Source: Actinomycetota bacterium (GTDB lineage: Bacteria > Actinomycetota > Actinomycetes > Mycobacteriales > HKI-0501). From it: a DNA stretch of 57,326 bases. A model generated the notes under the pieces. It was not told the origin of the DNA and ran no database searches. It saw only the letters and a list, made by a program, of their open reading frames with translations. Position numbers and translations under genes: made by a program. Of this stretch, positions 1 to 57,326 are shown piece by piece (position 1 is the first letter of the stretch; each line of letters begins with the position of its first letter). The stretch lies in contig JAVEDU010000037.1 of the NCBI GenBank assembly GCA_030840805.1, positions 1 through 57,326 of the forward strand, read 5' to 3'.

Positions 1-400
1 ACCCGGCTCGGGCACCGGCCCGGGAGCGGCCGTCGGCTCGGGCACCGGCCCAGGGGCGGCCGTCGGCGTCGACTCGGGGGTCGACGTCGGACCCGGCTCG
101 GGCACCGGCCCGGGAGCGGCCGTCGGCACGGGCACCGGCCCGGGGGCGGCCGTCGGCGTCGGCTCGGGGGTCCGCGACGGACCCGGCTCGGGCACCGGCC
201 CGGGAGCGGCCGTCGGCACGGGCACCGGCCCGGGGGCGGCCGTCGGCTCGGGCACCGGCCCGGGGGCGGCCGTCGGCGTCGGCTCGGGGGTCCCCGTCGG
301 ACCCGGCTCGGGCATCGGCCCGGGGGCGGCCGTCGGCGTCGGCTCGGGGGTCCGCGTCGGACCCGGCTCGGGCCTCGCCCCGGGGGGCCCCGTCCGCGTC
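1..400 (-). repeat. In-frame Pro-rich repeats in the VWA protein tail
   Basis: Units of about 30-60 bases encode variants of PEPTPTAAPGP, PEPGPTRTP and PEPTAAPGPVP. They stay in frame, so this is a protein repeat and not a non-coding array. The array continues past the left edge. Copy number may vary between strains and assembly here could be unreliable. Confidence 0.85.
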
Positions 401-2238
401 GGTTCGGGCTTCGGCTCCGGGGTGGGCGTCGGCGTCGAGCCGAGGGCCTGCCCGGGCTCGGGCTGTTCGGAGTCGGCCATCGCGCCGGGCGGCGGCACCA
501 CGACGGGCGCCGGCGCCCCCGGCACGGTCCGCCCCGCCTCGGCCCGCCGCGGTCGCCTCGCCACGGCGGCCACCAGCGCGGCGAGCAGCGTGATCCCGAG
601 CGCCGTGGAGAGCAGCACGACAACGAGCCACCACCGGACCGCTCCGTCGTCCCGCGGGGTCTCGCGGGGCACCGGCACCGCTACCGGCTCGGCGGCGGGC
701 GCCAGGTAGGGCCGCACCTCGGCCAGCAGCCGGACCGGCGGCGCCGCGGCGCACGAACCCGGGGACAAGGCCGCCTCGACGTGCCAGGTCCCGTCCGCAT
801 CCGGTCCGATCTCGGCCGAGTCGAGGCGCAGGGCCACCGGTTCCCGCCCGTCGGACCACACGGACCCGGCGTCCACCGCCATGCCGTTCCGGTCCAGCAT
901 CCGGGCGCGCAGGGTCGCCCGGCAGGCGGCACCCGGCACGCCGCCGAGCACGAACCGGGCATGCGCCTCGGTGCCGTCCCTGGTCTCGAAGCGCCACCAG
1001 CGGCTCTCTCCCGCCGCGAGAGCGTCCGTCACCGGGACCGTTCCCGGGAGCAGCGACGCGGCGTCGGAGATGGTGGCGCCACCGCGCACGGGCCGTTCCC
1101 CCGGCGCGGCGATGGGTGCCCCGCCGCTCAGCGTCACCGCGAGCCGGACGCCGTACGGGACAACCGGGTGCGGCTCGTCGCACGGCCCAGGCCGGGCGGT
1201 GGCCCGGACCCACCAGGTGCCGGCGGGGTCCTCGTCGGTGCCACGGGTCCACGCGTCGGCGGCCGGGGCACCCGTGCGGGCGGCCACGGCCGCCCCCTCT
1301 CCGAGCGGCGCGCGGCGGCGGCGCTGCGGGTCGTACCGCGGTTCGGTCAGCGCTGGCGTCAGCAGGGCGAGGTCCAGGACGCCGGGACAGGCCGCGACCG
1401 GTGCCGAGCCGACCGACACCGTGGCCGCCAGTCGCTGCCCCGGCGCCACCTCGACCGCGTAGTACCGCGGTTCGCCTCGCGGGAGCGTGTCGGTGTAGAC
1501 CGCGCCGTGGATCGGCGGGGCCGTGACGGGGTCGGGACCACCGCGGACCGCGCCGCCGGTCGGCGACGGCCTGGCACCGTCCCCGATGGACGCCAGGACC
1601 GCCCCGGCCAGCGACGCGTCATCCGCCGCCTCCCGGAACGTGCCACCGCCCTCCCGCGCGATGCACCGCAGCCGTTCCCGCGCCCGGCGGTCGTCGCCGA
1701 GGCCGAGGCCGACGGTATGGATCCGCACCGGAATCGGCTGCGCCGCAAGCGAACGGGCCACCGCGCACGGTTCCGGGACCCCGCAGTCCTCCACGCCGGT
1801 GGACACCAGCACGACGGTCGGCAGGGCGGCGCCGGGGGTGTCCGCGCCGACCTGCCGGAGGGCGTGCCCGACCGCGGCCCGGCCCCGCGCCGTCACCCCG
1901 TCGAGCGCCGCGGTGAACCGCACCCCGTCCAGCGGACCCACCGGCGTCACCAGCCGGGTGTCCCGGCAGCCCGCCTCCCGGTCGGCGGGACGGGGACCGG
2001 ACTGCGACCCGTACACCCGCAGCCCGACCGGCGTCCCGGGTGGCAGCGCGGTCACCACTGCCCGGAGGGCCCGCTTCGCCTCGTCGAGACGCGTACCGCC
2101 GGCAGGCGCGGGCCGGTCCATCGCGGCGGACGCGTCGAGCACGATCACGACCGCGCGGGCCTCCGCGTGAGCCGGGACCGGAACGAGCACCGCCGTCGCC
2201 GTGAGCGCGAGGGTCCAGCAGACAGCGCGAGACAGCAT
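1..2238 (-). CDS. von Willebrand factor A domain surface protein, C-terminus outside the window
   Basis: The frame is open from an ATG at 2238 to the left edge, so at least 746 residues are seen. Residues 1-25 form a signal peptide ending AHA. Residues about 29-210 look like a VWA fold: strand VVIVLDASAAM, then a second loop LVSTGVEDCG near residue 146. The metal site DxSxS is degenerate (D35, S37, but Ala at position 39), so metal binding is doubtful. About 300 residues of beta-rich extracytoplasmic sequence follow, then one membrane helix at about 535-558 (WWLVVVLLSTALGITLL) and a cytoplasmic Pro/Glu/Thr repeat tail that leaves the window. It is divergent from the membrane subtilisin at 2355 with 116 bases between, which suggests a joint role at the cell surface. 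The function is not known. Confidence 0.85.
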   Translation of the reverse strand, partial: MLSRAVCWTLALTATAVLVPVPAHAEARAVVIVLDASAAMDRPAPAGGTRLDEAKRALRAVVTALPPGTPVGLRVYGSQSGPRPADREAGCRDTRLVTPVGPLDGVRFTAALDGVTARGRAAVGHALRQVGADTPGAALPTVVLVSTGVEDCGVPEPCAVARSLAAQPIPVRIHTVGLGLGDDRRARERLRCIAREGGGTFREAADDASLAGAVLASIGDGARPSPTGGAVRGGPDPVTAPPIHGAVYTDTLPRGEPRYYAVEVAPGQRLAATVSVGSAPVAACPGVLDLALLTPALTEPRYDPQRRRRAPLGEGAAVAARTGAPAADAWTRGTDEDPAGTWWVRATARPGPCDEPHPVVPYGVRLAVTLSGGAPIAAPGERPVRGGATISDAASLLPGTVPVTDALAAGESRWWRFETRDGTEAHARFVLGGVPGAACRATLRARMLDRNGMAVDAGSVWSDGREPVALRLDSAEIGPDADGTWHVEAALSPGSCAAAPPVRLLAEVRPYLAPAAEPVAVPVPRETPRDDGAVRWWLVVVLLSTALGITLLAALVAAVARRPRRAEAGRTVPGAPAPVVVPPPGAMADSEQPEPGQALGSTPTPTPEPKPEPTRTGPPGARPEPGPTRTPEPTPTAAPGPMPEPGPTGTPEPTPTAAPGPVPEPTAAPGPVPVPTAAPGPVPEPGPSRTPEPTPTAAPGPVPVPTAAPGPVPEPGPTSTPESTPTAAPGPVPEPTAAPGPVPEPG

Positions 2239-2354
2239 CGTGCGGCTCCGAGGGTCTGGGTCCGGGCGACGCGGGCACCCTCTCGTGGGCCGTCCCCACG
2301 TGGCAACCCGGTTCCGCCGGTCTTCCGCGACTCGCCGGGCCGTACCGTCGGGAC

Positions 2355-4673
2355 GTGCATCCGGCACCCCGTCCCGCCGCTCCACGCCCCGCGCCGAGCC
2401 GGCCCTCCGTCGTGGCGCTCGTGGCCGCGGGCGTCTGGCTCGCCGGAGTGTCCACTGTGGTCCCTGCCGTGCTGTGGCTCGGGGACCAGCTGCTCGCCGC
2501 CGAGGGCCCGGCGCCGCGGTGGTCCTGGCTGCCCGCGGTGACGGGCGTGCTGACACCGCTCGTCGGCGCTGCGCCCGCCGCGGTGGTGAGTCACCTCGTC
2601 CGGACGTCGTGGGGCGGCGCGATCGCCCGCTGCTGGACTCTCTCGGCGATCGTGGCGGCGGTGCTGGGTGCGTCACGGATCATCCCGGTCGAACGCAGCC
2701 TGGATGCGCTGGCGACCACGGCGGTGGTGTCGCTCCTCCTCGCGGCCGTGATCGGACGGTGGCGCGGGGAGCACCGGACGCGCGGCACGGTGGTGACGGC
2801 GCTCGCCGCGGCATGCGTCCTCGTCGCGCCGTGGGTCTGGGCCGGCGGCCTGGGTGCTCCTCTGGAGACCGCCCTCGGCGGCACCGCCGCCCTCGGGTTC
2901 GGCCTGCTCGCCGCGGCGGTCCTGGACCGGTCGCTCGGGCCGGTCGCCACGGCGTGGCGGGCCGGCGGCGTACGCCGGGTCCTCCTCGGTGGTGCCGTGG
3001 CCGGAGTGGCGCTGACCGCGCTGGCCTCCGGCGCCGGGCCACCCGGGACGAACCTGGCCCTCCTGGTCACCGTGCCGTCCACCGGGTTCCTGCTCGCCGC
3101 GCTCGGCGGCTCCCGGACCGCGACGGCGACCGTCGTCGCCGGCGCCGCGCTGGGGCCGCTGGTGTTCGTGGACCCCGACGAGCTGAGCCTGTTCCTGGGC
3201 GCCCACGACGTCCCGCGGTACGCGGCGATCGCGGCCGCCCTCGGCGCGGTGGCCGCCCTGTCGACGGCGTGGGCCGTCACCGCGGCGCCGGCCCGGCTTC
3301 GGTTCGGCCGGCCGCTCGTCGCCGCCCTCGCCGCGCTGCTGGCCCTCGTGACGGTGGCGGGGGCGGGAGCGGGGGCGCGGGGGTTCCACGGTGACCGGCT
3401 GTTCGTCGTCCTGGCCGATCAGCTGGACGCCGGGGTGGCGCCCCTCCCCGCGGACCTGGACGCACGGCGTACCGCCGTCTATCGGCGGCTCGTCGCCCAC
3501 GCGGACAGCACCCAGGCACCGCTGCGCCGGGAGCTGCGCGCGGCCGGGCTGAGCTACCGGCCGTACTACCTGGTGAACGCCGTCGAGGTCGACGCCCCCA
3601 GCTGGTACCGGGGCCGGCTGCGCGGGCTTCCCGGGGTGGCCCGCGTCCTGGACAGTCCGCGGCTGCGACCGCTGCCGGACCGGCCACCGGTGTCGCGTGG
3701 GACGGACGCGGCGCCCGGCCGTCCGACGGGCAACATCACGCAGATCGGCGCCGACCGAGCGTGGGCGGTCGGCGCCACCGGGCGCGGCATCGTCGTGGGC
3801 CAGTCCGACTCCGGTGCGGACGGCCGGCATCCCGCGCTCGCGCCCGGGTACCGAGGCGGCGACGACAGCTGGTACGACCCCTGGTACCGCTCCCGCACCC
3901 CGCGCGACTACGAGGGCCACGGCACTCACACGCTGGGCACCGCGGTCGGGCGGGGCGGCGTCGGTGTGGCGCCCGGCGCCCGGTGGATCGGCTGCGTGAA
4001 CCTCGCCCGCAACCTCGGCAACCCGGCGCGCTACCTGGACTGCCTGCAGTACATGCTCGCGCCGTTCCCACCCGGTGGCGACGCGTTCCGCGACGGCCGG
4101 CCCGGGCGGGCGGCCGACGTGCTGAACAACTCCTGGGGCTGCCCGGCCGTCGAGGGCTGTACCGCCACGGTGCTGCGCCCCGCCGCCCGGGCCCTGCGCG
4201 CGGCGGGCATCGCGGTCGTCGCCGCGGCCGGCAACTCGGGCAGCGGATGCGGCACCGTCACCGACCCGCTCGCCGTGTATCCGGAGGTCGTCACGGTGGG
4301 TGCCGTGGACTCCGGCGGGCGCCTCGCGGACTTCTCCAGCCGGGGTCCGGTGACGGCCGACGGCAGCGGACGGCCGAAGCCGGACCTGGTCGCACCCGGG
4401 GTGGGGGTCCTGTCGGCACTGCCGGGCGGTACGTACGGACGGCTCGACGGAACCTCGATGGCCGCCCCGCACGTGGCGGGCGTCGTCGCGCTGATGTGGT
4501 CGGTGAACCCGGACCTGCGCGGAGACGTCGCCCGAACCGTGCGCATCCTGCGTGCCACGGCGGCGCCACCCGCCGCCGCGCGGGGCATCGCGTGCGGTGG
4601 TCCGGGGAACCTCTGGGGCGCCGGGATCGTGGACGCGGCTGCGGCGGTCACGGCGGCCCGTCCCCCGCGTTGA
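2355..4673 (+). CDS. Polytopic membrane protein with C-terminal subtilisin (S8) protease domain
   Basis: This 772-residue protein begins with a GTG. Residues about 18-342 hold roughly ten or eleven hydrophobic helices, an arrangement unusual for S8 proteases, which normally carry a signal peptide. The peptidase domain covers about 460-770, with the Asp motif GQSDSGADG near 484, the His motif GHGTHT near 522, the oxyanion Asn in AAAGNSGSG and the Ser motif GTSMAAPHVAG near 701, so the catalytic triad is complete. The protease domain is expected outside the membrane; the role of the helical half is unknown. The stop codon lies inside the palindromic element at 4663-4731. It is divergently paired with the VWA gene. 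Confidence 0.9.
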   Translation: MHPAPRPAAPRPAPSRPSVVALVAAGVWLAGVSTVVPAVLWLGDQLLAAEGPAPRWSWLPAVTGVLTPLVGAAPAAVVSHLVRTSWGGAIARCWTLSAIVAAVLGASRIIPVERSLDALATTAVVSLLLAAVIGRWRGEHRTRGTVVTALAAACVLVAPWVWAGGLGAPLETALGGTAALGFGLLAAAVLDRSLGPVATAWRAGGVRRVLLGGAVAGVALTALASGAGPPGTNLALLVTVPSTGFLLAALGGSRTATATVVAGAALGPLVFVDPDELSLFLGAHDVPRYAAIAAALGAVAALSTAWAVTAAPARLRFGRPLVAALAALLALVTVAGAGAGARGFHGDRLFVVLADQLDAGVAPLPADLDARRTAVYRRLVAHADSTQAPLRRELRAAGLSYRPYYLVNAVEVDAPSWYRGRLRGLPGVARVLDSPRLRPLPDRPPVSRGTDAAPGRPTGNITQIGADRAWAVGATGRGIVVGQSDSGADGRHPALAPGYRGGDDSWYDPWYRSRTPRDYEGHGTHTLGTAVGRGGVGVAPGARWIGCVNLARNLGNPARYLDCLQYMLAPFPPGGDAFRDGRPGRAADVLNNSWGCPAVEGCTATVLRPAARALRAAGIAVVAAAGNSGSGCGTVTDPLAVYPEVVTVGAVDSGGRLADFSSRGPVTADGSGRPKPDLVAPGVGVLSALPGGTYGRLDGTSMAAPHVAGVVALMWSVNPDLRGDVARTVRILRATAAPPAAARGIACGGPGNLWGAGIVDAAAAVTAARPPR

Positions 4674-4731
4674 TCATGGGGTGGTTGCCTCGGCACGCGT
4701 CTCGGGCAAGAACCCCATGATCAACACGGGG
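4663..4731. repeat. TTGATCATGGGG nested palindrome, copy 1
   Basis: Left arm 4663-4682 (CCCCGCGTTGATCATGGGGT) pairs with right arm 4712-4731 with one mismatch. The inner part is short and imperfect (GCCTCGGC...CTCGGGC). The element lies between the convergent protease and dipeptidase genes, and its left arm supplies the protease stop codon (CGT TGA). It probably acts as a bidirectional transcription terminator. Three related copies lie at about 18971, 28119 and 36573. Confidence 0.85.
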
Positions 4732-4738
4732 TGGGGGG

Positions 4739-5890
4739 TCAGCCGTCGAGCTCCCCGATCGTGGCGAGCGAGGGCCCGCGGCGCCCCTGCACGTCCCGCG
4801 CGACCGCCTCGGCGTCGCGGAGCACGCGCAGGACGTTCCCGCCCGCGAGCCCGACCAACTCCGCGTCGTTCCAGCCCCGGTCGGCCAGCTCGGCCAGCAG
4901 CGCCGGATATCCCGACACGTCGTCCAGCCCGACCGGCAGGTCCTGCACGCCGTCGAAGTCCCCGCCGATCCCGACATGCGCCACGCCCGCGACGTCCCGG
5001 ACGTGCTCCACGTGGTCCGCGACATCGGCGACCGTCACGACCGGGATCGGGTTCGCCGCCCGCCACGCCGCGACGGCATTCGCGTCGGAGCCCGGCCTGG
5101 TCTCTTCGGCGTCGAGGCGCTGCTGCCACTCACGCGCGGGCTCGGTGAGGAAGTACGGCACGAACGTCACCATCACGACGCCGCCGTTGCCCGGCACCCG
5201 GTCGAGGACAGCGTCGGGCACGTCCCGGGGGTGGTCACACAGCGCCCGGGCGGACGAGTGGCTGAAGATCACCGGCGCCTCGGTGGCGTCCAGCGCGGCG
5301 TCCATAGTGGACACCGCGACGTGCGACAGGTCGACGAGCATGCCGAGCCGGTTCATCTCCCGGACGACCTCGATGCCGAACTTGGTCAGCCCGCCGCACG
5401 CCGCCGCGTCCGTGGCGCTGTCGGCCCACGCGGTGTTGTCGTTGTGGGTAAGCGTCATGTACCGCGCGCCGAGGGCGTACATCATGCGCAGCGTGCCGAG
5501 CGAGTTGCCGATCGAGTGGCCGCCCTCCATCCCGAGGAGTGAGGCGACCCGGCCGGAGGCGAACACCGCGTCCACCTCGTCCGCGGTCCCGGCGGGCCCG
5601 AGCCGGTCGGCGTGCCGGGCGATCATGGCGCGCCCGGCGTCGATCTGCTCCAGCGTGTCGGTCACGGCCTCGACGGGCGAGCGGTCCGAGGGCACCCACA
5701 CCGACCAGAACTGCGCGCCCACTCCGCCCGCCCGCAGCCGCGGCAGGTCGGTGTGGGTGGTAGCGAGCCCGCCGGCGAGGTCGGCCCGGTCCAGGTCGTA
5801 GCCGAACTGCCGGCGAAGCTCCCACAGCAGGTCGTTGTGGCCGTCGACAAGGGGATGAGCGGCGAGGAGAGCGTGGATGCGGTCGGTCAT
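4739..5890 (-). CDS. Membrane-type dipeptidase (peptidase M19)
   Basis: A 383-residue zinc dipeptidase of the renal dipeptidase family. The metal-site motifs are present: HND in VDGHND (H18, D20), Glu in EGGHSIG near 120, His in VDLSH near 188, His in FSHSSARAL near 207 and Asp in GGDFDG near 310. These enzymes hydrolyse dipeptides, often with a D-residue at the C-terminal position. I chose the ATG at 5890 because GGGGGAGG stands about nine bases upstream; an ATG at 5899 sits directly on that site. No signal peptide is visible, so it is probably cytoplasmic. Confidence 0.9.
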   Translation of the reverse strand: MTDRIHALLAAHPLVDGHNDLLWELRRQFGYDLDRADLAGGLATTHTDLPRLRAGGVGAQFWSVWVPSDRSPVEAVTDTLEQIDAGRAMIARHADRLGPAGTADEVDAVFASGRVASLLGMEGGHSIGNSLGTLRMMYALGARYMTLTHNDNTAWADSATDAAACGGLTKFGIEVVREMNRLGMLVDLSHVAVSTMDAALDATEAPVIFSHSSARALCDHPRDVPDAVLDRVPGNGGVVMVTFVPYFLTEPAREWQQRLDAEETRPGSDANAVAAWRAANPIPVVTVADVADHVEHVRDVAGVAHVGIGGDFDGVQDLPVGLDDVSGYPALLAELADRGWNDAELVGLAGGNVLRVLRDAEAVARDVQGRRGPSLATIGELDG

Positions 5891-5956
5891 GTCGGCCATC
5901 CTCCCCCGCCGCGGCGCCGACCGGGCCCGTCCCCCACCCACCGCCACCCGCGCGCC

Positions 5957-6013
5957 CCATGATCACGAGCGGATATTCGGCCGACAACGACGAAAATCCG
6001 CTCGTGGTCACGG
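5957..6013. repeat. Inverted repeat upstream of the dipeptidase gene
   Basis: Arms CCATGATCACGAGCGGAT (5957-5974) and ATCCGCTCGTGGTCACGG (5996-6013) pair with one mismatch around a 21-base loop. It shares CATGATCA with the TTGATCATGGGG elements but has a different stem. It may be a terminator or a second class of dispersed hairpin. Confidence 0.7.
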
Positions 6014-6020
6014 GAGTTGG

Positions 6021-6083
6021 GGGCGGTCACCGGAGTCGGGTGGGCGGTCACCGGAGTCGGGTGGGCGGTCACCGGAGTTGGTG
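6021..6083. repeat. 21-bp tandem repeat, three copies
   Basis: Units at 6021-6041, 6042-6062 and 6063-6083 share GGGCGGTCACCGGAGTYGG. The first two are identical. The array lies between the dipeptidase start and the groEL terminator and no gene covers it. Confidence 0.85.
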
Positions 6084-6091
6084 CGCGAACG

Positions 6092-6135
6092 GCGAAGGGG
6101 CGGACCCCGGTGTGAACCGGGACCCGCCCCTTCGC
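6092..6135 (-). terminator. groEL terminator hairpin
   Basis: Arms GCGAAGGGGCGG (6092-6103) and CCGCCCCTTCGC (6124-6135) form a 12-bp stem with a smaller inner ACCGG/CCGGT stem. It starts 20 bases beyond the groEL stop. A T-run is lacking, as is usual in actinomycetes. Confidence 0.8.
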
Positions 6136-6154
6136 TACTGCGTCGGGCGCGGAC

Positions 6155-7918
<1,764 letters not shown>

Positions 7919-7931
7919 TCACCTCTCCGAC

Positions 7932-7958
7932 CTGGCACTCGACAGAGCCGAGTGCCAG
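7932..7958. promoter_or_regulatory. CIRCE-like HrcA operator, distal to groEL by sequence divergence
   Basis: CTGGCACTC, nine spacer bases, GAGTGCCAG: a perfect 9-9-9 inverted repeat. It matches CIRCE in the GCACTC/GAGTGC core but has CTG/CAG at the outer ends instead of TTA/TAA. Confidence 0.85.
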
Positions 7959-7965
7959 TCAAGGT

Positions 7966-7992
7966 TTAGCACTCTCCCCCCGAGAGTGCAAG
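7966..7992. promoter_or_regulatory. CIRCE element (HrcA operator)
   Basis: TTAGCACTC (7966-7974), nine spacer bases, GAGTGCAAG (7984-7992). The left arm is the exact CIRCE consensus and the right arm differs at two outer bases. It lies 34 bases, about three helical turns, from the other box. Confidence 0.92.
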
Positions 7993-8937
7993 ATCCGGGC
8001 GGCGTCGGCGCCGTGGTTCGGCGGCCCGCCGGGGACGTGCAGGCCGCGGACGTCAGACCGCGAACGGTGCGGTCGGCAGTCCCACCGGTACGGCCACCAA
8101 CGCGCCGCGGCGCGGCCGGGCCCACCGCCCACGCCGGACCCGCGGACCCGCGGACCCGACCAGCGGCCACGGTCGCCACCGCGGGACCCACGGCGACCGC
8201 GAGGCCCCAGCGGTCCGCGACGGTGCGTTCCCGCGAGTGCCGTGAACGAGCGAGCCGGTCTCGGCGCTCGAACGCGGCCCACGTCGGCACCGGCAGAACC
8301 ACGAGGGGCGAGGGCGGCCCGGCAACAGCAGCGGAACGGTCCCGCGACCACCGACCCGGCGACGGAGTGCCGGGCCGATGGTCGGGACCGGCCACCCGGT
8401 CACGCCGCGGAGAACCGGTCGCGCCACGGAGTCCCCGCCACGCCGCGGAGAACCGGTCGCGCCACGGCCACCCGGTCACGCCGCGGAGAACCGATCGCGC
8501 CACGGAGGCGCCGCCACGCCGCGGGCGACCGGCCGCGAGGCGGGCCCGTCACCCGACCGGCACGGGCCCGGCGCTCCACCGGGACCGATACCGGGCGCCG
8601 CCCGCGCACGGGTACGGCGAACGCGTTCACCGCCAGGGTGACCGGCACCGTCGCCACGCCGGACCCGGCGGCCCGAACATCGCCGCCACGCCCGGCTCGG
8701 CGGCCCGAGCCGGACCTGCCGACAGACCGCCACCGTCTGGATCGGGAGGATGAGCACGGCGGCGAACACCCGATCACCGGCACCCGTGGCCGGCACCGGC
8801 ACGGTCCGCGCCACCACCACCCAGCGTGGTCGCTGCCAACCTATCCGTCACCGGAACCCGTTGGCGCACAAGGGACTGCGGCCGTGCTGCCGTGGTTGCT
8901 ACCCGTACGACGGAGTCCTCGGACGGCGGACGTGACG
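7993..8937. other. About 1 kb without a convincing gene
   Basis: The region between the groEL regulatory sites and the cold-shock terminator is rich in CCGG and CGCG words. Long open frames exist on both strands but are Arg/Pro-rich, match no family I know, and are crossed by a tandem repeat whose 38-bp period would break any reading frame. I see no gene here. Confidence 0.65.
8401..8540. repeat. 38-bp tandem repeat, about 3.7 copies
   Basis: The block CACGCCGCGGAGAACCGG begins at 8401, 8439, 8477 (one base changed) and, degenerated, 8515: an exact period of 38. The nine-base linkers alternate between ACCCGGT-like and CCCCGC-like. It is non-coding and directly tandem, with no spacers of the CRISPR kind. 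Confidence 0.9.
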
Positions 8938-8972
8938 GAGGCCCGTCCCCGCGAACGGGAACGGGCCCCTCT
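8938..8972 (-). terminator. Terminator of the cold-shock gene
   Basis: GGCCCGT (8940-8946) pairs with ACGGGCC (8961-8967), extended inside by CCCG/CGGG. It begins about 14 bases after the stop codon. Confidence 0.75.
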
Positions 8973-8985
8973 CGTGTCCGGACGA

Positions 8986-9189
8986 TCAGCCGACGAGACG
9001 TACCGCGTCCGCCTGCGGACCCTTGTTGCCCTGAGTGACTTCGAACTCCACGCGCTGTCCGTCTTCGAGCGACTTGTACCCGTCCATCTGGATGGCGGAG
9101 AAGTGCACGAAGACGTCAGGTCCGTTGTCGACGGCGATGAAGCCGTAACCCTTTTCCGAGTTGAACCACTTCACGGTTCCCTGTGCCAC
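8986..9189 (-). CDS. Cold-shock protein (CspA family)
   Basis: A 67-residue single cold-shock domain, the normal length, which binds single-stranded nucleic acid and melts RNA structure. Motifs RNP1 (KGYGFIAV) and RNP2 (VFVHFSAI) are intact. The GTG start at 9189 gives the canonical N-terminus (M)AQGTVKWFN and has GAAGGAAG about six bases upstream. A promoter at 9309-9336 implies a 5' leader of about 110 bases, as often seen for cold-shock mRNAs. Confidence 0.96.
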
Positions 9190-9308
9190 TGCAGCACTTC
9201 CTTCGGCTGATGCGGCGGGCCGCACCCTTCGCACGGCCCGGGTCTTCGTCCCGGATCCCGCCGCACTGCGGTAGAGACGAACACTGGTGTGAACTCCGAC
9301 CGGGCCAC

Positions 9309-9336
9309 ACGGTACACCGGGCGAGCACCCCGTCAA
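9309..9336 (-). promoter_or_regulatory. Vegetative promoter of the cold-shock gene
   Basis: On the minus strand TTGACG (9336-9331) is followed after 16 bases by TACCGT (9314-9309), a good primary-sigma promoter. The transcript would start near 9302. Confidence 0.65.
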
Positions 9337-9380
9337 TAGGCCGTAAACGCCTGATTTCGGTTCGACAATAGGGACACGAT

Positions 9381-9920
9381 GTGACCGTGGAGAACACACC
9401 GTCAGCCTCACCGGACCACGTCACGCTGCGCCGGATCCGGGCCGAGGACTGGGCGCGGCAACGCGCGCTGCGGTTGGAGATGCTCGCCGACACTCCTATT
9501 GCATACCTGGAGTCACTGCACGACGCCGAAGGGCGATCGAACTCCGCATGGGCGGCCCATATCGCCGAACGCGTTGCGTCGAACACCAGTGCACAGTGGG
9601 TGCTCGACATCGGCGATCGACTGGTGGGCACGATGTCCTGTGTCCTCGACGATGTCGATCGCGTGCACGTCGTCGCGGTCTACCTGTCGCCGGCGTATCG
9701 CGGCCGGGGGCTGGTCGACCGGATGCTGGACGAGGTCGTGCAGTGGGCGCGCGCGCGTGGCGTCACCACGCTGCTACTCGAAGTGGCGCAGGAGAACGAC
9801 CGCGCCGTCGCCGCGTACCGCCGGCAGGGTTTCGTCCCGACCGGCCACACCCATCGTCACCCGCTGTACCCGGAAATCACCGAGGTGGAGATGACCCGGA
9901 CTCTGGACCACCCCGGCTGA
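9381..9920 (+). CDS. GNAT-family N-acetyltransferase
   Basis: A 179-residue single-domain acetyltransferase that would use acetyl-CoA. The acetyl-CoA loop is seen in [20 protein letters not shown] and the C-terminal [17 protein letters not shown] is the typical end of the fold. The acceptor cannot be predicted. Start GTG at 9381 or GTG at 9387; no strong ribosome site is seen for either. It is divergent from the cold-shock gene and convergent with thrC. Confidence 0.88.
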
Positions 9921-9927
9921 CCCGACG

Positions 9928-9981
9928 TGCGCGATCGGGGCCGACGTGATCGCGCATCCGGACCGCGTGCCGCGGCACGCG
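9928..9981. terminator. Two hairpins between convergent GNAT and thrC
   Basis: TGCGCGATC (9928-9936) pairs with GATCGCGCA (9948-9956), and 9964-9981 is a perfect palindrome (CGCGTGCCG/CGGCACGCG). Either could terminate transcription from both sides. Confidence 0.6.
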
Positions 9982-9993
9982 CGGCCCACCCCG

Positions 9994-11265
9994 TCAGCTG
10001 ACGAGGCCCGCCTCGCGCGCCGACTTCAGCGACGGGTCGATCCGGTGGGTCCACGACACCGACAGGGCGTCGATCGTCTTGAGGCCCTCGCCGGTGTTCA
10101 GCACGACGGTCTCGGCGTTGCGGTCGATCTGGCCGGACTCGACCAGCTTCTTCAGCACCGCCACCGTCACGCCACCCGCCGTCTCGGCGAAAACGCCGGT
10201 GGTCCGGGCCAGCAGCGCGATGCCCTCGCGGATCTCGTCGTCGGTGACCGACGCGATGGCGCCGCCGGTACGCCGGACCGCGTCGAGCGCGTACGGGCCG
10301 TCCGCCGGGTTGCCGATGTTCAGGCTCTTCGCGATCCCGGTCGGCTTGACCGGCTGCACGACGTCGTGGCCGTTGTCGAACGCGGTGGCCACCGGGGAGC
10401 ACCCGGCCGACTGCGCGCCGAACACCTTCCAGTCCGACTCCGGCACGAGGCCGATCTTCACCAGCTCGGAGAACGCCTTGTCCACCTTGGTCAGCAGCGA
10501 ACCGGACGCGATCGGGATGACCACCTGCGGCGGCAGGCGCCAGCCGAGCTGCTCGGCCACCTCGTACCCGAGGGTCTTCGAGCCCTCGGCGTAGTACGGG
10601 CGGACATTCTGGTTCACGAACGCGGTCGACTCGAAGTCGTCGCTCTCCTGCAGCTCGCTGGTGAGCCGGTTGACGTCGTCGTACGAGCCGTCGACGGCAA
10701 CGAGGCGCGGGCCGTAGATCGCGCTGTTCACGATCTTGCCCGGCTCCAGGTCACTCGGGATGAAGACGGTGGCCTGCAGGCCGTTGCGCGCGGCGTGGGC
10801 GGCCACGGAGTTCGCGAGGTTGCCGGTGGAGGCGCAGGCCACCGACTCGAACCCGAGTCCGCGCGCCGCGGTGAGGGCCACCGAGACGACGCGGTCCTTG
10901 AAGGAGTGCGTCGGGTTGGCGCTGTCGTCCTTCACCCACACCGGCGCGGTGAAGCCGAGCTCGGCGGCAAGGCGGTCGGCGCGGATCAGCGGCGTGAAGC
11001 CCGGGTCGAGCGTGACACGGGTGGCCGGGTCCTGGCCCACCGGCAGCAGGGCGGAGTACCGCCAGATGTTCTGCGGGCCGGCCTCGATCTGTTCGCGGGT
11101 GACCGCGCCCAGGATGGCCGGGTCGTACGCGACCTCGAGCGGGCCGAAACACTCGGCGCAGGCGTGGATCGCAATGAGCGGGAACTCGGCGCCGCAGTTG
11201 CGACAGCGCAGCGAGGACGCGGGCGACGGCGGGATCGCGGTGGGGGCATCAAGCAGAGACGTCAT
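9994..11265 (-). CDS. thrC: Threonine synthase
   Basis: A 423-residue PLP enzyme converting O-phosphohomoserine to threonine. It has an N-terminal zinc-ribbon-like segment (CRNC near 21-24 and CAEC near 36-39) and the PLP-lysine motif NPTHSFKDRV near residue 121, followed by ACASTGN and the glycine-rich phosphate loop. The N-terminal Cys pairs mark the longer class I-like form. It is monocistronic here. The leader is a SAM riboswitch whose closing stem abuts the ribosome site GGGAAGG. Confidence 0.95.
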   Translation of the reverse strand: MTSLLDAPTAIPPSPASSLRCRNCGAEFPLIAIHACAECFGPLEVAYDPAILGAVTREQIEAGPQNIWRYSALLPVGQDPATRVTLDPGFTPLIRADRLAAELGFTAPVWVKDDSANPTHSFKDRVVSVALTAARGLGFESVACASTGNLANSVAAHAARNGLQATVFIPSDLEPGKIVNSAIYGPRLVAVDGSYDDVNRLTSELQESDDFESTAFVNQNVRPYYAEGSKTLGYEVAEQLGWRLPPQVVIPIASGSLLTKVDKAFSELVKIGLVPESDWKVFGAQSAGCSPVATAFDNGHDVVQPVKPTGIAKSLNIGNPADGPYALDAVRRTGGAIASVTDDEIREGIALLARTTGVFAETAGGVTVAVLKKLVESGQIDRNAETVVLNTGEGLKTIDALSVSWTHRIDPSLKSAREAGLVS

Positions 11266-11279
11266 GGGCGAGGCCTTCC

Positions 11280-11402
11280 CTCATCTTTCCCGCTCATGGC
11301 GGGACGGACTTAGCACCTGTCGCGTGCGGCCTCAGACGTCGAGTACTCACACGATGGTTGCCGGGGCTTCACCGGGCCGGTCCCTCTGCCCCTCTGGATG
11401 AG
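11280..11402 (-). promoter_or_regulatory. SAM riboswitch (S-box type) in the thrC leader
   Basis: Read on the minus strand, the leader has the S-box hallmarks: an AGAGGGGCAGAGGGACC strand, then GCCCCGGCAACC, a variable P3 arm, AGGTGCTAAGTCC, a short P4 hairpin (CCCGC/GCGGG) and AAAGATGAG. CTCATC (11402-11397) pairs with GATGAG (11285-11280) to close P1. The ribosome site GGGAAGG starts at the 3' end of P1, eight bases before the thrC ATG, and no separate terminator stem fits between, so control is probably at translation. Confidence 0.9.
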
Positions 11403-11485
11403 AATTGCTGTTCGGTTGTGCGTCGAAGTGTACGTGATGCCGGAACCCCCCTCAGCGGGGGCGGCGGTGACCTGCATGACAGGGT

Positions 11486-12427
11486 TTGACGGTGCATCCC
11501 GACGCCCGGCGCTGGTTCGAGCGGCGCACCTCCGCCGCCACGGACTGGCCCGTCGACCTCCTGGCCGAACGCAAGGGCGCCACGACGGTCAGCGTGGTGC
11601 TCCCGGCGCTGGACGAGGAGCCGACCGTCGGCGGGATCGTCGAGGCCGTCCGTGCGCTGGCCGAGCGGACCGGCCTGGTGGACGAGGTCGTCGTCCTCGA
11701 CTCGGGCTCCGCGGACCGGACCGCCGAGGTCGCCGCGGCCGCCGGGGCGACCGTCCACCACCGTGACGACGTGCTCCCGCGGCTCGGCTCGTACCCCGGC
11801 AAGGGCGAGGTGCTGTGGAAGGCGCTGCACGTCACGAGCGGCGACGTGATCGTGTACGTCGACGCCGACCTCACCGGGTTCGGCCCGCACTACGTCACGG
11901 GGCTGCTCGGGCCGCTGCTGACCGATCCCGCGGTGCTGCTGACCAAGGCGTTCTACGACCGGCCGCTGCTCGACGTGTCGGCGGCGGGCGGCGGCCGGGT
12001 CACCGAGCTCATGGCCCGGCCGCTGCTGCAGGCGTACCTCCCTGCCCTCGCCGGGGTCGTCCAGCCGCTCGCCGGGGAGTACGCGGCACGCCGATCGCTG
12101 CTGGAGACGCTCCCGTTCGCGGCCGGGTACGGGGTGGAGACCGGGCTGCTGCTCGACACCGTGGCCGGGCACGGCCTCGACGCGGTGGCACAGGTCGACC
12201 TCGGTCATCGCACCCACGGCCACCAGGACACCGCGGCGCTCGGGCGGATGGCCGCGGCGATCCTGCGCACGGTGCTGTCCAGGGTGGACCCGGGCCGGGA
12301 GCCGTGGCCGGAGCTGACCCAGTTCCGGCGCGACGGCGCTGGCGCGGTGGAGCCGCACGACACCGCGGTCGCGCTGCCGGACCGCCCGCCGATGATCGGC
12401 ATCCCGGAGTACCGCGCCGCGAGCTGA
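11486..12427 (+). CDS. gpgS: Glucosyl-3-phosphoglycerate synthase
   Basis: A 313-residue GT81 glycosyltransferase that transfers glucose from a nucleotide sugar to 3-phosphoglycerate, the first step of methylglucose lipopolysaccharide or glucosylglycerate synthesis. Family signatures are the N-terminal FERRT, VLPALDEEPTVG, VLDSGSADRT, the metal motif VYVDADLTGF and the acceptor-site segment PLAGEYAARR. The TTG at 11486 is used here; a GTG two codons on is an alternative. It faces the quinone oxidoreductase convergently. Confidence 0.92.
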   Translation: MTVHPDARRWFERRTSAATDWPVDLLAERKGATTVSVVLPALDEEPTVGGIVEAVRALAERTGLVDEVVVLDSGSADRTAEVAAAAGATVHHRDDVLPRLGSYPGKGEVLWKALHVTSGDVIVYVDADLTGFGPHYVTGLLGPLLTDPAVLLTKAFYDRPLLDVSAAGGGRVTELMARPLLQAYLPALAGVVQPLAGEYAARRSLLETLPFAAGYGVETGLLLDTVAGHGLDAVAQVDLGHRTHGHQDTAALGRMAAAILRTVLSRVDPGREPWPELTQFRRDGAGAVEPHDTAVALPDRPPMIGIPEYRAAS

Positions 12428-12468
12428 CGGCCACCGGCCCGGCCACGACGCCCGCGGCGCCGGGCGCG

Positions 12469-13434
12469 TCACCGGGTGGTGATGACCAGCTTTCCGGTGG
12501 TGCGACGGGACTCCAGGTCCTCGTGTGCCCGCGCCGCCTCGTCGAGCGGGTACCGCCCGCCGATCCGCAGCTCCAGGTCGCCCGAGGAGATCGCGGCAAG
12601 GATGTCCCCGGCGCGCCAGGTCAGCTCGTCCCGGGTGGCGATGTACTCGGCCACCTTCGGCCGGGTCAGGAACAGCGATCCGAGCTGGTTGAGCCGCTGC
12701 GGGTCGAACGGCGGCACCTGGCCGCTCGACCCTCCGAAGAGGACCATCATTCCCCGCGGGCGCAGGGTCGTGAGGCTGTCGTCGAACGTGGCCTTCCCGA
12801 CGCCGTCGTACACCACGTCGACCCCACGCCCGTCGGTGAGCTTGCGGACGCCGTCGGCGAACCCGTCGTACCGCAGCACGTCGTCGGCGCCGGCCTGCCG
12901 CGCGAGGGACTCCTTCTCGTCGGTGGAGACGGTGGCGATCACCCGGCCGCCCCGCTGCTTGACGAGCTGGGTCAGCAGCAGGCCGACCCCGCCGGCCGCG
13001 GCGTGCACCAGCGCCGTGTCGCCCGGCCGCACGGCGAAGGTGGAGTTGGCCAGGTAGTGCGCGGTGACGCCCTGGAGGAGCGCGCCCGCGGCGAGGTCGC
13101 CGGGCAGGTCGTCCGGCACGCGGACCGCCTGCGACGCGGGCACCAGCACCTGCTCCGCGTAGCTGCCGGGCACGGCCATCCAGGCGACCCGGTCCCCCAC
13201 GGCGAACTCGGTGACGTCCGGCCCGACGGCGGAGACCCGCCCGGCGCCCTCGGACCCCGGGACGAACGGCGTCTGCATCGGGTACACGCCGCTGCGCTGG
13301 TACGTGTCGATGAAGTTCACGCCCGCGGCGGACGAGTCGACCACCAGCTGTCCGGGTCCCGCCTCGGGAGTGGGCCGGTCGGTGACCGTGAGCACCTCGG
13401 GACCGCCCTGTCGCGGTACGACCACTGCGCGCAT
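12469..13434 (-). CDS. NADPH:quinone oxidoreductase (zeta-crystallin type MDR)
   Basis: A 321-residue zinc-free medium-chain reductase. MRAVVVPRQGGPEVL opens a GroES-like domain with GVNFIDTYQRSG, and the Rossmann fold has the NADPH-site motif AAAGGVGLLLTQL. GVDVVYDGVGKATFDDSL and HEDLESRRTTGKLV match quinone reductases. The ATG at 13434 has a strong AGGAGGT six bases upstream, which rules out longer frames. It follows the ABC permease by 47 bases and may share its transcript. Confidence 0.93.
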   Translation of the reverse strand: MRAVVVPRQGGPEVLTVTDRPTPEAGPGQLVVDSSAAGVNFIDTYQRSGVYPMQTPFVPGSEGAGRVSAVGPDVTEFAVGDRVAWMAVPGSYAEQVLVPASQAVRVPDDLPGDLAAGALLQGVTAHYLANSTFAVRPGDTALVHAAAGGVGLLLTQLVKQRGGRVIATVSTDEKESLARQAGADDVLRYDGFADGVRKLTDGRGVDVVYDGVGKATFDDSLTTLRPRGMMVLFGGSSGQVPPFDPQRLNQLGSLFLTRPKVAEYIATRDELTWRAGDILAAISSGDLELRIGGRYPLDEAARAHEDLESRRTTGKLVITTR

Positions 13435-13481
13435 CTGCTGACCTCCTGTGGGCTTCAGGTTCCGGCCCATCCTGCCCGGTG

Positions 13482-14333
13482 TCAGCTCACGACGTCCTTC
13501 CGGGCGAACGCGCGCCACGCCAGCAGGAGGAACACGGTGGCGTACAGCAGCGCCGAGATCGCGCCCTTCGCCATGTCCTCGTACTGGAGCGGCGAGGAGA
13601 ACACGCCGGTCCAGGCGAGGTTGTACGCGGTCGGCAGCACGAACCGCACGCTTTCCAGCGCCGGCACCAGGTCGAGGATGTTGGAGACGATGTACAGCAT
13701 CACCGCGCCGCCGACGGCGAGCAGCGGCTGGTCCGTCCGCACCGAGAGCAGGAACGCCAGCGTGCCGGGAATCAGCAGGTGCACCAGCAGGAACCCGGTC
13801 GCGAGCGCGAGCAGTCCGAGGGACGTCCACGGCGCCACCTCGGCACCGATCGGGGTGCGCAGCGGGTGCCAGCCGTACACGAGCGTGCCGCCGACCACCG
13901 CGACCGTCATCAGCAGGACGACGGCGGCGGCGGAGGTGGCCGCGCCGACGAGCAGCTTCTGGCGCAACAGCCGGGATCGCGGTACGGGGAGCGCCAGCAG
14001 GTAGCGCAGGCTGCCCCACGAGGCCTCGCCCGCCACAGTGTCACCGCAGAACAGCGCGACCACCACCACGACGAGGAACGTGGCCGACGCGAACAGCGTG
14101 AAGGCCGCGAAGTTCGGCCCGCCCGCGGTGGCGACGTCGACGAGGCTGGCCCCGCGCTGGGACCCCCCGTCGTCCGGCCCGCCGAGCTGGAAGGCCCCGA
14201 GCAACAGCAGCGGGAGCAGCGCCAGGAAGCCGAAGCCGTACTGGGTGCGGCGGCGGGTGAGCTGGCGGCGCAGCTCGGTGGTGAAGGACAGCGTCCTCCC
14301 CGGCTGGTAGCCGGGTGCGGCGTCGACGGTCAC
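13482..14333 (-). CDS. ABC-2 type transporter permease
   Basis: A 283-residue integral membrane protein with about six hydrophobic helices (FGFLALLPLLLLGAF, FTLFASATFLVVVVVALF and others) and the cytoplasmic entry EASWGSLRYLLALPVPRSRL typical of ABC-2 permeases. Its GTG start overlaps the stop of the hydrolase/ATPase fusion by four bases, so the two are translationally coupled and must form the transporter. The cargo is unknown. Confidence 0.9.
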   Translation of the reverse strand: MTVDAAPGYQPGRTLSFTTELRRQLTRRRTQYGFGFLALLPLLLLGAFQLGGPDDGGSQRGASLVDVATAGGPNFAAFTLFASATFLVVVVVALFCGDTVAGEASWGSLRYLLALPVPRSRLLRQKLLVGAATSAAAVVLLMTVAVVGGTLVYGWHPLRTPIGAEVAPWTSLGLLALATGFLLVHLLIPGTLAFLLSVRTDQPLLAVGGAVMLYIVSNILDLVPALESVRFVLPTAYNLAWTGVFSSPLQYEDMAKGAISALLYATVFLLLAWRAFARKDVVS

Positions 14334-17179
14334 TGCTTGTCTCCTCCCACGAGAGTGAGGAACACGTCCTCGAGTCGCCGCCGCGGCGAGACCCGGTCGA
14401 CGCCGACCCCGCCCTCGACGAGCTGGCGGACGACCTCGATGCGGCCGGTGCCGTTGAGCGACGGGTCGAGGTCGACGACCACGCCCCCGTCGGAGCTGTG
14501 CGCGCGGGTGACTCCGGTGGCCCCCGCGAGCACGCGCAGCGCCGCATCGGTGTCGTCCACGCCGACCAGCACCGACGACGACTCCCCGGTCACCTCGGCC
14601 ACCGTGCCGGCCGCGACGAGCGTGCCCTGGTGCATGACCACGACATGGGTACAGGTCTGCTCGACCTCGGCGAGCAGGTGGCTGGAGACCAGTACCGTGC
14701 GCCCGTCGGTGGCGTATCGCCGGAGCACCTGCCGCATCTCGGCGATCTGCGGCGGGTCGAGCCCGTTCGTCGGCTCGTCCAGCACCAGCAGGTCCGGCAG
14801 GCCGAGCATCGCCTGGGCGATCGCGAGTCGCTGCCGCATGCCCTGGCTGTAGGTCTTGACCTTGCGTTCCACGGCACTGCCGAGTCCGGCGATCTCCAGT
14901 GCCTCGGCCAGGTACGAGTCGGCGTCGGGGCGGCCGGTCGCACGCCAGTACAGCCGGAGGTTGTCCGTTCCGGACAGGTGCGGCAGGAAGCCGGTGCCCT
15001 CCACAAAGGACCCGAGCCGGGACAGCACCGGCGCCCCGGCGCGGATTCGGTGGCCGAACACCTGGATCTCGCCGCCGGACGGCCGGATCAGGCCCATCAG
15101 CATGCGCAGCGTCGTGGTCTTGCCGGCGCCGTTCGGGCCGAGGAGCCCGAGCACCTGACCGCGCTCGACCGTGAAGGTCAGGTCTCGCACCGCGACGAAC
15201 CCGTCGTCATACGCCTTGGAGAGGTCGCGGATCACCAGCGGCCGGTCCGCGTTCTCCGGGTCCACGGTCGAGGACACCCGGCGCCGGCGTACCCGGGCGA
15301 CCAGCGCACCGACGGCCAGCGCCAGGGCGAGAACCAGGACGAGTCCGACGAGGAGGCGCGTCCACAGGCTGCCGGTGGCCGCCAGCGGGGTCGCCGGGAC
15401 CGTCGGGAGCGTGAGGTCGCCCGCGGCCGCCACCTGGTAGGTGGTGGGATCGGTGGGCAGCGCGTACGCCTGGTCGGTGGTGGACACCGCGAGCCGGAGC
15501 CGCTGGCCGGCCTCCAGCCGGTACGCGATGGCGGGCAGCGCGACGCGCACGGGCTCCGCGGCATCGAGCGTGCGCGGCAGGCCGGTCAGCCGCAGCGGTG
15601 CCACCAGGCCCTGCGGCAGCGTGGACCGGCCGTCCGGCCCGACGCTGTACAGCTTGACGAACAGCACCGCCTCGCCGGTCGCAGACGCGGCACGCAGCCG
15701 CACGGTCGGGGCGCCGACGACGTCGACGGCCCGGTCCAGCGGGCCCGAGCCGAAGGAGGCCACCTGACCCGGCACGTCGATCGTCGCGCCGCCGACGAGC
15801 GCGCCCGCGGCGCCGAGCCCCGGGACGGTCGAGATCGCGGCCGGGGAGCCGCCGGGCGGCGCCGCGATCGTCTGCGGCGGCCCGGACAGGGTGATCCGGC
15901 GCGGGTCTCCGCTGCCGGCGAGCCCCGGGTACGCCGGGGCGCTGAAGCCGGTCGAGGTGACCCGGCCGGTGGAGAGGTTCAGGCCACCGGAGTTGCTGAA
16001 GGTGAACGAGGTCCCGCCCGAGCCGGCCTTTTTCACGTACCTGTCGAGCCACTGCAGGGTCAGGAACCTCACCCGGTCCTGGTCGGCCTGCGACCCGCTC
16101 GCGTCGTGGCCGCCGGAGTACCAGGCGACCCGGACCGGCGTGCCGTTCGCCGCGATGCCGCGGGCGTTCGCGTCCGCCTCCGCGAGCGGGAACAGCGAGT
16201 CGGCCTGCCCCTGCACGAGCAGGGTGGGCGCGGTGATCCGGTCGAGGACGGACTGCGGGCTGCGCCGGTCGAGCAGGGCCTGGGCCGACGGCGTGGCGCG
16301 GCCGGTGGTGGCGATCTCGAGATACATCCGGCAGATCTCGGCGGTGAAGCGGCCGCACTGCGGGTCGGCGGCGGGCGGCGCGGCGCGGCGCGGACCGCCG
16401 GACGCGGGGGCACCGGACGAGCTCGGCGCGGGTGAGCCCGACGCATCCGGGGCCGCGGCGCCGCCGCCGAGGATCGCGGCCGGGTCGAGTCCGCTGCTGC
16501 CGAAGAACAGGCCCGCCCACGACCTCTTGAACACCCCGGACGTGGCCGGGCCACCGTCGGAGTTCGGGAAGAACGCGCGGGACAGGCTGTTCCAGGTGAT
16601 CTGCGGGACCACCGCGTCGACGCGGGGGTCGTGGCCGGCGAGCAGCAGCGCGAGGCCGCCGCCGTACGAGCCACCCACCACGCCCACGCGCGGGTCACCG
16701 GGCCGGTCCTTCTGGACCTGGGGCATCCCGGCGAGCCGGTCGAGCAGCCGACGGGCGTCGTTGACCTCGTAGGCGGGGTCGTCGAGCCCGATCCGGCCGC
16801 CGGAGCGGCCGAAGCCGCGCGCGGTCCAGGTCTGCACCACGTATCCCTGGCCGGCCAGCTCCTTCGCCTCGGTGGCGACGCTGTCCTTGGTCCCGCCGAA
16901 GCCGTGGGCCAGCAGGACGGCGGGCGCCGGGTGGGCCGAGGTCGCGCTCCGCGGGACGTACAGCCCGGTGTCGAGGGTGACCGGCTCGTCGCCACCCGGA
17001 CCGGACCGCACGGTCACCATCGCGTCGGAGCTGCCGTACGGCTCACCGCTGGGCCAGGCAGCCCAGGTGATGCCGGCGGCGACCAGGACGGCCACCACGG
17101 CGCCCGTCACCACCCGCCGGCGGACGGAGGGGCGGGACAGGGCGGCACGCAGCCGGGCCGGGCGGGAGGGGAGGGCCAC
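14330..17179 (-). CDS. Fusion of S15/CocE-type alpha/beta hydrolase with ABC transporter ATPase
   Basis: A 949-residue protein in five parts. A signal-anchor helix lies near 23-42. An alpha/beta hydrolase of the Xaa-Pro dipeptidyl-peptidase/CocE group covers about 60-385, with nucleophile motif GGSYGG near 170, Asp in GQADSLFP near 325 and His in SGGHDASG near 356. A beta-rich X-Pro C-terminal domain covers about 390-600, a second helix about 607-632, and a complete ABC ATPase about 645-949 (Walker A GPNGAGKTT, signature YSQGM near 776, Walker B LLVLDEP near 799). The hydrolase would lie outside and the ATPase inside. The downstream permease completes an ABC-2 exporter. Substrate unknown; possibly export coupled to hydrolysis. 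Confidence 0.92.
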   Translation of the reverse strand: MALPSRPARLRAALSRPSVRRRVVTGAVVAVLVAAGITWAAWPSGEPYGSSDAMVTVRSGPGGDEPVTLDTGLYVPRSATSAHPAPAVLLAHGFGGTKDSVATEAKELAGQGYVVQTWTARGFGRSGGRIGLDDPAYEVNDARRLLDRLAGMPQVQKDRPGDPRVGVVGGSYGGGLALLLAGHDPRVDAVVPQITWNSLSRAFFPNSDGGPATSGVFKRSWAGLFFGSSGLDPAAILGGGAAAPDASGSPAPSSSGAPASGGPRRAAPPAADPQCGRFTAEICRMYLEIATTGRATPSAQALLDRRSPQSVLDRITAPTLLVQGQADSLFPLAEADANARGIAANGTPVRVAWYSGGHDASGSQADQDRVRFLTLQWLDRYVKKAGSGGTSFTFSNSGGLNLSTGRVTSTGFSAPAYPGLAGSGDPRRITLSGPPQTIAAPPGGSPAAISTVPGLGAAGALVGGATIDVPGQVASFGSGPLDRAVDVVGAPTVRLRAASATGEAVLFVKLYSVGPDGRSTLPQGLVAPLRLTGLPRTLDAAEPVRVALPAIAYRLEAGQRLRLAVSTTDQAYALPTDPTTYQVAAAGDLTLPTVPATPLAATGSLWTRLLVGLVLVLALALAVGALVARVRRRRVSSTVDPENADRPLVIRDLSKAYDDGFVAVRDLTFTVERGQVLGLLGPNGAGKTTTLRMLMGLIRPSGGEIQVFGHRIRAGAPVLSRLGSFVEGTGFLPHLSGTDNLRLYWRATGRPDADSYLAEALEIAGLGSAVERKVKTYSQGMRQRLAIAQAMLGLPDLLVLDEPTNGLDPPQIAEMRQVLRRYATDGRTVLVSSHLLAEVEQTCTHVVVMHQGTLVAAGTVAEVTGESSSVLVGVDDTDAALRVLAGATGVTRAHSSDGGVVVDLDPSLNGTGRIEVVRQLVEGGVGVDRVSPRRRLEDVFLTLVGGDKQ

Positions 17180-17233
17180 CGGCCAACAGTACGTCTGTCA
17201 CCTGAGGAGGTGCTGAGACGCGGTGGCGTCCGG

Positions 17234-17800
17234 TCAGTTCCGGAAGTCCGCCGTGACCGCGAGGGTGAGCGCGGTGGCTCCGGGCAGCCCCGCCGGGGCG
17301 GGGCGGACGTTCTGCATCCCGCGGAGGCGGCCGGCGAGCAACCACGCCTGCTCGGCGTATCCCGGGCGGTAGAAGACGGTGGTCGTCTCGTACCGGCCGT
17401 GGAGGTTCCCCACCCCGGTGACCGCGAACCCGGCGTTGCGCACGCGGTCCGCGGAGCGGGCGGCGAGGCCGCTCACCGTCGAGTTGTTCAGCACCAGGAC
17501 GGGGGCCGAGGGGCGGACCACGACCGGCTCGGCCGTCCGGGTCGGCCGCGGTTTCGCGGTGGCCCGTCGGGTCGGGATGGAGAGGGTCGTGGGCCGGGCG
17601 CTCGGGGTCGCGGCGGGTACCGCCGGCACGAGGGACGGCGGGGTGCTGGGCGAGGGAGCCGGAGTGCCCTGAGCAGTCGTATCGTTACGTTGAGTAACTA
17701 CCGAGGCCAGCGCAACGGCGCCGGAGAGGACGACGACGGCCCCCAGCACGGCGGCGGACATCAGCAGGCGGGTACGGCGACGGCGGCGACGGCGCCCCAC
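17234..17800 (-). CDS. LytR_C domain membrane protein (VirR-like)
   Basis: About 188 residues: Arg-rich cytoplasmic start, one helix (LLMSAAVLGAVVVLSGAVALA), a Pro/Thr-rich linker and a LytR C-terminal domain (VLVLNNSTVSGLAARSADRV ... VFYRPGYAEQAWLLA). M. tuberculosis Rv0431 (VirR), which affects membrane vesicle release, has this architecture and also stands beside a DUF3263 gene. The start is uncertain: the GTG at 17800 is used, but coding-like sequence with strong third-position GC continues upstream to about 17880 without a standard start codon. Confidence 0.78.
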   Translation of the reverse strand: MGRRRRRRRTRLLMSAAVLGAVVVLSGAVALASVVTQRNDTTAQGTPAPSPSTPPSLVPAVPAATPSARPTTLSIPTRRATAKPRPTRTAEPVVVRPSAPVLVLNNSTVSGLAARSADRVRNAGFAVTGVGNLHGRYETTTVFYRPGYAEQAWLLAGRLRGMQNVRPAPAGLPGATALTLAVTADFRN

Positions 17801-17883
17801 GCGCCCGGTGGTTCCCGGCGGGACCGCGCCGGCCAGCAGATCGACCTGCGGGAGGGCCTCGGTCTCGCCGCGGTCCGGCCCGG

Positions 17884-18201
17884 TCAGAGTTCGATCCCGA
17901 GGCGGCGGGCCGAGCGGGCGCGCTGGCGGGCGGCGCGGAGCCGACGCAGGCGCTTCACCAGCATCGGGTCGTGCACGAGGGCGTCCTGGCGGTCGATCAG
18001 GGCGTTGAGCACCTGGTAGTACCGCGTCGCGGACATGTCGAAGAGGTCGCGGACGGCCTGCTCCTTGGCGCCGGCGTACTTCCACCACTGCCGCTCGAAG
18101 GCCAGGATCTCGCGCTCACGACGGCTCAGTGCCCCGTCGGTCTCGGTGTCCCCGGTGACCGTGAGGTCGGCGGGCAGCCGGTCAGCTGCGGCGGCGTCCA
18201 T
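17884..18201 (-). CDS. DUF3263 family protein
   Basis: A small basic cytoplasmic protein of 105 residues. The conserved DUF3263 block is visible: LSRREREILAFERQWWKYAG, then a helix-turn-helix-like SATRYYQVLNALIDRQDAL. It is probably DNA-binding by its helices and basic tail, but the function is not established. AGGAG precedes a double ATG (18204, 18201); the second has the better spacing. It lies upstream of and in one operon with the LytR_C gene, as Rv0430-Rv0431 do. Confidence 0.9.
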   Translation of the reverse strand: MDAAAADRLPADLTVTGDTETDGALSRREREILAFERQWWKYAGAKEQAVRDLFDMSATRYYQVLNALIDRQDALVHDPMLVKRLRRLRAARQRARSARRLGIEL

Positions 18202-18420
18202 CATGCTCCTCGTTCGGGGTACGACTGAATTACAACCGTGTCTTTCAAGGCCCATTGAACCACGGCGAGGCTTCGCCGCCCCGGACTTCGGCACAACACG
18301 GGCCACTCTAACCGGCCGTGCGGAACCGGCCGCGAGCCGTCCACAGGCTCGCGGCGGAACCCCGCCCGCCACGGCCGCACCCGGGCGGCACGGGACCGCG
18401 CGCCCCGGGTGGAGAGGGGG

Positions 18421-18855
18421 TCAGCTGCCGCCGGAGATGTACGACTCGAGCTGATGCGTCTCGTCCTCCAGCTCGCCCATCCGGGTCTTCACCACGTCAC
18501 CGATGCTGACGAGCCCGGCGAGCCTGCCGTCCACCAGCACGGGGACGTGCCGGATCCGGCGCTCGGTCATCACCCGCATCAGGTCGTCGACAGCATGGTG
18601 GGGCTCACAGGTCGCAACCTCGACGGTCATGATGTCGCGCACCCGGTGGTGGAGCAGCCCCTCGCCCTCGACGTGCAGGCGGCGCACCACGTCGCGCTCG
18701 GAGACGATCCCGGCGACCGTCTCCCCGTCGTCGGACACCACCAGCGCACCCACGTTGTGGGTGGCGAGCCGCTGGAGGAGGTCGGCGACGCTCGCGTCGG
18801 TGCGCACCGTCGCCACCTCGGCACCCTTGTGGCGCAGGACATCACTGATACGCAT
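18421..18855 (-). CDS. Tandem CBS-domain protein
   Basis: A 144-residue protein made of two CBS motifs (ALVVSDDGETVAGIVSERDV and HVPVLVDGRLAGLVSIGDVV), which together form one Bateman module that binds adenine nucleotides. There is no catalytic partner domain, so it resembles stand-alone hypoxic-response-type CBS proteins. The ATG at 18855 has GAGAGGGGG upstream. Downstream are two non-homologous hairpin-poor sequences and the DUF3263 operon. Confidence 0.92.
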   Translation of the reverse strand: MRISDVLRHKGAEVATVRTDASVADLLQRLATHNVGALVVSDDGETVAGIVSERDVVRRLHVEGEGLLHHRVRDIMTVEVATCEPHHAVDDLMRVMTERRIRHVPVLVDGRLAGLVSIGDVVKTRMGELEDETHQLESYISGGS

Positions 18856-18970
18856 CGGCGTACCCCCTCTCGGAGTCGGACGACCGCGGGAACGAGACCG
18901 GCCCGATCCGAACATAGTGATCCGGAGCACTCCGGCGGAAGGCCTCACCGACCGCGGTGATCATGTCCCC

Positions 18971-19043
18971 CCACCAGTTGATCATGGGGTCTGCAACAAA
19001 CACGCCGGCGTGTCGTGTTGCGAACCCCATGATCAACGCGGGG
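18971..19043. repeat. TTGATCATGGGG nested palindrome, copy 2
   Basis: TTGATCATGGGGT (18978-18990) pairs with ACCCCATGATCAA (19024-19036). The inner hairpin is GCAACAAACACGCC paired with GGCGTGTCGTGTTGC. It stands ten bases beyond the stop of the Rrf2 gene and before the CBS gene, so it would end the sulfate operon. Confidence 0.85.
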
Positions 19044-19052
19044 AAAAGCGCC

Positions 19053-19508
19053 TCACCGCGACGACCAGGCCCCGGGGGAGCCCGCGAGCGTCCGTACGTG
19101 GTCGGGAAGCTCGCCCCGCACCACGTCCGCCAGCGTGACCTCGTCGAGCACCGACCGCACGCTGGCCCGGAGCGCGACCCACACGGTCTGCAGGTTCGCC
19201 GCCTCGCCGTCGTACCCGGCGGTCTCCGGCCGGGCCCCGCGGACCCCGGCGAGCGGGCCGTCCACGGCCCGGATGACATCGCCGATCGCGATCTCCGCCG
19301 CCGGCCGGGCGAGCCGGTACCCGCCCTCGGCGCCGCGCTGACTCAGCAGCAGCCCACCACGCCGGCAGTCCGCGAGGATCGCCTCGAGGAACTTCTTCGG
19401 CAGGTGCTGGGACTCGGCGAGGACATCGGACTTCGTCGTCTCCGGGTCGTGGGAGGCGAGCACGAGCAGTGCCCGCACCGCGTAGTCAGCCCGAGCCGAG
19501 ATCTGCAC
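19053..19508 (-). CDS. Rrf2-family transcriptional regulator
   Basis: A 151-residue winged-helix regulator starting MQISARADYAVRALLVLAS, with the recognition helix in SQHLPKKFLEAILADC and the wing RGAEGGYRLARP. The three-cysteine Fe-S cluster site of IscR and NsrR is absent; only one Cys is seen, near residue 48. It is therefore more like CymR, the cysteine-metabolism repressor, which suits its place 37 bases after cysA as the last gene of the sulfate operon. It probably senses sulfur status and feeds back on this operon. Confidence 0.9.
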   Translation of the reverse strand: MQISARADYAVRALLVLASHDPETTKSDVLAESQHLPKKFLEAILADCRRGGLLLSQRGAEGGYRLARPAAEIAIGDVIRAVDGPLAGVRGARPETAGYDGEAANLQTVWVALRASVRSVLDEVTLADVVRGELPDHVRTLAGSPGAWSSR

Positions 19509-19545
19509 GGGACCATCATGCCTCCGCGCGTGCCGGGCCGGGCCA

Positions 19546-20511
19546 TCACCCCGCGGCGACCGCCGCTCCGCGCGCCTCCGGGCTCCTCCGGACGTACACC
19601 GGCGCCCCCGGGTCGAGCCCCAGGCGGTCGGCGGTACGGCGGGTCACCTGGGCGTACGCCTCCTGCCCGTCGACCACGAGCTCCACCCGTACCTCGAAGC
19701 CGAGCCGGACGACCCGCGACACCGTCGCCGGGACGCCGGCCGGCACCGGGTCCACCGACAGCTCGAGGTCGTGCGGTCGGACGAGCTGCCCGTCCAGCCG
19801 CGTGACCGGCCCGAGGAAGCTCATCACGAACGTGTCCGCCGGGTCGTCGTACAGCACGTGCGGGCGGCCGGCCTGTTTCACCCGGCCGTCGGCGAGCAGC
19901 ACGAGATCGTCGGCGACCTCGATGGCCTCCTCCTGGTCGTGGGTGACGAAGACGGTGGTCACGTGGACCTCGTCGTGCAGCCGCCGCAGCCAGGTCCGCA
20001 GCTCCCTGCGCACCTGCGCGTCGAGGGCGCCGAACGGCTCGTCCAGCAGGAGCACCTCCGGTTCGACGGCCAGCGCCCGCGCGAGCGCCATGCGCTGGCG
20101 CTGGCCACCGGAGAGCTGATGGGGGTACCGGTCGGCGAACTGTTCCAGGTGGACGAGCTCCAGCAGCTCGCGCACACGGCGACGGATCTCGGCCCCGGGG
20201 CGCTTGCGGATCTCCAGTCCGAACGCGACGTTCCGGAACACCGTCAGGTGCTTGAACGCCGCGTAGTGCTGGAACACGAACCCGACGTTGCGCCGCTGGG
20301 GCGACAGCCGGGTGGCGTCCACACCGGAGATCCGCACCGTGCCGGAGTCCGGCTGTTCCAACCCGGCGATCACGCGGAGCAGGGTGGACTTCCCGCCCCC
20401 GCTCGGGCCGAGCAGCGCGGTGAGTGCCCCCGACCGCACGTCCACGGAGACGTCGGAGAGCACCGGCGTGCTGCCGAACGACTTGTTCACGCCACGCACT
20501 TCGATGGCCAT
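19546..20511 (-). CDS. cysA: Sulfate/thiosulfate ABC transporter ATPase
   Basis: 321 residues. ATPase domain about 1-235 with Walker [11 protein letters not shown]-loop [13 protein letters not shown], signature LSGGQRQRM and Walker [12 protein letters not shown]; a TOBE-like regulatory domain follows ([10 protein letters not shown] ... [16 protein letters not shown]). It energises sulfate import with CysT and CysW. The ATG at 20511 overlaps the cysW stop (TGATG). Confidence 0.95.
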
Positions 20512-21299
20512 CAGACGGCACCCTTCGGACGGAGGACCTTGGTGAGCAGCAGGATCACGATCGCAATCAGGGCCAGCGCGGTCGCGGCCGAGAACGCCGA
20601 CTGCTGGTCGAAGTTGCCGAACCGCTCCTCCACGAAGAGCGTCATGGTCTGGGTGCGGTCCACGAGCCGGCCGGAGACGACCGCCACCGCGCCGTACTCC
20701 CCCAGCGACCGGGCGATCGCGAGCACCACGCCGTAGCCGAGCGCGCCGCGGATGCCGGGGAGCGTGATGCGCCGGAACGCCTGCCACCGCGAGGCGCCGA
20801 GCGTGTGCGCGGCCTGCTCCTGGTCCTCGCCCAGTTCCTGGAGCACCGGGACGACCGCGCGGACGACCAGCGGCAGGGCGACGAACACGGTGGCGAGCAC
20901 CATGCCGGGAATCGAGAAGATGACCTGGATGCCGGCCGACGCGAGGCCGCGCCCGAGCGGGGAGCCCACGCCGTAGACGAGGACCAGCGCGAGGCCGACG
21001 ACGACCGGTGACACGGCCATCGGCAGGTCGATGAACGCGCCGAGCAGCCGCTTGCCCGGGAACGAGTGCCGCACGAGCAGCAGCGAGACCCCCACGCCGA
21101 ACAGGGTGTTCGCGAGCACGGCCCAGAACGCCACCACCACGGTGACCCCGAACGCGTGCAGCGCCGACGGCGTGGTGAGCGAGTCCACGAACGGGCCGAG
21201 GCCCGCGCCGAACGTCCGCCACACGATCAGACCGACGGGCAGGACCAGCAGCAGCGCCAGATACGTGAGAGCCACGGCCCGGAGCGCGACCCGGGTCAT
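20511..21299 (-). CDS. cysW: Sulfate ABC transporter permease CysW
   Basis: A 262-residue BPD-type permease with about six helices and the cytoplasmic coupling loop [40 protein letters not shown] matches CysW over CysT. The ATG at 21299 overlaps the cysT stop by four bases; an in-frame ATG five codons earlier is less likely. Confidence 0.94.
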
Positions 21300-22153
21300 C
21301 GCCGGGTCCCCCATCGCTGGACCAGGTCCAGGCCGAACAGGACACCCAGCGCCACGACGAGGAGCACAGTGGACACTGCCGCGGCGCCGGTGACGTTGTC
21401 GCTCTCGATCTGGCCGAAGATGTTGACCGCGGCGACCTGGGTGCGGAACGGGATGTTGCCGGAGATCAGCACGGTGGACCCGAACTCCGCGATGGCCCGG
21501 GCGAACGCGAGCGCCGTACCCGACACCATCGCCGGCAGGAGGTTCGGCAGCACGATCCGGCGGAACGTCGCCCACGGGGCCGCGCCGAGGGACGCCGCGG
21601 CCTCCTCCATGTCGCGGTCGAGCTCGAGCAGGACGGGTTGCACGGTGCGGACGACGAACGGGAGCGTCACGAACAGCAGCGCGAGCACGACGCCGATCCG
21701 GGTGTACGCCAGATCGACGCCTATGGGTGAGTCCGTGCCGTACAGCGCGAGCAGCACCAGGCCCGCGACGATCGTCGGCAGCGCGAACGGGAGGTCGATG
21801 AGCAGGTCGACCAGCGCCTTGCCGGGAAACGTGTCCCGCACCAGCACCCAGGCGATCACCGTACCCAGCACCAGGTTGACCAGCGCCACGACGACGGAGG
21901 CGCCGATCGTGAGCTTCAGGGCGGCCCAGGCGTCGGGCGTGGTGACGGCGCGCCAGAAGAACCCCGGTCCCTGGTCGGCCGACTTCCACACCACCGCGGC
22001 GAGCGGGAGGAGGACGATCAGGCTCAGGTAGGTCATCGCCGCACCGAGGCCCAGCGCGGTGCCGGAGCGGACGCGGGTCCGGGTACGCGCCGCCGCCGGA
22101 CCCGGTGCGGCGGCGGCGGGTCCGGCGGTCTCGGTGGCGGAGAGCACCGACAC
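21296..22153 (-). CDS. cysT: Sulfate ABC transporter permease CysT
   Basis: A 285-residue permease, longer than usual by an Ala-rich N-terminal tail of about 25 residues. It has about six helices, the coupling loop [21 protein letters not shown] and the CysT-like segment [19 protein letters not shown]. It begins four bases after the stop of the binding-protein gene. Confidence 0.94.
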
Positions 22154-22157
22154 GGGC

Positions 22158-23174
22158 CTACTTCTTCTCGGTGGCGACGCCGAGCTTCCGCTCGACGTCG
22201 GCCATCACGCTCTGCTGCGGGTCGAAGAACTCCGCGGTCACCCTCGTCCAGCCGCCGAGGTCGTCGATCGTGAACAGGCCCGGCGGGGTGGGGAACGACG
22301 GTGCGCCGGGGACGTTGGCGGCGGTGGGGCGGTACCCGTTCGCGGCGAAGATCCGTTGCGCCGTCGCACCGTGCAGGAAGTCGAGGAAGGCCCGGGCCTC
22401 CCCGGGGTGCTCGGACTTCGCCGTCACGGCGGCCGGGTTCTCGATCAGGATCGTCGAGTCCGGGATCGTGTAGTCGACCTTCTGGCCCTTCTGCCGGGCG
22501 AAGATCGCCTCGTTCTCGTACGCGAGGATCGCGTCGCCCTTGCCGCCGACGAACGTCTGCAGCGACTTGCGGGCGCTGTCGTCCTGCACCGGGACGTGGG
22601 CGAACAGGGTGCCGAGGTACCGCACACCGCCGGCCCTGTCGCGGCCCTTCGCCGACTCCGCGCCGTACGCCGCCAGCACGTTCCAGCGCGCACCACCCGA
22701 GGTGAACGGGTTCGGCGTGATGACCTCCACGCCCGGCCGGGTGAGGTCGGTCCAGGTCGTCAGCTTCTTCGGGTTCCCGGCCCGGGTGCCGATGACGACC
22801 ACCGACCTCGTCACCATCCCGTTGCCCGGCCCGGTCCTCCAGTCGCCGGAGACGACGCCGGCCTTCACGAGCCGGGTCAGGTCGGGCTCCAGCGAGAACG
22901 CGACGACGTCCGCCGCCAGGCCGGAGACGACGGCGCGGCTCTGGTCGCCGGAGGCGCCGAACGACTTCTGGAACGTGACGTTCTTGCCTTCCGGGGTGGC
23001 CTGGAACGCCTCGATGATCTCGTCGTACGCCGCCTGCGGGGTGGAGTACGCGACCAGCGACAGCTGGACCTTGCCGCCGCCCGCGTCGGCCGTGCTCACG
23101 CACGCCGTCAGTGCCACGGCGAGCAGCGGCAGTGCGAGAGCGACGGCACGAAGCCCGCGGGAACCCGAGTTCAT
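22158..23174 (-). CDS. Sulfate-binding lipoprotein
   Basis: A 338-residue extracytoplasmic binding protein (Sbp/SubI family) tethered as a lipoprotein: lipobox LTAC after a hydrophobic leader. Family motifs are VAYSTPQAAYDEI, KSFGASGDQSRAV, the oxyanion pocket ITPNPFTSGGARW and AYENEAIFA. It is the first gene of sbp-cysT-cysW-cysA-rrf2. The ATG at 23174 has GGAG at the right distance. The intergenic region shared with the divergent gene at 23374 should contain the operon promoter. Confidence 0.95.
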   Translation of the reverse strand: MNSGSRGLRAVALALPLLAVALTACVSTADAGGGKVQLSLVAYSTPQAAYDEIIEAFQATPEGKNVTFQKSFGASGDQSRAVVSGLAADVVAFSLEPDLTRLVKAGVVSGDWRTGPGNGMVTRSVVVIGTRAGNPKKLTTWTDLTRPGVEVITPNPFTSGGARWNVLAAYGAESAKGRDRAGGVRYLGTLFAHVPVQDDSARKSLQTFVGGKGDAILAYENEAIFARQKGQKVDYTIPDSTILIENPAAVTAKSEHPGEARAFLDFLHGATAQRIFAANGYRPTAANVPGAPSFPTPPGLFTIDDLGGWTRVTAEFFDPQQSVMADVERKLGVATEKK

Positions 23175-23373
23175 GACAACTCCAGTATCTCGATCGGTTT
23201 GGTAGGCAATGCTAGCCGAGAGGTACGCGGTGATCGTCAATCGGCCGGACGGCGGAAAGTGGGCGGGCCGGACGGGGGAGCGACACTGTGACGCACCACG
23301 CAAATGGGCGTACTGTCCGTCGAGCAGTGCTGCCGCGGAGCGCCGCCGATGCCGACGCCGCGAGGAGGACACG

Positions 23374-24318
23374 GTGCCCCTCCCGAACCGGAACCGGCGG
23401 GATCCCCTCGATCCCGCCCACAGGCACGAGACGCCGAGGGCGCGGGCGGCCCCGGTCGTGACGCTCGCGGACTGGGTCGCCGAGCTGCAGCAGTCGGTAC
23501 GCCGCACGCGTCACCGCCGGCGCATCGCCGTCGCCACCGGCTCCGCGGCCGTGTTGATGCTGACCACCGTGGGCGTCGCCCTCGCCACCGACCGGGCGGG
23601 CGACGACGGTGCCCAGATCTCCACGCCGCTGACCGACCCCGGCGCGGGCGGTTCGGTCACCGCCCCGCCCGTGCACGGGAACCCGATCGAGCGCGTGACG
23701 CCGCCCCCGCGGCCGGGCGGCCTGACACTGTGGGCGCGCGGCGTCAGCGATGTCGTCGCGGCCGGTCAGCAGCTCGGCGTCGAGATCAGCTGGCGAGACG
23801 GGAACGGTCGGCTGGTCGGCCTCGGCCAGGACTGGGGCGACGGCACCCGCGGCTCGACGCAGCGCCCGGGCGGCTGCGCGCACGGCGCGACGGCCGCCCG
23901 TGGCTCGACGATGGTCTGGCACGCGTGGTGGAACCCGGGCACGTACACCGTCAGGCTCTCGGCGACCACCGCGACCTGTGACGGCCGGACCGAGGCGCGG
24001 TACGTGACGTTCACCGTCCGGGTGGTCGCGGCCGGGCAGCGGGTGGACCCGGCACCCGGTCCGGTCCAGCGGCGACCGGGGGCGACGCCGACCTCTCCGG
24101 GACCGCCCCTGCCCCCGCCGTCCCCCAGTCCGACCGCGACGCCGTCACCGACGCCGTCACCGAGTGGTTCGCCGAGCCCCAGCCCCTCGCCGAGCCCGCC
24201 CACACCGACCGCGCCGGTACCCACCACGACCGGACCGAGCCCGACCACGCCGACCCCGCCCGCGGCGTCGAGCTCCGCGGTCAGCCCGCCGGCGAGCCCG
24301 AGCGAGCAGGGACGCTGA
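23374..24318 (+). CDS. Single-pass membrane protein with PKD-like domain and Pro/Ser/Thr tail
   Basis: 314 residues. A cytoplasmic segment of about 50 residues is followed by one helix (about 50-72), a PKD-like beta domain (about 113-215, with GQDWGDGT and WHAWWNPGTYTVRLS) and a low-complexity PSPSP/TPTP tail. The extracytoplasmic part is probably a cell-wall-spanning adhesin-like module. The GTG at 23374 has GAGGAGG upstream and removes a non-coding-like extension. Function unknown; the tail overlaps the next, convergent gene by 38 bases. Confidence 0.8.
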   Translation: MPLPNRNRRDPLDPAHRHETPRARAAPVVTLADWVAELQQSVRRTRHRRRIAVATGSAAVLMLTTVGVALATDRAGDDGAQISTPLTDPGAGGSVTAPPVHGNPIERVTPPPRPGGLTLWARGVSDVVAAGQQLGVEISWRDGNGRLVGLGQDWGDGTRGSTQRPGGCAHGATAARGSTMVWHAWWNPGTYTVRLSATTATCDGRTEARYVTFTVRVVAAGQRVDPAPGPVQRRPGATPTSPGPPLPPPSPSPTATPSPTPSPSGSPSPSPSPSPPTPTAPVPTTTGPSPTTPTPPAASSSAVSPPASPSEQGR

Positions 24319-24754
24319 CCCCCGGGGTCCGGGGCGTGCCACCGTCGCGGGACCGCCGCGCCACCCGGGGCTGGACGAGGACCGGCGGCACCGCGGCGAG
24401 CAGCCCGGCGACCGCGCCCAGCGCGGCGCTCCACGCCGCGGCGGACCCGGCACCACCCCGGACACCCGCCACGAGCGCCGCGCCCGCAAGGACGATGCCG
24501 ACGATGGCGTTCGGCCAGATCGGGCGCCGGCTGACCCGGATGTCGACGCGGTGCTCCGAGTCCACCCGGGCGACGAGGGCGAGCAGCGCCTGCGGGAGAA
24601 CGGCGACCGCCATCACCACGTACGGCCATACCTGTCCGGCGTATCCGCCGCGCGAGGCCACCAGTGCGGCCGCGCCCAACAGTGCGGCGGCGAGGAGCGA
24701 CCGCTCGCCCGCGGCGTGCAGCTGGCGGCGGGTCGGGGCATCGGGATGGGGCAT
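24281..24754 (-). CDS. Four-helix membrane protein, unknown function
   Basis: 157 residues with hydrophobic helices near 19-38, 42-62, 79-98 and 105-127, and a basic cytoplasmic tail. GAGAGGACC precedes the ATG. I do not recognise the family. Its last 38 bases overlap the convergent PKD gene. Confidence 0.75.
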   Translation of the reverse strand: MPHPDAPTRRQLHAAGERSLLAAALLGAAALVASRGGYAGQVWPYVVMAVAVLPQALLALVARVDSEHRVDIRVSRRPIWPNAIVGIVLAGAALVAGVRGGAGSAAAWSAALGAVAGLLAAVPPVLVQPRVARRSRDGGTPRTPGVSVPARSGSPAG

Positions 24755-25089
24755 GGTGGTCCTCTCCGGACGGGTCGACTCCTGAAGTCATCGACCGTTC
24801 GTCGCCCGGAGAACACCGGTTCAGCCGATATCGGGACGATCGGACGAGGACGCGCGATGGGCCGAACAGGACCTGCCGTCAGGACTGCGGGATCGCTCTG
24901 GTGGGGCTATCCTCGACGGTGCCGGTCGTGAGGAGTTCCCCCGTGCTCTTCACGCCCGGCCTTTCCGTGCCCGGGTGCGATCAGCTCTGCCGGTGGGTCC
25001 GCACGGCCGACCTCGCCGGCCTTGCCGAGAGCCCGGCCGGCAACACGCCCGCCGATCGTGACCGCTCCCGGTGCGCCGTCACCGGTGTG
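24755..25089. other. 335 bases without a firm gene
   Basis: A possible truncated gene starts at a GTG at 24943, with GAGGAG seven bases upstream and a coding-like start (VLFTPGLSVPGCDQL), but the frame runs into the antisense of the DUF1345 gene and matches nothing I know. It may be a relic. Confidence 0.4.
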
Positions 25090-25785
25090 TCAGTGCAGCA
25101 GGTTCACCGCGCGTGCGATCACCAGGATCGTGAGCAGGAACGACTCCAGGCCCTGGATGCCCATCAGCGCCTTCGCCCGCGCCGTGAGCGGCATCGTGTC
25201 GGTGGGGCTGTACGCGGTGGAGTTCGTGAGCGACACATAGAGGTAGTCCGACAGGGTCGGTCGCCAGTCGGTCACCTTCGAAGAGCGGGCGGCGACCTCG
25301 GGCACGGTGTCGTGGTCCTCGTCCTGCGGAAATCGGAAGTCGGCAGCAGGCAGCGTCTCGCGGGTGGCGAGGCCGCGCTGCACCGGTCCGCCGCGGTCCA
25401 GCTCCCAGAACGCCAGCCCGAACCCGATGAGGTTCGTCAGCCAGACCTGCAGGGCGGTGACCAGGAGCTGGGCGCCCTGCTGGGTACCGGCCAGCAGCGC
25501 GTCCACCAGCAGCGCCAGCGCGACCGTGTTGGTGAGCCCGATCAGCAGCACCACGGCGAGCGAGACCAGCCGGAGTTCCCTGGTCTCCCGGGTGAACCGG
25601 TGGGGATTCGCCGCGATCAGGGTGGCGAGCAACAGCAGCTCCAGCACGGGCACGACATAGCGCGGGCCGAGGATCAGCCGGTTCGGCAACAGCAGGTACA
25701 GGGCGATCGCGCTGAGGATCGCCAACGCGGCCGGCCAGCGATGCTCCCCGATCCGGCTGCCCGGTGACCCGGCAAGGACACCCAC
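25090..25785 (-). CDS. DUF1345 family membrane protein
   Basis: 231 residues with about six helices. The C-terminal block DYLYVSLTNSTAYSPTDTMP followed by LTARAKALMGIQGLESFLLT is the DUF1345 signature. GTG at 25785 has GGGGGAGG upstream, so longer frames were discarded. The role is unknown in the family. Confidence 0.9.
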   Translation of the reverse strand: MGVLAGSPGSRIGEHRWPAALAILSAIALYLLLPNRLILGPRYVVPVLELLLLATLIAANPHRFTRETRELRLVSLAVVLLIGLTNTVALALLVDALLAGTQQGAQLLVTALQVWLTNLIGFGLAFWELDRGGPVQRGLATRETLPAADFRFPQDEDHDTVPEVAARSSKVTDWRPTLSDYLYVSLTNSTAYSPTDTMPLTARAKALMGIQGLESFLLTILVIARAVNLLH

Positions 25786-26017
25786 GCGCGTGCCTCCCCC
25801 GGCCGCGACACACGGCCGCCGACAGCCTGGCACGGCGGCGGGCGCCGCGCTCGGTCCTCGGTGAGTTCGGCAGGAAGTGTCGATCGCAGGTGCCCGAACC
25901 CGAACGGCGACCCTGTCCCGAGGCCGCGGCACCATCCGGTCACCCCGGAACGGACCCACCCGCTGCGGTGCGCGCGGACCGCCGACGGCGGACGTCCGCC
26001 GAGATCGCGGTCCCGCA

Positions 26018-26240
26018 TCACGTCCCGCGGACGGCGGCGAGCAGCTCCCGTACGAGCCATGCTTTGCCATTGACGTAGGCCTCGCGGTCGGTCACCAGCA
26101 GCGGTGCAAGTCGCCACGAAGTCCCGCGGCCACCGCTCGTCGTAGTCGACAACGGTCGCCGACCGGGAAGGTCCCGGACCCACGGACGACCGGTGGCGGC
26201 TGCACCGGCCACCCACCCCGTGGTCGTCCATGCTCGTCAT
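26018..26240 (-). pseudogene. Remnant of a GrpB-family gene with internal deletion and frameshift
   Basis: One frame encodes the GrpB-type N-terminus VVDYDERWPRDFVA; after a frame change comes a GrpB-like C-terminal end (DREAYVNGKAWLVRELLAAV) and a TGA at 26020-26018. The roughly 130 residues normally between are missing. The N-terminal ATG could be 26240 or 26231. The family assignment rests on the two end motifs only. About 230 bases on each side hold no other gene I can support. Confidence 0.55.
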
Positions 26241-26343
26241 GGCACCGATCGTGCCGCCACCGACGACCGCAGCGACGCGCCAGACGGGATACCGGGCCGC
26301 GGCCCGACCGACAAGCCGCGGGTACCCGCCCCGCCCGCCGCGC

Positions 26344-26694
26344 TCAGTCCTCGGTGAGCCGGACCAGGTGGGCGTCGAAGGCACGCTCGGCCTCGCGCCG
26401 GGCGTACCGCCACGCGAGCACCGCGGCGACGACCGCGGCCCCGGAGCCCTGGGCCATCGGCGCGCCGTCCCCGCCCGCGCGGTGGCCGGAGCCGACGTCG
26501 ACGAGCAGCTCGGCGACGGCGACGGCGTTCACCACCGTGAAGGTCGCCGCGGCGACCACGATCAGACGGGCCTGCGCCCGCGCCAGCCGGAACCCGGCCC
26601 CGGCGACGCGCTCGTACAGCACGAACAGGCCCGCGGCGGCGGCGAACAGCACGACTGCGGCGATGTCGAACCCGATGGCAAAGGCACTGATCAC
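26344..26694 (-). CDS. Small membrane protein, three helices, unknown function
   Basis: 116 residues: helices near 4-26 (FDIAAVVLFAAAAGLFVLY), 42-62 and about 80-95, ending in a charged tail REAERAFDAHLVRLTED. GTG at 26694 has AGAGGAG upstream at seven bases. No family recognised. Confidence 0.72.
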   Translation of the reverse strand: MISAFAIGFDIAAVVLFAAAAGLFVLYERVAGAGFRLARAQARLIVVAAATFTVVNAVAVAELLVDVGSGHRAGGDGAPMAQGSGAAVVAAVLAWRYARREAERAFDAHLVRLTED

Positions 26695-26787
26695 CCGGGC
26701 GCTCCTCTCGGTGTCCTTCTCGGACACCTCGGCTCGCCCTCCCGGCCGACTGAGCACCGGGGTCAAGTTCCACCCGTTCGGATGAGG

Positions 26788-27255
26788 TCAGACCGGGACG
26801 ACCTCGGCGGGGCTGCCCCCGGTGAGCGCCACCAGCTCGTCGAACGTCGTGGGGAACACCGTGTGGGGATGGCCCGCGGCGGCCCACACGACGGGGTACG
26901 CGGCGAGGGCCCGGTCGACCAGCGTCCGCAGCGCTTCGGGATGGCCGACCGGGGCGACTCCGCCGATCGGCTGCCCGGTCGCGGCGCGGACCGCGTCGGC
27001 GTCGGCCCGCCGCAGCACGCCGCCCAGCCGCTCGCCGAGCCAGCCGGTGTCGACCCGGTGCGCCCCGGAGGTCATCACCAGCAGCGGGACGCCGTCGAGG
27101 AGGAACACCAGCGAGTTGGCGACCGCCCCCACGTCCACCCCGAGGGCGGTGGCGGCGTGCTGCGCGGTAGGGGCGGCCTCGTCGAGCTCGACCACCTCAC
27201 CCGGTACGCCGGCCGCCCGGAGGGCCTCGGTGACCCGGGCCACGCCTGGATGCAT
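26788..27255 (-). CDS. YbaK/EbsC-type aminoacyl-tRNA deacylase
   Basis: A 155-residue YbaK/ProX-type editing domain that hydrolyses mischarged tRNA in trans. Seen are the substrate-entry segment AAPTAQHAATALGV, VANSLVFLLDGVPLLVMTSG with the usual Lys of the family replaced in this stretch, ADADAVRAATGQPIGGVAPVG (the GXXPXG-type loop) and a C-terminal AAGHPHTVFP. GGGGAG precedes the ATG at 27255. Confidence 0.9.
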   Translation of the reverse strand: MHPGVARVTEALRAAGVPGEVVELDEAAPTAQHAATALGVDVGAVANSLVFLLDGVPLLVMTSGAHRVDTGWLGERLGGVLRRADADAVRAATGQPIGGVAPVGHPEALRTLVDRALAAYPVVWAAAGHPHTVFPTTFDELVALTGGSPAEVVPV

Positions 27256-27296
27256 CTCGCACTCCCCTGCTCGGAACCGGTCCACAGTAGAGACCA

Positions 27297-27460
27297 TGAA
27301 CACCCTGCTCGCGGCGAACCTCGCCCTGCGTGTCGCCCTCGAAATTGTGCGCACCGGCGGCGCCGGCCCGGTAGGGCTGGCGGGCGGGGGCGCCACTGTG
27401 GGGCGCATTCGTAGGGCCGAACGACCGGTTCGCGTCGGCACACCCGAGAACCCGTGGTCC
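27297..27460 (+). pseudogene. Frameshifted remnant resembling DUF2568 (YrdB)
   Basis: An ATG at 27297 opens MNTLLAANLALRVALEIV, like the N-terminus of DUF2568 membrane proteins. About 70 bases on, another frame reads APLWGAFVGPNDRF, like the middle of the same family. The second half of the protein is not found. The sequence from 27460 to 27638 holds further coding-like scraps (for example PDVDLPELRARLVVEFYAR) that I cannot assign. Confidence 0.4.
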
Positions 27461-27638
27461 CGTACCGCCGCACGAAGGTCGAGGTATCGCCGCTCGGCCT
27501 CCCGTACCTCGGCGCAGACCTCCGGCGACCCCTCGCCGCCCCCGAGGAGCCGTCCGCGGCCCGGGGTACCCGGACGTCGACCTGCCGGAGCTCCGCGCGC
27601 GGCTCGTCGTGGAGTTCTACGCCCGGGGAGGTCCGGTC

Positions 27639-28016
27639 TCAGTCCTTGATCGCGAGCGCGACGCCGAAGCTGACCAGGGACACGATGATCGCGCCGACCA
27701 GCGCCGAGCCGAACCCGGCCACCGTGAAGTGCAGGCCGACCTGCGCACTGATCCACGCGGTCAGCTGGAGCAGCAACGCGTTGATGACCAGGGTGATGAG
27801 GCCGAGGGTGAGGACGAACAGCGGCAGCGTCAGCAGCGACACGATCGGCTTGACGACCGCGTTCACCAGACCGAAGACCAGCGCGACACCGAGCAGGGTC
27901 AGCGTGCGGCGGGCCGGGGTGTCGCCCGCCGCGCCGACGCTGATGCCGCCGAGGATCCAGGCCGCCACGGCGAGACCCGCGGCGGACGCGACGAGCCGGA
28001 CCAGGAAAGCGCGCAT
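27639..28016 (-). CDS. Phage-holin-4-2 family (PF04020) membrane protein
   Basis: 125 residues and four helices. FGLVNAVVKPIVSLLTLPLF is the family core. AAAGGAG precedes the ATG at 28016. Despite the name, these are chromosomal membrane proteins of unknown function, not lysis proteins. Confidence 0.88.
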   Translation of the reverse strand: MRAFLVRLVASAAGLAVAAWILGGISVGAAGDTPARRTLTLLGVALVFGLVNAVVKPIVSLLTLPLFVLTLGLITLVINALLLQLTAWISAQVGLHFTVAGFGSALVGAIIVSLVSFGVALAIKD

Positions 28017-28118
28017 CGGGGTTCTCCTTTTCACCGGGGCGACGCGAACATACCGGTCGGCGGTCCGCTCGGCCGCCCCGCCGCTCTCCGCACGGCCCCG
28101 CGCCACACCCCTGCCGGA

Positions 28119-28187
28119 TTGATCATGGGGTTCTTTCGGCACGACACGCCGGGCGTGTCCGCCGAAAACGCCATGATCAACGCGGGG
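28119..28187. repeat. TTGATCATGGGG nested palindrome, copy 3
   Basis: TTGATCATGGGGTT (28119-28132) pairs with AACGCCATGATCAA (28167-28180), one mismatch. The inner stem TTTCGGC pairs with GCCGAAA around ACACGCCGGGCGTGT. The right arm contains the stop codon (28177-28179) of the response-regulator gene, after Pro-Arg. It separates that gene from the PF04020 gene downstream. Confidence 0.85.
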
Positions 28188-28869
28188 TGGGGGGCGGTGC
28201 CGTCCGCCGGTACTCGACCACCGGGCGACCCACCCCGCCGTACCGCATGTGCCGGGCCAGCACCCCGACGTCGGCGAGGTGTTCCAGGTACCGCCGGGCC
28301 GTCACCCTGGACACGCCGAGCGCCTCCGCGATCTCGGCCGCGGACATCGCGCCCTCGGCCCGCCGCAGCGCGCCGACCACGGCGTCGAGCGACTCCGGGC
28401 TGACGCCCTTCGGCAGCGGCTGACCCTCGGTGCCGCGCAGGGTCGCCAGCATCCGGTCCACCTCGTGCTGCCCGGTGACCACCCCGTCGTCGGCACCCTG
28501 CTCGCGGTACTCCCGGTAGCGCTCCAGTTTCTCCCGGAACGTCGCGAACGAGAACGGCTTCAGCAGGTACTGCACGATTCCCTGCGAGACGGCCGAACGG
28601 ACCACCGCGAGGTCGCGCGCGGAGGTCACCGCGATGACATCGGCGTCGTGACCGCCCGCCCGCATCGTCCGGATGATGTCCAGGCCGTGCATGTCCGGCA
28701 GGTTCAGGTCGAGCAGCACGAGGTCGACACCACCCACCCGGAGCAGGCGCAGGGCCTCGGCGCCGGTGGTGGCGCGACCCGCGAGGTCGAACCCGGGGAC
28801 GCGCCGCACGTACTCCGCGTGCGCGTCCGCGGCGACCGGCTCGTCCTCCACCACCAGGACCCTGATCAT
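28177..28869 (-). CDS. CitB/DcuR-type response regulator
   Basis: 230 residues. Receiver domain 1-120 with acidic pocket E8/D9, phospho-acceptor D54 in LLDLNLP and K104 in YLLKPFS; a C-terminal helix-turn-helix (SAAEIAEALGVSRVTARRYLEHL) of the CitB family. It regulates transcription in response to the adjoining kinase, probably of the divergent dctA. Its ATG overlaps the kinase... the kinase stop follows by a 4-base ATGA overlap, so the regulator lies downstream of the kinase. The stop is inside palindrome copy 3. Confidence 0.94.
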   Translation of the reverse strand: MIRVLVVEDEPVAADAHAEYVRRVPGFDLAGRATTGAEALRLLRVGGVDLVLLDLNLPDMHGLDIIRTMRAGGHDADVIAVTSARDLAVVRSAVSQGIVQYLLKPFSFATFREKLERYREYREQGADDGVVTGQHEVDRMLATLRGTEGQPLPKGVSPESLDAVVGALRRAEGAMSAAEIAEALGVSRVTARRYLEHLADVGVLARHMRYGGVGRPVVEYRRTAPPPTPR

Positions 28870-30461
28870 CGGACCTCGGACCGGGTCAACGGCAGCCGCA
28901 CGGTGAACACGGCACCGCCGCTGCGGGTCACCGTCACCGTGCCGCCGCGCCGGTGTACCGCCTGCCCCACCAGGGCGAGCCCCAGCCCGCGGCCGATCGG
29001 GCGGTCGTCGGACTTGGTGGACCAGCCGCGGCGGAACGCCAGCTCCAGGTGGCCGGGGTCCAGCCCGGCGCCGCTGTCGGCAACCCGGAGCACCAGCTCG
29101 CCGTCGGCGACCTGCGCGTCGACCTCGACCCGGCGCGGCGCGGGTGCCGACGCGGCGGCGTCCACCGCGTTGTCGACGAGGTTGCCGACGATCGTGACGA
29201 GGTCGCGGGCGTCGACGGACCCCTCCGGCACGGCGATGTCCTCGGCGACGACCAGTTCGACCCCCCGCTCACTCGCCTCGGCCGCCTTCCCGAGCAGCAG
29301 TGCCGCGAGCACGGGCTCCTCGACGGCGGCGATCACCCGGTCCGTGAGCTTCTGCGCCAGCTCCAGCTCGGCGGTGGCGAAGGCGACGGCCTGTTCCGTG
29401 CGGCCGAGCTCGACCAGCGACACGACGGTGTGCAGCCGGTTCGCCGCCTCGTGCGCCTGGGACCGGAGGGCCTCGGCGAACCCGCGGACCGAGTGCAGCT
29501 CGCCGGTGAGCGCCTGCAGGTCGGTGTGGTCGCGCAGGGTCACGACGGTCCCCACCTCGCGGTCCGCCCACCGCGCCGGTGCCTGGCTGACCACGAGGAC
29601 CCGGTCACCGGTCAGGTGGATCTCGTCGGTACGCCCGTCGCCCGCGACCAGCGCCGCACCGAGCGCCGCCGGCAGGCCCACTCCGTCGATCCGGGCTCCG
29701 ACGGCCTCCGGGGGAAGCCCGAGCAGCCGCAGGGCCTCGTCGTTCACCAGCTGAACGTGCCCGTCGCGGTCGAGCAGCAGCAGCCCCTCGCGTACCGCGT
29801 GCAGGACCGCGTCGTAGAACTCGTACATGCGCGCCAGCTCGGCCGGACCGAGGTCGTGGGTCTGGCGGCGCAGCCGACGGTTCACCAGCCACGACCCCGT
29901 CCCGGCGAGCACCAGTCCGGCGGCCGCCGCGGCGAACAGCGCGGGCAGCTCCTGACGCAGCCCCCGGGCCACCGTCGACTGTCCGATGCCGACGGAGACG
30001 AGCGCCCGCACCCGGCCGGAGTCCCGGACCGGGACGACGGCGCGGACCGACGGCCCGAGCGTCCCCGTGTAGTCCTCGGTGAACGACCGGCCCGCGGCCG
30101 CGGGTCCGATGTGGCCGACGAACCGCTTGCCGATCTGGCCGGGGTTGGGGTGGCTGTACCGCAGACCCGCCGGGCTCATCACGACCACGAAGTCCGTACC
30201 GGTGTCGCGGCGCACCTGCTCCGCGTACGGCTGGAGGGCGGTCGCCGGCGCCGGGTCGTCCAGCGCCGCGCGCACGTCCGGCGCCGCCGCCACCGCGTGC
30301 GCGATGCCCAGGACCCGCTGCTCGGCGATCTCCCGGTTGTCGCGCGCAACCTGGAGGTACGCCGCCACCGCGCCGGCCACCACCACGACCAGCACGACCA
30401 GCACCTGCCACGCGAGGAGCTGCCGGGCCAGGCTCCAGCTCCGCGGGTGTGCTACGGCCAA
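28866..30461 (-). CDS. CitA/DcuS-type sensor histidine kinase
   Basis: 531 residues: helix 1 about 14-37, extracytoplasmic PAS-like sensor (about 40-165, with RYSHPNPGQIGKRFVG typical of CitA/DcuS), helix 2 about 165-187, cytoplasmic PAS about 215-320, a SpoOB-type H-box SQAHEAANRLHTVVSL with the phospho-His near 336, and a HATPase domain (N-box NLVDNAVDAA, DSGAGLD, GRGLGLALV). It should sense a C4- or tri-carboxylate outside. TTG start at 30461 is chosen for the AAAGGG upstream; earlier in-frame starts reach into the dctA promoter region. Confidence 0.92.
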   Translation of the reverse strand: MAVAHPRSWSLARQLLAWQVLVVLVVVVAGAVAAYLQVARDNREIAEQRVLGIAHAVAAAPDVRAALDDPAPATALQPYAEQVRRDTGTDFVVVMSPAGLRYSHPNPGQIGKRFVGHIGPAAAGRSFTEDYTGTLGPSVRAVVPVRDSGRVRALVSVGIGQSTVARGLRQELPALFAAAAAGLVLAGTGSWLVNRRLRRQTHDLGPAELARMYEFYDAVLHAVREGLLLLDRDGHVQLVNDEALRLLGLPPEAVGARIDGVGLPAALGAALVAGDGRTDEIHLTGDRVLVVSQAPARWADREVGTVVTLRDHTDLQALTGELHSVRGFAEALRSQAHEAANRLHTVVSLVELGRTEQAVAFATAELELAQKLTDRVIAAVEEPVLAALLLGKAAEASERGVELVVAEDIAVPEGSVDARDLVTIVGNLVDNAVDAAASAPAPRRVEVDAQVADGELVLRVADSGAGLDPGHLELAFRRGWSTKSDDRPIGRGLGLALVGQAVHRRGGTVTVTRSGGAVFTVRLPLTRSEVR

Positions 30462-30476
30462 CGCTGCCCTTTCCGT

Positions 30477-30494
30477 GTACGTAAGGTACGAAAG
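30477..30494. promoter_or_regulatory. Direct repeat between the sensor kinase and dctA
   Basis: GTACGTAAG and GTACGAAAG stand back to back, differing at one base, 16 bases upstream of the kinase start. A direct repeat here is a candidate binding site for the response regulator on the divergent promoter region. Confidence 0.4.
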
Positions 30495-30622
30495 AGTGAC
30501 CCCGGTCACGCCGCCAGCCACACTCTGGGCTCGGCCGGTTGTGCCCGGACATCGGCTCGCCTTCCCCCCAGCATCCCTCACCGCGAACCTCGGTCGCGGG
30601 CCCCACCCCCAGGAGGACACCC

Positions 30623-31999
30623 ATGGCGGCCACGCCGTCGACGAACCCCGCACGACCGGCAGGGCGCCGCGACCGCACCCATTTCCTGTACATCGCGGTC
30701 ATCGTCGCGGTGGTGGCCGGTGCGGTCCTCGGCCTCGTCGCCCCGGCGGCCGGCGAGTCCCTCAAGCCGCTCGGCACAGGCTTCGTCGCGCTGATCAAGA
30801 TGATGATCAGCCCGATCATCTTCTGCACGATCGTGCTGGGCATCGGCGCCGTCCAGCAGGCCGCCAAGGTCGGCAAGATCGGCGGTCTGGCGCTGGGCTA
30901 CTTCATCACGATGTCGACGTTCGCCCTCGGGATCGGGCTCGTCGTCGGCAACCTGATCCAGCCCGGCTCGGGCCTGGAGCTCGGCGACAAGCTGAAGGGC
31001 AGCGGCGCCGCGGCGGCCGGGACCGCCGAGGCCACCGGCACGGTCGACTTTCTGCTGGGGATCATCCCCGAGACGCTCGTCTCCGCACTGACGCAGGGGC
31101 AGGTGCTCCAGACACTGCTCGTCGCGCTGCTGGTCGGCTTCGCGCTGCAGGCGATGGGCCGCTCCGGCGAGCCGATCCTGCGCGGCATCGGGCACCTGCA
31201 GAAGCTGGTGTTCCGCATCCTCGCGATGATCATGTGGCTGGCGCCGGTGGGCGCTTTCGGCGCGATCGCCGCGGTCGTCGGCGCGACCGGCTGGGACGCC
31301 CTCGCCAGCCTCGCCCAGGTGATGATCGGCTTCTACGCCACGTGCTTCGTGTTCGTGTTCGGCGTGCTCGGGCTGATGCTCAAGTTCTTTGCCGGGGTGA
31401 ACATCTTCTCGCTCTGCAAGTACCTCGCCCGCGAGTTCCTGCTGATCCTGTCGACGTCCTCGTCGGAGTCCGCGCTGCCGCGCCTCATCGCGAAGATGGA
31501 GCACGCCGGTGTGTCCCGGCCGGTCGTCGGCATCGTCGTGCCGACCGGGTACTCGTTCAACCTGGACGGCACCGCCATCTACCTGACGATGGCGTCGCTG
31601 TTCATCGCCGACGCCATGGGCAGCCCGATGTCGGTCGGCGAGCAGATCTCCCTGCTGGTGTTCATGGTCATCGCGTCGAAGGGCGCCGCCGGCGTCACCG
31701 GAGCGGGCCTCGCCACGCTGGCGGGTGGCCTGCAGTCGCACCGTCCCGACCTCCTCGACGGCGTCGGCCTGATCGTCGGCATCGACCGGTTCATGTCCGA
31801 GGCCCGCGCGCTGACGAACTTCGCCGGCAACGCGGTCGCCACCGTCCTGATCGGAACGTGGACCGGGGAGTTCGACAAGGCCCGCGCAGAGCGGGTGTTC
31901 CGCGGCGAGGACCCGTTCGACGAGGCGACGATGGTCGACGACCACGGCCCGACGGTCGAGCGCGCCGAGTCGGCGGAGGCGGAGCCCGTTCGCTCCTGA
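30623..31999 (+). CDS. dctA: C4-dicarboxylate:cation symporter (DctA family)
   Basis: A 458-residue DAACS symporter that imports succinate, fumarate and malate with cations. Family motifs are ALIKMMISPIIFCTIVLGI, the serine-rich reentrant loop LSTSSSESALPRL, PTGYSFNLDGTAIY and the substrate-site segment RFMSEARALTNFAGN. AGGAGG sits six bases before the ATG. It is divergent from the DcuS-like kinase, the usual arrangement for dicarboxylate-controlled uptake. Confidence 0.95.
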   Translation: MAATPSTNPARPAGRRDRTHFLYIAVIVAVVAGAVLGLVAPAAGESLKPLGTGFVALIKMMISPIIFCTIVLGIGAVQQAAKVGKIGGLALGYFITMSTFALGIGLVVGNLIQPGSGLELGDKLKGSGAAAAGTAEATGTVDFLLGIIPETLVSALTQGQVLQTLLVALLVGFALQAMGRSGEPILRGIGHLQKLVFRILAMIMWLAPVGAFGAIAAVVGATGWDALASLAQVMIGFYATCFVFVFGVLGLMLKFFAGVNIFSLCKYLAREFLLILSTSSSESALPRLIAKMEHAGVSRPVVGIVVPTGYSFNLDGTAIYLTMASLFIADAMGSPMSVGEQISLLVFMVIASKGAAGVTGAGLATLAGGLQSHRPDLLDGVGLIVGIDRFMSEARALTNFAGNAVATVLIGTWTGEFDKARAERVFRGEDPFDEATMVDDHGPTVERAESAEAEPVRS

Positions 32000-32006
32000 G
32001 CCGACC

Positions 32007-32048
32007 GCGACGGCCCCTCGGCATCTCGACGATGCGGAGGGGCCGTCG
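32007..32048 (+). terminator. dctA terminator
   Basis: ACGGCCCCTC (32010-32019) pairs with GAGGGGCCGT (32037-32046) and an inner GCATC/GATGC stem. It begins eight bases after the stop and lies between dctA and the convergent CoA-transferase gene. Confidence 0.85.
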
Positions 32049-32069
32049 TCGTCTGTGCGGCCGGGAACA

Positions 32070-33332
32070 TCAGTCCTCGAACCCGATCTCGCGCAGCACC
32101 TCCACGGTGTGCTCGCCCAGGTGCGGGGGCGGCAGCCGCACGACGGCGGACCGGCCGTCCACCTTCCACGGTCCATTGGGGACCCGCGTGGTGCCGAAGT
32201 CGTCCCGCTCGACGGTCACCACCATGTCCCGGGCCGCGGTCCGGGGGTCGTCGAAGACCTCGTCCAGCCGCGACACCGGACCCGCCGGGACGCCTGCCAC
32301 CTCCAGGCGGGTGAGGACGTCGGCCGTGCGCTCCCGGGCCAGCCGGTGCTCCAGGTCGGCCAGCAGCGCCGGCTTGTGGGCGAGGCGGTCCGGGTTCGTC
32401 GTGTACCGCGGGTCGGCGGCGAGGTCCGGATATCCCAGCGCCTCGCACATCCGCCGGAACTGGGAGTCGTTCCCGACGCAGATGTTCACGTGTCCGTCCG
32501 CGGTGGTGAACAGCCCGTACGGCGCGATCGTGGAGTGTCCGTTGTGGTCGTTCGGCGGCACGGTCCCGGTCGCGAGGTACCGGGTCGCCTGATGGGTCAG
32601 CATCGCGACGAGACAGTCCTGCATCGCGATGTCGAGGGTCCGGCCGACGCCGGTGCCCCGACGCTCGTACAGCGCCGCGATCACGGCCGTGGCCGCGAAC
32701 ATCCCGGCCGCGATGTCCGCGACGGGGACACCCCACTTCGTCGGTCCGCCGGCCGGACCGGTCATCGCCATCGCGCCCGAGGTCCCCTGGACGATCTGGT
32801 CGTACCCCGCGCGGGTGGGGCTGTCCTGGCCGAACCCGCTGATCGAGCAGTAGACCAGCCCGGAGTTGGTCCGCCGGGTCTCCTCCGCGCCGAGCCCGAG
32901 GCGTTTCGCGGTGCCGGGCCGCCAGTTCTCCACCACCACGTCGGCGGCGTCGACCAGGGCCCGCGCGGCGGTCCGGTCCCGCGGGTCCTTCAGGTCGAGG
33001 GCGACGCTGCGCTTGTTCCGGTTGACCGACACGAAGTACGCCGCATCGTCACCGACGAACGGCGGCCCCCAGTGCCGGGAGTCGTCGCCCCGGCCCGGGT
33101 TCTCCACCTTGACCACGTCCGCACCGAGGTCGGCCAGCATCATCGTGCAGTACGGCCCGGACAGTGCCTGGGTGAAGTCGACGACTCGGACGCCCGCGAG
33201 CTGGTCCGCGACGCTCGTGTGCCGACCTTCGCCGATCACGCTCTCGGGCTGGCGGAACGCTCGCGGCGCCTCCTCGAACGGCCCCGCGCCGGGCACCTGC
33301 TCGTCGTCGACGACGTACCGGACCTCGCTCAC
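32070..33332 (-). CDS. Family III CoA-transferase (CaiB/BaiF)
   Basis: A 420-residue enzyme that moves CoA between carboxylic acids through an aspartyl-CoA intermediate. Seen are GVRVVDFTQALSGPYCTMML, ADVVKVENPGRGD, the catalytic-Asp region VPVADIAAGM near 204, and DIAMQDCLVAML. The acids cannot be read from sequence; its place between a dicarboxylate symporter and a 2-hydroxyacid dehydrogenase favours a small dicarboxylate or hydroxyacid. GTG at 33332 has GGAGGGGAGA upstream. Confidence 0.92.
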   Translation of the reverse strand: MSEVRYVVDDEQVPGAGPFEEAPRAFRQPESVIGEGRHTSVADQLAGVRVVDFTQALSGPYCTMMLADLGADVVKVENPGRGDDSRHWGPPFVGDDAAYFVSVNRNKRSVALDLKDPRDRTAARALVDAADVVVENWRPGTAKRLGLGAEETRRTNSGLVYCSISGFGQDSPTRAGYDQIVQGTSGAMAMTGPAGGPTKWGVPVADIAAGMFAATAVIAALYERRGTGVGRTLDIAMQDCLVAMLTHQATRYLATGTVPPNDHNGHSTIAPYGLFTTADGHVNICVGNDSQFRRMCEALGYPDLAADPRYTTNPDRLAHKPALLADLEHRLARERTADVLTRLEVAGVPAGPVSRLDEVFDDPRTAARDMVVTVERDDFGTTRVPNGPWKVDGRSAVVRLPPPHLGEHTVEVLREIGFED

Positions 33333-33355
33333 CGCTGTCTCCCCTCCGGGCCCGG

Positions 33356-33433
33356 CGACCTGCCGAGCCGTCACGCCCGCACTACCTGCCGAGCCGTCAC
33401 GCCCGCACGACCTGCCGAGCCGTCACGCCCGCG
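33356..33433. repeat. 26-bp tandem repeat, three copies
   Basis: Units at 33356-33381, 33382-33407 and 33408-33433 share ACCTGCCGAGCCGTCACGCC. Two bases differ in all. It lies in the 363-base divergent region between the CoA-transferase and the dehydrogenase; the rest of that region is CG-rich without a gene. Confidence 0.88.
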
Positions 33434-33660
33434 CCACCCGGGCCGCCGGACCACCCGCCCGCGCCGTCCGACGACCCGCCCAGCCGTCACGCCCGGGCCG
33501 CCCGCGATCGCGCCGGCGGCCGTCTCTCCCGCGTCCCGGGCTCGACCCTGCCCCGGCGCCGCCGAGCGTCACCCCGCCGACCGCGATTTGTACGGCCATG
33601 GTGAAGTCGGGGCGAACCGGGTGTCAAGACGCCACCGATGCCGTCGCGGCGCGAAAGGTC

Positions 33661-33695
33661 TTCCACTCCGACCCTTGTGGCGTACGATACGTAAC
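33661..33695 (+). promoter_or_regulatory. Probable leaderless promoter of the FAD/Fe-S dehydrogenase
   Basis: TACGAT (33683-33688) fits a -10 box and is followed by seven bases and the ATG, with no ribosome site. TTCCAC (33661-33666) could be the -35. The motif GTACGATACGTAAC also resembles the GTACG repeat near dctA. Confidence 0.5.
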
Positions 33696-36581
33696 ATGCC
33701 ACTCCCCGCGGGGTCACTGACCGAACAGGCCCGGGCCGCCCTCGGGCGGGGCCTGGCTCGCCGGCTCGCCGGCGACGTGGACTTCGGGACGGGCGCGCGC
33801 GCGATGTTCGGCGCCGACGCCTCGAACTACCGGCGCATCCCGGTCGGGGTGGTGTACCCCCGGAGCGCCGAGGATGTCGCCGTCACGCTGCGGCACGCCC
33901 GCGACGCCGGCGTCCCGACGACCATGCGCGGCGGCGGCACCTCGATCGCCGGCAACTCGATCGGCGCCGGCATCGTGGTCGACACCTCCCGGTATCTCGA
34001 CCGCGTACTGGCGATCGACGCCGACAAGCGCACCGCGCGCGTCGAGCCGGGGCTCGTGCTGAACACCCTGCAGCGCACCGCCGCGCCGCACGGCCTCCGG
34101 TTCGGACCGGATCCGTCCACCGCGAGCCGCTGCACCCTCGGTGGGATGATCGGCAACAACGCCTGCGGCAGTCACTCGGTGGCCTGGGGCACGACCGCCG
34201 AGAGCGTCGAGTCGCTCGACATCCTGTGCGCCGACGGCACGCCGATGACGGTCGGCAGCTACTCCCCCACCGAGTGGCAGGACCTGCTCACCCGCCCGGG
34301 CCGGGACGGCCGGACCTACCGGGAGCTCTCGGAGCTGGAGGGCCGGTACCGCGAACCGTGGCGGACCGAGCTCTCCTCGTACAGCCGTCGCGTGTCCGGG
34401 TACGGCGTGGACCACCTCCTGCCGGAACGGGGCCGTTCGCTGGCGAAGGCCCTGGTCGGGACCGAGGGAACCTGTGTCGTGGTGGTCGGGGCGACCGTTC
34501 GCCTGGTCGCTCCCCCGCCGGTCCGCATGCTGGTCGTGCTCGGGTACGCCGACGACATCGCCGCCGCCGACAGCGTCCCCGGCCTGCTCGCGCACGGGCC
34601 GCTCGCCGTCGAGGGCCTCGACTCCGAGCTGGTCGCCGCCGTCGGCTCCGCGCCCGCGCTGCCCGCGGGATCGGCGTGGCTGTTCGTCGAGCTGGGCGGC
34701 GAGGACACCGCCGACGCGCTGGACCGCGCGCACGCCGTCGTCGCCGCGGTCGGCGGTGCGGCCGTGGGCGCCCGTATCGTGACCGACCCCGCCGACGCCG
34801 CCCGGCTGTGGCGGATCCGCGCCGACGGCGCCGGCCTGGCCACCCGCGATGCCCACGGTGGCGAGGCGTGGCCCGGCTGGGAGGACGCCGCCGTACCGCC
34901 GGAGCGCCTGGGGTCGTACCTGCGGGAGTTCCGCGCGCTGCTGGGGCGGCACGGGCTCCGCGGGCTGAGCTACGGCCACTTCGGCGAGGGCTGCATCCAC
35001 GTCCGGATCAACTTCGACATGCTGAGCGACCGCGGGATCGGGGTGTTCCGCTCCTTCGTGGAGGAGGCCGCCGACCTGGTGGTGGCGCACGGCGGCTCGC
35101 TGTCCGGCGAGCACGGCGACGGGTTCGCGCGCTCGGAGCTGCTGGCGCGGATGTACTCGGCGCCGGTGCTGGAGTCCTTCGCGGCGTTCAAGCGCGCCTG
35201 GGACCCCGACGGGCTGCTCAACCCGGGCGTGGTCGTCGACCCCGCGCCGCTGGACCTCGGCCTGCGTCAGCGGCCGGGGCGCGGCGCCGTCGAGCTCCCG
35301 ACGCCCGCTCTGCACTTCCCCGAGGACAACGGCGACCTGGCCACCGCGCTCCGGCGCTGCGTCGGGGTCGGCAAGTGCCGGTCGGACGTCGGCGCGGTGA
35401 TGTGCCCGAGCTGGCTCGTGACCGGCGAGGAGAAGCACTCCACGCGCGGCCGGGCCCGGATCCTGCAGGAGATCGTGAACGGGGAGTTCGTCGGGGACGG
35501 CTTCCGGTCGAAGGACGCCCTGGAGGCCCTGGACCTGTGCCTGTCCTGCAAGGGCTGTTCGTCGGACTGCCCCACCGGCGTGGACATGGCGACATACAAG
35601 GCGGAGTTCCTCCACCAACACTTCACCGGGCGGATACGACCGATGGCCCATCTGTCGATGGGGTGGCTGCCGCTGACCGCGCGGCTCGCGACCAGGATCG
35701 CACCACTGGTGAACGCCGTCACCCGGTCCACGCTGTCCGGCGTGATCAAGCGGCTCGGCGGGATCGATCCGCAGCGGCAGATCCCGGAGTTCGCTGCCCG
35801 GTCCTTTGTGGCGCAGTTCCGGCGGAAGCCCGCCCGGCGGGGCTCCGGCCGGCAGGTCGTGCTGTGGCCGGACACCTTCGACAACCACCTGTCGCCGTCG
35901 GTGCTGAACAGTGGCGCGCGGGTGCTGGAGGCCGCGGGGCTGACTCCCACACTGCCCGACGGCGGTGTCTGCTGTGGACTGACCTGGTTCTCCACCGGTC
36001 AGCTGGCCACCGCGCGACGCGTGCTGGCGCGGACGGCCCGGATCCTGGCACCGGCGATGGCGGCCGGACTGCCGATCGTCGTGCTGGAGCCGAGCTGCGC
36101 CACCATGTTGCGATCGGAGTCCCGCGCGGTGCTCGGTGACACCCCGTTCACCACGTACCTCGCCGAGAACGTCGTGACTCTCGCCGAGGCGCTGGAACGG
36201 TACGCCCCGAACTGGCAGCCGCCCGCGATCGACCGTCCCGCGGTCGGGCAGGTCCATTGTCACCAGTCGTCGGTCCTCGGCTACGACGCGGACCGGCGGC
36301 TGATGGCGCGTGCCGGGATCGACTCGGCCGGGATGCAGCAGAGTTGCTGCGGGCTGGCCGGGAACTTCGGCTTCGAGAACGGGCACTTCGACGTGTCGAA
36401 GGCGGTGGCCGAGCGGCTGCTCCTCCCCGCCGTCGAGGGGGCGCCGGACGACGCGGTGCTGCTGGCGGACGGGTACAGCTGCCGCACCCAGGTACAGCAG
36501 CTGGCGGGTCAGCGGCCCCGGCACCTGGCGGAGTTGCTCGCCGCCGCACTGGACGAGGACGGCTCCGCCCCTCCGCGTTGA
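33696..36581 (+). CDS. FAD-linked and Fe-S 2-hydroxyacid dehydrogenase (YdiJ-like)
   Basis: 961 residues joining two proteins that are separate elsewhere. A PCMH-type FAD domain (about 45-275, with TMRGGGTSIAGNSIG and LGGMIGNNACGSHS) and FAD-oxidase C-terminal domain (to about 530, with the metal-type segment YGHFGEGCIHVRI and GEHGDG) are followed by a 4Fe-4S region (CVGVGKCR near 555 and CLSCKGCSSDCP near 614) and two CCG domains (GGVCCGLTW near 757, QSCCGLAGNFG near 882). Such enzymes oxidise D-lactate, D-2-hydroxyglutarate or glycolate and pass electrons to the membrane chain. A longer in-frame extension upstream is not coding. The stop is inside palindrome copy 4. Confidence 0.93.
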   Translation: MPLPAGSLTEQARAALGRGLARRLAGDVDFGTGARAMFGADASNYRRIPVGVVYPRSAEDVAVTLRHARDAGVPTTMRGGGTSIAGNSIGAGIVVDTSRYLDRVLAIDADKRTARVEPGLVLNTLQRTAAPHGLRFGPDPSTASRCTLGGMIGNNACGSHSVAWGTTAESVESLDILCADGTPMTVGSYSPTEWQDLLTRPGRDGRTYRELSELEGRYREPWRTELSSYSRRVSGYGVDHLLPERGRSLAKALVGTEGTCVVVVGATVRLVAPPPVRMLVVLGYADDIAAADSVPGLLAHGPLAVEGLDSELVAAVGSAPALPAGSAWLFVELGGEDTADALDRAHAVVAAVGGAAVGARIVTDPADAARLWRIRADGAGLATRDAHGGEAWPGWEDAAVPPERLGSYLREFRALLGRHGLRGLSYGHFGEGCIHVRINFDMLSDRGIGVFRSFVEEAADLVVAHGGSLSGEHGDGFARSELLARMYSAPVLESFAAFKRAWDPDGLLNPGVVVDPAPLDLGLRQRPGRGAVELPTPALHFPEDNGDLATALRRCVGVGKCRSDVGAVMCPSWLVTGEEKHSTRGRARILQEIVNGEFVGDGFRSKDALEALDLCLSCKGCSSDCPTGVDMATYKAEFLHQHFTGRIRPMAHLSMGWLPLTARLATRIAPLVNAVTRSTLSGVIKRLGGIDPQRQIPEFAARSFVAQFRRKPARRGSGRQVVLWPDTFDNHLSPSVLNSGARVLEAAGLTPTLPDGGVCCGLTWFSTGQLATARRVLARTARILAPAMAAGLPIVVLEPSCATMLRSESRAVLGDTPFTTYLAENVVTLAEALERYAPNWQPPAIDRPAVGQVHCHQSSVLGYDADRRLMARAGIDSAGMQQSCCGLAGNFGFENGHFDVSKAVAERLLLPAVEGAPDDAVLLADGYSCRTQVQQLAGQRPRHLAELLAAALDEDGSAPPR

Positions 36582-36643
36582 TCATGGGTCTCCGGCACGA
36601 CACGCCGGCGTGTCGTGCCGGAAGCCCCGTGATCAACGCGGGG
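36573..36643. repeat. TTGATCATGGGG nested palindrome, copy 4
   Basis: Outer arms CCGCGTTGATCATGGG (36573-36588) and CCCCGTGATCAACGCGG (36625-36641); the inner 36592-36621 is a perfect 30-base palindrome (CCGGCACGACACGCC and its complement). Both convergent genes, the dehydrogenase and the MFS exporter, take their stop codons from its arms. Confidence 0.9.
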
Positions 36644-37814
36644 TGGGGGTGAGTGCGGGCGCAGGGAGCTCCGGGGGCCGAGGTTCCGCCGAACGCGGGG
36701 CCGCGAGCAGCGACACCGGCACCGCCACCGCGGCGATCACGGCCGCGACGTACGGCGTCACCCCGAGGTCACCCCGGTCCACCAGCACGGCGCCGAGTCC
36801 CGACCCGGCAGCGATACCCACGTTGAACGCGGCAATGTTCAATGTGGACGCCAGCACGCTGGCCTCTCCCGTGATCGCCAGCACGCGCGACTGCAGCGCG
36901 GGCACGAGCGCGAACCCGGCGATCCCCCAGACGAAGACCGTGCCCACGGTGGCCCACCTGCTGTGCCCGAGCAGACCGAACGCGACCAGCACGGCGCCGA
37001 GCACCACCAGCGTCACGGCGACCGCGGTGCGGGGGGCGGCGTCGTTCGCCCGGCCGCCCACCGCGTTGCCGATCGCGCTGGCGATGCCGAACACCAGCAG
37101 CATCGCGGTCACCGCCAGCGTCCCGAAGCCCGTCACGTCGAGCAGGTACGCGGACAGGAACGCGAAGACGACGAACTGGCTGCCCCAGCCCAGGACGGTC
37201 GTGGCCAGCGCCGCCACCAGTGCGCCGCGCCCACCGGCGGGCCGGCCGGACTCCACCCGCGGCACCTCCGCGGCGACGGGCAGGAGCCGCGCCACCGCCA
37301 CGGCCGCGACCGCCGCGAGCACCGCGACGGCCAGGAACGGCGCGCGCCACCCGGCGACCTCGCCGAGCAGGGTGCCGGCCGGTACGCCGACCACGGTGGC
37401 GACGGTCAGCCCGCCGAACATCAGCGAGATGGCCCGGGACCGGCGCTCGGTACCGACGAGGCCGGCGGCGACGACCGCGCCCACCCCGAAGAACGCGCCG
37501 TGGCAGGACGCCGTGACGATCCGGGCGACGAGCAGCACCTCGAAGTTCGGCGCCGCGGCCAGCACCAGGTGGCCACCGGCGAACACGGCCATCAGCACCG
37601 TCATCAGTCGCCGACGGGCCACCCGGCGGGTCAGCAGCGTGAGGACGATTCCGCCGAGGGCCACCCCCACGGCGTACCCGGTGACGAGCAGTCCGGTGGT
37701 CGACACCGCCACGCCGAGATCGGTGGAGATCCGCGGGAGGAGCCCGACGACGACGAACTCGGTGGTGCCGATGGCGAACGCCGCAGCGGCCAGGGCATAG
37801 AGCGACAACGGCAC
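36633..37814 (-). CDS. MFS transporter, DHA1-type drug or sugar exporter
   Basis: A 393-residue 12-helix transporter. Motifs are FAIGTTEFVVVGLLP at the N-terminus, TGYAVGVALGGIVLT, and LVARIVTASCHGAFFGVGAVVA, matching the AraJ/PbuE/NepI-like exporters. The substrate is not predictable. GTG at 37814 has GGGGGGA upstream. Confidence 0.9.
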   Translation of the reverse strand: MPLSLYALAAAAFAIGTTEFVVVGLLPRISTDLGVAVSTTGLLVTGYAVGVALGGIVLTLLTRRVARRRLMTVLMAVFAGGHLVLAAAPNFEVLLVARIVTASCHGAFFGVGAVVAAGLVGTERRSRAISLMFGGLTVATVVGVPAGTLLGEVAGWRAPFLAVAVLAAVAAVAVARLLPVAAEVPRVESGRPAGGRGALVAALATTVLGWGSQFVVFAFLSAYLLDVTGFGTLAVTAMLLVFGIASAIGNAVGGRANDAAPRTAVAVTLVVLGAVLVAFGLLGHSRWATVGTVFVWGIAGFALVPALQSRVLAITGEASVLASTLNIAAFNVGIAAGSGLGAVLVDRGDLGVTPYVAAVIAAVAVPVSLLAAPRSAEPRPPELPAPALTPTPR

Positions 37815-37846
37815 GCGGTGGTCCCCCCGTGGAACGTGGACTTTCC

Positions 37847-38071
37847 TCAGTAGATCGCCTTCAGCGAGCCGCCGTCGACGGCGATGTCCGCACCGCAGAA
37901 CGCCTCGACGGCCTCCTCGACCACGAGGCGCGCCCCGTCGAGCGGACCGAGGTTTCGGGCGGCGCCGGCCACGGTCGCGTCCTCCTCGAGGAATGCCTCC
38001 ACGCACGTGAGGCCGATGGCCCCGCTCGCGCCCGTCACGATGACCCGCTCGCCCCGCAGTCCGAGATCCAC
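37847..38071 (-). pseudogene. Short-chain dehydrogenase with internal deletion
   Basis: The 74-residue frame joins an SDR N-terminus (LRGERVIVTGASGAIGL, the TGxxxGxG-type cofactor loop) to an SDR C-terminus (GADIAVDGGSLKAI). About 170 residues with the Ser-Tyr-Lys active site are missing although the frame is kept. GTG at 38071 has AAGG eight bases upstream. It cannot be a working SDR. Confidence 0.8.
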
Positions 38072-38144
38072 TGTGACGCCCTTCCCTCTCACACGCCGGG
38101 CGCGGCCGATAGGGAGTGACCCTCCTCCGGCCGCGCCTGCCGGA

Positions 38145-39365
38145 CTAACCCTTGTACTGGAGGATGTACAACCCGACGTTCCAGTCGGTCACGTACATGA
38201 CGCCGTTCGGGTCGACGAACACGTCGGCCGTGTGCGCGACCGCGGGGCGGCCCGGCCGCGTGTCGAACATCTTCTCCGGCGGCCCCGGGACGAAGTAGCC
38301 GGTCTCCTCCGGGCGGAACTGGTTCGAGATGTCGAACACCCGGACGCCCGCGTTCTGGTACGTCGCGAACACCAGCGTGTCGGACTGGAACGACCCCGGC
38401 CGGTTCTCGTGCAGGTTGTGCGGTCCGAAGTGGCCGCCGAGCGTCGCGTAGTCGTCCTCGTCCGGCGTCGGGAAGGTCGAGATCGGCACCGGGTTGGTGG
38501 GCTCCCGGACGTCCACCACCCAGGTGTACTTGACGCCGTCCGCGCACTCGTCCGCGACGGCCTCGTCGGCGACGACCACCAGACCCCGACTGGGCAGTGG
38601 GAGGCACGAGTGCGTACCGCCGCCGAACGGCGGGTTGGTGTTGAGGTGCGACAGCATCGTGATGTTCGCGGGATCCTTGACGTCGAGCAGGACCAGGCCG
38701 CCGTCCCGCCAGGCGGTGTACGCGATGCCGTCGGCGACCAGCCCGTGGTGCAGCGCGTACCGCTGGTCCGGCGACCAGTCCGGGGTCTCACCACCGGCGG
38801 CGTGGATGCCCGGCAGGTGCCAGCGTCCGGCCTCGACCGGCTTCGTCGGGTCCGACATGTCGATCACCATGAAGAAGTGGTCGATGTACCCGTCGACGTG
38901 GACGGAGATGTACGCGTACCGCCCGCCCACGTACCAGATCCGATGCAGGCCGAGCCCGTCGACCGGCATGAAGCCGATCTCACGCGGGTTGGCGCGGTCG
39001 GAGATGTCGTACACCCGCAGCCCGGCGGCGAAGTTCTTCTCGATCCGGCCGTAGGCATCGCCGATGTTGCCGCCGTAGTACTCGCTCTCGTCGGTGAAGA
39101 GGCGGAACAGGTCGACCTCGTTGATGACCAGGAGCAGGTCCCCGTGGGCCTGCAGGTGGATCGCCCACGTGTTCGGCGGAGTCGGGACGAAGTTCACCGG
39201 CTTCGGGTTCCGCGGGTCCTTCACGTCGAGCACCGTGAACCCGCCGCTGAACATGTGGGCCACGTAGGCGTAGCCGTCCTGCACCATGATCTGGAGACCG
39301 TCCGCGCGGCCGCCCTGGTCGGAGTGGCTCAGCACGTCGATGTTCCGCTGCTTCTGGACGTTCAT
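38145..39365 (-). CDS. LVIVD-repeat beta-propeller-like protein
   Basis: 406 residues of repeats of the type GLRVYDISDRANPREIGF, each ending in a DIS/DVKDP turn: at least six are visible. LVIVD proteins are predicted propellers of unknown function, often extracytoplasmic, but no signal peptide is seen here (MNVQKQRNIDVLSHSD), so a cytoplasmic or otherwise exported location is open. His-rich pockets (HHG, HSC, GPHNLHENRP) could bind metal. It follows the ABC importer operon after a hairpin. Confidence 0.82.
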   Translation of the reverse strand: MNVQKQRNIDVLSHSDQGGRADGLQIMVQDGYAYVAHMFSGGFTVLDVKDPRNPKPVNFVPTPPNTWAIHLQAHGDLLLVINEVDLFRLFTDESEYYGGNIGDAYGRIEKNFAAGLRVYDISDRANPREIGFMPVDGLGLHRIWYVGGRYAYISVHVDGYIDHFFMVIDMSDPTKPVEAGRWHLPGIHAAGGETPDWSPDQRYALHHGLVADGIAYTAWRDGGLVLLDVKDPANITMLSHLNTNPPFGGGTHSCLPLPSRGLVVVADEAVADECADGVKYTWVVDVREPTNPVPISTFPTPDEDDYATLGGHFGPHNLHENRPGSFQSDTLVFATYQNAGVRVFDISNQFRPEETGYFVPGPPEKMFDTRPGRPAVAHTADVFVDPNGVMYVTDWNVGLYILQYKG

Positions 39366-39404
39366 CGCACCTCTATCGCATCGCTGGGTCGGACTACGGG
39401 GCGC

Positions 39405-39440
39405 GGCCGGGGCCCGTGCGGCGTTGTACGAGCCCCGGCC
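39405..39440 (-). terminator. Terminator of the ABC importer operon
   Basis: GGCCGGGGC (39405-39413) pairs with GCCCCGGCC (39432-39440). It begins 15 bases after the stop of the binding-protein gene and precedes the LVIVD gene. Confidence 0.7.
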
Positions 39441-39454
39441 GGGTCAGTCGGAGA

Positions 39455-40609
39455 TCAGACGCCCCAGACCTTCTTGTACTCGTCCCGGTAGCCGTGCTCC
39501 GGGTCGTAGCGGTTCTCCTTGCCACCGTCGAACTCGATGTTCTCCTTGGTGACGAGGTGGACCTGCGGGGTGTATCCGCTCCACTCCTGGCCGTTGAACG
39601 CGCGGTTCAGCTCGTCGACGCACTCCCAGCCCTGGAGGTTCAGGGGCTCGGCGACCGTCCCGATCTGGTACTGACCGCTGCGGATCCGCTGGAACGCCGA
39701 CTCGCTGCCGTCACCGGCGGAGATGAAGTGGAGCGGGCCGCTCGGCGCCTTGCCGGCCGTCCGGGCCGCCGCCAGGGCGTAGTCGAAGTACAGGTCGTTG
39801 ACGCCCAGGCCGTACGTCCACTTCGGACCGTGCTTGCTGATCAGGTTGGACGTCAGCGGCTGCATGCGGGCCGCGGTGTCGGCGATCGGGGTGTCCTGCG
39901 TCTCCAGGACGGTGCAGCCGCCGCACTTCTCGAGCTCGTCCCGCATCACGTCGGACTTGGTGATCGCGATGGCGTAGACGGAGTCGGTGAAGAGGACGAC
40001 ACCGGCCTTGCCCTCCGAGTGGTCGATCGCCTGCATCGCGGTCGCCCTGGCCACGTCGTCGGCCTTGGTGGTGATGTTCGCGAACATCTTCGGGCTGGCG
40101 ACCGGGCCGGGATCGGTGGTGGAGTGCCAGCCGACGACCGTGATGCCGGCCGCATCGGCCTTCTCGATCTGGGTCTTCGCCTGGACGGCGTCGACCGTGC
40201 CGAGCACGATGCCGTCCGGCTTCAGCGCGATGGCCTGGTCGAGCGCGGTGCTCGCCCCGGCCGCCGTGCCCTTGCCGTCGAGGATCCGGACCGACCAGCC
40301 CAGGGCCTTCGAGGCCTCCTCGACGCCCTTGCTGACGCCGAGGGCACCACCGTTCCGCTGGTCGGCGGACACGTAGACGATCGACTTGCCCTTCGCGCCC
40401 TTCGGGCCCGTGGTGGGGCCGTCCCACTTATCGGCCTTGGCGGTGTACACCGCCACCTGGGCCTTCACGTCGGCGAGGAACTTCGCGTCGGTGCTGCCGC
40501 CGCCGTCGCCCCCGCTCGAGCCGCTCCCGGAACTGCAGCCCGCCGCCACGGCAACCGCCATCGCCAGGGGCAGCAGCCGCTTGGCCGCCATTACGTGCCT
40601 TCTCGCCAT
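39455..40609 (-). CDS. Ribose-type ABC importer substrate-binding lipoprotein
   Basis: A 384-residue periplasmic-binding-protein type 1 family member. The signal peptide ends in lipobox VAAGC. SIVYVSADQRNGGALGVSKG, LDQAIALKPDGIVLGTVD and AAGITVVGWHSTTDPGP are the family strands. The ligand is probably a sugar or related polyol but could be another small polar compound. ATG at 40609 has AAGGAG nine bases upstream. It is the last gene of the operon, after the permease. Confidence 0.92.
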   Translation of the reverse strand: MARRHVMAAKRLLPLAMAVAVAAGCSSGSGSSGGDGGGSTDAKFLADVKAQVAVYTAKADKWDGPTTGPKGAKGKSIVYVSADQRNGGALGVSKGVEEASKALGWSVRILDGKGTAAGASTALDQAIALKPDGIVLGTVDAVQAKTQIEKADAAGITVVGWHSTTDPGPVASPKMFANITTKADDVARATAMQAIDHSEGKAGVVLFTDSVYAIAITKSDVMRDELEKCGGCTVLETQDTPIADTAARMQPLTSNLISKHGPKWTYGLGVNDLYFDYALAAARTAGKAPSGPLHFISAGDGSESAFQRIRSGQYQIGTVAEPLNLQGWECVDELNRAFNGQEWSGYTPQVHLVTKENIEFDGGKENRYDPEHGYRDEYKKVWGV

Positions 40610-40645
40610 AGCGTGGTACTCCTTCATGGTGATGGGTCGTGCTGT

Positions 40646-41734
40646 CTACGGGCGGGTGGCCGGCGCTTCGGCCGCTGCCCGCGGTGGGGGGATCGACCCG
40701 CGGTGGGTCGCTTCCTCCTGCTTGCGCCGAACGCGGGTCCGGCGGCGCACGGTGTAGCCGGCGAAGCCGACCGCGGCGATGAGCGTGAGGCCGTTAAAGA
40801 GCGGCTCGACGAAGAACGAGCTGCCGAGCTGCTGGATGCCGGAGATGCCGATCGCGAGGACGGCGACGGCGACGATCGTGCCCCAGACGTTGACCCGTCC
40901 GGAGTGGATAGTCGTGGAGCCGAGCAGCGCACCGACGAACGCCGGCAGCAGGTAGTCGAGGCCGACGTTGCTCTGGCCGACCTGGAGCCGGGAGGCGAGC
41001 AGCACACCGGCGACCGCGGTCAGCACACCCGACGTCATGAAGGCGCCGATCACGTACCGGCCGGCGCGGATGCCGTTGAGCTCCGACGCCCGGCGGTTCG
41101 CGCCGACGGCGTACAGGTAGCGGCCGATCGGCAGGTACTCGAACGCCAGCCACATGAGGATCGCAACGATGATCAGGTACAGCGTCGGGGCGTGGAGCCC
41201 GAAGATCTTCGCGCTGTCGACGGACGTGAAGCCCGTGGAGAGCTCGCCGGTGACCTGCTGGCCCTTGGTGTGCCAGAGGGTGATGGCGTACACCACCGTG
41301 CCGGTACCGAGCGTGGCGATGAACGAGTCGATCTGTCCGAACTCGACCAGCAGGCCGTTCACGAGTCCGAGCACGAGCCCCACGGCGAGCACGATGCCGA
41401 TCGCGAGCGGCCACGGCACGCCGTAGTTGACCTGCAGGCTGATCGTCAGCACGTAGGTCAGGCCCATGCCGTACCCGACCGAGAGGTCGAAGTTCTTGGT
41501 GACCATCGGGACCATCACGGCGAGCGCCAGGAACGCGTCGATGGTCTTGTTGCCGACGATCGCGTCGAAGTTCGCCGTCGTCGGGAAGCTGTCCGGGCGC
41601 AGCGCCGAGAACACAAGCACCAGGGCCAGGCCGACCAGCAGCAGGCCGTACCGCGGGAGGCGGTGGAGCACGGCGGTGATGGGTCCCGGGCCGCGCCGGT
41701 TCTCGGGCGCGGCGACCTGGGTTGTCGCGGTCAC
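40646..41734 (-). CDS. Ribose-type ABC importer permease (RbsC family)
   Basis: 362 residues with nine or ten helices and the family motif VGANRRASELNGIRAGRY plus LLASRLQVGQSNVGLDYLLP. Its GTG overlaps the ATPase stop by four bases. Confidence 0.93.
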   Translation of the reverse strand: MTATTQVAAPENRRGPGPITAVLHRLPRYGLLLVGLALVLVFSALRPDSFPTTANFDAIVGNKTIDAFLALAVMVPMVTKNFDLSVGYGMGLTYVLTISLQVNYGVPWPLAIGIVLAVGLVLGLVNGLLVEFGQIDSFIATLGTGTVVYAITLWHTKGQQVTGELSTGFTSVDSAKIFGLHAPTLYLIIVAILMWLAFEYLPIGRYLYAVGANRRASELNGIRAGRYVIGAFMTSGVLTAVAGVLLASRLQVGQSNVGLDYLLPAFVGALLGSTTIHSGRVNVWGTIVAVAVLAIGISGIQQLGSSFFVEPLFNGLTLIAAVGFAGYTVRRRTRVRRKQEEATHRGSIPPPRAAAEAPATRP

Positions 41735-43299
41735 GACTGCTCTCCTCTGTCTGCCGTGGTGCCCGGAGCGGTGAGCTCCGCGGAGGCGTGACGGATCAGT
41801 TCCTGGGTGGTGACCTCGTCACCGCGGAGCTCCCCGACGATCCGTCCCCGGTTGAAGACGAAGGCGCGGGAGCAGGTCTTCGCGACCTCTTCGAAGTCGG
41901 TGGAGACGAGCACCATCGCGTGGCCACGCTGCCGGGCCTCGTCGATCAGGTGGTAGATCTCCGCCTTCGCGCCGACGTCCACGCCGATGGTCGGCTCCTC
42001 CAGCACGATCAGCGGCGGAGCGTCGTCGAGCCAGCGGGCGATGACGACCTTCTGCTGGTTGCCGCCGCTGAGGGTGCTGACCGGGCGCTCGGCCTCGCCG
42101 GGCCGGACGTTGAAGCGCTTGATGATCCCCGCGGCGAGCCGGCCCTCCGCCTTGGCGCCGCGCGGGTGGAACAGGCGGCGGCCCTTCAGCGCGGGGTTGA
42201 GGAAGAGGTTCTCCCGGATGGACATGTCCATGCCGAGCGCCTCCTCCTGCCGGTTGCTCGTGACGAACGCGCAGCCGGCGGCGATCGCGTCCCGCGCGCC
42301 GCGGTACCGCACCGGCGTGCCGCGCAGCTCCATCGAGCCCTCGGACACCGGGCGCAGGCCGGCGACGGCACGGGCGACGACGTCCTGGCCCGCGCCGCGG
42401 AGGCCGGTCAGGGCGACCATCTCTCCCGCCTTCACCTCGAACGAGACCGGCCCGGCCGGCCCGACGCAGAGGTCGGTGAGCCGGAGCACCGTGTCGGTAC
42501 CGGTGGGTGCCGAGAAGCGCGCGACCTCGGCGGGGCGCTGCCCGACGATCAGCGAGATCAGCTCGCTGGTGTCGGTGTCGCCCGTGGCGCGGACCCCCAC
42601 CATCCGCCCGTCACGCATGACCGCGATCCGGTCGGAGATCTTGAAGACCTCGTCGAGCCGGTGGGTCACGAACATGATCGCGGTGCCGCGCGCCTTGAGC
42701 CGGCGGAGCACGGCGAAGAGGCGCTCGACGTCGGCGATCGGGAGGCTCGCGGTCGGCTCGTCGAGGATCAGCACCTCGGCGTCGAGGGCCAGGGCCCGAG
42801 CGATCGCGACCAGCGAGCGGTCGGTCCGGCTCAGCTCGGCGATCGGCACGTCGGCCGGGATGTCGCCGCCGACGATCTCGAGGATCCGTTCGGCCCGGCG
42901 GGTCGTGTCACTCCAGCGGATCAGGCCGCTGGTACGGCGGGCGTACCCGCTCACCATGGCGACGTTCTCGGCCGCGCTCATCCAGTCGATCAGGCCGAGA
43001 TCCTGGTGGATGAAGGCGATCCGGTCACGTGCGGCCGCGGCCAGCGGCTTGCCGCCGAGCAGGATCTCGCCGCGGTCCGGGCGGTGGATGCCCGCGAGGA
43101 TCTTGATCAAGGTGGACTTGCCGGCACCGTTCTCACCGAGCAGCGCGACGACCTGTCCGCCGTGGACATCGAGGTCGACGTTGTCCACCGCCAGCGTGGC
43201 GCCGAACTGCTTGTCGATCCCGCGGAAGCTGAGTACCGGTTCGGAGCCGGCGCCCCGTCCACGGCCGGTGCCTACCGAGTTCGTCACCGTCGTCGTCAC
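41731..43299 (-). CDS. Ribose-type ABC importer ATPase (RbsA family, double domain)
   Basis: 522 residues with two nucleotide-binding domains. The first has Walker A GENGAGKST near 56 and Walker B LILDEPTASL but a degenerate signature (LSRTDRS). The second has a degenerate Walker A (GLRGAGQD) and a good signature LSGGNQQKVVIAR near 415 with Walker B IVLEEPTIGVD. This asymmetry is normal for RbsA proteins. GTG at 43299 has GAGGGGG upstream. A 24-base palindrome lies 89 bases before it. Confidence 0.94.
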   Translation of the reverse strand: MTTTVTNSVGTGRGRGAGSEPVLSFRGIDKQFGATLAVDNVDLDVHGGQVVALLGENGAGKSTLIKILAGIHRPDRGEILLGGKPLAAAARDRIAFIHQDLGLIDWMSAAENVAMVSGYARRTSGLIRWSDTTRRAERILEIVGGDIPADVPIAELSRTDRSLVAIARALALDAEVLILDEPTASLPIADVERLFAVLRRLKARGTAIMFVTHRLDEVFKISDRIAVMRDGRMVGVRATGDTDTSELISLIVGQRPAEVARFSAPTGTDTVLRLTDLCVGPAGPVSFEVKAGEMVALTGLRGAGQDVVARAVAGLRPVSEGSMELRGTPVRYRGARDAIAAGCAFVTSNRQEEALGMDMSIRENLFLNPALKGRRLFHPRGAKAEGRLAAGIIKRFNVRPGEAERPVSTLSGGNQQKVVIARWLDDAPPLIVLEEPTIGVDVGAKAEIYHLIDEARQRGHAMVLVSTDFEEVAKTCSRAFVFNRGRIVGELRGDEVTTQELIRHASAELTAPGTTADRGEQS

Positions 43300-43387
43300 T
43301 GGCGTGGCCCCCTCACGAACGCGGCACCACCGGGTCATACGGCGGTTCGGGACGGCGTGACGTGGCTCACTCCGTCGGGGTGCACTG

Positions 43388-43411
43388 TGACATGTGGCAT
43401 GCCACGTGTCA
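43388..43411. promoter_or_regulatory. Palindromic operator upstream of the ABC importer
   Basis: TGACATGTGGCA joined directly to TGCCACGTGTCA: 24 bases, one mismatch. The core TGGCATGCCA fits FCD-type GntR sites, and a GntR gene of that type lies 560 bases away. Confidence 0.75.
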
Positions 43412-43568
43412 ACGACCGTCAGTGATGTCCGGCCCGATTCGCCCCGGAGCTTGCGGGGCCGTCCGGAAACGCCGCCCCGGGACTCGGCGGGCAACGGCGC
43501 ACCCGAGCGGTAAACGCGCATCGCCCACCGCGTCGAGCGCCAGGGCAGCCGCCTCGGTGCCGCGTCGA

Positions 43569-43775
43569 GCACCGTCGCGGCCCCGCCGCGGTCGACTCAC
43601 GACCGGGGCGGCGGCCCGGCCCCGGACCGGGCACCGTCGCGGCACCGCCGCGGTGGACTCACGACCGGGGCGGCGGCCCGGCCCCGGACCGAGCACCGTC
43701 GCGCCCCGCCGCGGTGGACTCACGACCGGGGCAGCGGCCCGGCCCCGGACCGAGCACCGTCGCGGCCCCGCCGGG
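43569..43775. repeat. 62-bp tandem repeat, just over three copies
   Basis: The word GCACCGTCGCG recurs at 43569, 43631, 43693 and 43754, with GACTCACGACCGGGGC in each complete unit. One unit is one base shorter. It fills most of the 670-base region between the importer and the GntR gene; nothing there looks coding. Confidence 0.88.
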
Positions 43776-43908
43776 CCGACCCGCGCGCGCCCCTCCTCCG
43801 GTGATCCCGAGTCGCCCTTCGCGCCCCGGGCGCCAAAACGGACTCAGGATCGAGAAGGCGGGGGCACGGCGGCAGCGCGGAATCGCGCCGGACGGCAATC
43901 CCCGTTGG

Positions 43909-43927
43909 GCCCGGCGCGGCGCCGGGC
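43909..43927 (-). terminator. Possible terminator of the FCD-GntR gene
   Basis: GCCCGGCGCGGCGCCGGGC is a near-perfect palindrome 44 bases beyond the GntR stop. A second inverted repeat, GATCCCGAGTC (43803-43813) with GACTCAGGATC (43841-43851), lies further on. Confidence 0.45.
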
Positions 43928-43970
43928 GCGGTCACTGTGATCTGACCGGCCCGCCTCGCGCAACAGCCGA

Positions 43971-44681
43971 CTACGCGTGGATCTCCCGGCCGACCTCGCC
44001 CGCCCAGGCGTCCACGGTCGCGGTGCTCGCCCCGAACTCCTGCGTGATCAGCAGCTGCGCCGTCCGCAGCACGTGCGCCCGCATCGCCTCGGCGGCGCCG
44101 TCGCCGTCACCCGCCTTGATGCGTTCCAGCACGGGTACGTGGTCCTGCGCGATGTCGTGCAGCGTCCGCGACGCGCCGGCCGTGGACACCCCGCGGGTCA
44201 GCACGAGGTCACGGAGGCTGTCGACGAACACGGCCAGGCGGTGGTTCCCCGACGCCTCCAGGATGACGTTGTGGAACCGCCGGTCGTGCGTCATCAGGCT
44301 GCGCTCGTCGCCGTCGTCGGCGGCGCGGTTCATCAGCCGGAGCAGGTTCTCCAGCTCCGTCAGGTCCGCCGGCGTCATCCGCGCCACGGCCTGCCGCGCG
44401 GACGGCACCTCCAGCAGCAGGCGCAGCTCGAACACCTCTTCGAGGTCATGCGCCGACGACTGCAGGATGCGCACGCCGCGATTGCGCTCGAACTGGACCA
44501 TTCCCTTGGACGCCAGGTTGATCAGCGCCTCCCGGACGGGCGTACGCGAGACGCCCAGCGTCGCCGCCAGGTCGTGGACCGAGTACAGCTGACCACCGGT
44601 GAGCTCGCCGGCCACGATCGCCGAGCGCAGCGCCTCACCCACCTTGCTGGTGAGACTGCCGTCGACCTGGACTTCCTTCAC
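43971..44681 (-). CDS. GntR-family regulator with FCD effector domain
   Basis: 236 residues. Winged helix at about 10-75 (LYSVHDLAATLGVSRTPVRE, ASKGMVQFERNRGVRI) and an FCD domain at about 90-225 with metal-type residues in HDRRFHN, QDHVPV and MRAHVLRT. FCD regulators bind organic acids or sugar acids. GTG at 44681 has GGAGGG five bases upstream. It probably controls the importer and the divergent enzyme genes through GTGGCA/TGCCAC sites. Confidence 0.93.
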   Translation of the reverse strand: MKEVQVDGSLTSKVGEALRSAIVAGELTGGQLYSVHDLAATLGVSRTPVREALINLASKGMVQFERNRGVRILQSSAHDLEEVFELRLLLEVPSARQAVARMTPADLTELENLLRLMNRAADDGDERSLMTHDRRFHNVILEASGNHRLAVFVDSLRDLVLTRGVSTAGASRTLHDIAQDHVPVLERIKAGDGDGAAEAMRAHVLRTAQLLITQEFGASTATVDAWAGEVGREIHA

Positions 44682-44811
44682 GCGGACCCTCCGTAGAACC
44701 ACCGGCCCGGCGGGATCGAGGGCCGCTGGACGCGGCTGCGCGGGCAAGGTTCTCGCCACCGAACTTCCACGTCTCGGGCCGAACACAGCAGCCTCGACCC
44801 CGTGGGCGACC

Positions 44812-44830
44812 GTGGCACGCAGTATGCCAC
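44812..44830. promoter_or_regulatory. Inverted GTGGCA/TGCCAC site in the GntR-ThDP intergenic region
   Basis: GTGGCA, seven bases, TGCCAC. The right half AGTATGCCACT is itself a short palindrome like the FCD core. It is 131 bases from the GntR start and 264 from the ThDP gene start. No gene is seen in the rest of this 412-base divergent region. Confidence 0.6.
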
Positions 44831-45093
44831 TCTCGGCGCGCGGCGCGTGCAAACGCGACATCCGGTCCGATCCGGTCACGTTTCGCCGAGCGGCTGTACC
44901 GTCGCCTGGCGATCGCCCGGCGCGGCGGCGGCACCGCTCACTTGACCGGCGGCGTCCCCATCGGGTCTATTGGCCGTACAAAGTCCACGCCCACCGGAGC
45001 GCGGGGGCGCCGCGCGTCGCCGTGATGTCACCGGACGGACCCGGACCCACCACCAACCGCGCCGGGGACGGCCGCCCGACGAGGAGAACCCGA

Positions 45094-46689
45094 GTGAAGG
45101 CACCAGAGCTGGCCGCCGTCGCCGCCAAGGCGCTGTCCGACGTGGGGTCGGACATCATGTTCGGCGTCCCCGGCGGGGGCAACAATCTGGAGATGATCGG
45201 CGCCGCGGAGGCGGCCGGGATCCGGTTCGTGCTGGCCCACGGCGAGACCGCGGCGACGATCATGGCCGCCGTCTACGGCGATCTGACCCGGCGCCCCGCG
45301 GCGTGCATCGTCACCCGTGGCCCCGGCGCGGCGAGCGCGGTGAACGGCGCGGCCCAGGCCCTGCTCGACCGGCAGCCGCTGCTCCTGCTCACCGATGCCG
45401 TCAGCAGCGCAGAACGCCAGCGCGTCTCACACCAGCGACTGGACCAGACCGCGATGTTGGCCGCGGTGACGAAGTCCAGCGGCACGCTGGGCAGGCACGA
45501 CGCGGTCGGCACGATCGAGGGCGCGCTCGCGCTGGCCATCGAGGCCCCGCCCGGGCCGGTACACCTCGATTTCGACCCCGCCGCCACGTCGGCCGTCGTC
45601 TCACCGCTGCCCGCCCCGGCGGCCTCGCCGGAGGCCGCCACCGAGCGACTCCTCGGTTACGTCGCGGCGAGCAGGCGGCCGGCCATCCTGCTCGGCGTCG
45701 GGGCGCGCGGGGCATCGGCCCAGATCCGCGACCTCGTCCGCGGCACCGGCATCCCGGTGCTGATGACCTACCGCGCCAAGGGCATCGTGCCGGACTCCTG
45801 GCCCAACTCCGGTGGCCTGCTCACCGGCGCGACCGTCGAGGCGCCCATCCTCGAGGCCGCCGATCTCCTCGTGGCGATCGGCCTCGACACCGTCGAGCTG
45901 ATCCCGAACGCGTGGGCGTACGAGGCGCCGGTCGTGTCGTTGTCGTCCTGGCCGGAGGACAGCCCCTACTTCGCGGCGCAGGTCGAGGTCGTCGGTGATC
46001 TCGGGGCGCTGGTCGGCCGGCTGACGCTCGCCGACGGGTGGCCCGCGGGTTTCGCGGCGGACGAGCGCGGGCGGGGCGTGGCCCGGCTCGTCGACGGCCC
46101 CGCACCGGAGGACGGCCTCGCTCCCACCGACGTCGTCGCACGGACCCGCGCGATCGCCCCGGCGGGCACGATCGCCACGGTCGACGCGGGCGCCCACATG
46201 CTGGCGGCCATGCCGCTGTGGGACACCGAGGAACCGGACGAGGTGCTGATCTCCAGTGGGCTGGCCACGATGGGATTCGCACTGCCGGCGGCGGTCGCCG
46301 CGGCGCTCGCGTACCCCGACCGCCGGACCGTGTGCTTCGTGGGCGACGGCGGGCTCGGCATGGCCCTGGCCGAGCTGGAGACCGTCGCCCGGCTCGGACT
46401 GCCGATCACGGTGGTGGTCTTCAACGACAGTGCGCTGAGCCTGATCGCCCTCAAGCAGAAGTCCGACGGTCACGGTGGCAGCGGCGCGACCGCGTACCGC
46501 GAGACGGACTTCGCCATGATCGGCGAGGGCTCCGGCATTCCGTCGGTACGGGTGGCGCGCGGCGACGACCTGGACCGCGAGCTCGCGAGGACGTTCGCCG
46601 CGGACGGCCCGGCGCTCCTGGACGTCCGGGTCGACCCGCGCGGGTACCCGCACATCATGACCGCGATCCGTGGTCCCCGACAGCGCTGA
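45094..46689 (+). CDS. ThDP-dependent enzyme of the acetolactate synthase/2-oxoacid decarboxylase group
   Basis: 531 residues in three domains. The cofactor-activating Glu is in AHGETAA near 50; the middle domain has PAILLGVGARGAS; the ThDP-Mg motif runs from GDGGLGMALAELE near 417 to FNDSAL near 444. It is not a standard acetolactate synthase: no regulatory subunit gene is near. A decarboxylase of a 2-oxoacid from the imported compound is the likeliest role. GTG at 45094 has GAGGAG upstream. Confidence 0.88.
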   Translation: MKAPELAAVAAKALSDVGSDIMFGVPGGGNNLEMIGAAEAAGIRFVLAHGETAATIMAAVYGDLTRRPAACIVTRGPGAASAVNGAAQALLDRQPLLLLTDAVSSAERQRVSHQRLDQTAMLAAVTKSSGTLGRHDAVGTIEGALALAIEAPPGPVHLDFDPAATSAVVSPLPAPAASPEAATERLLGYVAASRRPAILLGVGARGASAQIRDLVRGTGIPVLMTYRAKGIVPDSWPNSGGLLTGATVEAPILEAADLLVAIGLDTVELIPNAWAYEAPVVSLSSWPEDSPYFAAQVEVVGDLGALVGRLTLADGWPAGFAADERGRGVARLVDGPAPEDGLAPTDVVARTRAIAPAGTIATVDAGAHMLAAMPLWDTEEPDEVLISSGLATMGFALPAAVAAALAYPDRRTVCFVGDGGLGMALAELETVARLGLPITVVVFNDSALSLIALKQKSDGHGGSGATAYRETDFAMIGEGSGIPSVRVARGDDLDRELARTFAADGPALLDVRVDPRGYPHIMTAIRGPRQR

Positions 46690-46755
46690 GCGCGGCTCGT
46701 CCGGCCGGGGAGTTCCGCCGCTAGGCTTCGAGATCGACCCGAGAATTGAGGCTCC

Positions 46756-47505
46756 ATGACCACGAGGCCCGGCCGGCGGGAGAGCACCTACCGCAGGCTG
46801 GCCCGCGAGCTACGCGGCCAGATCCTGCAGGGGATGTACCCCGACGACCGCCGGCTCCCCACCGAGGCCGAGCTCGCGGCAAGCCACCAGGTCAGCCGGC
46901 AGACCGTGCGGCGGGCGTTCCAGGACCTGGTCGCGGAGGGCATGGTCTATCGCGTCCCGGGGCGGGGCACCTTCGCCACGTCGAAGGACGGGACGTACAT
47001 CCGCCAGTTCGGGTCGGTCGACGACCTGATGGGGCTGTCCGTCGACACCCAGCTCGAGGTCATCAGCCCGCTGCGGCGGCAGGTGGACGTGAACGCGGCG
47101 GGACGGCTCCGGCTGGAGTCCGACGCGGTACACGCGGTGGTGTTCCGCCGGCTCCACGACGAGACGCCGTTCTGCCTCACGACGGTGTTCCTCCCGCCGT
47201 CGATCGGGCGCAAGCTCGAATCGGTGGCCGACCTGACGAGGGGCGGCGCGAAGAGCACGGTCACGATCATCGGGCTGCTGGACACCCGGCTGGAGGCCCC
47301 CATCGCGGAGGCCGAGCAGAGCGTGACGGTGGACCTCGCGAGTGCGGAGGTCGCCGGCCACCTCGGCTGCGCGGAGGGACACCCGGTGCTGCGGATCGAC
47401 CGGCTGTACCACGACACGATGGAACGGGCCGTGGAGTTGGCGATCAGCTACTTCCTGCCGGAGCACTACTCCTATCGGGTCAGACTGCGGCGCAGCGTCA
47501 CCTGA
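46756..47505 (+). CDS. GntR-family regulator with UTRA domain (HutC type)
   Basis: 249 residues. Winged helix at about 8-75 (LPTEAELAASHQVSRQTVRR and VYRVPGRGTFAT) and a UTRA ligand domain at about 90-245. A second regulator of different ligand class within one cluster. It follows the ThDP gene by 66 bases. Its stop codon directly abuts the stop of the convergent RraA-like gene (TGA/TCA). Confidence 0.93.
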   Translation: MTTRPGRRESTYRRLARELRGQILQGMYPDDRRLPTEAELAASHQVSRQTVRRAFQDLVAEGMVYRVPGRGTFATSKDGTYIRQFGSVDDLMGLSVDTQLEVISPLRRQVDVNAAGRLRLESDAVHAVVFRRLHDETPFCLTTVFLPPSIGRKLESVADLTRGGAKSTVTIIGLLDTRLEAPIAEAEQSVTVDLASAEVAGHLGCAEGHPVLRIDRLYHDTMERAVELAISYFLPEHYSYRVRLRRSVT

Positions 47506-48279
47506 TCACCACTGGTTCGCGGGCAGTGCCGCGGTCACGTCGCGCGCGCTCGCGCCCTCGGCGATGAGCGACAGCACCCGGCTCTCGGCCCGTTCGGACT
47601 CCTCGCAGCGGTCGATGACCGCGTCGACGTCCTCGGCCGGGATCACGCAGACGCCGGTCCCGTCGGCGACCACCAGGTCGCCGGGCCGAACCCGAGCGCG
47701 GCCGATCCGGACGGTCCCGTTGATCTCCACGGCCTCCATGCGCTGGCGACCGGTGATCGGGGTACGGCCGCGGCTCCACACCGGGAACCCCATGGCGCGC
47801 AAGGAGTCCACGTCCCGCACGCCACCGTCGACGACGCAGCCCGCGATCCCGAGCCGCTGCGCCCAGCTCGCCGACAGGCCGCCGAGCACCGACCAGTCCG
47901 CGATCCCGCCGCAGTCGAACACCCCGATATCGCCGGCCTCCCCGACGCCGTACAGCTCACGGTCCGCGAGCAGCGGCTTCGCGCCGCGGGCGTACAGCGC
48001 GCCGGGATTCCCGCCGACCGGGACGTACCGGAGCGTGATCGCCGGACCGCAGATGCGCTGCCCGGCCGCGATCGGCGCGAGGTCGTGCGCGGGGACGACG
48101 GCGCCGACACCCAGCTCGTCGAGGACGTCGGACACGGTGGAGCACAGATCGGTCAGGGCATGGAACCGGCCGGTCACTCCGGGGGCGGGGCGGCCGATGC
48201 GGACCGTCGTGATCCGGTCTTCCGCGATCATGCCGAGGAGCCTCGGCCGGACCTCCGCCAACTCGGATTCGGTCGCCAT
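47506..48279 (-). CDS. RraA/HMG-aldolase-like protein
   Basis: 257 residues with the RraA-fold signature GIAGCVVDGGVRDVDSLRAM and the upstream GNPGALYARGAK. Relatives are 4-hydroxy-4-methyl-2-oxoglutarate/oxaloacetate aldolases, and RNase E inhibitors in enteric bacteria; the longer length and context favour an aldolase or decarboxylase. GGGAGG precedes the ATG at 48279. Confidence 0.85.
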   Translation of the reverse strand: MATESELAEVRPRLLGMIAEDRITTVRIGRPAPGVTGRFHALTDLCSTVSDVLDELGVGAVVPAHDLAPIAAGQRICGPAITLRYVPVGGNPGALYARGAKPLLADRELYGVGEAGDIGVFDCGGIADWSVLGGLSASWAQRLGIAGCVVDGGVRDVDSLRAMGFPVWSRGRTPITGRQRMEAVEINGTVRIGRARVRPGDLVVADGTGVCVIPAEDVDAVIDRCEESERAESRVLSLIAEGASARDVTAALPANQW

Positions 48280-48335
48280 GCCGTCCTCCCGGGTGGTCGG
48301 CCGAATCCCGAGTTGATGACCGGCCATTTCGGGTA

Positions 48336-48351
48336 GCGTGCCACACGCCAC
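48336..48351. promoter_or_regulatory. Possible third GntR site
   Basis: The strand shown reads GCGTGCCACACGCCAC; its complement contains GTGGCACGC, identical to nine bases at 44812-44820. It lies between the divergent aldolase and transhydrogenase genes. The half-sites are not inverted, so support is weaker than at 43388. Confidence 0.35.
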
Positions 48352-48393
48352 AATCTGCCGCGCGGCTTCCGCGCGGAACGGAAGGACAGACGC

Positions 48394-49668
48394 GTGCTGC
48401 ATTCCTTCGCCTATCCCCACGAGACCGTCGTGCCGTGGCAGGTGCTCCCACTGCGGATCGGCCTCGGCGCCACGCGGGAGATCGGGTACGAGCTCGCGAA
48501 GCTCGGCGTGCAGCGCGCACTGATCGTCACCGACGAGAACGTCGCCCAGACGGGGCTGCCCGCCGCGATCACCGAGTACGCGGCGGCGTACGGCATCGAC
48601 TGTGTCGTGTGGACGGGCAGCCAGCTGGAGCCGACCGACGCCGCGATCCTGCGCGGGCTCGACGATCTGGACGGCACCTCGTTCGACGGGTACATCGGCG
48701 TCGGCGGTGGGAGCTGCATCGACACGGCGAAGCTGCTCAACCTGCTGCTCTCCCACCCGGCGCCGCTGACCCGCTACCTGGCGCACCCGCATGGCGAGGG
48801 CGTACCGATCCCCGGACCCCTCGCGCCGATGATCGGGGTGCCGACGACGGCGGGCACGGGTTCGGAATGCACCCCGATGGCCGTCGTGGACCTCCACGAG
48901 AACCACGTGAAGGCCGCGGTCTCGAACGAGTACCTCCGGCCGCGGCTGGCGATCATCGACCCGCTCAACACGGTCAGCGCCCCGCCGCCGGTCACCGCGT
49001 CGGCCGGGTACGACGCGCTCGTCCAGGCGCTGGAGTCGTACACGTCCACGCGGTACGACCGCCGACCCGCCGCGGGCTCGCCCGGCGACCGCCCGGTGTA
49101 TGTCGGCTCCCACCCGCTGAGCGAGCTGTTCTGCGAGAAGGCGATCGAGCTCTCCGGTCGCTTCCTCCGGCGGGCGGTGTTCAACGGGCACGACCTCGAG
49201 GCACGCGAGGGGATGAGTCAGGCGGCGCTCTACTCACGACTCGGCAATGCGGGTGTCCACATCCCGCACGCCAACGCCTACGCCGTCGCCGGCCATGTCC
49301 ACGACTACGAGCCGGCCGGCTACACGGTGGACCGACCCGTCGTCCCACACGGACAGTCCGTCGTGGTCACCGCGGCCGCATCCTTCGAGTGGCTGTACCC
49401 CGCCGCACCGGACCGCATCGACCGCGCCGCCGAGCTGCTCGGCGCTCCCCGGGACGACCTCGCCCCGGCCCAGGTGCTCCCGCACTGGCTCCGCACGCTG
49501 GTCGCCGAGACCGGCGGGCCCACCAGCCTCGACGCGCTCGGGTACACCCGCGACGACGTACCGGGGATGGTCGAGACAGCGCTGACCCAGCAGCGGATCC
49601 TGGTGTGCTCGCCGCGCGAGGTGACGGCCGAGGGTCTGGCGACGGTGCTGGAGAACAGCTTCGCGTAG
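48394..49668 (+). CDS. Hydroxyacid-oxoacid transhydrogenase (iron-type alcohol dehydrogenase family)
   Basis: A 424-residue group III metal-dependent dehydrogenase. NAD site VGGGSCIDTAKL near 105, PTTAGTGSE, and the HOT-specific metal segment NAGVHIPHANAYAVAGHVHD near 286. HOT enzymes pass hydride from 4-hydroxybutyrate or a similar hydroxyacid to 2-oxoglutarate with a tightly bound NAD. It would complete the oxidation of a hydroxyacid formed by the neighbouring enzymes. GTG start at 48394. Confidence 0.9.
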   Translation: MLHSFAYPHETVVPWQVLPLRIGLGATREIGYELAKLGVQRALIVTDENVAQTGLPAAITEYAAAYGIDCVVWTGSQLEPTDAAILRGLDDLDGTSFDGYIGVGGGSCIDTAKLLNLLLSHPAPLTRYLAHPHGEGVPIPGPLAPMIGVPTTAGTGSECTPMAVVDLHENHVKAAVSNEYLRPRLAIIDPLNTVSAPPPVTASAGYDALVQALESYTSTRYDRRPAAGSPGDRPVYVGSHPLSELFCEKAIELSGRFLRRAVFNGHDLEAREGMSQAALYSRLGNAGVHIPHANAYAVAGHVHDYEPAGYTVDRPVVPHGQSVVVTAAASFEWLYPAAPDRIDRAAELLGAPRDDLAPAQVLPHWLRTLVAETGGPTSLDALGYTRDDVPGMVETALTQQRILVCSPREVTAEGLATVLENSFA

Positions 49669-50088
49669 GCGGCGGGGCGGGGTCGCCCGGAGGCCGAGGC
49701 GGCCGCGAGCACGAGGCCGGCGGCGGCGGCGGCCGGTGAAGCCGGTGGTCGGGTGATCGACGCCGGACTCGCCGATCCCGCCGGCGTCAGTGGCCGCCAC
49801 CGGCAACGACGGGACGGCGCCGGGACAGCGTGGACGCCATCCCGGGCGGCACTGCGGCGGTCGGCTCCGGCGTCGCCATCGCGTCGGCCGTGTCGTGGAC
49901 CACATGGTGACGTCGAACGCGGGTATCCGGGTGACCACCGTCGAGATCCCCGTGCGGGGCCGGACTTCGTGTTCATGATCAGCCGACCGGGCGAATGTGA
50001 CCCACCGAAGTAGTTGAATTGCTGCGCGTAACCTGCGGGCTCCACCACAATGCACGGCGAGGCAACTCGGTCTCTGAGGGGATTTCGT
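49669..50088. other. 420 bases without a firm gene
   Basis: Coding-like scraps occur (VDAIPGGTAAVGSGVAIAS, then in another frame NAGIRVTTVEIPVRG) but no intact reading frame with a ribosome site. A decayed gene is possible; I cannot name it. Confidence 0.45.
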
Positions 50089-50481
50089 ATGAAGGCACTG
50101 CTGGGCGCCGCCGTACTGGGGATGACGCTGCTCGCGGGAACCGCCTGCGGCGCGGACGCCGCGAAGTGTGAGCCGGCGAGCAAGGCGATGATGGACACGA
50201 TCGCGAAGGGCTCCAAGGCAGACGACTTCACGATCACGTCCGCGATGACGCTGAAGTCGGCCGATCACGACGGCGTCTACGCCGTCGCGGCCAAGACGAA
50301 GAACGGCAGCGCCGCCGAGAAGGTGGGGGTGTGGTCCACCAGCAACACGAGCGGCGAGGGCGCCGTGTACTCGGTCGACAAGGTCGCCAACGAGACGACC
50401 AGCTTCGGCAACGCGGCGCAGGTGGACGGCTCCGTCAAGAGCGGGGATGCCGTCGTCTCCGACGTGAAGGCCTGCCTCTGA
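50089..50481 (+). CDS. Small lipoprotein, unknown function
   Basis: 130 residues. Leader MKALLGAAVLGMTLLAGTAC with a lipobox at Cys20; mature part of about 110 residues rich in Lys, Ser and Asp, with two further Cys (KCEPASK and the C-terminal KACL) that could form a disulfide. GAGGGG precedes the ATG. No family recognised. Confidence 0.85.
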   Translation: MKALLGAAVLGMTLLAGTACGADAAKCEPASKAMMDTIAKGSKADDFTITSAMTLKSADHDGVYAVAAKTKNGSAAEKVGVWSTSNTSGEGAVYSVDKVANETTSFGNAAQVDGSVKSGDAVVSDVKACL

Positions 50482-50492
50482 GCCGGTGCGAC

Positions 50493-50525
50493 GAGAGGGG
50501 GCCACCGTCGGTGGCCCCCTCTTTT
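50493..50525. terminator. Strong intrinsic terminator
   Basis: AGAGGGGGCCACC pairs with GGTGGCCCCCTCT around GTC, followed by TTTT on the plus strand. It ends the lipoprotein gene and can serve the convergent terC gene. Confidence 0.95.
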
Positions 50526-50552
50526 CGTTGCCCCTTGCCCGTTGCCCGTCGC

Positions 50553-51365
50553 TCAGGCGTCGCGCCGGGGCGACGAGACCTGCTCCGCGGGCTCCTCGTC
50601 CTCCTTGAGATACGCCGGCCGGAGGTGCACCGGGGCCGTCACCTCGCGGTGACGACGGCGATCCTGGATCGCCTTGTACCGCAGGTTCAGTGCCTCGACC
50701 CCGAGGGCGAAGGCGATCGGGCCGTACACGTATCCCTTGGGAATGTGGAAGTCGAAGCCCTCGGCGACCAGCGCCGCACCGATCAGGACCAGGAACGCGA
50801 GCGCCAGCATTTTCACCGTGGGATGCCGGTTGACGAAGGTGCTGATCGCACCGGCCGACACGAGCATGATGCCGACCGCGATCACGACGGCGGCGACCAT
50901 GACGCTGAGCTCGTCCACCATCCCGACTGCCGTGATGACGGAGTCCAGCGAGAAGACCACGTCCAGCGCGAGGATCTGCACGATCACCCCGGCGAACGTC
51001 GCGGTCGCGGCGCCGGGCCCGTGGGCCTCCTCGCCCTCCAACCGTTCATGAATCTCGTACGTCGCCTTCACCAGCAGGAATCCGCCGCCGACGATCATGA
51101 TCAGGTCCCGGCCGGATATCTCCTGGCCGAACACCTCGAACAGCGGCGCCGTCAGCCCGATCACCCAGCTCAACGAGAAGAGCAAGCCCACGCGGATCAC
51201 GAGCGCGAGGCTCAGGCCCAGGGTGCGCGCCCTCGCCTGCAGCTCCTTCGGGAGCTTGCCGGCGAGGATCGAGATGAAGATGACGTTGTCGATGCCGAGG
51301 ATGATCTCCAGGACAAGAAGCGTCGAGAACGCGAGCCACAGCTCGGGGCTTGCCAACCATTCCAC
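50553..51365 (-). CDS. TerC-family integral membrane protein
   Basis: 270 residues with seven helices and TerC motifs ALEIILGIDNVIF-like (here LEIILGIDNVIFISIL), ALDVVFSLDSVITAVGM with the paired acidic residues in membrane helices, and a charged tail. TerC proteins are linked to metal (Mn2+) export or membrane protein metalation. GTG at 51365 gives the usual N-terminus MEWLASPELW; no good ribosome site is seen. Confidence 0.92.
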   Translation of the reverse strand: MEWLASPELWLAFSTLLVLEIILGIDNVIFISILAGKLPKELQARARTLGLSLALVIRVGLLFSLSWVIGLTAPLFEVFGQEISGRDLIMIVGGGFLLVKATYEIHERLEGEEAHGPGAATATFAGVIVQILALDVVFSLDSVITAVGMVDELSVMVAAVVIAVGIMLVSAGAISTFVNRHPTVKMLALAFLVLIGAALVAEGFDFHIPKGYVYGPIAFALGVEALNLRYKAIQDRRRHREVTAPVHLRPAYLKEDEEPAEQVSSPRRDA

Positions 51366-51566
51366 CCGCCCACAGTAACTGCCCGCCATCCATTCGACAC
51401 GTCGGGTGAGTGGGCGCCCCACCTCGGCCCGCCGGGGCGGTCGGGAGTCGGTAATCCGATCGCGGGAGCGCGGGCGGCGGAGCATTGTGGAGGGAGCACT
51501 TGCACCGGCAGCGCAACCGGCACCACGTCAGCCCGACTGTCGCCGAACCCTGCTCCGGGAGGCGTC

Positions 51567-51812
51567 ATGGGGCTGCACAGCCTGCTCGGCTCGCCCTTCG
51601 GCCTCGCGCTCCTCGTGTTCGCCGGGTGGCTCCTGCACTCCCTGCTCTGGCCGTACAAGAACTGCTCGCGCTGCGGCGGCTCCAAGAAGCTGAACGCCGT
51701 CGGCGGTGGGGGGTACCGCTCCTGCCCCAAGTGCGGGGGCTCCGGGACCGCCACCCGGGTCGGCCGGCGCATGCTGGGCCTCCTCGGCAGCCGGCGCCGG
51801 TATCACCGCTAG
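51567..51812 (+). CDS. Single-helix zinc-ribbon protein
   Basis: 81 residues: helix GLALLVFAGWLLHSLLW at about 10-28, then a four-Cys zinc ribbon (CSRCGGSKK and CPKCGGSG, DnaJ-like CxxCxG spacing) and an Arg-rich tail. GGGAGG precedes the ATG. It overlaps the next, convergent gene by four bases. Function unknown. Confidence 0.85.
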   Translation: MGLHSLLGSPFGLALLVFAGWLLHSLLWPYKNCSRCGGSKKLNAVGGGGYRSCPKCGGSGTATRVGRRMLGLLGSRRRYHR

Positions 51813-52357
51813 GCCCTGCGGCCCAGGAAGCAGAGCAGCCGCGTCTGCTCGTCCGCGTCGGGCGGTGGCTCGATCGCGGGGCCGCACACGCCCTCGGTGC
51901 GGATCGTGTCGCCGAAACCGGCCGCGGCTTCCCACAGGTGCGCCACCTCGCCTGGGTCGAGCCGGTCGTCCAGCCCGGCGGCCCTCGCCAGGTCCCAGCG
52001 GTGGATCAGCAGGTCGAAGCAGACGAAGCGCCCCACCGCCGCGCCGAGCGACGTCCGGCCGAAGAACCCGTCGAACTCCTCCCCGGCTCGGGCGGGGTCG
52101 TCGAGATCGGCCTGCAACTGGTCGCGCGCCGCACGCCAGGCGGCCCGGACGTCCTCCTCGACGGAGGGGGCGGGGTCGAGCGTGCGCCCGACCAACCCGA
52201 GGAACAGGCCGTGCACCTCGACGAGATGCCGGGTGACGTCGAGTGCGGTCCAGCCCTCGCAGGGCGACGGGCTGCTCCAGCGGTCGGGCGGCACCTGCTC
52301 GATCGTGCGGCTGACGTCGGCCGCGAGGCGGCGGTAGCGGTCGGCAACGGTGGTCAT
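51809..52357 (-). CDS. DinB/maleylpyruvate isomerase-like metal-binding protein (TIGR03086 type)
   Basis: 182 residues. The N-terminal block PCEGWTALDVTRHLVEVH and later DLLIHRWDLARA carry the three His of the DinB-fold metal site. Mycothiol-dependent enzymes share this fold, but TIGR03086 proteins have no assigned reaction. Confidence 0.9.
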   Translation of the reverse strand: MTTVADRYRRLAADVSRTIEQVPPDRWSSPSPCEGWTALDVTRHLVEVHGLFLGLVGRTLDPAPSVEEDVRAAWRAARDQLQADLDDPARAGEEFDGFFGRTSLGAAVGRFVCFDLLIHRWDLARAAGLDDRLDPGEVAHLWEAAAGFGDTIRTEGVCGPAIEPPPDADEQTRLLCFLGRRA

Positions 52358-52421
52358 GCGGACGACGGTAGGCCCGCGCGTACCGCCGGTCTTGGAGGAA
52401 CGCGACAACTACGCTGCGGTC

Positions 52422-53237
52422 GTGGTCGAACCGGTGGAGCGGGACAGTCGTGGCATCCTGCACCCGGGTGCCGGGCTCGAACGCTTCCGGCTCGCGCGGG
52501 TGGCGCCGTCGCGCACGGTCGCGCGGTTCGTCGACCGGTACTGGCTGACGTCGTGGTCGCTGCCGGCGGGCGGCCGGCACGAACAGGTCGTGCTCGTGCA
52601 CCCCGTGGTGAACGTGGTGTTCGAACCCGCGGGGGCCACCATCGGCGGCGTGCGACGAGAACGGTTCACGCGCGAGCTGACCGGCGCCGGCCGCGTGCTC
52701 GGGGTGATGTTCCGGCCGGCCGGCTTCCGGCCGTTCCTGGGTGGTCCGATGTCGACGCTCACCGACACCGCCGTACCGCTGTCCACTGTGCTTCCCGGGG
52801 CGGCGGCGCTGGAACGGGCCGTCGCCGACGCGCTGGCGGGCGGCGTCCCCGATGCCGAGATCGTGTCGCTGGTGGACCGCGCCCTGACGGCACACCTGCC
52901 GGCGGAGCGACAGCAGTCCGAGGACACCACGGTGTGGGCCGAGCGCATCGCGACCGACCGGGAGCTCCGCCGGGTGGACGACGTGGCCCGGCTCGCCGGG
53001 CTGAGTGTGCGGGGGCTACAGCGGAGGTTCGCCGACCACGTCGGCATCGGTCCGAAGTGGATGATCCGCCGGTATCGGCTGTACGAGGTCGCCGAACGCG
53101 CCGCAAGGCACGAGACGGTGGACTGGGCGGCGCTCGCAACAGAGCTCGGCTACGCCGACCAGGCTCACCTGGTCCGGGACTTCACCGCGGCGGTGGGCGA
53201 ACCGCCGGCGCGGTACGCCGGCCGAGGGCCACGGTGA
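52422..53237 (+). CDS. AraC-family transcriptional regulator
   Basis: 271 residues: an N-terminal sensing domain of the DUF6597 kind (VARFVDRYWLTSWSLPAG) and a C-terminal AraC helix-turn-helix pair (VDDVARLAGLSVRGLQRRF, then LATELGYADQAHLVRDF). Start GTG at 52422 is a choice among several; the divergent DinB-like gene, 64 bases away, is a likely target. Confidence 0.9.
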   Translation: MVEPVERDSRGILHPGAGLERFRLARVAPSRTVARFVDRYWLTSWSLPAGGRHEQVVLVHPVVNVVFEPAGATIGGVRRERFTRELTGAGRVLGVMFRPAGFRPFLGGPMSTLTDTAVPLSTVLPGAAALERAVADALAGGVPDAEIVSLVDRALTAHLPAERQQSEDTTVWAERIATDRELRRVDDVARLAGLSVRGLQRRFADHVGIGPKWMIRRYRLYEVAERAARHETVDWAALATELGYADQAHLVRDFTAAVGEPPARYAGRGPR

Positions 53238-53478
53238 GCGGGCGGCCGCGGTGGCAGCAGGAGGACCCCGACGACGAACCGCTGCGAGTCGGGAACGCAC
53301 AGCCCGGTGACTCGGGCACGCGACGCCGACGATGAGCCAGGACGTGTAACTGGCCGCAAGATCGGTGACCCGCGAGTCACCGCCGCGCTGGAAGCCGCGC
53401 TCGGCCCGGAGCCGGACGAAAGGCATGGGCACGACCGTTGCTGATCACGACCGCAACCCCGCTGAGCTGCGGGAACAG
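53238..53478. other. Chromosomal flank of the att site, possible short reading frame
   Basis: A 45-codon frame from GTG 53307 to 53444 looks mildly coding (RKIGDPRVTAALEAALGPEP) but has no family match or clear ribosome site. It may be the end of a decayed gene. Confidence 0.3.
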
Positions 53479-53520
53479 AGCCGACGAGGGGACTTGAACC
53501 CCTAACCGCCCGATTACAAG
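53479..53520 (-). other. att site: 3' half of tRNA-Thr(UGU)
   Basis: Exactly 42 bases on the minus strand: anticodon loop CTTGTAA, stem TCGGG, variable CGGTT, T-arm AGGGG/TTCAAGT/CCCCT, acceptor CGTCGGC and discriminator T. Upstream, where CCCGA should pair with TCGGG, the sequence does not match, so no 5' half exists. This is what remains at one edge when an element integrates in a tRNA gene and rebuilds it at the other edge. Confidence 0.88.
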
Positions 53521-53867
53521 TGCGCCGCGATCTGTCCGGGCCCGACGGATGCCGTCTGCCCCTTGTACCTATGTGCTGGTGAGAGGCCAAGTCTTGTCCT
53601 GTGTTGTCCGCGGGAGTACTGCGCTCGTGCACGGTGCTTGTGACACCGGCGTGACATCTCGATGCGAACTCCGGGCACGGTGGTCGGCCGGGGGCGCGCC
53701 CGAGGTCAGCGGGGTGGCAGCCGTCGTGCTCGGACGTGGTTCGACGGCGTGGTTGCTGTACTTCGCTGCTGTACGACCCCCCACAGGTGAGATCATCGAC
53801 GTCATGGCCCGAGACGTTGTACGCATGTGCCAGTACGGATGGCCTGGCAGCTATACGGAGACTGCAA

Positions 53868-54065
53868 ATGATGGGTGAGCCGGCGCATCGCATTGCGCTC
53901 CTCGTGTGGATGACGTCGCTCTCCGTATTCATGTTAATCACAGCCTCCCCTGGGTGGCCGAAGATCATTGGCGGCTGCATGTTCTTGCCGCTGGCCGTGC
54001 AGATGGCGTGGGACTGGTGGAAGGGTCGACAAACCAAGCTGCGGAAGGTTGGACCAGACGTCTGA
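53868..54065 (+). CDS. Small two-helix membrane protein of the mobile element
   Basis: 65 residues: IALLVWMTSLSVFMLITA and IIGGCMFLPLAVQMAWDW are hydrophobic, followed by a basic tail. GGAG lies seven bases before a double ATG. Between the att site and this gene (53521-53867) I see no supported gene. Function unknown. Confidence 0.65.
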   Translation: MMGEPAHRIALLVWMTSLSVFMLITASPGWPKIIGGCMFLPLAVQMAWDWWKGRQTKLRKVGPDV

Positions 54066-54565
54066 GGGATCACCAGGGCCACGGGTCCGACAGACCTGAT
54101 CGCCGGGCCTGATCCGCTCCCACACGACTCCTCGTCTGTCCATCCCGTCTGCCGTCGACCCACCGCTTGTGGGAGCGGACGCGTGCCGGGGGCCGCCACG
54201 ACGTCGACGGCTGAAACGACACCGCCCAATGCTGGCGGTCCCCGGTGCGGGTCTGCTCGGCTCTGCCTGGGTCGACGGTGGACGGGATGGGCAGCTCTTA
54301 GCCCACTACACGACCGGGGGCCGCGAGCCGTGGTCGTCTATCCCGGAGCCGGAGCGCCCCCGCCGGAGGCATCACCACGTCGCTGCCGCACCGATTCGGC
54401 CTCTGGCTCAACTCCCCTGCCGGTGTCGTCGCCGGGACCGGCGCGCCCCCAGGCGCGCCGCAGCCCGGCGTCCGGCCCGCGCAGCGGGCCGCTTGATCCA
54501 TAAGAGGTCAACTCGGCAGCGGAACGCGGCGCGGACTGACAGACGGTGTGCCTACTCTGGCCCGC
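54066..54565. other. 500 bases without a supported gene
   Basis: Open frames are Arg-rich and unconvincing. Near the end, TACTCT (54553-54558) stands seven bases before the HD gene ATG and could be a -10 box for a leaderless transcript. Confidence 0.5.
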
Positions 54566-55141
54566 ATGGTGGACGGTCAGGAGTCACTCGCCGGGTGGGC
54601 GCGTGGGCTGGCTGAGCAGTACCTGGCCGACACGTTGCCGCGCAGGTGGAGCCATGTGCAGGGCGTTGCCGCGCAGGCCGTGACGCTTGGTCCGGTGGTC
54701 GGTGACGATGCGGACTTGCTGGTAGCGGCGGCGTGGCTCCACGACCTGGGCTACGCCCCCGATCTCTCCGACACGGGCTTCCATCCGATTGACGGAGCCA
54801 ACCACCTTCGGCGCCTCGGCGTACCGGGCCGTCTCTCGGGCCTGGTCGCGCACCACTCCTGCGCGCTGCTGGAAGCGAACATGCGCGGCCTCGCAGACCA
54901 CTTGGAGCCGGAGTTCCCTCGCGAGGAGTCCGCGACCGCCGACGCGCTCTGGTACGCCGACCTGACCACAGGACCTGACGGACAACGGTTTGCCGTCGAG
55001 GAACGCTTGGACGAGATCGAGGCCCGGTACGGCCCTGGCGATCTCGTCACGCAGTTCATCCAGTGTGCTCGGCCGCACATGGTCGCCGCCGTCCACCGCA
55101 CGGAGGCGCGCCTGGCGGCGCATCAGCCGAGGTACGGCTGA
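54566..55141 (+). CDS. HD-domain phosphohydrolase
   Basis: 191 residues. The metal site is visible as H in WSHVQGV near 29, HD in AAWLHDLGYAPD and H in VAHHSC. HD proteins cleave phosphate esters of nucleotides or (p)ppGpp-like signals; the substrate is unknown. No ribosome site precedes the ATG. The 3' end overlaps the convergent NUDIX gene by 19 bases. Confidence 0.85.
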   Translation: MVDGQESLAGWARGLAEQYLADTLPRRWSHVQGVAAQAVTLGPVVGDDADLLVAAAWLHDLGYAPDLSDTGFHPIDGANHLRRLGVPGRLSGLVAHHSCALLEANMRGLADHLEPEFPREESATADALWYADLTTGPDGQRFAVEERLDEIEARYGPGDLVTQFIQCARPHMVAAVHRTEARLAAHQPRYG

Positions 55142-55593
55142 GGGTTCCTGGCGTACCCGTGGTCGATCCGCAGCCGCATCTCAGGGTGGATTGGAAGGTC
55201 GTCCAGCTGGTCCCGCGCGAACCACCGCACGTCGGTGGACTCGCTGCTCGGCTGGAGTTCGCCGCCGGTGGGTCGCGCCCGGAGGCAGATGGAGAACTGT
55301 TGCCGGACCTCGCCGTCGCTGTAGGCGATCACGTGGCCGGGGTTGCTGTAGATCCCCACGAGCCCGGTCACCTCGACGTCGAGTCCGGCTTCCTCGCGCG
55401 TCTCGCGGACTGCGCTCTCCGCGACCGTCTCGCCGAACTCCTGGCCGCCGCCGGGAAGCGCCCACTTCCCGCTGTCGCTCCGGCGGATCAGCAGCACCCG
55501 GCCGTTGTCGTCTTGGACGAACGCGGTCGTCGCGACGACGATGCTGTTCGGCTTCGGCGCGTCGGGATCGTTGAGGTACTCCGTGCGCGCCAA
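55123..55593 (-). CDS. NUDIX hydrolase, possibly a Pif-type transfer immunity factor
   Basis: 156 residues with a complete Nudix box, GGQEFGETVAESAV followed by RETREEAGLD. In the AICE pSAM2, Pif, a protein with a Nudix motif, blocks redundant transfer into cells that already hold the element. The same position beside the regulator makes that role possible here; a nucleotide-sanitising role is the alternative. TTG at 55593 has GAGGGGGCGAG upstream. It follows the XRE gene by 16 bases. Confidence 0.88.
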   Translation of the reverse strand: MARTEYLNDPDAPKPNSIVVATTAFVQDDNGRVLLIRRSDSGKWALPGGGQEFGETVAESAVRETREEAGLDVEVTGLVGIYSNPGHVIAYSDGEVRQQFSICLRARPTGGELQPSSESTDVRWFARDQLDDLPIHPEMRLRIDHGYARNPQPYLG

Positions 55594-55609
55594 CTCGCCC
55601 CCTCGGTCC

Positions 55610-56353
55610 TCACGGCCAGGCCGGTACGGCTTCCGACCATACGCGGTCGTAGGCCTCTGAGTACGTGCGGAAGAGGTCACCCTCGGAGAGCTGACGTAGG
55701 TGCAGGAGAGGCGCGTGCGCGGCAGGGAGGCCGTACACGTGGAGGGTCACGAGCATGTTGCTGTCGAACCGGTAGATCGAGCTGTAGAGGTTCGTCCCGT
55801 GGAGGCGGACGTCCACGCCGGCCACGTCACTGAGCGGGCGATAGTGCACCAGCACGTTCCGGATCTTGTGCGCGATCGCGTCTCCGATCCCCTCCTCCCG
55901 GCCACGTTCCGCGATCTGTGCGGCGTCGGGATCACCGAAGAGCAGCCGTACCTTGGCCCCGGCTCCGGCGCGCTCGGTGAGCTCGGTGATGAGCCTCGGG
56001 TTCTGTTCCGGCAGGAACAGTCCCGCGTAGACGAGAAGGTCCACGTGATCGGTGGCGTCCCGGAGCAGTCGCATCCACAGCTCGGACGGGGCGTCGGAGC
56101 GGTGCGGGAAGAGCTCGACCACCTCGGACCGAGCGACCTCGCCCCGACGCGCGGAGGGGAGGGCTTCTGGCCAGAGGTAGGACTCCGATTCGCGGACCAG
56201 CGTCGCGATGCTGTGCCGGTGGCGTCGGTACGGCACCCGTCCGAGCGTGATCCATCGCTCGCATGTCTTGGGGTCTACGTCCAGGTGCTCGGCAAGCGCC
56301 TCAGGGGTCGTGCCGTGACGGAGCAGCGCATCGCGGAGCCGATCGTTCGGCAT
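55610..56353 (-). CDS. XRE-type regulator with C-terminal PLD-like domain
   Basis: 247 residues. An N-terminal helix-turn-helix (TPEALAEHLDVDPKTCERWI) and a C-terminal domain like phospholipase D folds (VRLLFGDPDAAQIAERG, HKIRNVLVHYRPL, RLHGTNLYSSIYRFDSN) in which the catalytic HxK is degenerate. Such fusions are frequent in actinomycete mobile elements. GGGGAGG precedes the ATG. It is divergent from the transfer-side genes, with repeated GGGACG words between. Confidence 0.88.
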   Translation of the reverse strand: MPNDRLRDALLRHGTTPEALAEHLDVDPKTCERWITLGRVPYRRHRHSIATLVRESESYLWPEALPSARRGEVARSEVVELFPHRSDAPSELWMRLLRDATDHVDLLVYAGLFLPEQNPRLITELTERAGAGAKVRLLFGDPDAAQIAERGREEGIGDAIAHKIRNVLVHYRPLSDVAGVDVRLHGTNLYSSIYRFDSNMLVTLHVYGLPAAHAPLLHLRQLSEGDLFRTYSEAYDRVWSEAVPAWP

Positions 56354-56373
56354 GACGCCTCCCCAGATCGGTA

Positions 56374-56414
56374 GGGACGACTTCACGCTACCGCAGGACG
56401 TCCCTAGTCGTCCC
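56374..56414. promoter_or_regulatory. Operator-like repeats between the XRE regulator and the transfer genes
   Basis: GGGACGACT (56374-56382) and AGTCGTCCC (56406-56414) are perfect inverted copies 23 bases apart; between them GGACGTCC (56397-56404) is a short palindrome with the same word. They lie 20-60 bases from the regulator start and are good candidates for its binding sites. Confidence 0.65.
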
Positions 56415-56511
56415 GTTGTGCGGTGATTGCGTACCGGCCTCCGAAGCCACCGTGGTGTCACCGCCAGGACGCCGCCGAGGGCGGCGGGCGTGGATCACAG
56501 GAGGCCCCAGC

Positions 56512-56895
56512 ATGGCTGCCAACGGACGTATCCCGGTCAGGCATGAGGACGTGTTCCCCCAGCCGACGACGCTGCTGTCGGTGGACCCGGTGGAGGACTT
56601 CGACCGCAAGCGGGCCGGGGACGGGGACCCGCAGGAGCGGGACAAGGACACGGGTATGCGGCTGTGGGCGGTGTCGGTCATCGACCCGTCCGCGCAGGCC
56701 GGTCGGCGTGAGATCAAGGTCAAGGTGCCCGCGGAGCATCAGCCGGTGCCGCCGAACGGGGTCGGGCAGCCGGTGGAGTTCGACGGCCTGGTGGTGATTC
56801 CGTACCTCGACACGAACCGGGCGAAGCCGCGGGTGGGGATCGCCTACCGGGCGGCGGGGTTCCGTGGTGCCAAGTCGATGCCGAAGGCGTCGTGA
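56512..56895 (+). CDS. Conserved small protein of actinomycete conjugative elements
   Basis: 127 residues starting MAANGRIPVRHEDVFPQ, with a beta-rich middle (MRLWAVSVIDPSAQAGRREI, VEFDGLVVIPYLD) and IAYRAAGFRGAKS at the end. Proteins of this kind stand ahead of the FtsK-like transfer gene in AICEs, possibly as replication or transfer accessory factors. AGGAGG lies seven bases before the ATG. Confidence 0.82.
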   Translation: MAANGRIPVRHEDVFPQPTTLLSVDPVEDFDRKRAGDGDPQERDKDTGMRLWAVSVIDPSAQAGRREIKVKVPAEHQPVPPNGVGQPVEFDGLVVIPYLDTNRAKPRVGIAYRAAGFRGAKSMPKAS

Positions 56896-56896
56896 C

Positions 56897-57292
56897 ATGG
56901 CCGCGCCGGTGCAGTTCCCGGAGGAGTGGGACCGTGACGTGCGGTCTGAGTCGCAGTCGCGGGCGTTGATCGCGATGGCGGCGTTCCCGTACGACCTGGG
57001 GTCGGTGAACGTGAGTTTCACCGGCGGCGGCGGGGTCGAGGTGTCGATGCACCACGCCGCTGCCGAGGAGGTCGCCGTGATGGCGGCCCTGCTGGGCGTC
57101 GGGGTGGGACCGGTCCCGGACCTGCACGCCTCGGCGGTCATTCACTTCGCCGGGTCGGCGTACCTGTCGGGCGGACTGTCGCTGGTCTGGTACCTCGCGC
57201 CGCCGGAACCGCGACCGGATGTCGAGCACCGGCGACGGCAGTGGGACGCCCTGACGACCGCTCTCACGACCACCGCGACTACGGCCGGGTGA
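56897..57292 (+). CDS. Second small protein of the transfer operon
   Basis: 131 residues, acidic at the start (FPEEWDRDVRSESQ), no membrane helix or known motif. It starts one base after the previous stop, so the two are translationally coupled. A GTG at 57298 (GTG GGC ACC CGG CGG) may begin the next gene, expected to be the FtsK/TraB translocase, but only 29 bases of it are in view. Confidence 0.75.
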   Translation: MAAPVQFPEEWDRDVRSESQSRALIAMAAFPYDLGSVNVSFTGGGGVEVSMHHAAAEEVAVMAALLGVGVGPVPDLHASAVIHFAGSAYLSGGLSLVWYLAPPEPRPDVEHRRRQWDALTTALTTTATTAG

Positions 57293-57326
57293 GTCAGGTG
57301 GGCACCCGGCGGCGCGTCACCACCAC

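Follow-up and report, generated by a model that had tools for sequence, protein, structure and literature searches.

Within the window, the stretch of 57,326 nucleotides from an Actinomycetota bacterium that was analyzed as a whole (GCA_030840805.1 JAVEDU010000037.1:1-57326), we identified a gene predicted to encode a serine hydrolase and an ABC ATPase in a single membrane-spanning chain, followed by a gene for a separate ABC-2 permease (Table 1). As judged from sequence, the fusion is real and conserved, and it is apparently uncharacterised. Its open reading frame runs through 949 codons without interruption and has strong coding composition (GC3 0.95), and of its in-frame starts only the GTG at 17179 retains the basic N-terminus and first helix. 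Three Pfam domains, all scoring over their curated cut-offs, lie along the chain: Peptidase_S15 (residues 67-330, 6.7e-16), PepX_C (466-580, 3.7e-15) and ABC_tran (665-805, 1.2e-28). A first-pass annotation of this DNA had described a hydrolase and an ABC ATPase joined through a helix in one chain, with the hydrolase outside and the ATPase inside, and a permease coupled by a 4-base overlap. The single frame, the Pfam domains and a match to TIGR00976 bear out the first of these claims, the helices and their flanking basic residues support the second, and the third is confirmed by the GTG start of the permease, which shares the four bases GTGA with the stop of the fusion. Its further suggestion, that such a chain would link hydrolysis outside the cytoplasm with export or with some mechanical step, is plausible.

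Table 1. Features of the fusion-permease pair, with positions counted from the first letter of the window
Feature	Position	Strand	Basis
Gene for the 949-aa fusion: TM1 - CocE/S15 hydrolase - TM2 - ABC ATPase	14330..17179	-	single ORF, Pfam, NCBIfam
First membrane helix (TM1), aa 19-37, basic N side, predicted N-in anchor	17069..17125	-	hydropathy, flanking charges, alignment position conserved
Predicted extracytoplasmic hydrolase, aa 67-580 (S15/CocE catalytic domain + PepX_C beta domain)	15440..16981	-	Pfam, TIGR00976
Second membrane helix (TM2), aa 609-627, basic C side	15299..15355	-	hydropathy, flanking charges
ABC ATPase domain, aa 647-949	14333..15241	-	Pfam ABC_tran, motif conservation
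ABC-2 permease, 283 aa, ~6-7 membrane helices	13482..14333	-	ABC2_membrane_2, GTG start

Both halves of the chain carry intact active-site motifs. The hydrolase scores 78.4 bits on the NCBIfam model CocE_NonD (TIGR00976), whose cut-off is 66.3, and its catalytic triad, Ser171, Asp327 and His358, is invariant in 39/39 fused sequences, as is Tyr172, which follows the nucleophile in a G-x-S-Y-x-G motif. An identity as X-Pro dipeptidyl-peptidase (PepX) was rejected, the curated model NF003780 giving 17.6 bits against a cut-off of 642. By sequence profile, the closest solved hydrolases are 8yzo and 8yzn, both titled ‘Lipase’ (PaL), with E of about 1e-37 and an alignment that continues through the beta domain. 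Searching by fold with the model of the hydrolase, which is of low confidence (mean pLDDT 52), returned lipase, CocE, alpha-amino acid ester hydrolase and X-Pro peptidase, a result used only as agreement with the profile search. The fusion thus shares with the CocE/NonD enzymes of TIGR00976 (cocaine esterase, alpha-amino acid ester hydrolase, lipase PaL) an alpha/beta-hydrolase with a C-terminal beta domain, the Ser-Asp-His triad and the G-x-S-Y-x-G motif. In CocE, the side chain of Tyr44 contributes to the oxyanion hole. Those relatives are free enzymes, however, whereas the fused hydrolase has two membrane helices, an attached ATPase and a conserved pair of cysteines.

The predicted topology, with the hydrolase on the outer membrane face and the ATPase in the cytoplasm, is well supported. 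Basic residues flank both helices in such a way that, by the positive-inside rule, the N-terminus and the ATPase would both lie inside and the hydrolase outside. The hydrolase segment usually contains two cysteines only, which lie in a C-G-R-F-x(4)-C motif (Cys275 and Cys283); 37/39 fused sequences have the two, and the sister pair L147 and L148 has neither. Since the cysteines are kept or lost together, as a disulfide would give, the pattern points to a hydrolase that sits outside in an oxidising setting. L147 and L148 come from related genomes that have lost both cysteines while retaining the catalytic triad, and this loss was probably a single event, so that the pair offers support for a disulfide rather than proof. 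AlphaFold models, built from four input sequences only, are of low confidence (pLDDT 48 for the full fusion and 52 for the hydrolase alone); the low-confidence model of the fusion contains a helix at residues 603-631. The distance from the end of TM2 to Walker A is nearly constant, at 51-61 residues in most fused loci.

The ATPase half carries Walker A (681-688), Glu727 at the Q-loop position, the signature (778-784), Walker B (Asp801-Glu802) and His834, and six of its residues, Lys687, Ser778, Gly780, Asp801, Glu802 and His834, are invariant in 39/39 fused sequences. A glutamate occupies the Q-loop position in 38/39 of them and also in unfused relatives; we take it to resemble the ‘E-loop’ of the lantibiotic-immunity ATPases (LanF). 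The nearest NCBIfam models are drrA (TIGR01188, 185.9 against a cut-off of 312) and galliderm_ABC (TIGR03740, LanF, 173 against a cut-off of 310), neither of which the ATPase reaches. The permease matches Pfam ABC2_membrane_2 (3.6e-13, 49.9 bits against a cut-off of 27.2), and no large outside domain is seen in its hydropathy profile. It adjoins the fusion in 39/39 fused loci examined, and of the 22 loci that allowed the overlap to be measured, 19 have one of exactly 4 bases. In its ATPase subfamily, its glutamate at the Q-loop position and its separate ABC-2 permease in the same operon, the system resembles the DrrAB, BcrAB and LanFE(G) exporters. The ATPase subunits of those exporters, however, are soluble and carry neither membrane helices nor an enzyme on the outside, whereas the fusion has both.

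The fused form is widespread and ancient in the actinobacteria. Strong matches to the fusion occur in 31/41 genomes (the source genome and 40 relatives), where the only broken frame belongs to G002, a 74%-complete draft. An even sample across the order gave exactly one fused match per genome in 61/81 genomes and 31/41 genera, with frames of 849-1521 residues open and without stops. A phylum-wide sample of 198 genomes contributed 14 other genomes with the fused form, as counted from the match table: six come from one genus-level group of seven, whose members mix in trees with named Streptomyces loci, and 8 of the 14 belong to other actinobacterial classes. Nonomuraea bears the fusion, a contig scan gave at least three full-length matches, which among the matches listed are all Streptomyces, and only two plasmid records reached at least 80% coverage, both of them actinobacterial. 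A fusion-permease pair is also borne on the Tsukamurella tyrosinosolvens plasmid NZ_LR134452.1 (L190), which annotates it as ‘alpha/beta fold hydrolase’ and then ‘ABC transporter permease’; here too the two genes share 4 bases, and ~1.1 kb upstream of the pair, beyond a divergent gene, is a gene for a MarR-family regulator. No true two-gene ortholog pair was found in the order and phylum-wide surveys. The first-pass annotation had held that orthologs consistently encoded as two genes would undo its reading; the single frame in those 61 of 81 genomes of the order contradicts such a two-gene state. A local fusion or sequencing artefact was rejected, since dozens of genomes from several classes share the fused frame. 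The fusion is mostly absent from one family, f7 (G008, G021, G033, G133, G187 and others; loci L180, L181, L185 and L186), in which G008 and G033 instead have S15 proteins that stand alone and whose N-terminal regions are long and of low complexity.

Unfused relatives give some insight into how the chain may have arisen. All fused loci fall on one side of a branch in the hydrolase tree (support 77) and in the permease tree (support 90). In the ATPase tree the fused locus L140 groups with the unfused pairs L153 and L154, but the AU test does not reject one clade of fused loci (p 0.35), and we read the three trees as being in agreement. Pairwise distances of hydrolase, ATPase and permease correlate at 0.82-0.88, which fits parts inherited together but is a range that plain vertical descent would also give. 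L153 and L154, from genomes G090 and G128, are ATPase-permease pairs very near the fused family that lack the hydrolase, and no hydrolase relative was detectable in these two genomes; they would either predate the fusion or have lost the outside domain. The source genome encodes a further relative, an unfused S15/PepX_C hydrolase with a membrane helix at each end (L170:6650-8878, plus strand, contig C29), which adjoins succinyl-CoA ligase genes, and the same setting is found in G010 (L056:2567-4678). This anchored paralog has the N-terminal helix, S15 and PepX_C domains and C-terminal helix of the fusion but neither ATPase nor permease, and the L170 protein is a probable relative of the pre-fusion hydrolase. 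The likely building blocks would thus survive, as an anchored S15 hydrolase and as an ATPase-permease pair without a hydrolase, and their existence indicates that either half can work alone. The simplest reading would be one ancient joining of a hydrolase with an ATPase-permease pair.

From the domains, motifs, topology, partnership and co-inheritance, which are read from the sequences, we infer transport, the kind of substrate, cleavage of the cargo and any coupling of the two activities. The reading we favor, to which we give somewhat less than an even chance, is a DrrA/BcrA/LanF-like exporter whose cargo, an amphiphilic ester or amide, is cleaved by a hydrolase tethered at its outer face. 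The two genes would encode a membrane machine, an ABC-2 exporter assembled from two fusion chains and two permeases, in which each ATPase subunit would hold its serine hydrolase flat on the outer face of the membrane through its own pair of helices. ATP would drive the outward movement of an amphiphilic compound (a drug, a lipid or something lipopeptide-like) from the membrane or the cytosol, by analogy with the DrrAB, BcrAB and LanFE(G) pumps, and the tethered hydrolase would cut an ester or amide bond of the compound at its exit. Such a cut could block the compound from slipping back, amounting to detoxification, or free it in its final form. The system is single-copy, vertically inherited and not in biosynthetic clusters, so general detoxification or envelope upkeep is in our view likelier than a dedicated biosynthetic step. 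More tentatively, and rather doubtfully at present, ATP use inside and covalent hydrolysis outside might be two strokes of one cycle in a core, vertically inherited actinobacterial system. If that were true, export could not run backward, since the cargo would be destroyed or matured as it left, and the substrate would be a conserved endogenous or environmental one.

Fusion may, however, do less than this. The chain could simply anchor the hydrolase and equalise two activities that serve one broad role, such as envelope stress, with no direct hand-over of substrate and no mechanical coupling between the halves; we consider this unlikely, if still worth serious attention. That each half also occurs alone, as in the anchored S15 proteins and the L153/L154 pairs, is what such loose tethering would lead one to expect, but the fused form persists across several actinobacterial classes in which no true two-gene counterpart was found, and the nearly fixed length from TM2 to Walker A is more than loose anchoring requires. 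The same short, fixed tether between membrane helix and ATPase would suit a closer, mechanical or regulatory coupling, in which ATP binding shifts TM2 and thereby gates the outside hydrolase and the permease is no true exporter. FtsEX, which has been proposed to gate cell-wall hydrolases by mechanotransmission (PMC6705773), offers the idea, and the solved relatives lend it some color: among solved bacterial proteins the ATPase matches NosF, an ATPase serving an outside protein, across the full domain, and the permease profile, which has no significant match in the PDB, finds NosY as its sole hit there (E 0.16). We nevertheless regard this coupling as improbable. FtsEX has an FtsX-type permease with large outside loops, whereas the permease here lacks such loops and belongs to ABC2_membrane_2, a family rich in exporters; the relatives of the hydrolase act as free enzymes, and unfused ATPase-permease pairs persist without any hydrolase to gate.

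The closest functional precedent comes from natural-product clusters. In ZmaM, and judging by sequence in EdeA and PamJ too, a prodrug peptidase outside the cytoplasm is fused to an ABC half-transporter (PMC9889268); like the fusion, these proteins place an outside serine hydrolase N-terminal to ABC transporter parts in one chain. By analogy, the pump might export a natural product or lipid in an acylated precursor form, from which the hydrolase would remove the acyl group to yield the active product, and the CocE, AEH and PaL relatives do cleave both esters and amides. The differences are considerable, though. The peptidase of ZmaM, EdeA and PamJ has a ClbP-like S12/beta-lactamase fold unrelated to CocE/S15, and the Pfam search of the fusion found S15/CocE with no match to that family (PF00144); their half-transporter is in the same chain, whereas the fusion is accompanied by an ABC-2 permease encoded by a gene of its own; and they lie in natural-product clusters, whereas the neighbors of the fusion are not biosynthetic and vary between families. 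A single-copy gene that is near-universal in most families of the order is also a poor fit to a cluster-specific step, and prodrug activation seems to us quite improbable, marginally more so than mechanical gating. Searches of the open-access literature turned up no paper in which an S15/CocE hydrolase is linked to an ABC-2 ATPase. The statement in the first-pass annotation that no characterised example is known therefore holds for this exact pair of domains in the literature found, but not for the kind of arrangement, of which ZmaM is an example and, judged by sequence, so are EdeA and PamJ. Joining an outside hydrolase to ABC parts is already known; the pairing of S15/CocE with an ABC-2 ATPase is, as far as we have found, new.

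Our favored reading, an exporter with its hydrolase tethered at the exit, bears on a common actinomycete system, present in genomes that group with named Streptomyces, one homolog of which is annotated merely as ‘alpha/beta fold hydrolase’. As the fusion pairs transporter and enzyme one for one, the substrate of one half would probably reveal that of the other, and a shared substrate would be a rare handle on orphan ABC-2 exporters. Should the activities prove coupled, a single machine would join ATP use inside with catalysis outside in one chain.

The neighbors of the fusion-permease pair are varied household genes (purE, a CDC48-like gene, an amino-acid permease gene, LytR_C) that differ between families, and no linkage to a biosynthetic cluster was seen at the loci whose neighbors were inspected. 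A groEL gene lies ~3-4 kb from the pair in L039, L041 and L057 and ~5.7 kb away in the window (6155-7783); its presence near the pair in several families suggests an old shared neighborhood. Elsewhere in the window, a SAM (S-box) riboswitch at 11278-11404 (minus strand, 82.8 bits) is positioned directly 5' of a gene for a PLP-dependent enzyme of the PALP family (9994-11265, minus strand, 423 aa), which by eye is threonine-synthase-like. Control by SAM of such a PALP-family gene, and not of a methionine gene, would be noteworthy.

Follow-up and report, generated by a model that had tools for sequence, protein, structure and literature searches.

The plan of actinomycete integrative and conjugative elements (AICEs) was laid out by Ghinet et al. 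2011 (PMC3218068), and a complete 11.4-kb element built on that plan is found in Nocardia sp. AG03 (locus L013): 11,375 bp separate its two repeat copies, and its contents include RepSA, an FtsK/TraB-type protein and an integrase. AICE integrases specific for tRNA-Thr have been reported in the pSE211-type integrase group (Ghinet et al. 2011, PMC3218068). In the AICE03 family of Streptomyces, switching of the integrase and excisionase alters the insertion site (PMC9513070); the principle of a change of integrase in AICEs is therefore known from the literature.

The window analysed here is the whole of contig C95 (57,326 bases), which belongs to a 4.46-Mb genome assembled into 111 contigs. Near its right end, positions 53475-53521 are very probably the integrase-distal attachment site of an integrated element, hereafter A. 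The evidence for the integration junction is good, and membership of A among the AICEs is probable. The features discussed below are the following:

52350..53237, plus strand: AraC-type regulator (DUF6597 and HTH_18, Pfam domains), chromosomal flank
53475..53521, minus strand: attachment repeat at the integrase-distal end, whose 47 bp match the tRNA-Thr(UGU) 3' half at C62:38412-38458 exactly
53479..53520, minus strand: tRNA-Thr(UGU) 3' half running from C32 to discriminator 73 (no tRNA detected by ARAGORN in the window)
53736..54065, plus strand: small ORF of the element, weakly supported as a gene (no Pfam match)
54136..54521, no strand: segment 89% identical to C72 (second element) by sequence comparison, 27-nt inverted repeat conserved
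54548..55141, plus strand: HD-domain protein of the element (domain match)
55123..55605, minus strand: NUDIX hydrolase of the element (domain match)
55610..56461, minus strand: probable regulator of the element, weak BldC-type HTH / DUF5919 match
56512..56895, plus strand: SCO3933-family regulatory protein-like, element (weak similarity, below the curated cut-off)
56897..57292, plus strand: small protein, 97% identical to its counterpart in the second element (sequence comparison)
57200..57326, no strand: exact overlap of 127 bp with one end of C72, marking the left border of the unassembled core common to both elements

Read on the minus strand, window positions 53520 to 53479 run from C32, the first base of the anticodon loop, to the discriminator T73 of tRNA-Thr(UGU). 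A reading of the sequence alone had described these 42 bases as a 3' half lacking its 5' half, and our base-by-base reading agrees. ARAGORN detected no tRNA gene in the whole window, from which the 5' half of tRNA-Thr is absent; Rfam likewise reported no tRNA at the half-site, and its matches in the window are chance ones only. When the 42 bases were searched in the genome with up to 3 mismatches allowed, a single further copy was retrieved, with 0 mismatches; it lies on contig C62, as part of an intact tRNA-Thr(UGU) gene at about 38382-38454. Exact identity between the two contigs extends over 47 bp, window 53475-53521 (minus strand) corresponding to C62:38412-38458, and runs from A31 to 5 bases beyond the acceptor stem, discriminator included. 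The sequence of the block is ACTTGTAATCGGGCGGTTAGGGGTTCAAGTCCCCTCGTCGGCTCTGT. Outside it the two contigs are unrelated on both sides, and the tRNA-Thr(UGU) 5' half occurs on C62, not at the C95 copy. An exact match of 47 bases with such sharp edges goes far beyond chance. The tRNA 3' end is thereby found as a direct repeat, with the intact gene at one end and the half gene at the other, the ends lying on two contigs. The sequence-only reading had offered the 42 bases as both a precise boundary and the att core: the junction stands, while the length of the core has to be corrected to 47 bp.

Because the half tRNA reads leftward, the element lies to the right, on its 5' side, as had been proposed; the left-hand sequence once came directly after the intact tRNA. 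The gene content agrees with this orientation. The left flank carries chromosomal-type genes (TerC, Fe-ADH and the AraC-type regulator), and the right side accessory genes together with the SCO3933-family-like gene; GC content is 0.72 left of the junction versus 0.69 right of it. SCO3933-family-like genes are typical of AICEs. The small protein encoded at 56897..57292 found no counterpart when 297 further genomes of the order were searched. A relative of the SCO3933-like protein is encoded in a genome of the same family (G001, locus L039, 15369-15758), about 6 kb downstream of tRNA-Thr(UGU).

In the segment 54136-54521, the arms of the 27-nt inverted repeat stand 105 nt apart. The segment is a possible cis-acting site, perhaps an origin or a transfer site; a clear array of short direct repeats was not found in it, and we assign it no function.

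The other end of A lies on a separate contig because C95 stops 3.8 kb to the right of the half tRNA. An intact tRNA-Thr gene containing the same 42 bases, next to an integrase gene, had been anticipated to the right of the window; it exists, but on C62. Beyond the tRNA-Thr(UGU) gene, C62 carries a convergent tyrosine integrase gene (38530-39693, 387 aa) whose product keeps the catalytic residues R, H-x-x-R, H and Y, as in its relatives. Next to it is an HTH_17 excisionase-like gene, and upstream of this xis a rep-like tail of 38 residues, recognised from a short alignment only and with no Pfam match. All of the actinobacterial integrase relatives that have a tRNA-side flank (7/7) adjoin a tRNA-Thr gene, either CGT or UGU, at a distance of about 100 bp or less.

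The element of Nocardia sp. AG03 offers the closest comparison. Its integrase is 49% identical to that of A, its target is also a tRNA-Thr gene, and its repeat, 54 bp long, starts at the same tRNA base as that of A; unlike A, it targets the CGT isoacceptor, and it has no match to the cargo proteins of the window. With the tRNA-Thr-specific AICEs (PMC3218068), A shares a tyrosine integrase adjoining tRNA-Thr and, at the far end, a second copy of the tRNA 3' end as a direct repeat. The core of A is, however, not visible, and the likeness drawn here is one of target and layout.

What lies between the two ends was approached through the contig ends. C95 and C72 end in the same 127 bases, and the final 127 bases of C62 match exactly the start of C63 in reverse complement. 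A contig-end pattern search of the assembly found no third contig bearing either shared end, and no core contig. Such equal overlaps of 127 would be expected at repeat borders from de Bruijn assembly with k = 127. C63 carries a tRNA-Gly(CCC) gene adjoined by an integrase different from that of C62, and C72 carries a tRNA-Gly 3' half within an identical repeat of 76 bp whose tRNA portion is found genome-wide on C63 and C72 only. Since the attachment sites differ (tRNA-Thr versus tRNA-Gly), the ends can be assigned to one element or the other. On the evidence of these sequences there are two elements: A, made of C62, the core and C95, at tRNA-Thr, and B, made of C63, the core and C72, at tRNA-Gly(CCC). 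The ends of B occupy positions 12111-17134 of locus L053 (C72) and 1-1636 of locus L052 (C63). C62 and C95, which are not physically joined in the assembly, would be linked across the gap. The absence of the core from the assembly would follow from B carrying the same core as A; the collapse of the assembly suggests that the two cores are near-identical. The A/B pair accounts for the assembly gap.

Searches of the assembly for the FtsK and RepSA families gave matches at other loci only, none of them assignable to A. The sole RepSA belongs to a third element on C81, unrelated to A and B (locus L047, C81:155001-175000), which also contains an FtsK-type fragment and a SCO3933-like gene, with a tRNA-Asn(GTT) nearby. 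The idea that the missing core resides elsewhere in the assembly was rejected, as the FtsK and RepSA matches lie at other loci, this unrelated element included.

Under the explanation that we favour, the integrase would have recombined the chromosomal tRNA-Thr gene with an attP that contained its own copy of the tRNA 3' half. The gene would have been rebuilt at the integrase end, and the original 3' half displaced to the far end. The resulting order would be: C62 flank, intact tRNA-Thr(UGU), integrase, excisionase-like gene, rep end, missing core, SCO3933-like gene, NUDIX and HD cargo, tRNA 3' half and chromosomal flank. Element A would then carry traB and a full rep, and may be able to excise and transfer. 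We looked for an empty site at the tRNA-Thr(UGU) loci of 9 other genomes, but in none of them (0/9) is the neighbourhood conserved relative to both C62 and C95, so that no empty site came to light.

The junction might instead belong to another kind of tRNA-integrated island, such as a defective element, a prophage or a satellite. The missing core leaves room for this, as rep and traB of A are not seen, and one IMG/VR contig carries a related integrase. Nevertheless, a related integrase resides in a complete element with RepSA and an FtsK-type protein, a SCO3933-like gene is present, and a rep-like tail precedes xis, so that we consider such an island unlikely. That the half tRNA is a degenerate remnant of an old insertion, its right-hand neighbours having nothing to do with the C62 integrase, is highly improbable: the two ends do lie on separate contigs, but the repeat is 100% identical across 47 bp, and both contig ends run into one repeat structure present in two copies, for which a remnant offers no explanation.

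Returning to A as an AICE paired with B, the comparison of the two elements points to the exchange of a module. On the integrase side, the rep-like tail is common to A and B up to its stop codon, and divergence starts in the first codons of the excisionase-like gene; the two integrases are 29% identical. On the far side, A and B are 97% identical over the last 0.4 kb. The cargo differs, with HD and NUDIX genes in A, and a gene for a GntR/UTRA regulator and a 2'-5' RNA ligase-like gene in B. As part of the favoured explanation, which we hold as a whole with high confidence, A and B would differ by a replaced xis-int-att module, with the switch at the rep/xis boundary. A broader proposition, which we find plausible with less assurance, is that one genome houses two AICEs whose replication-transfer cores are effectively identical but whose xis-int-att modules differ (tRNA-Thr and tRNA-Gly), and that this recent swap of the integration module lets otherwise competing elements coexist at separate sites. 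The AICE03 family of a Streptomyces population (PMC9513070) is similar in having one transfer core with differing integrase/excisionase genes and insertion sites; its variants are, however, found in different strains, whereas A and B appear to share one genome. Such a pair, alike in core and unlike in integration module, would offer a clear natural example of an integrase switch inside a single cell. The element, from a sparsely sampled actinobacterial family, also provides exact att sites together with the integrase that fits them, which could be used in tools for site-specific integration.

In another genome of the same family (G002, locus L038, 12591-13416), a different integrase directly adjoins tRNA-Thr(UGU), a gene that seems to be used repeatedly as a target.
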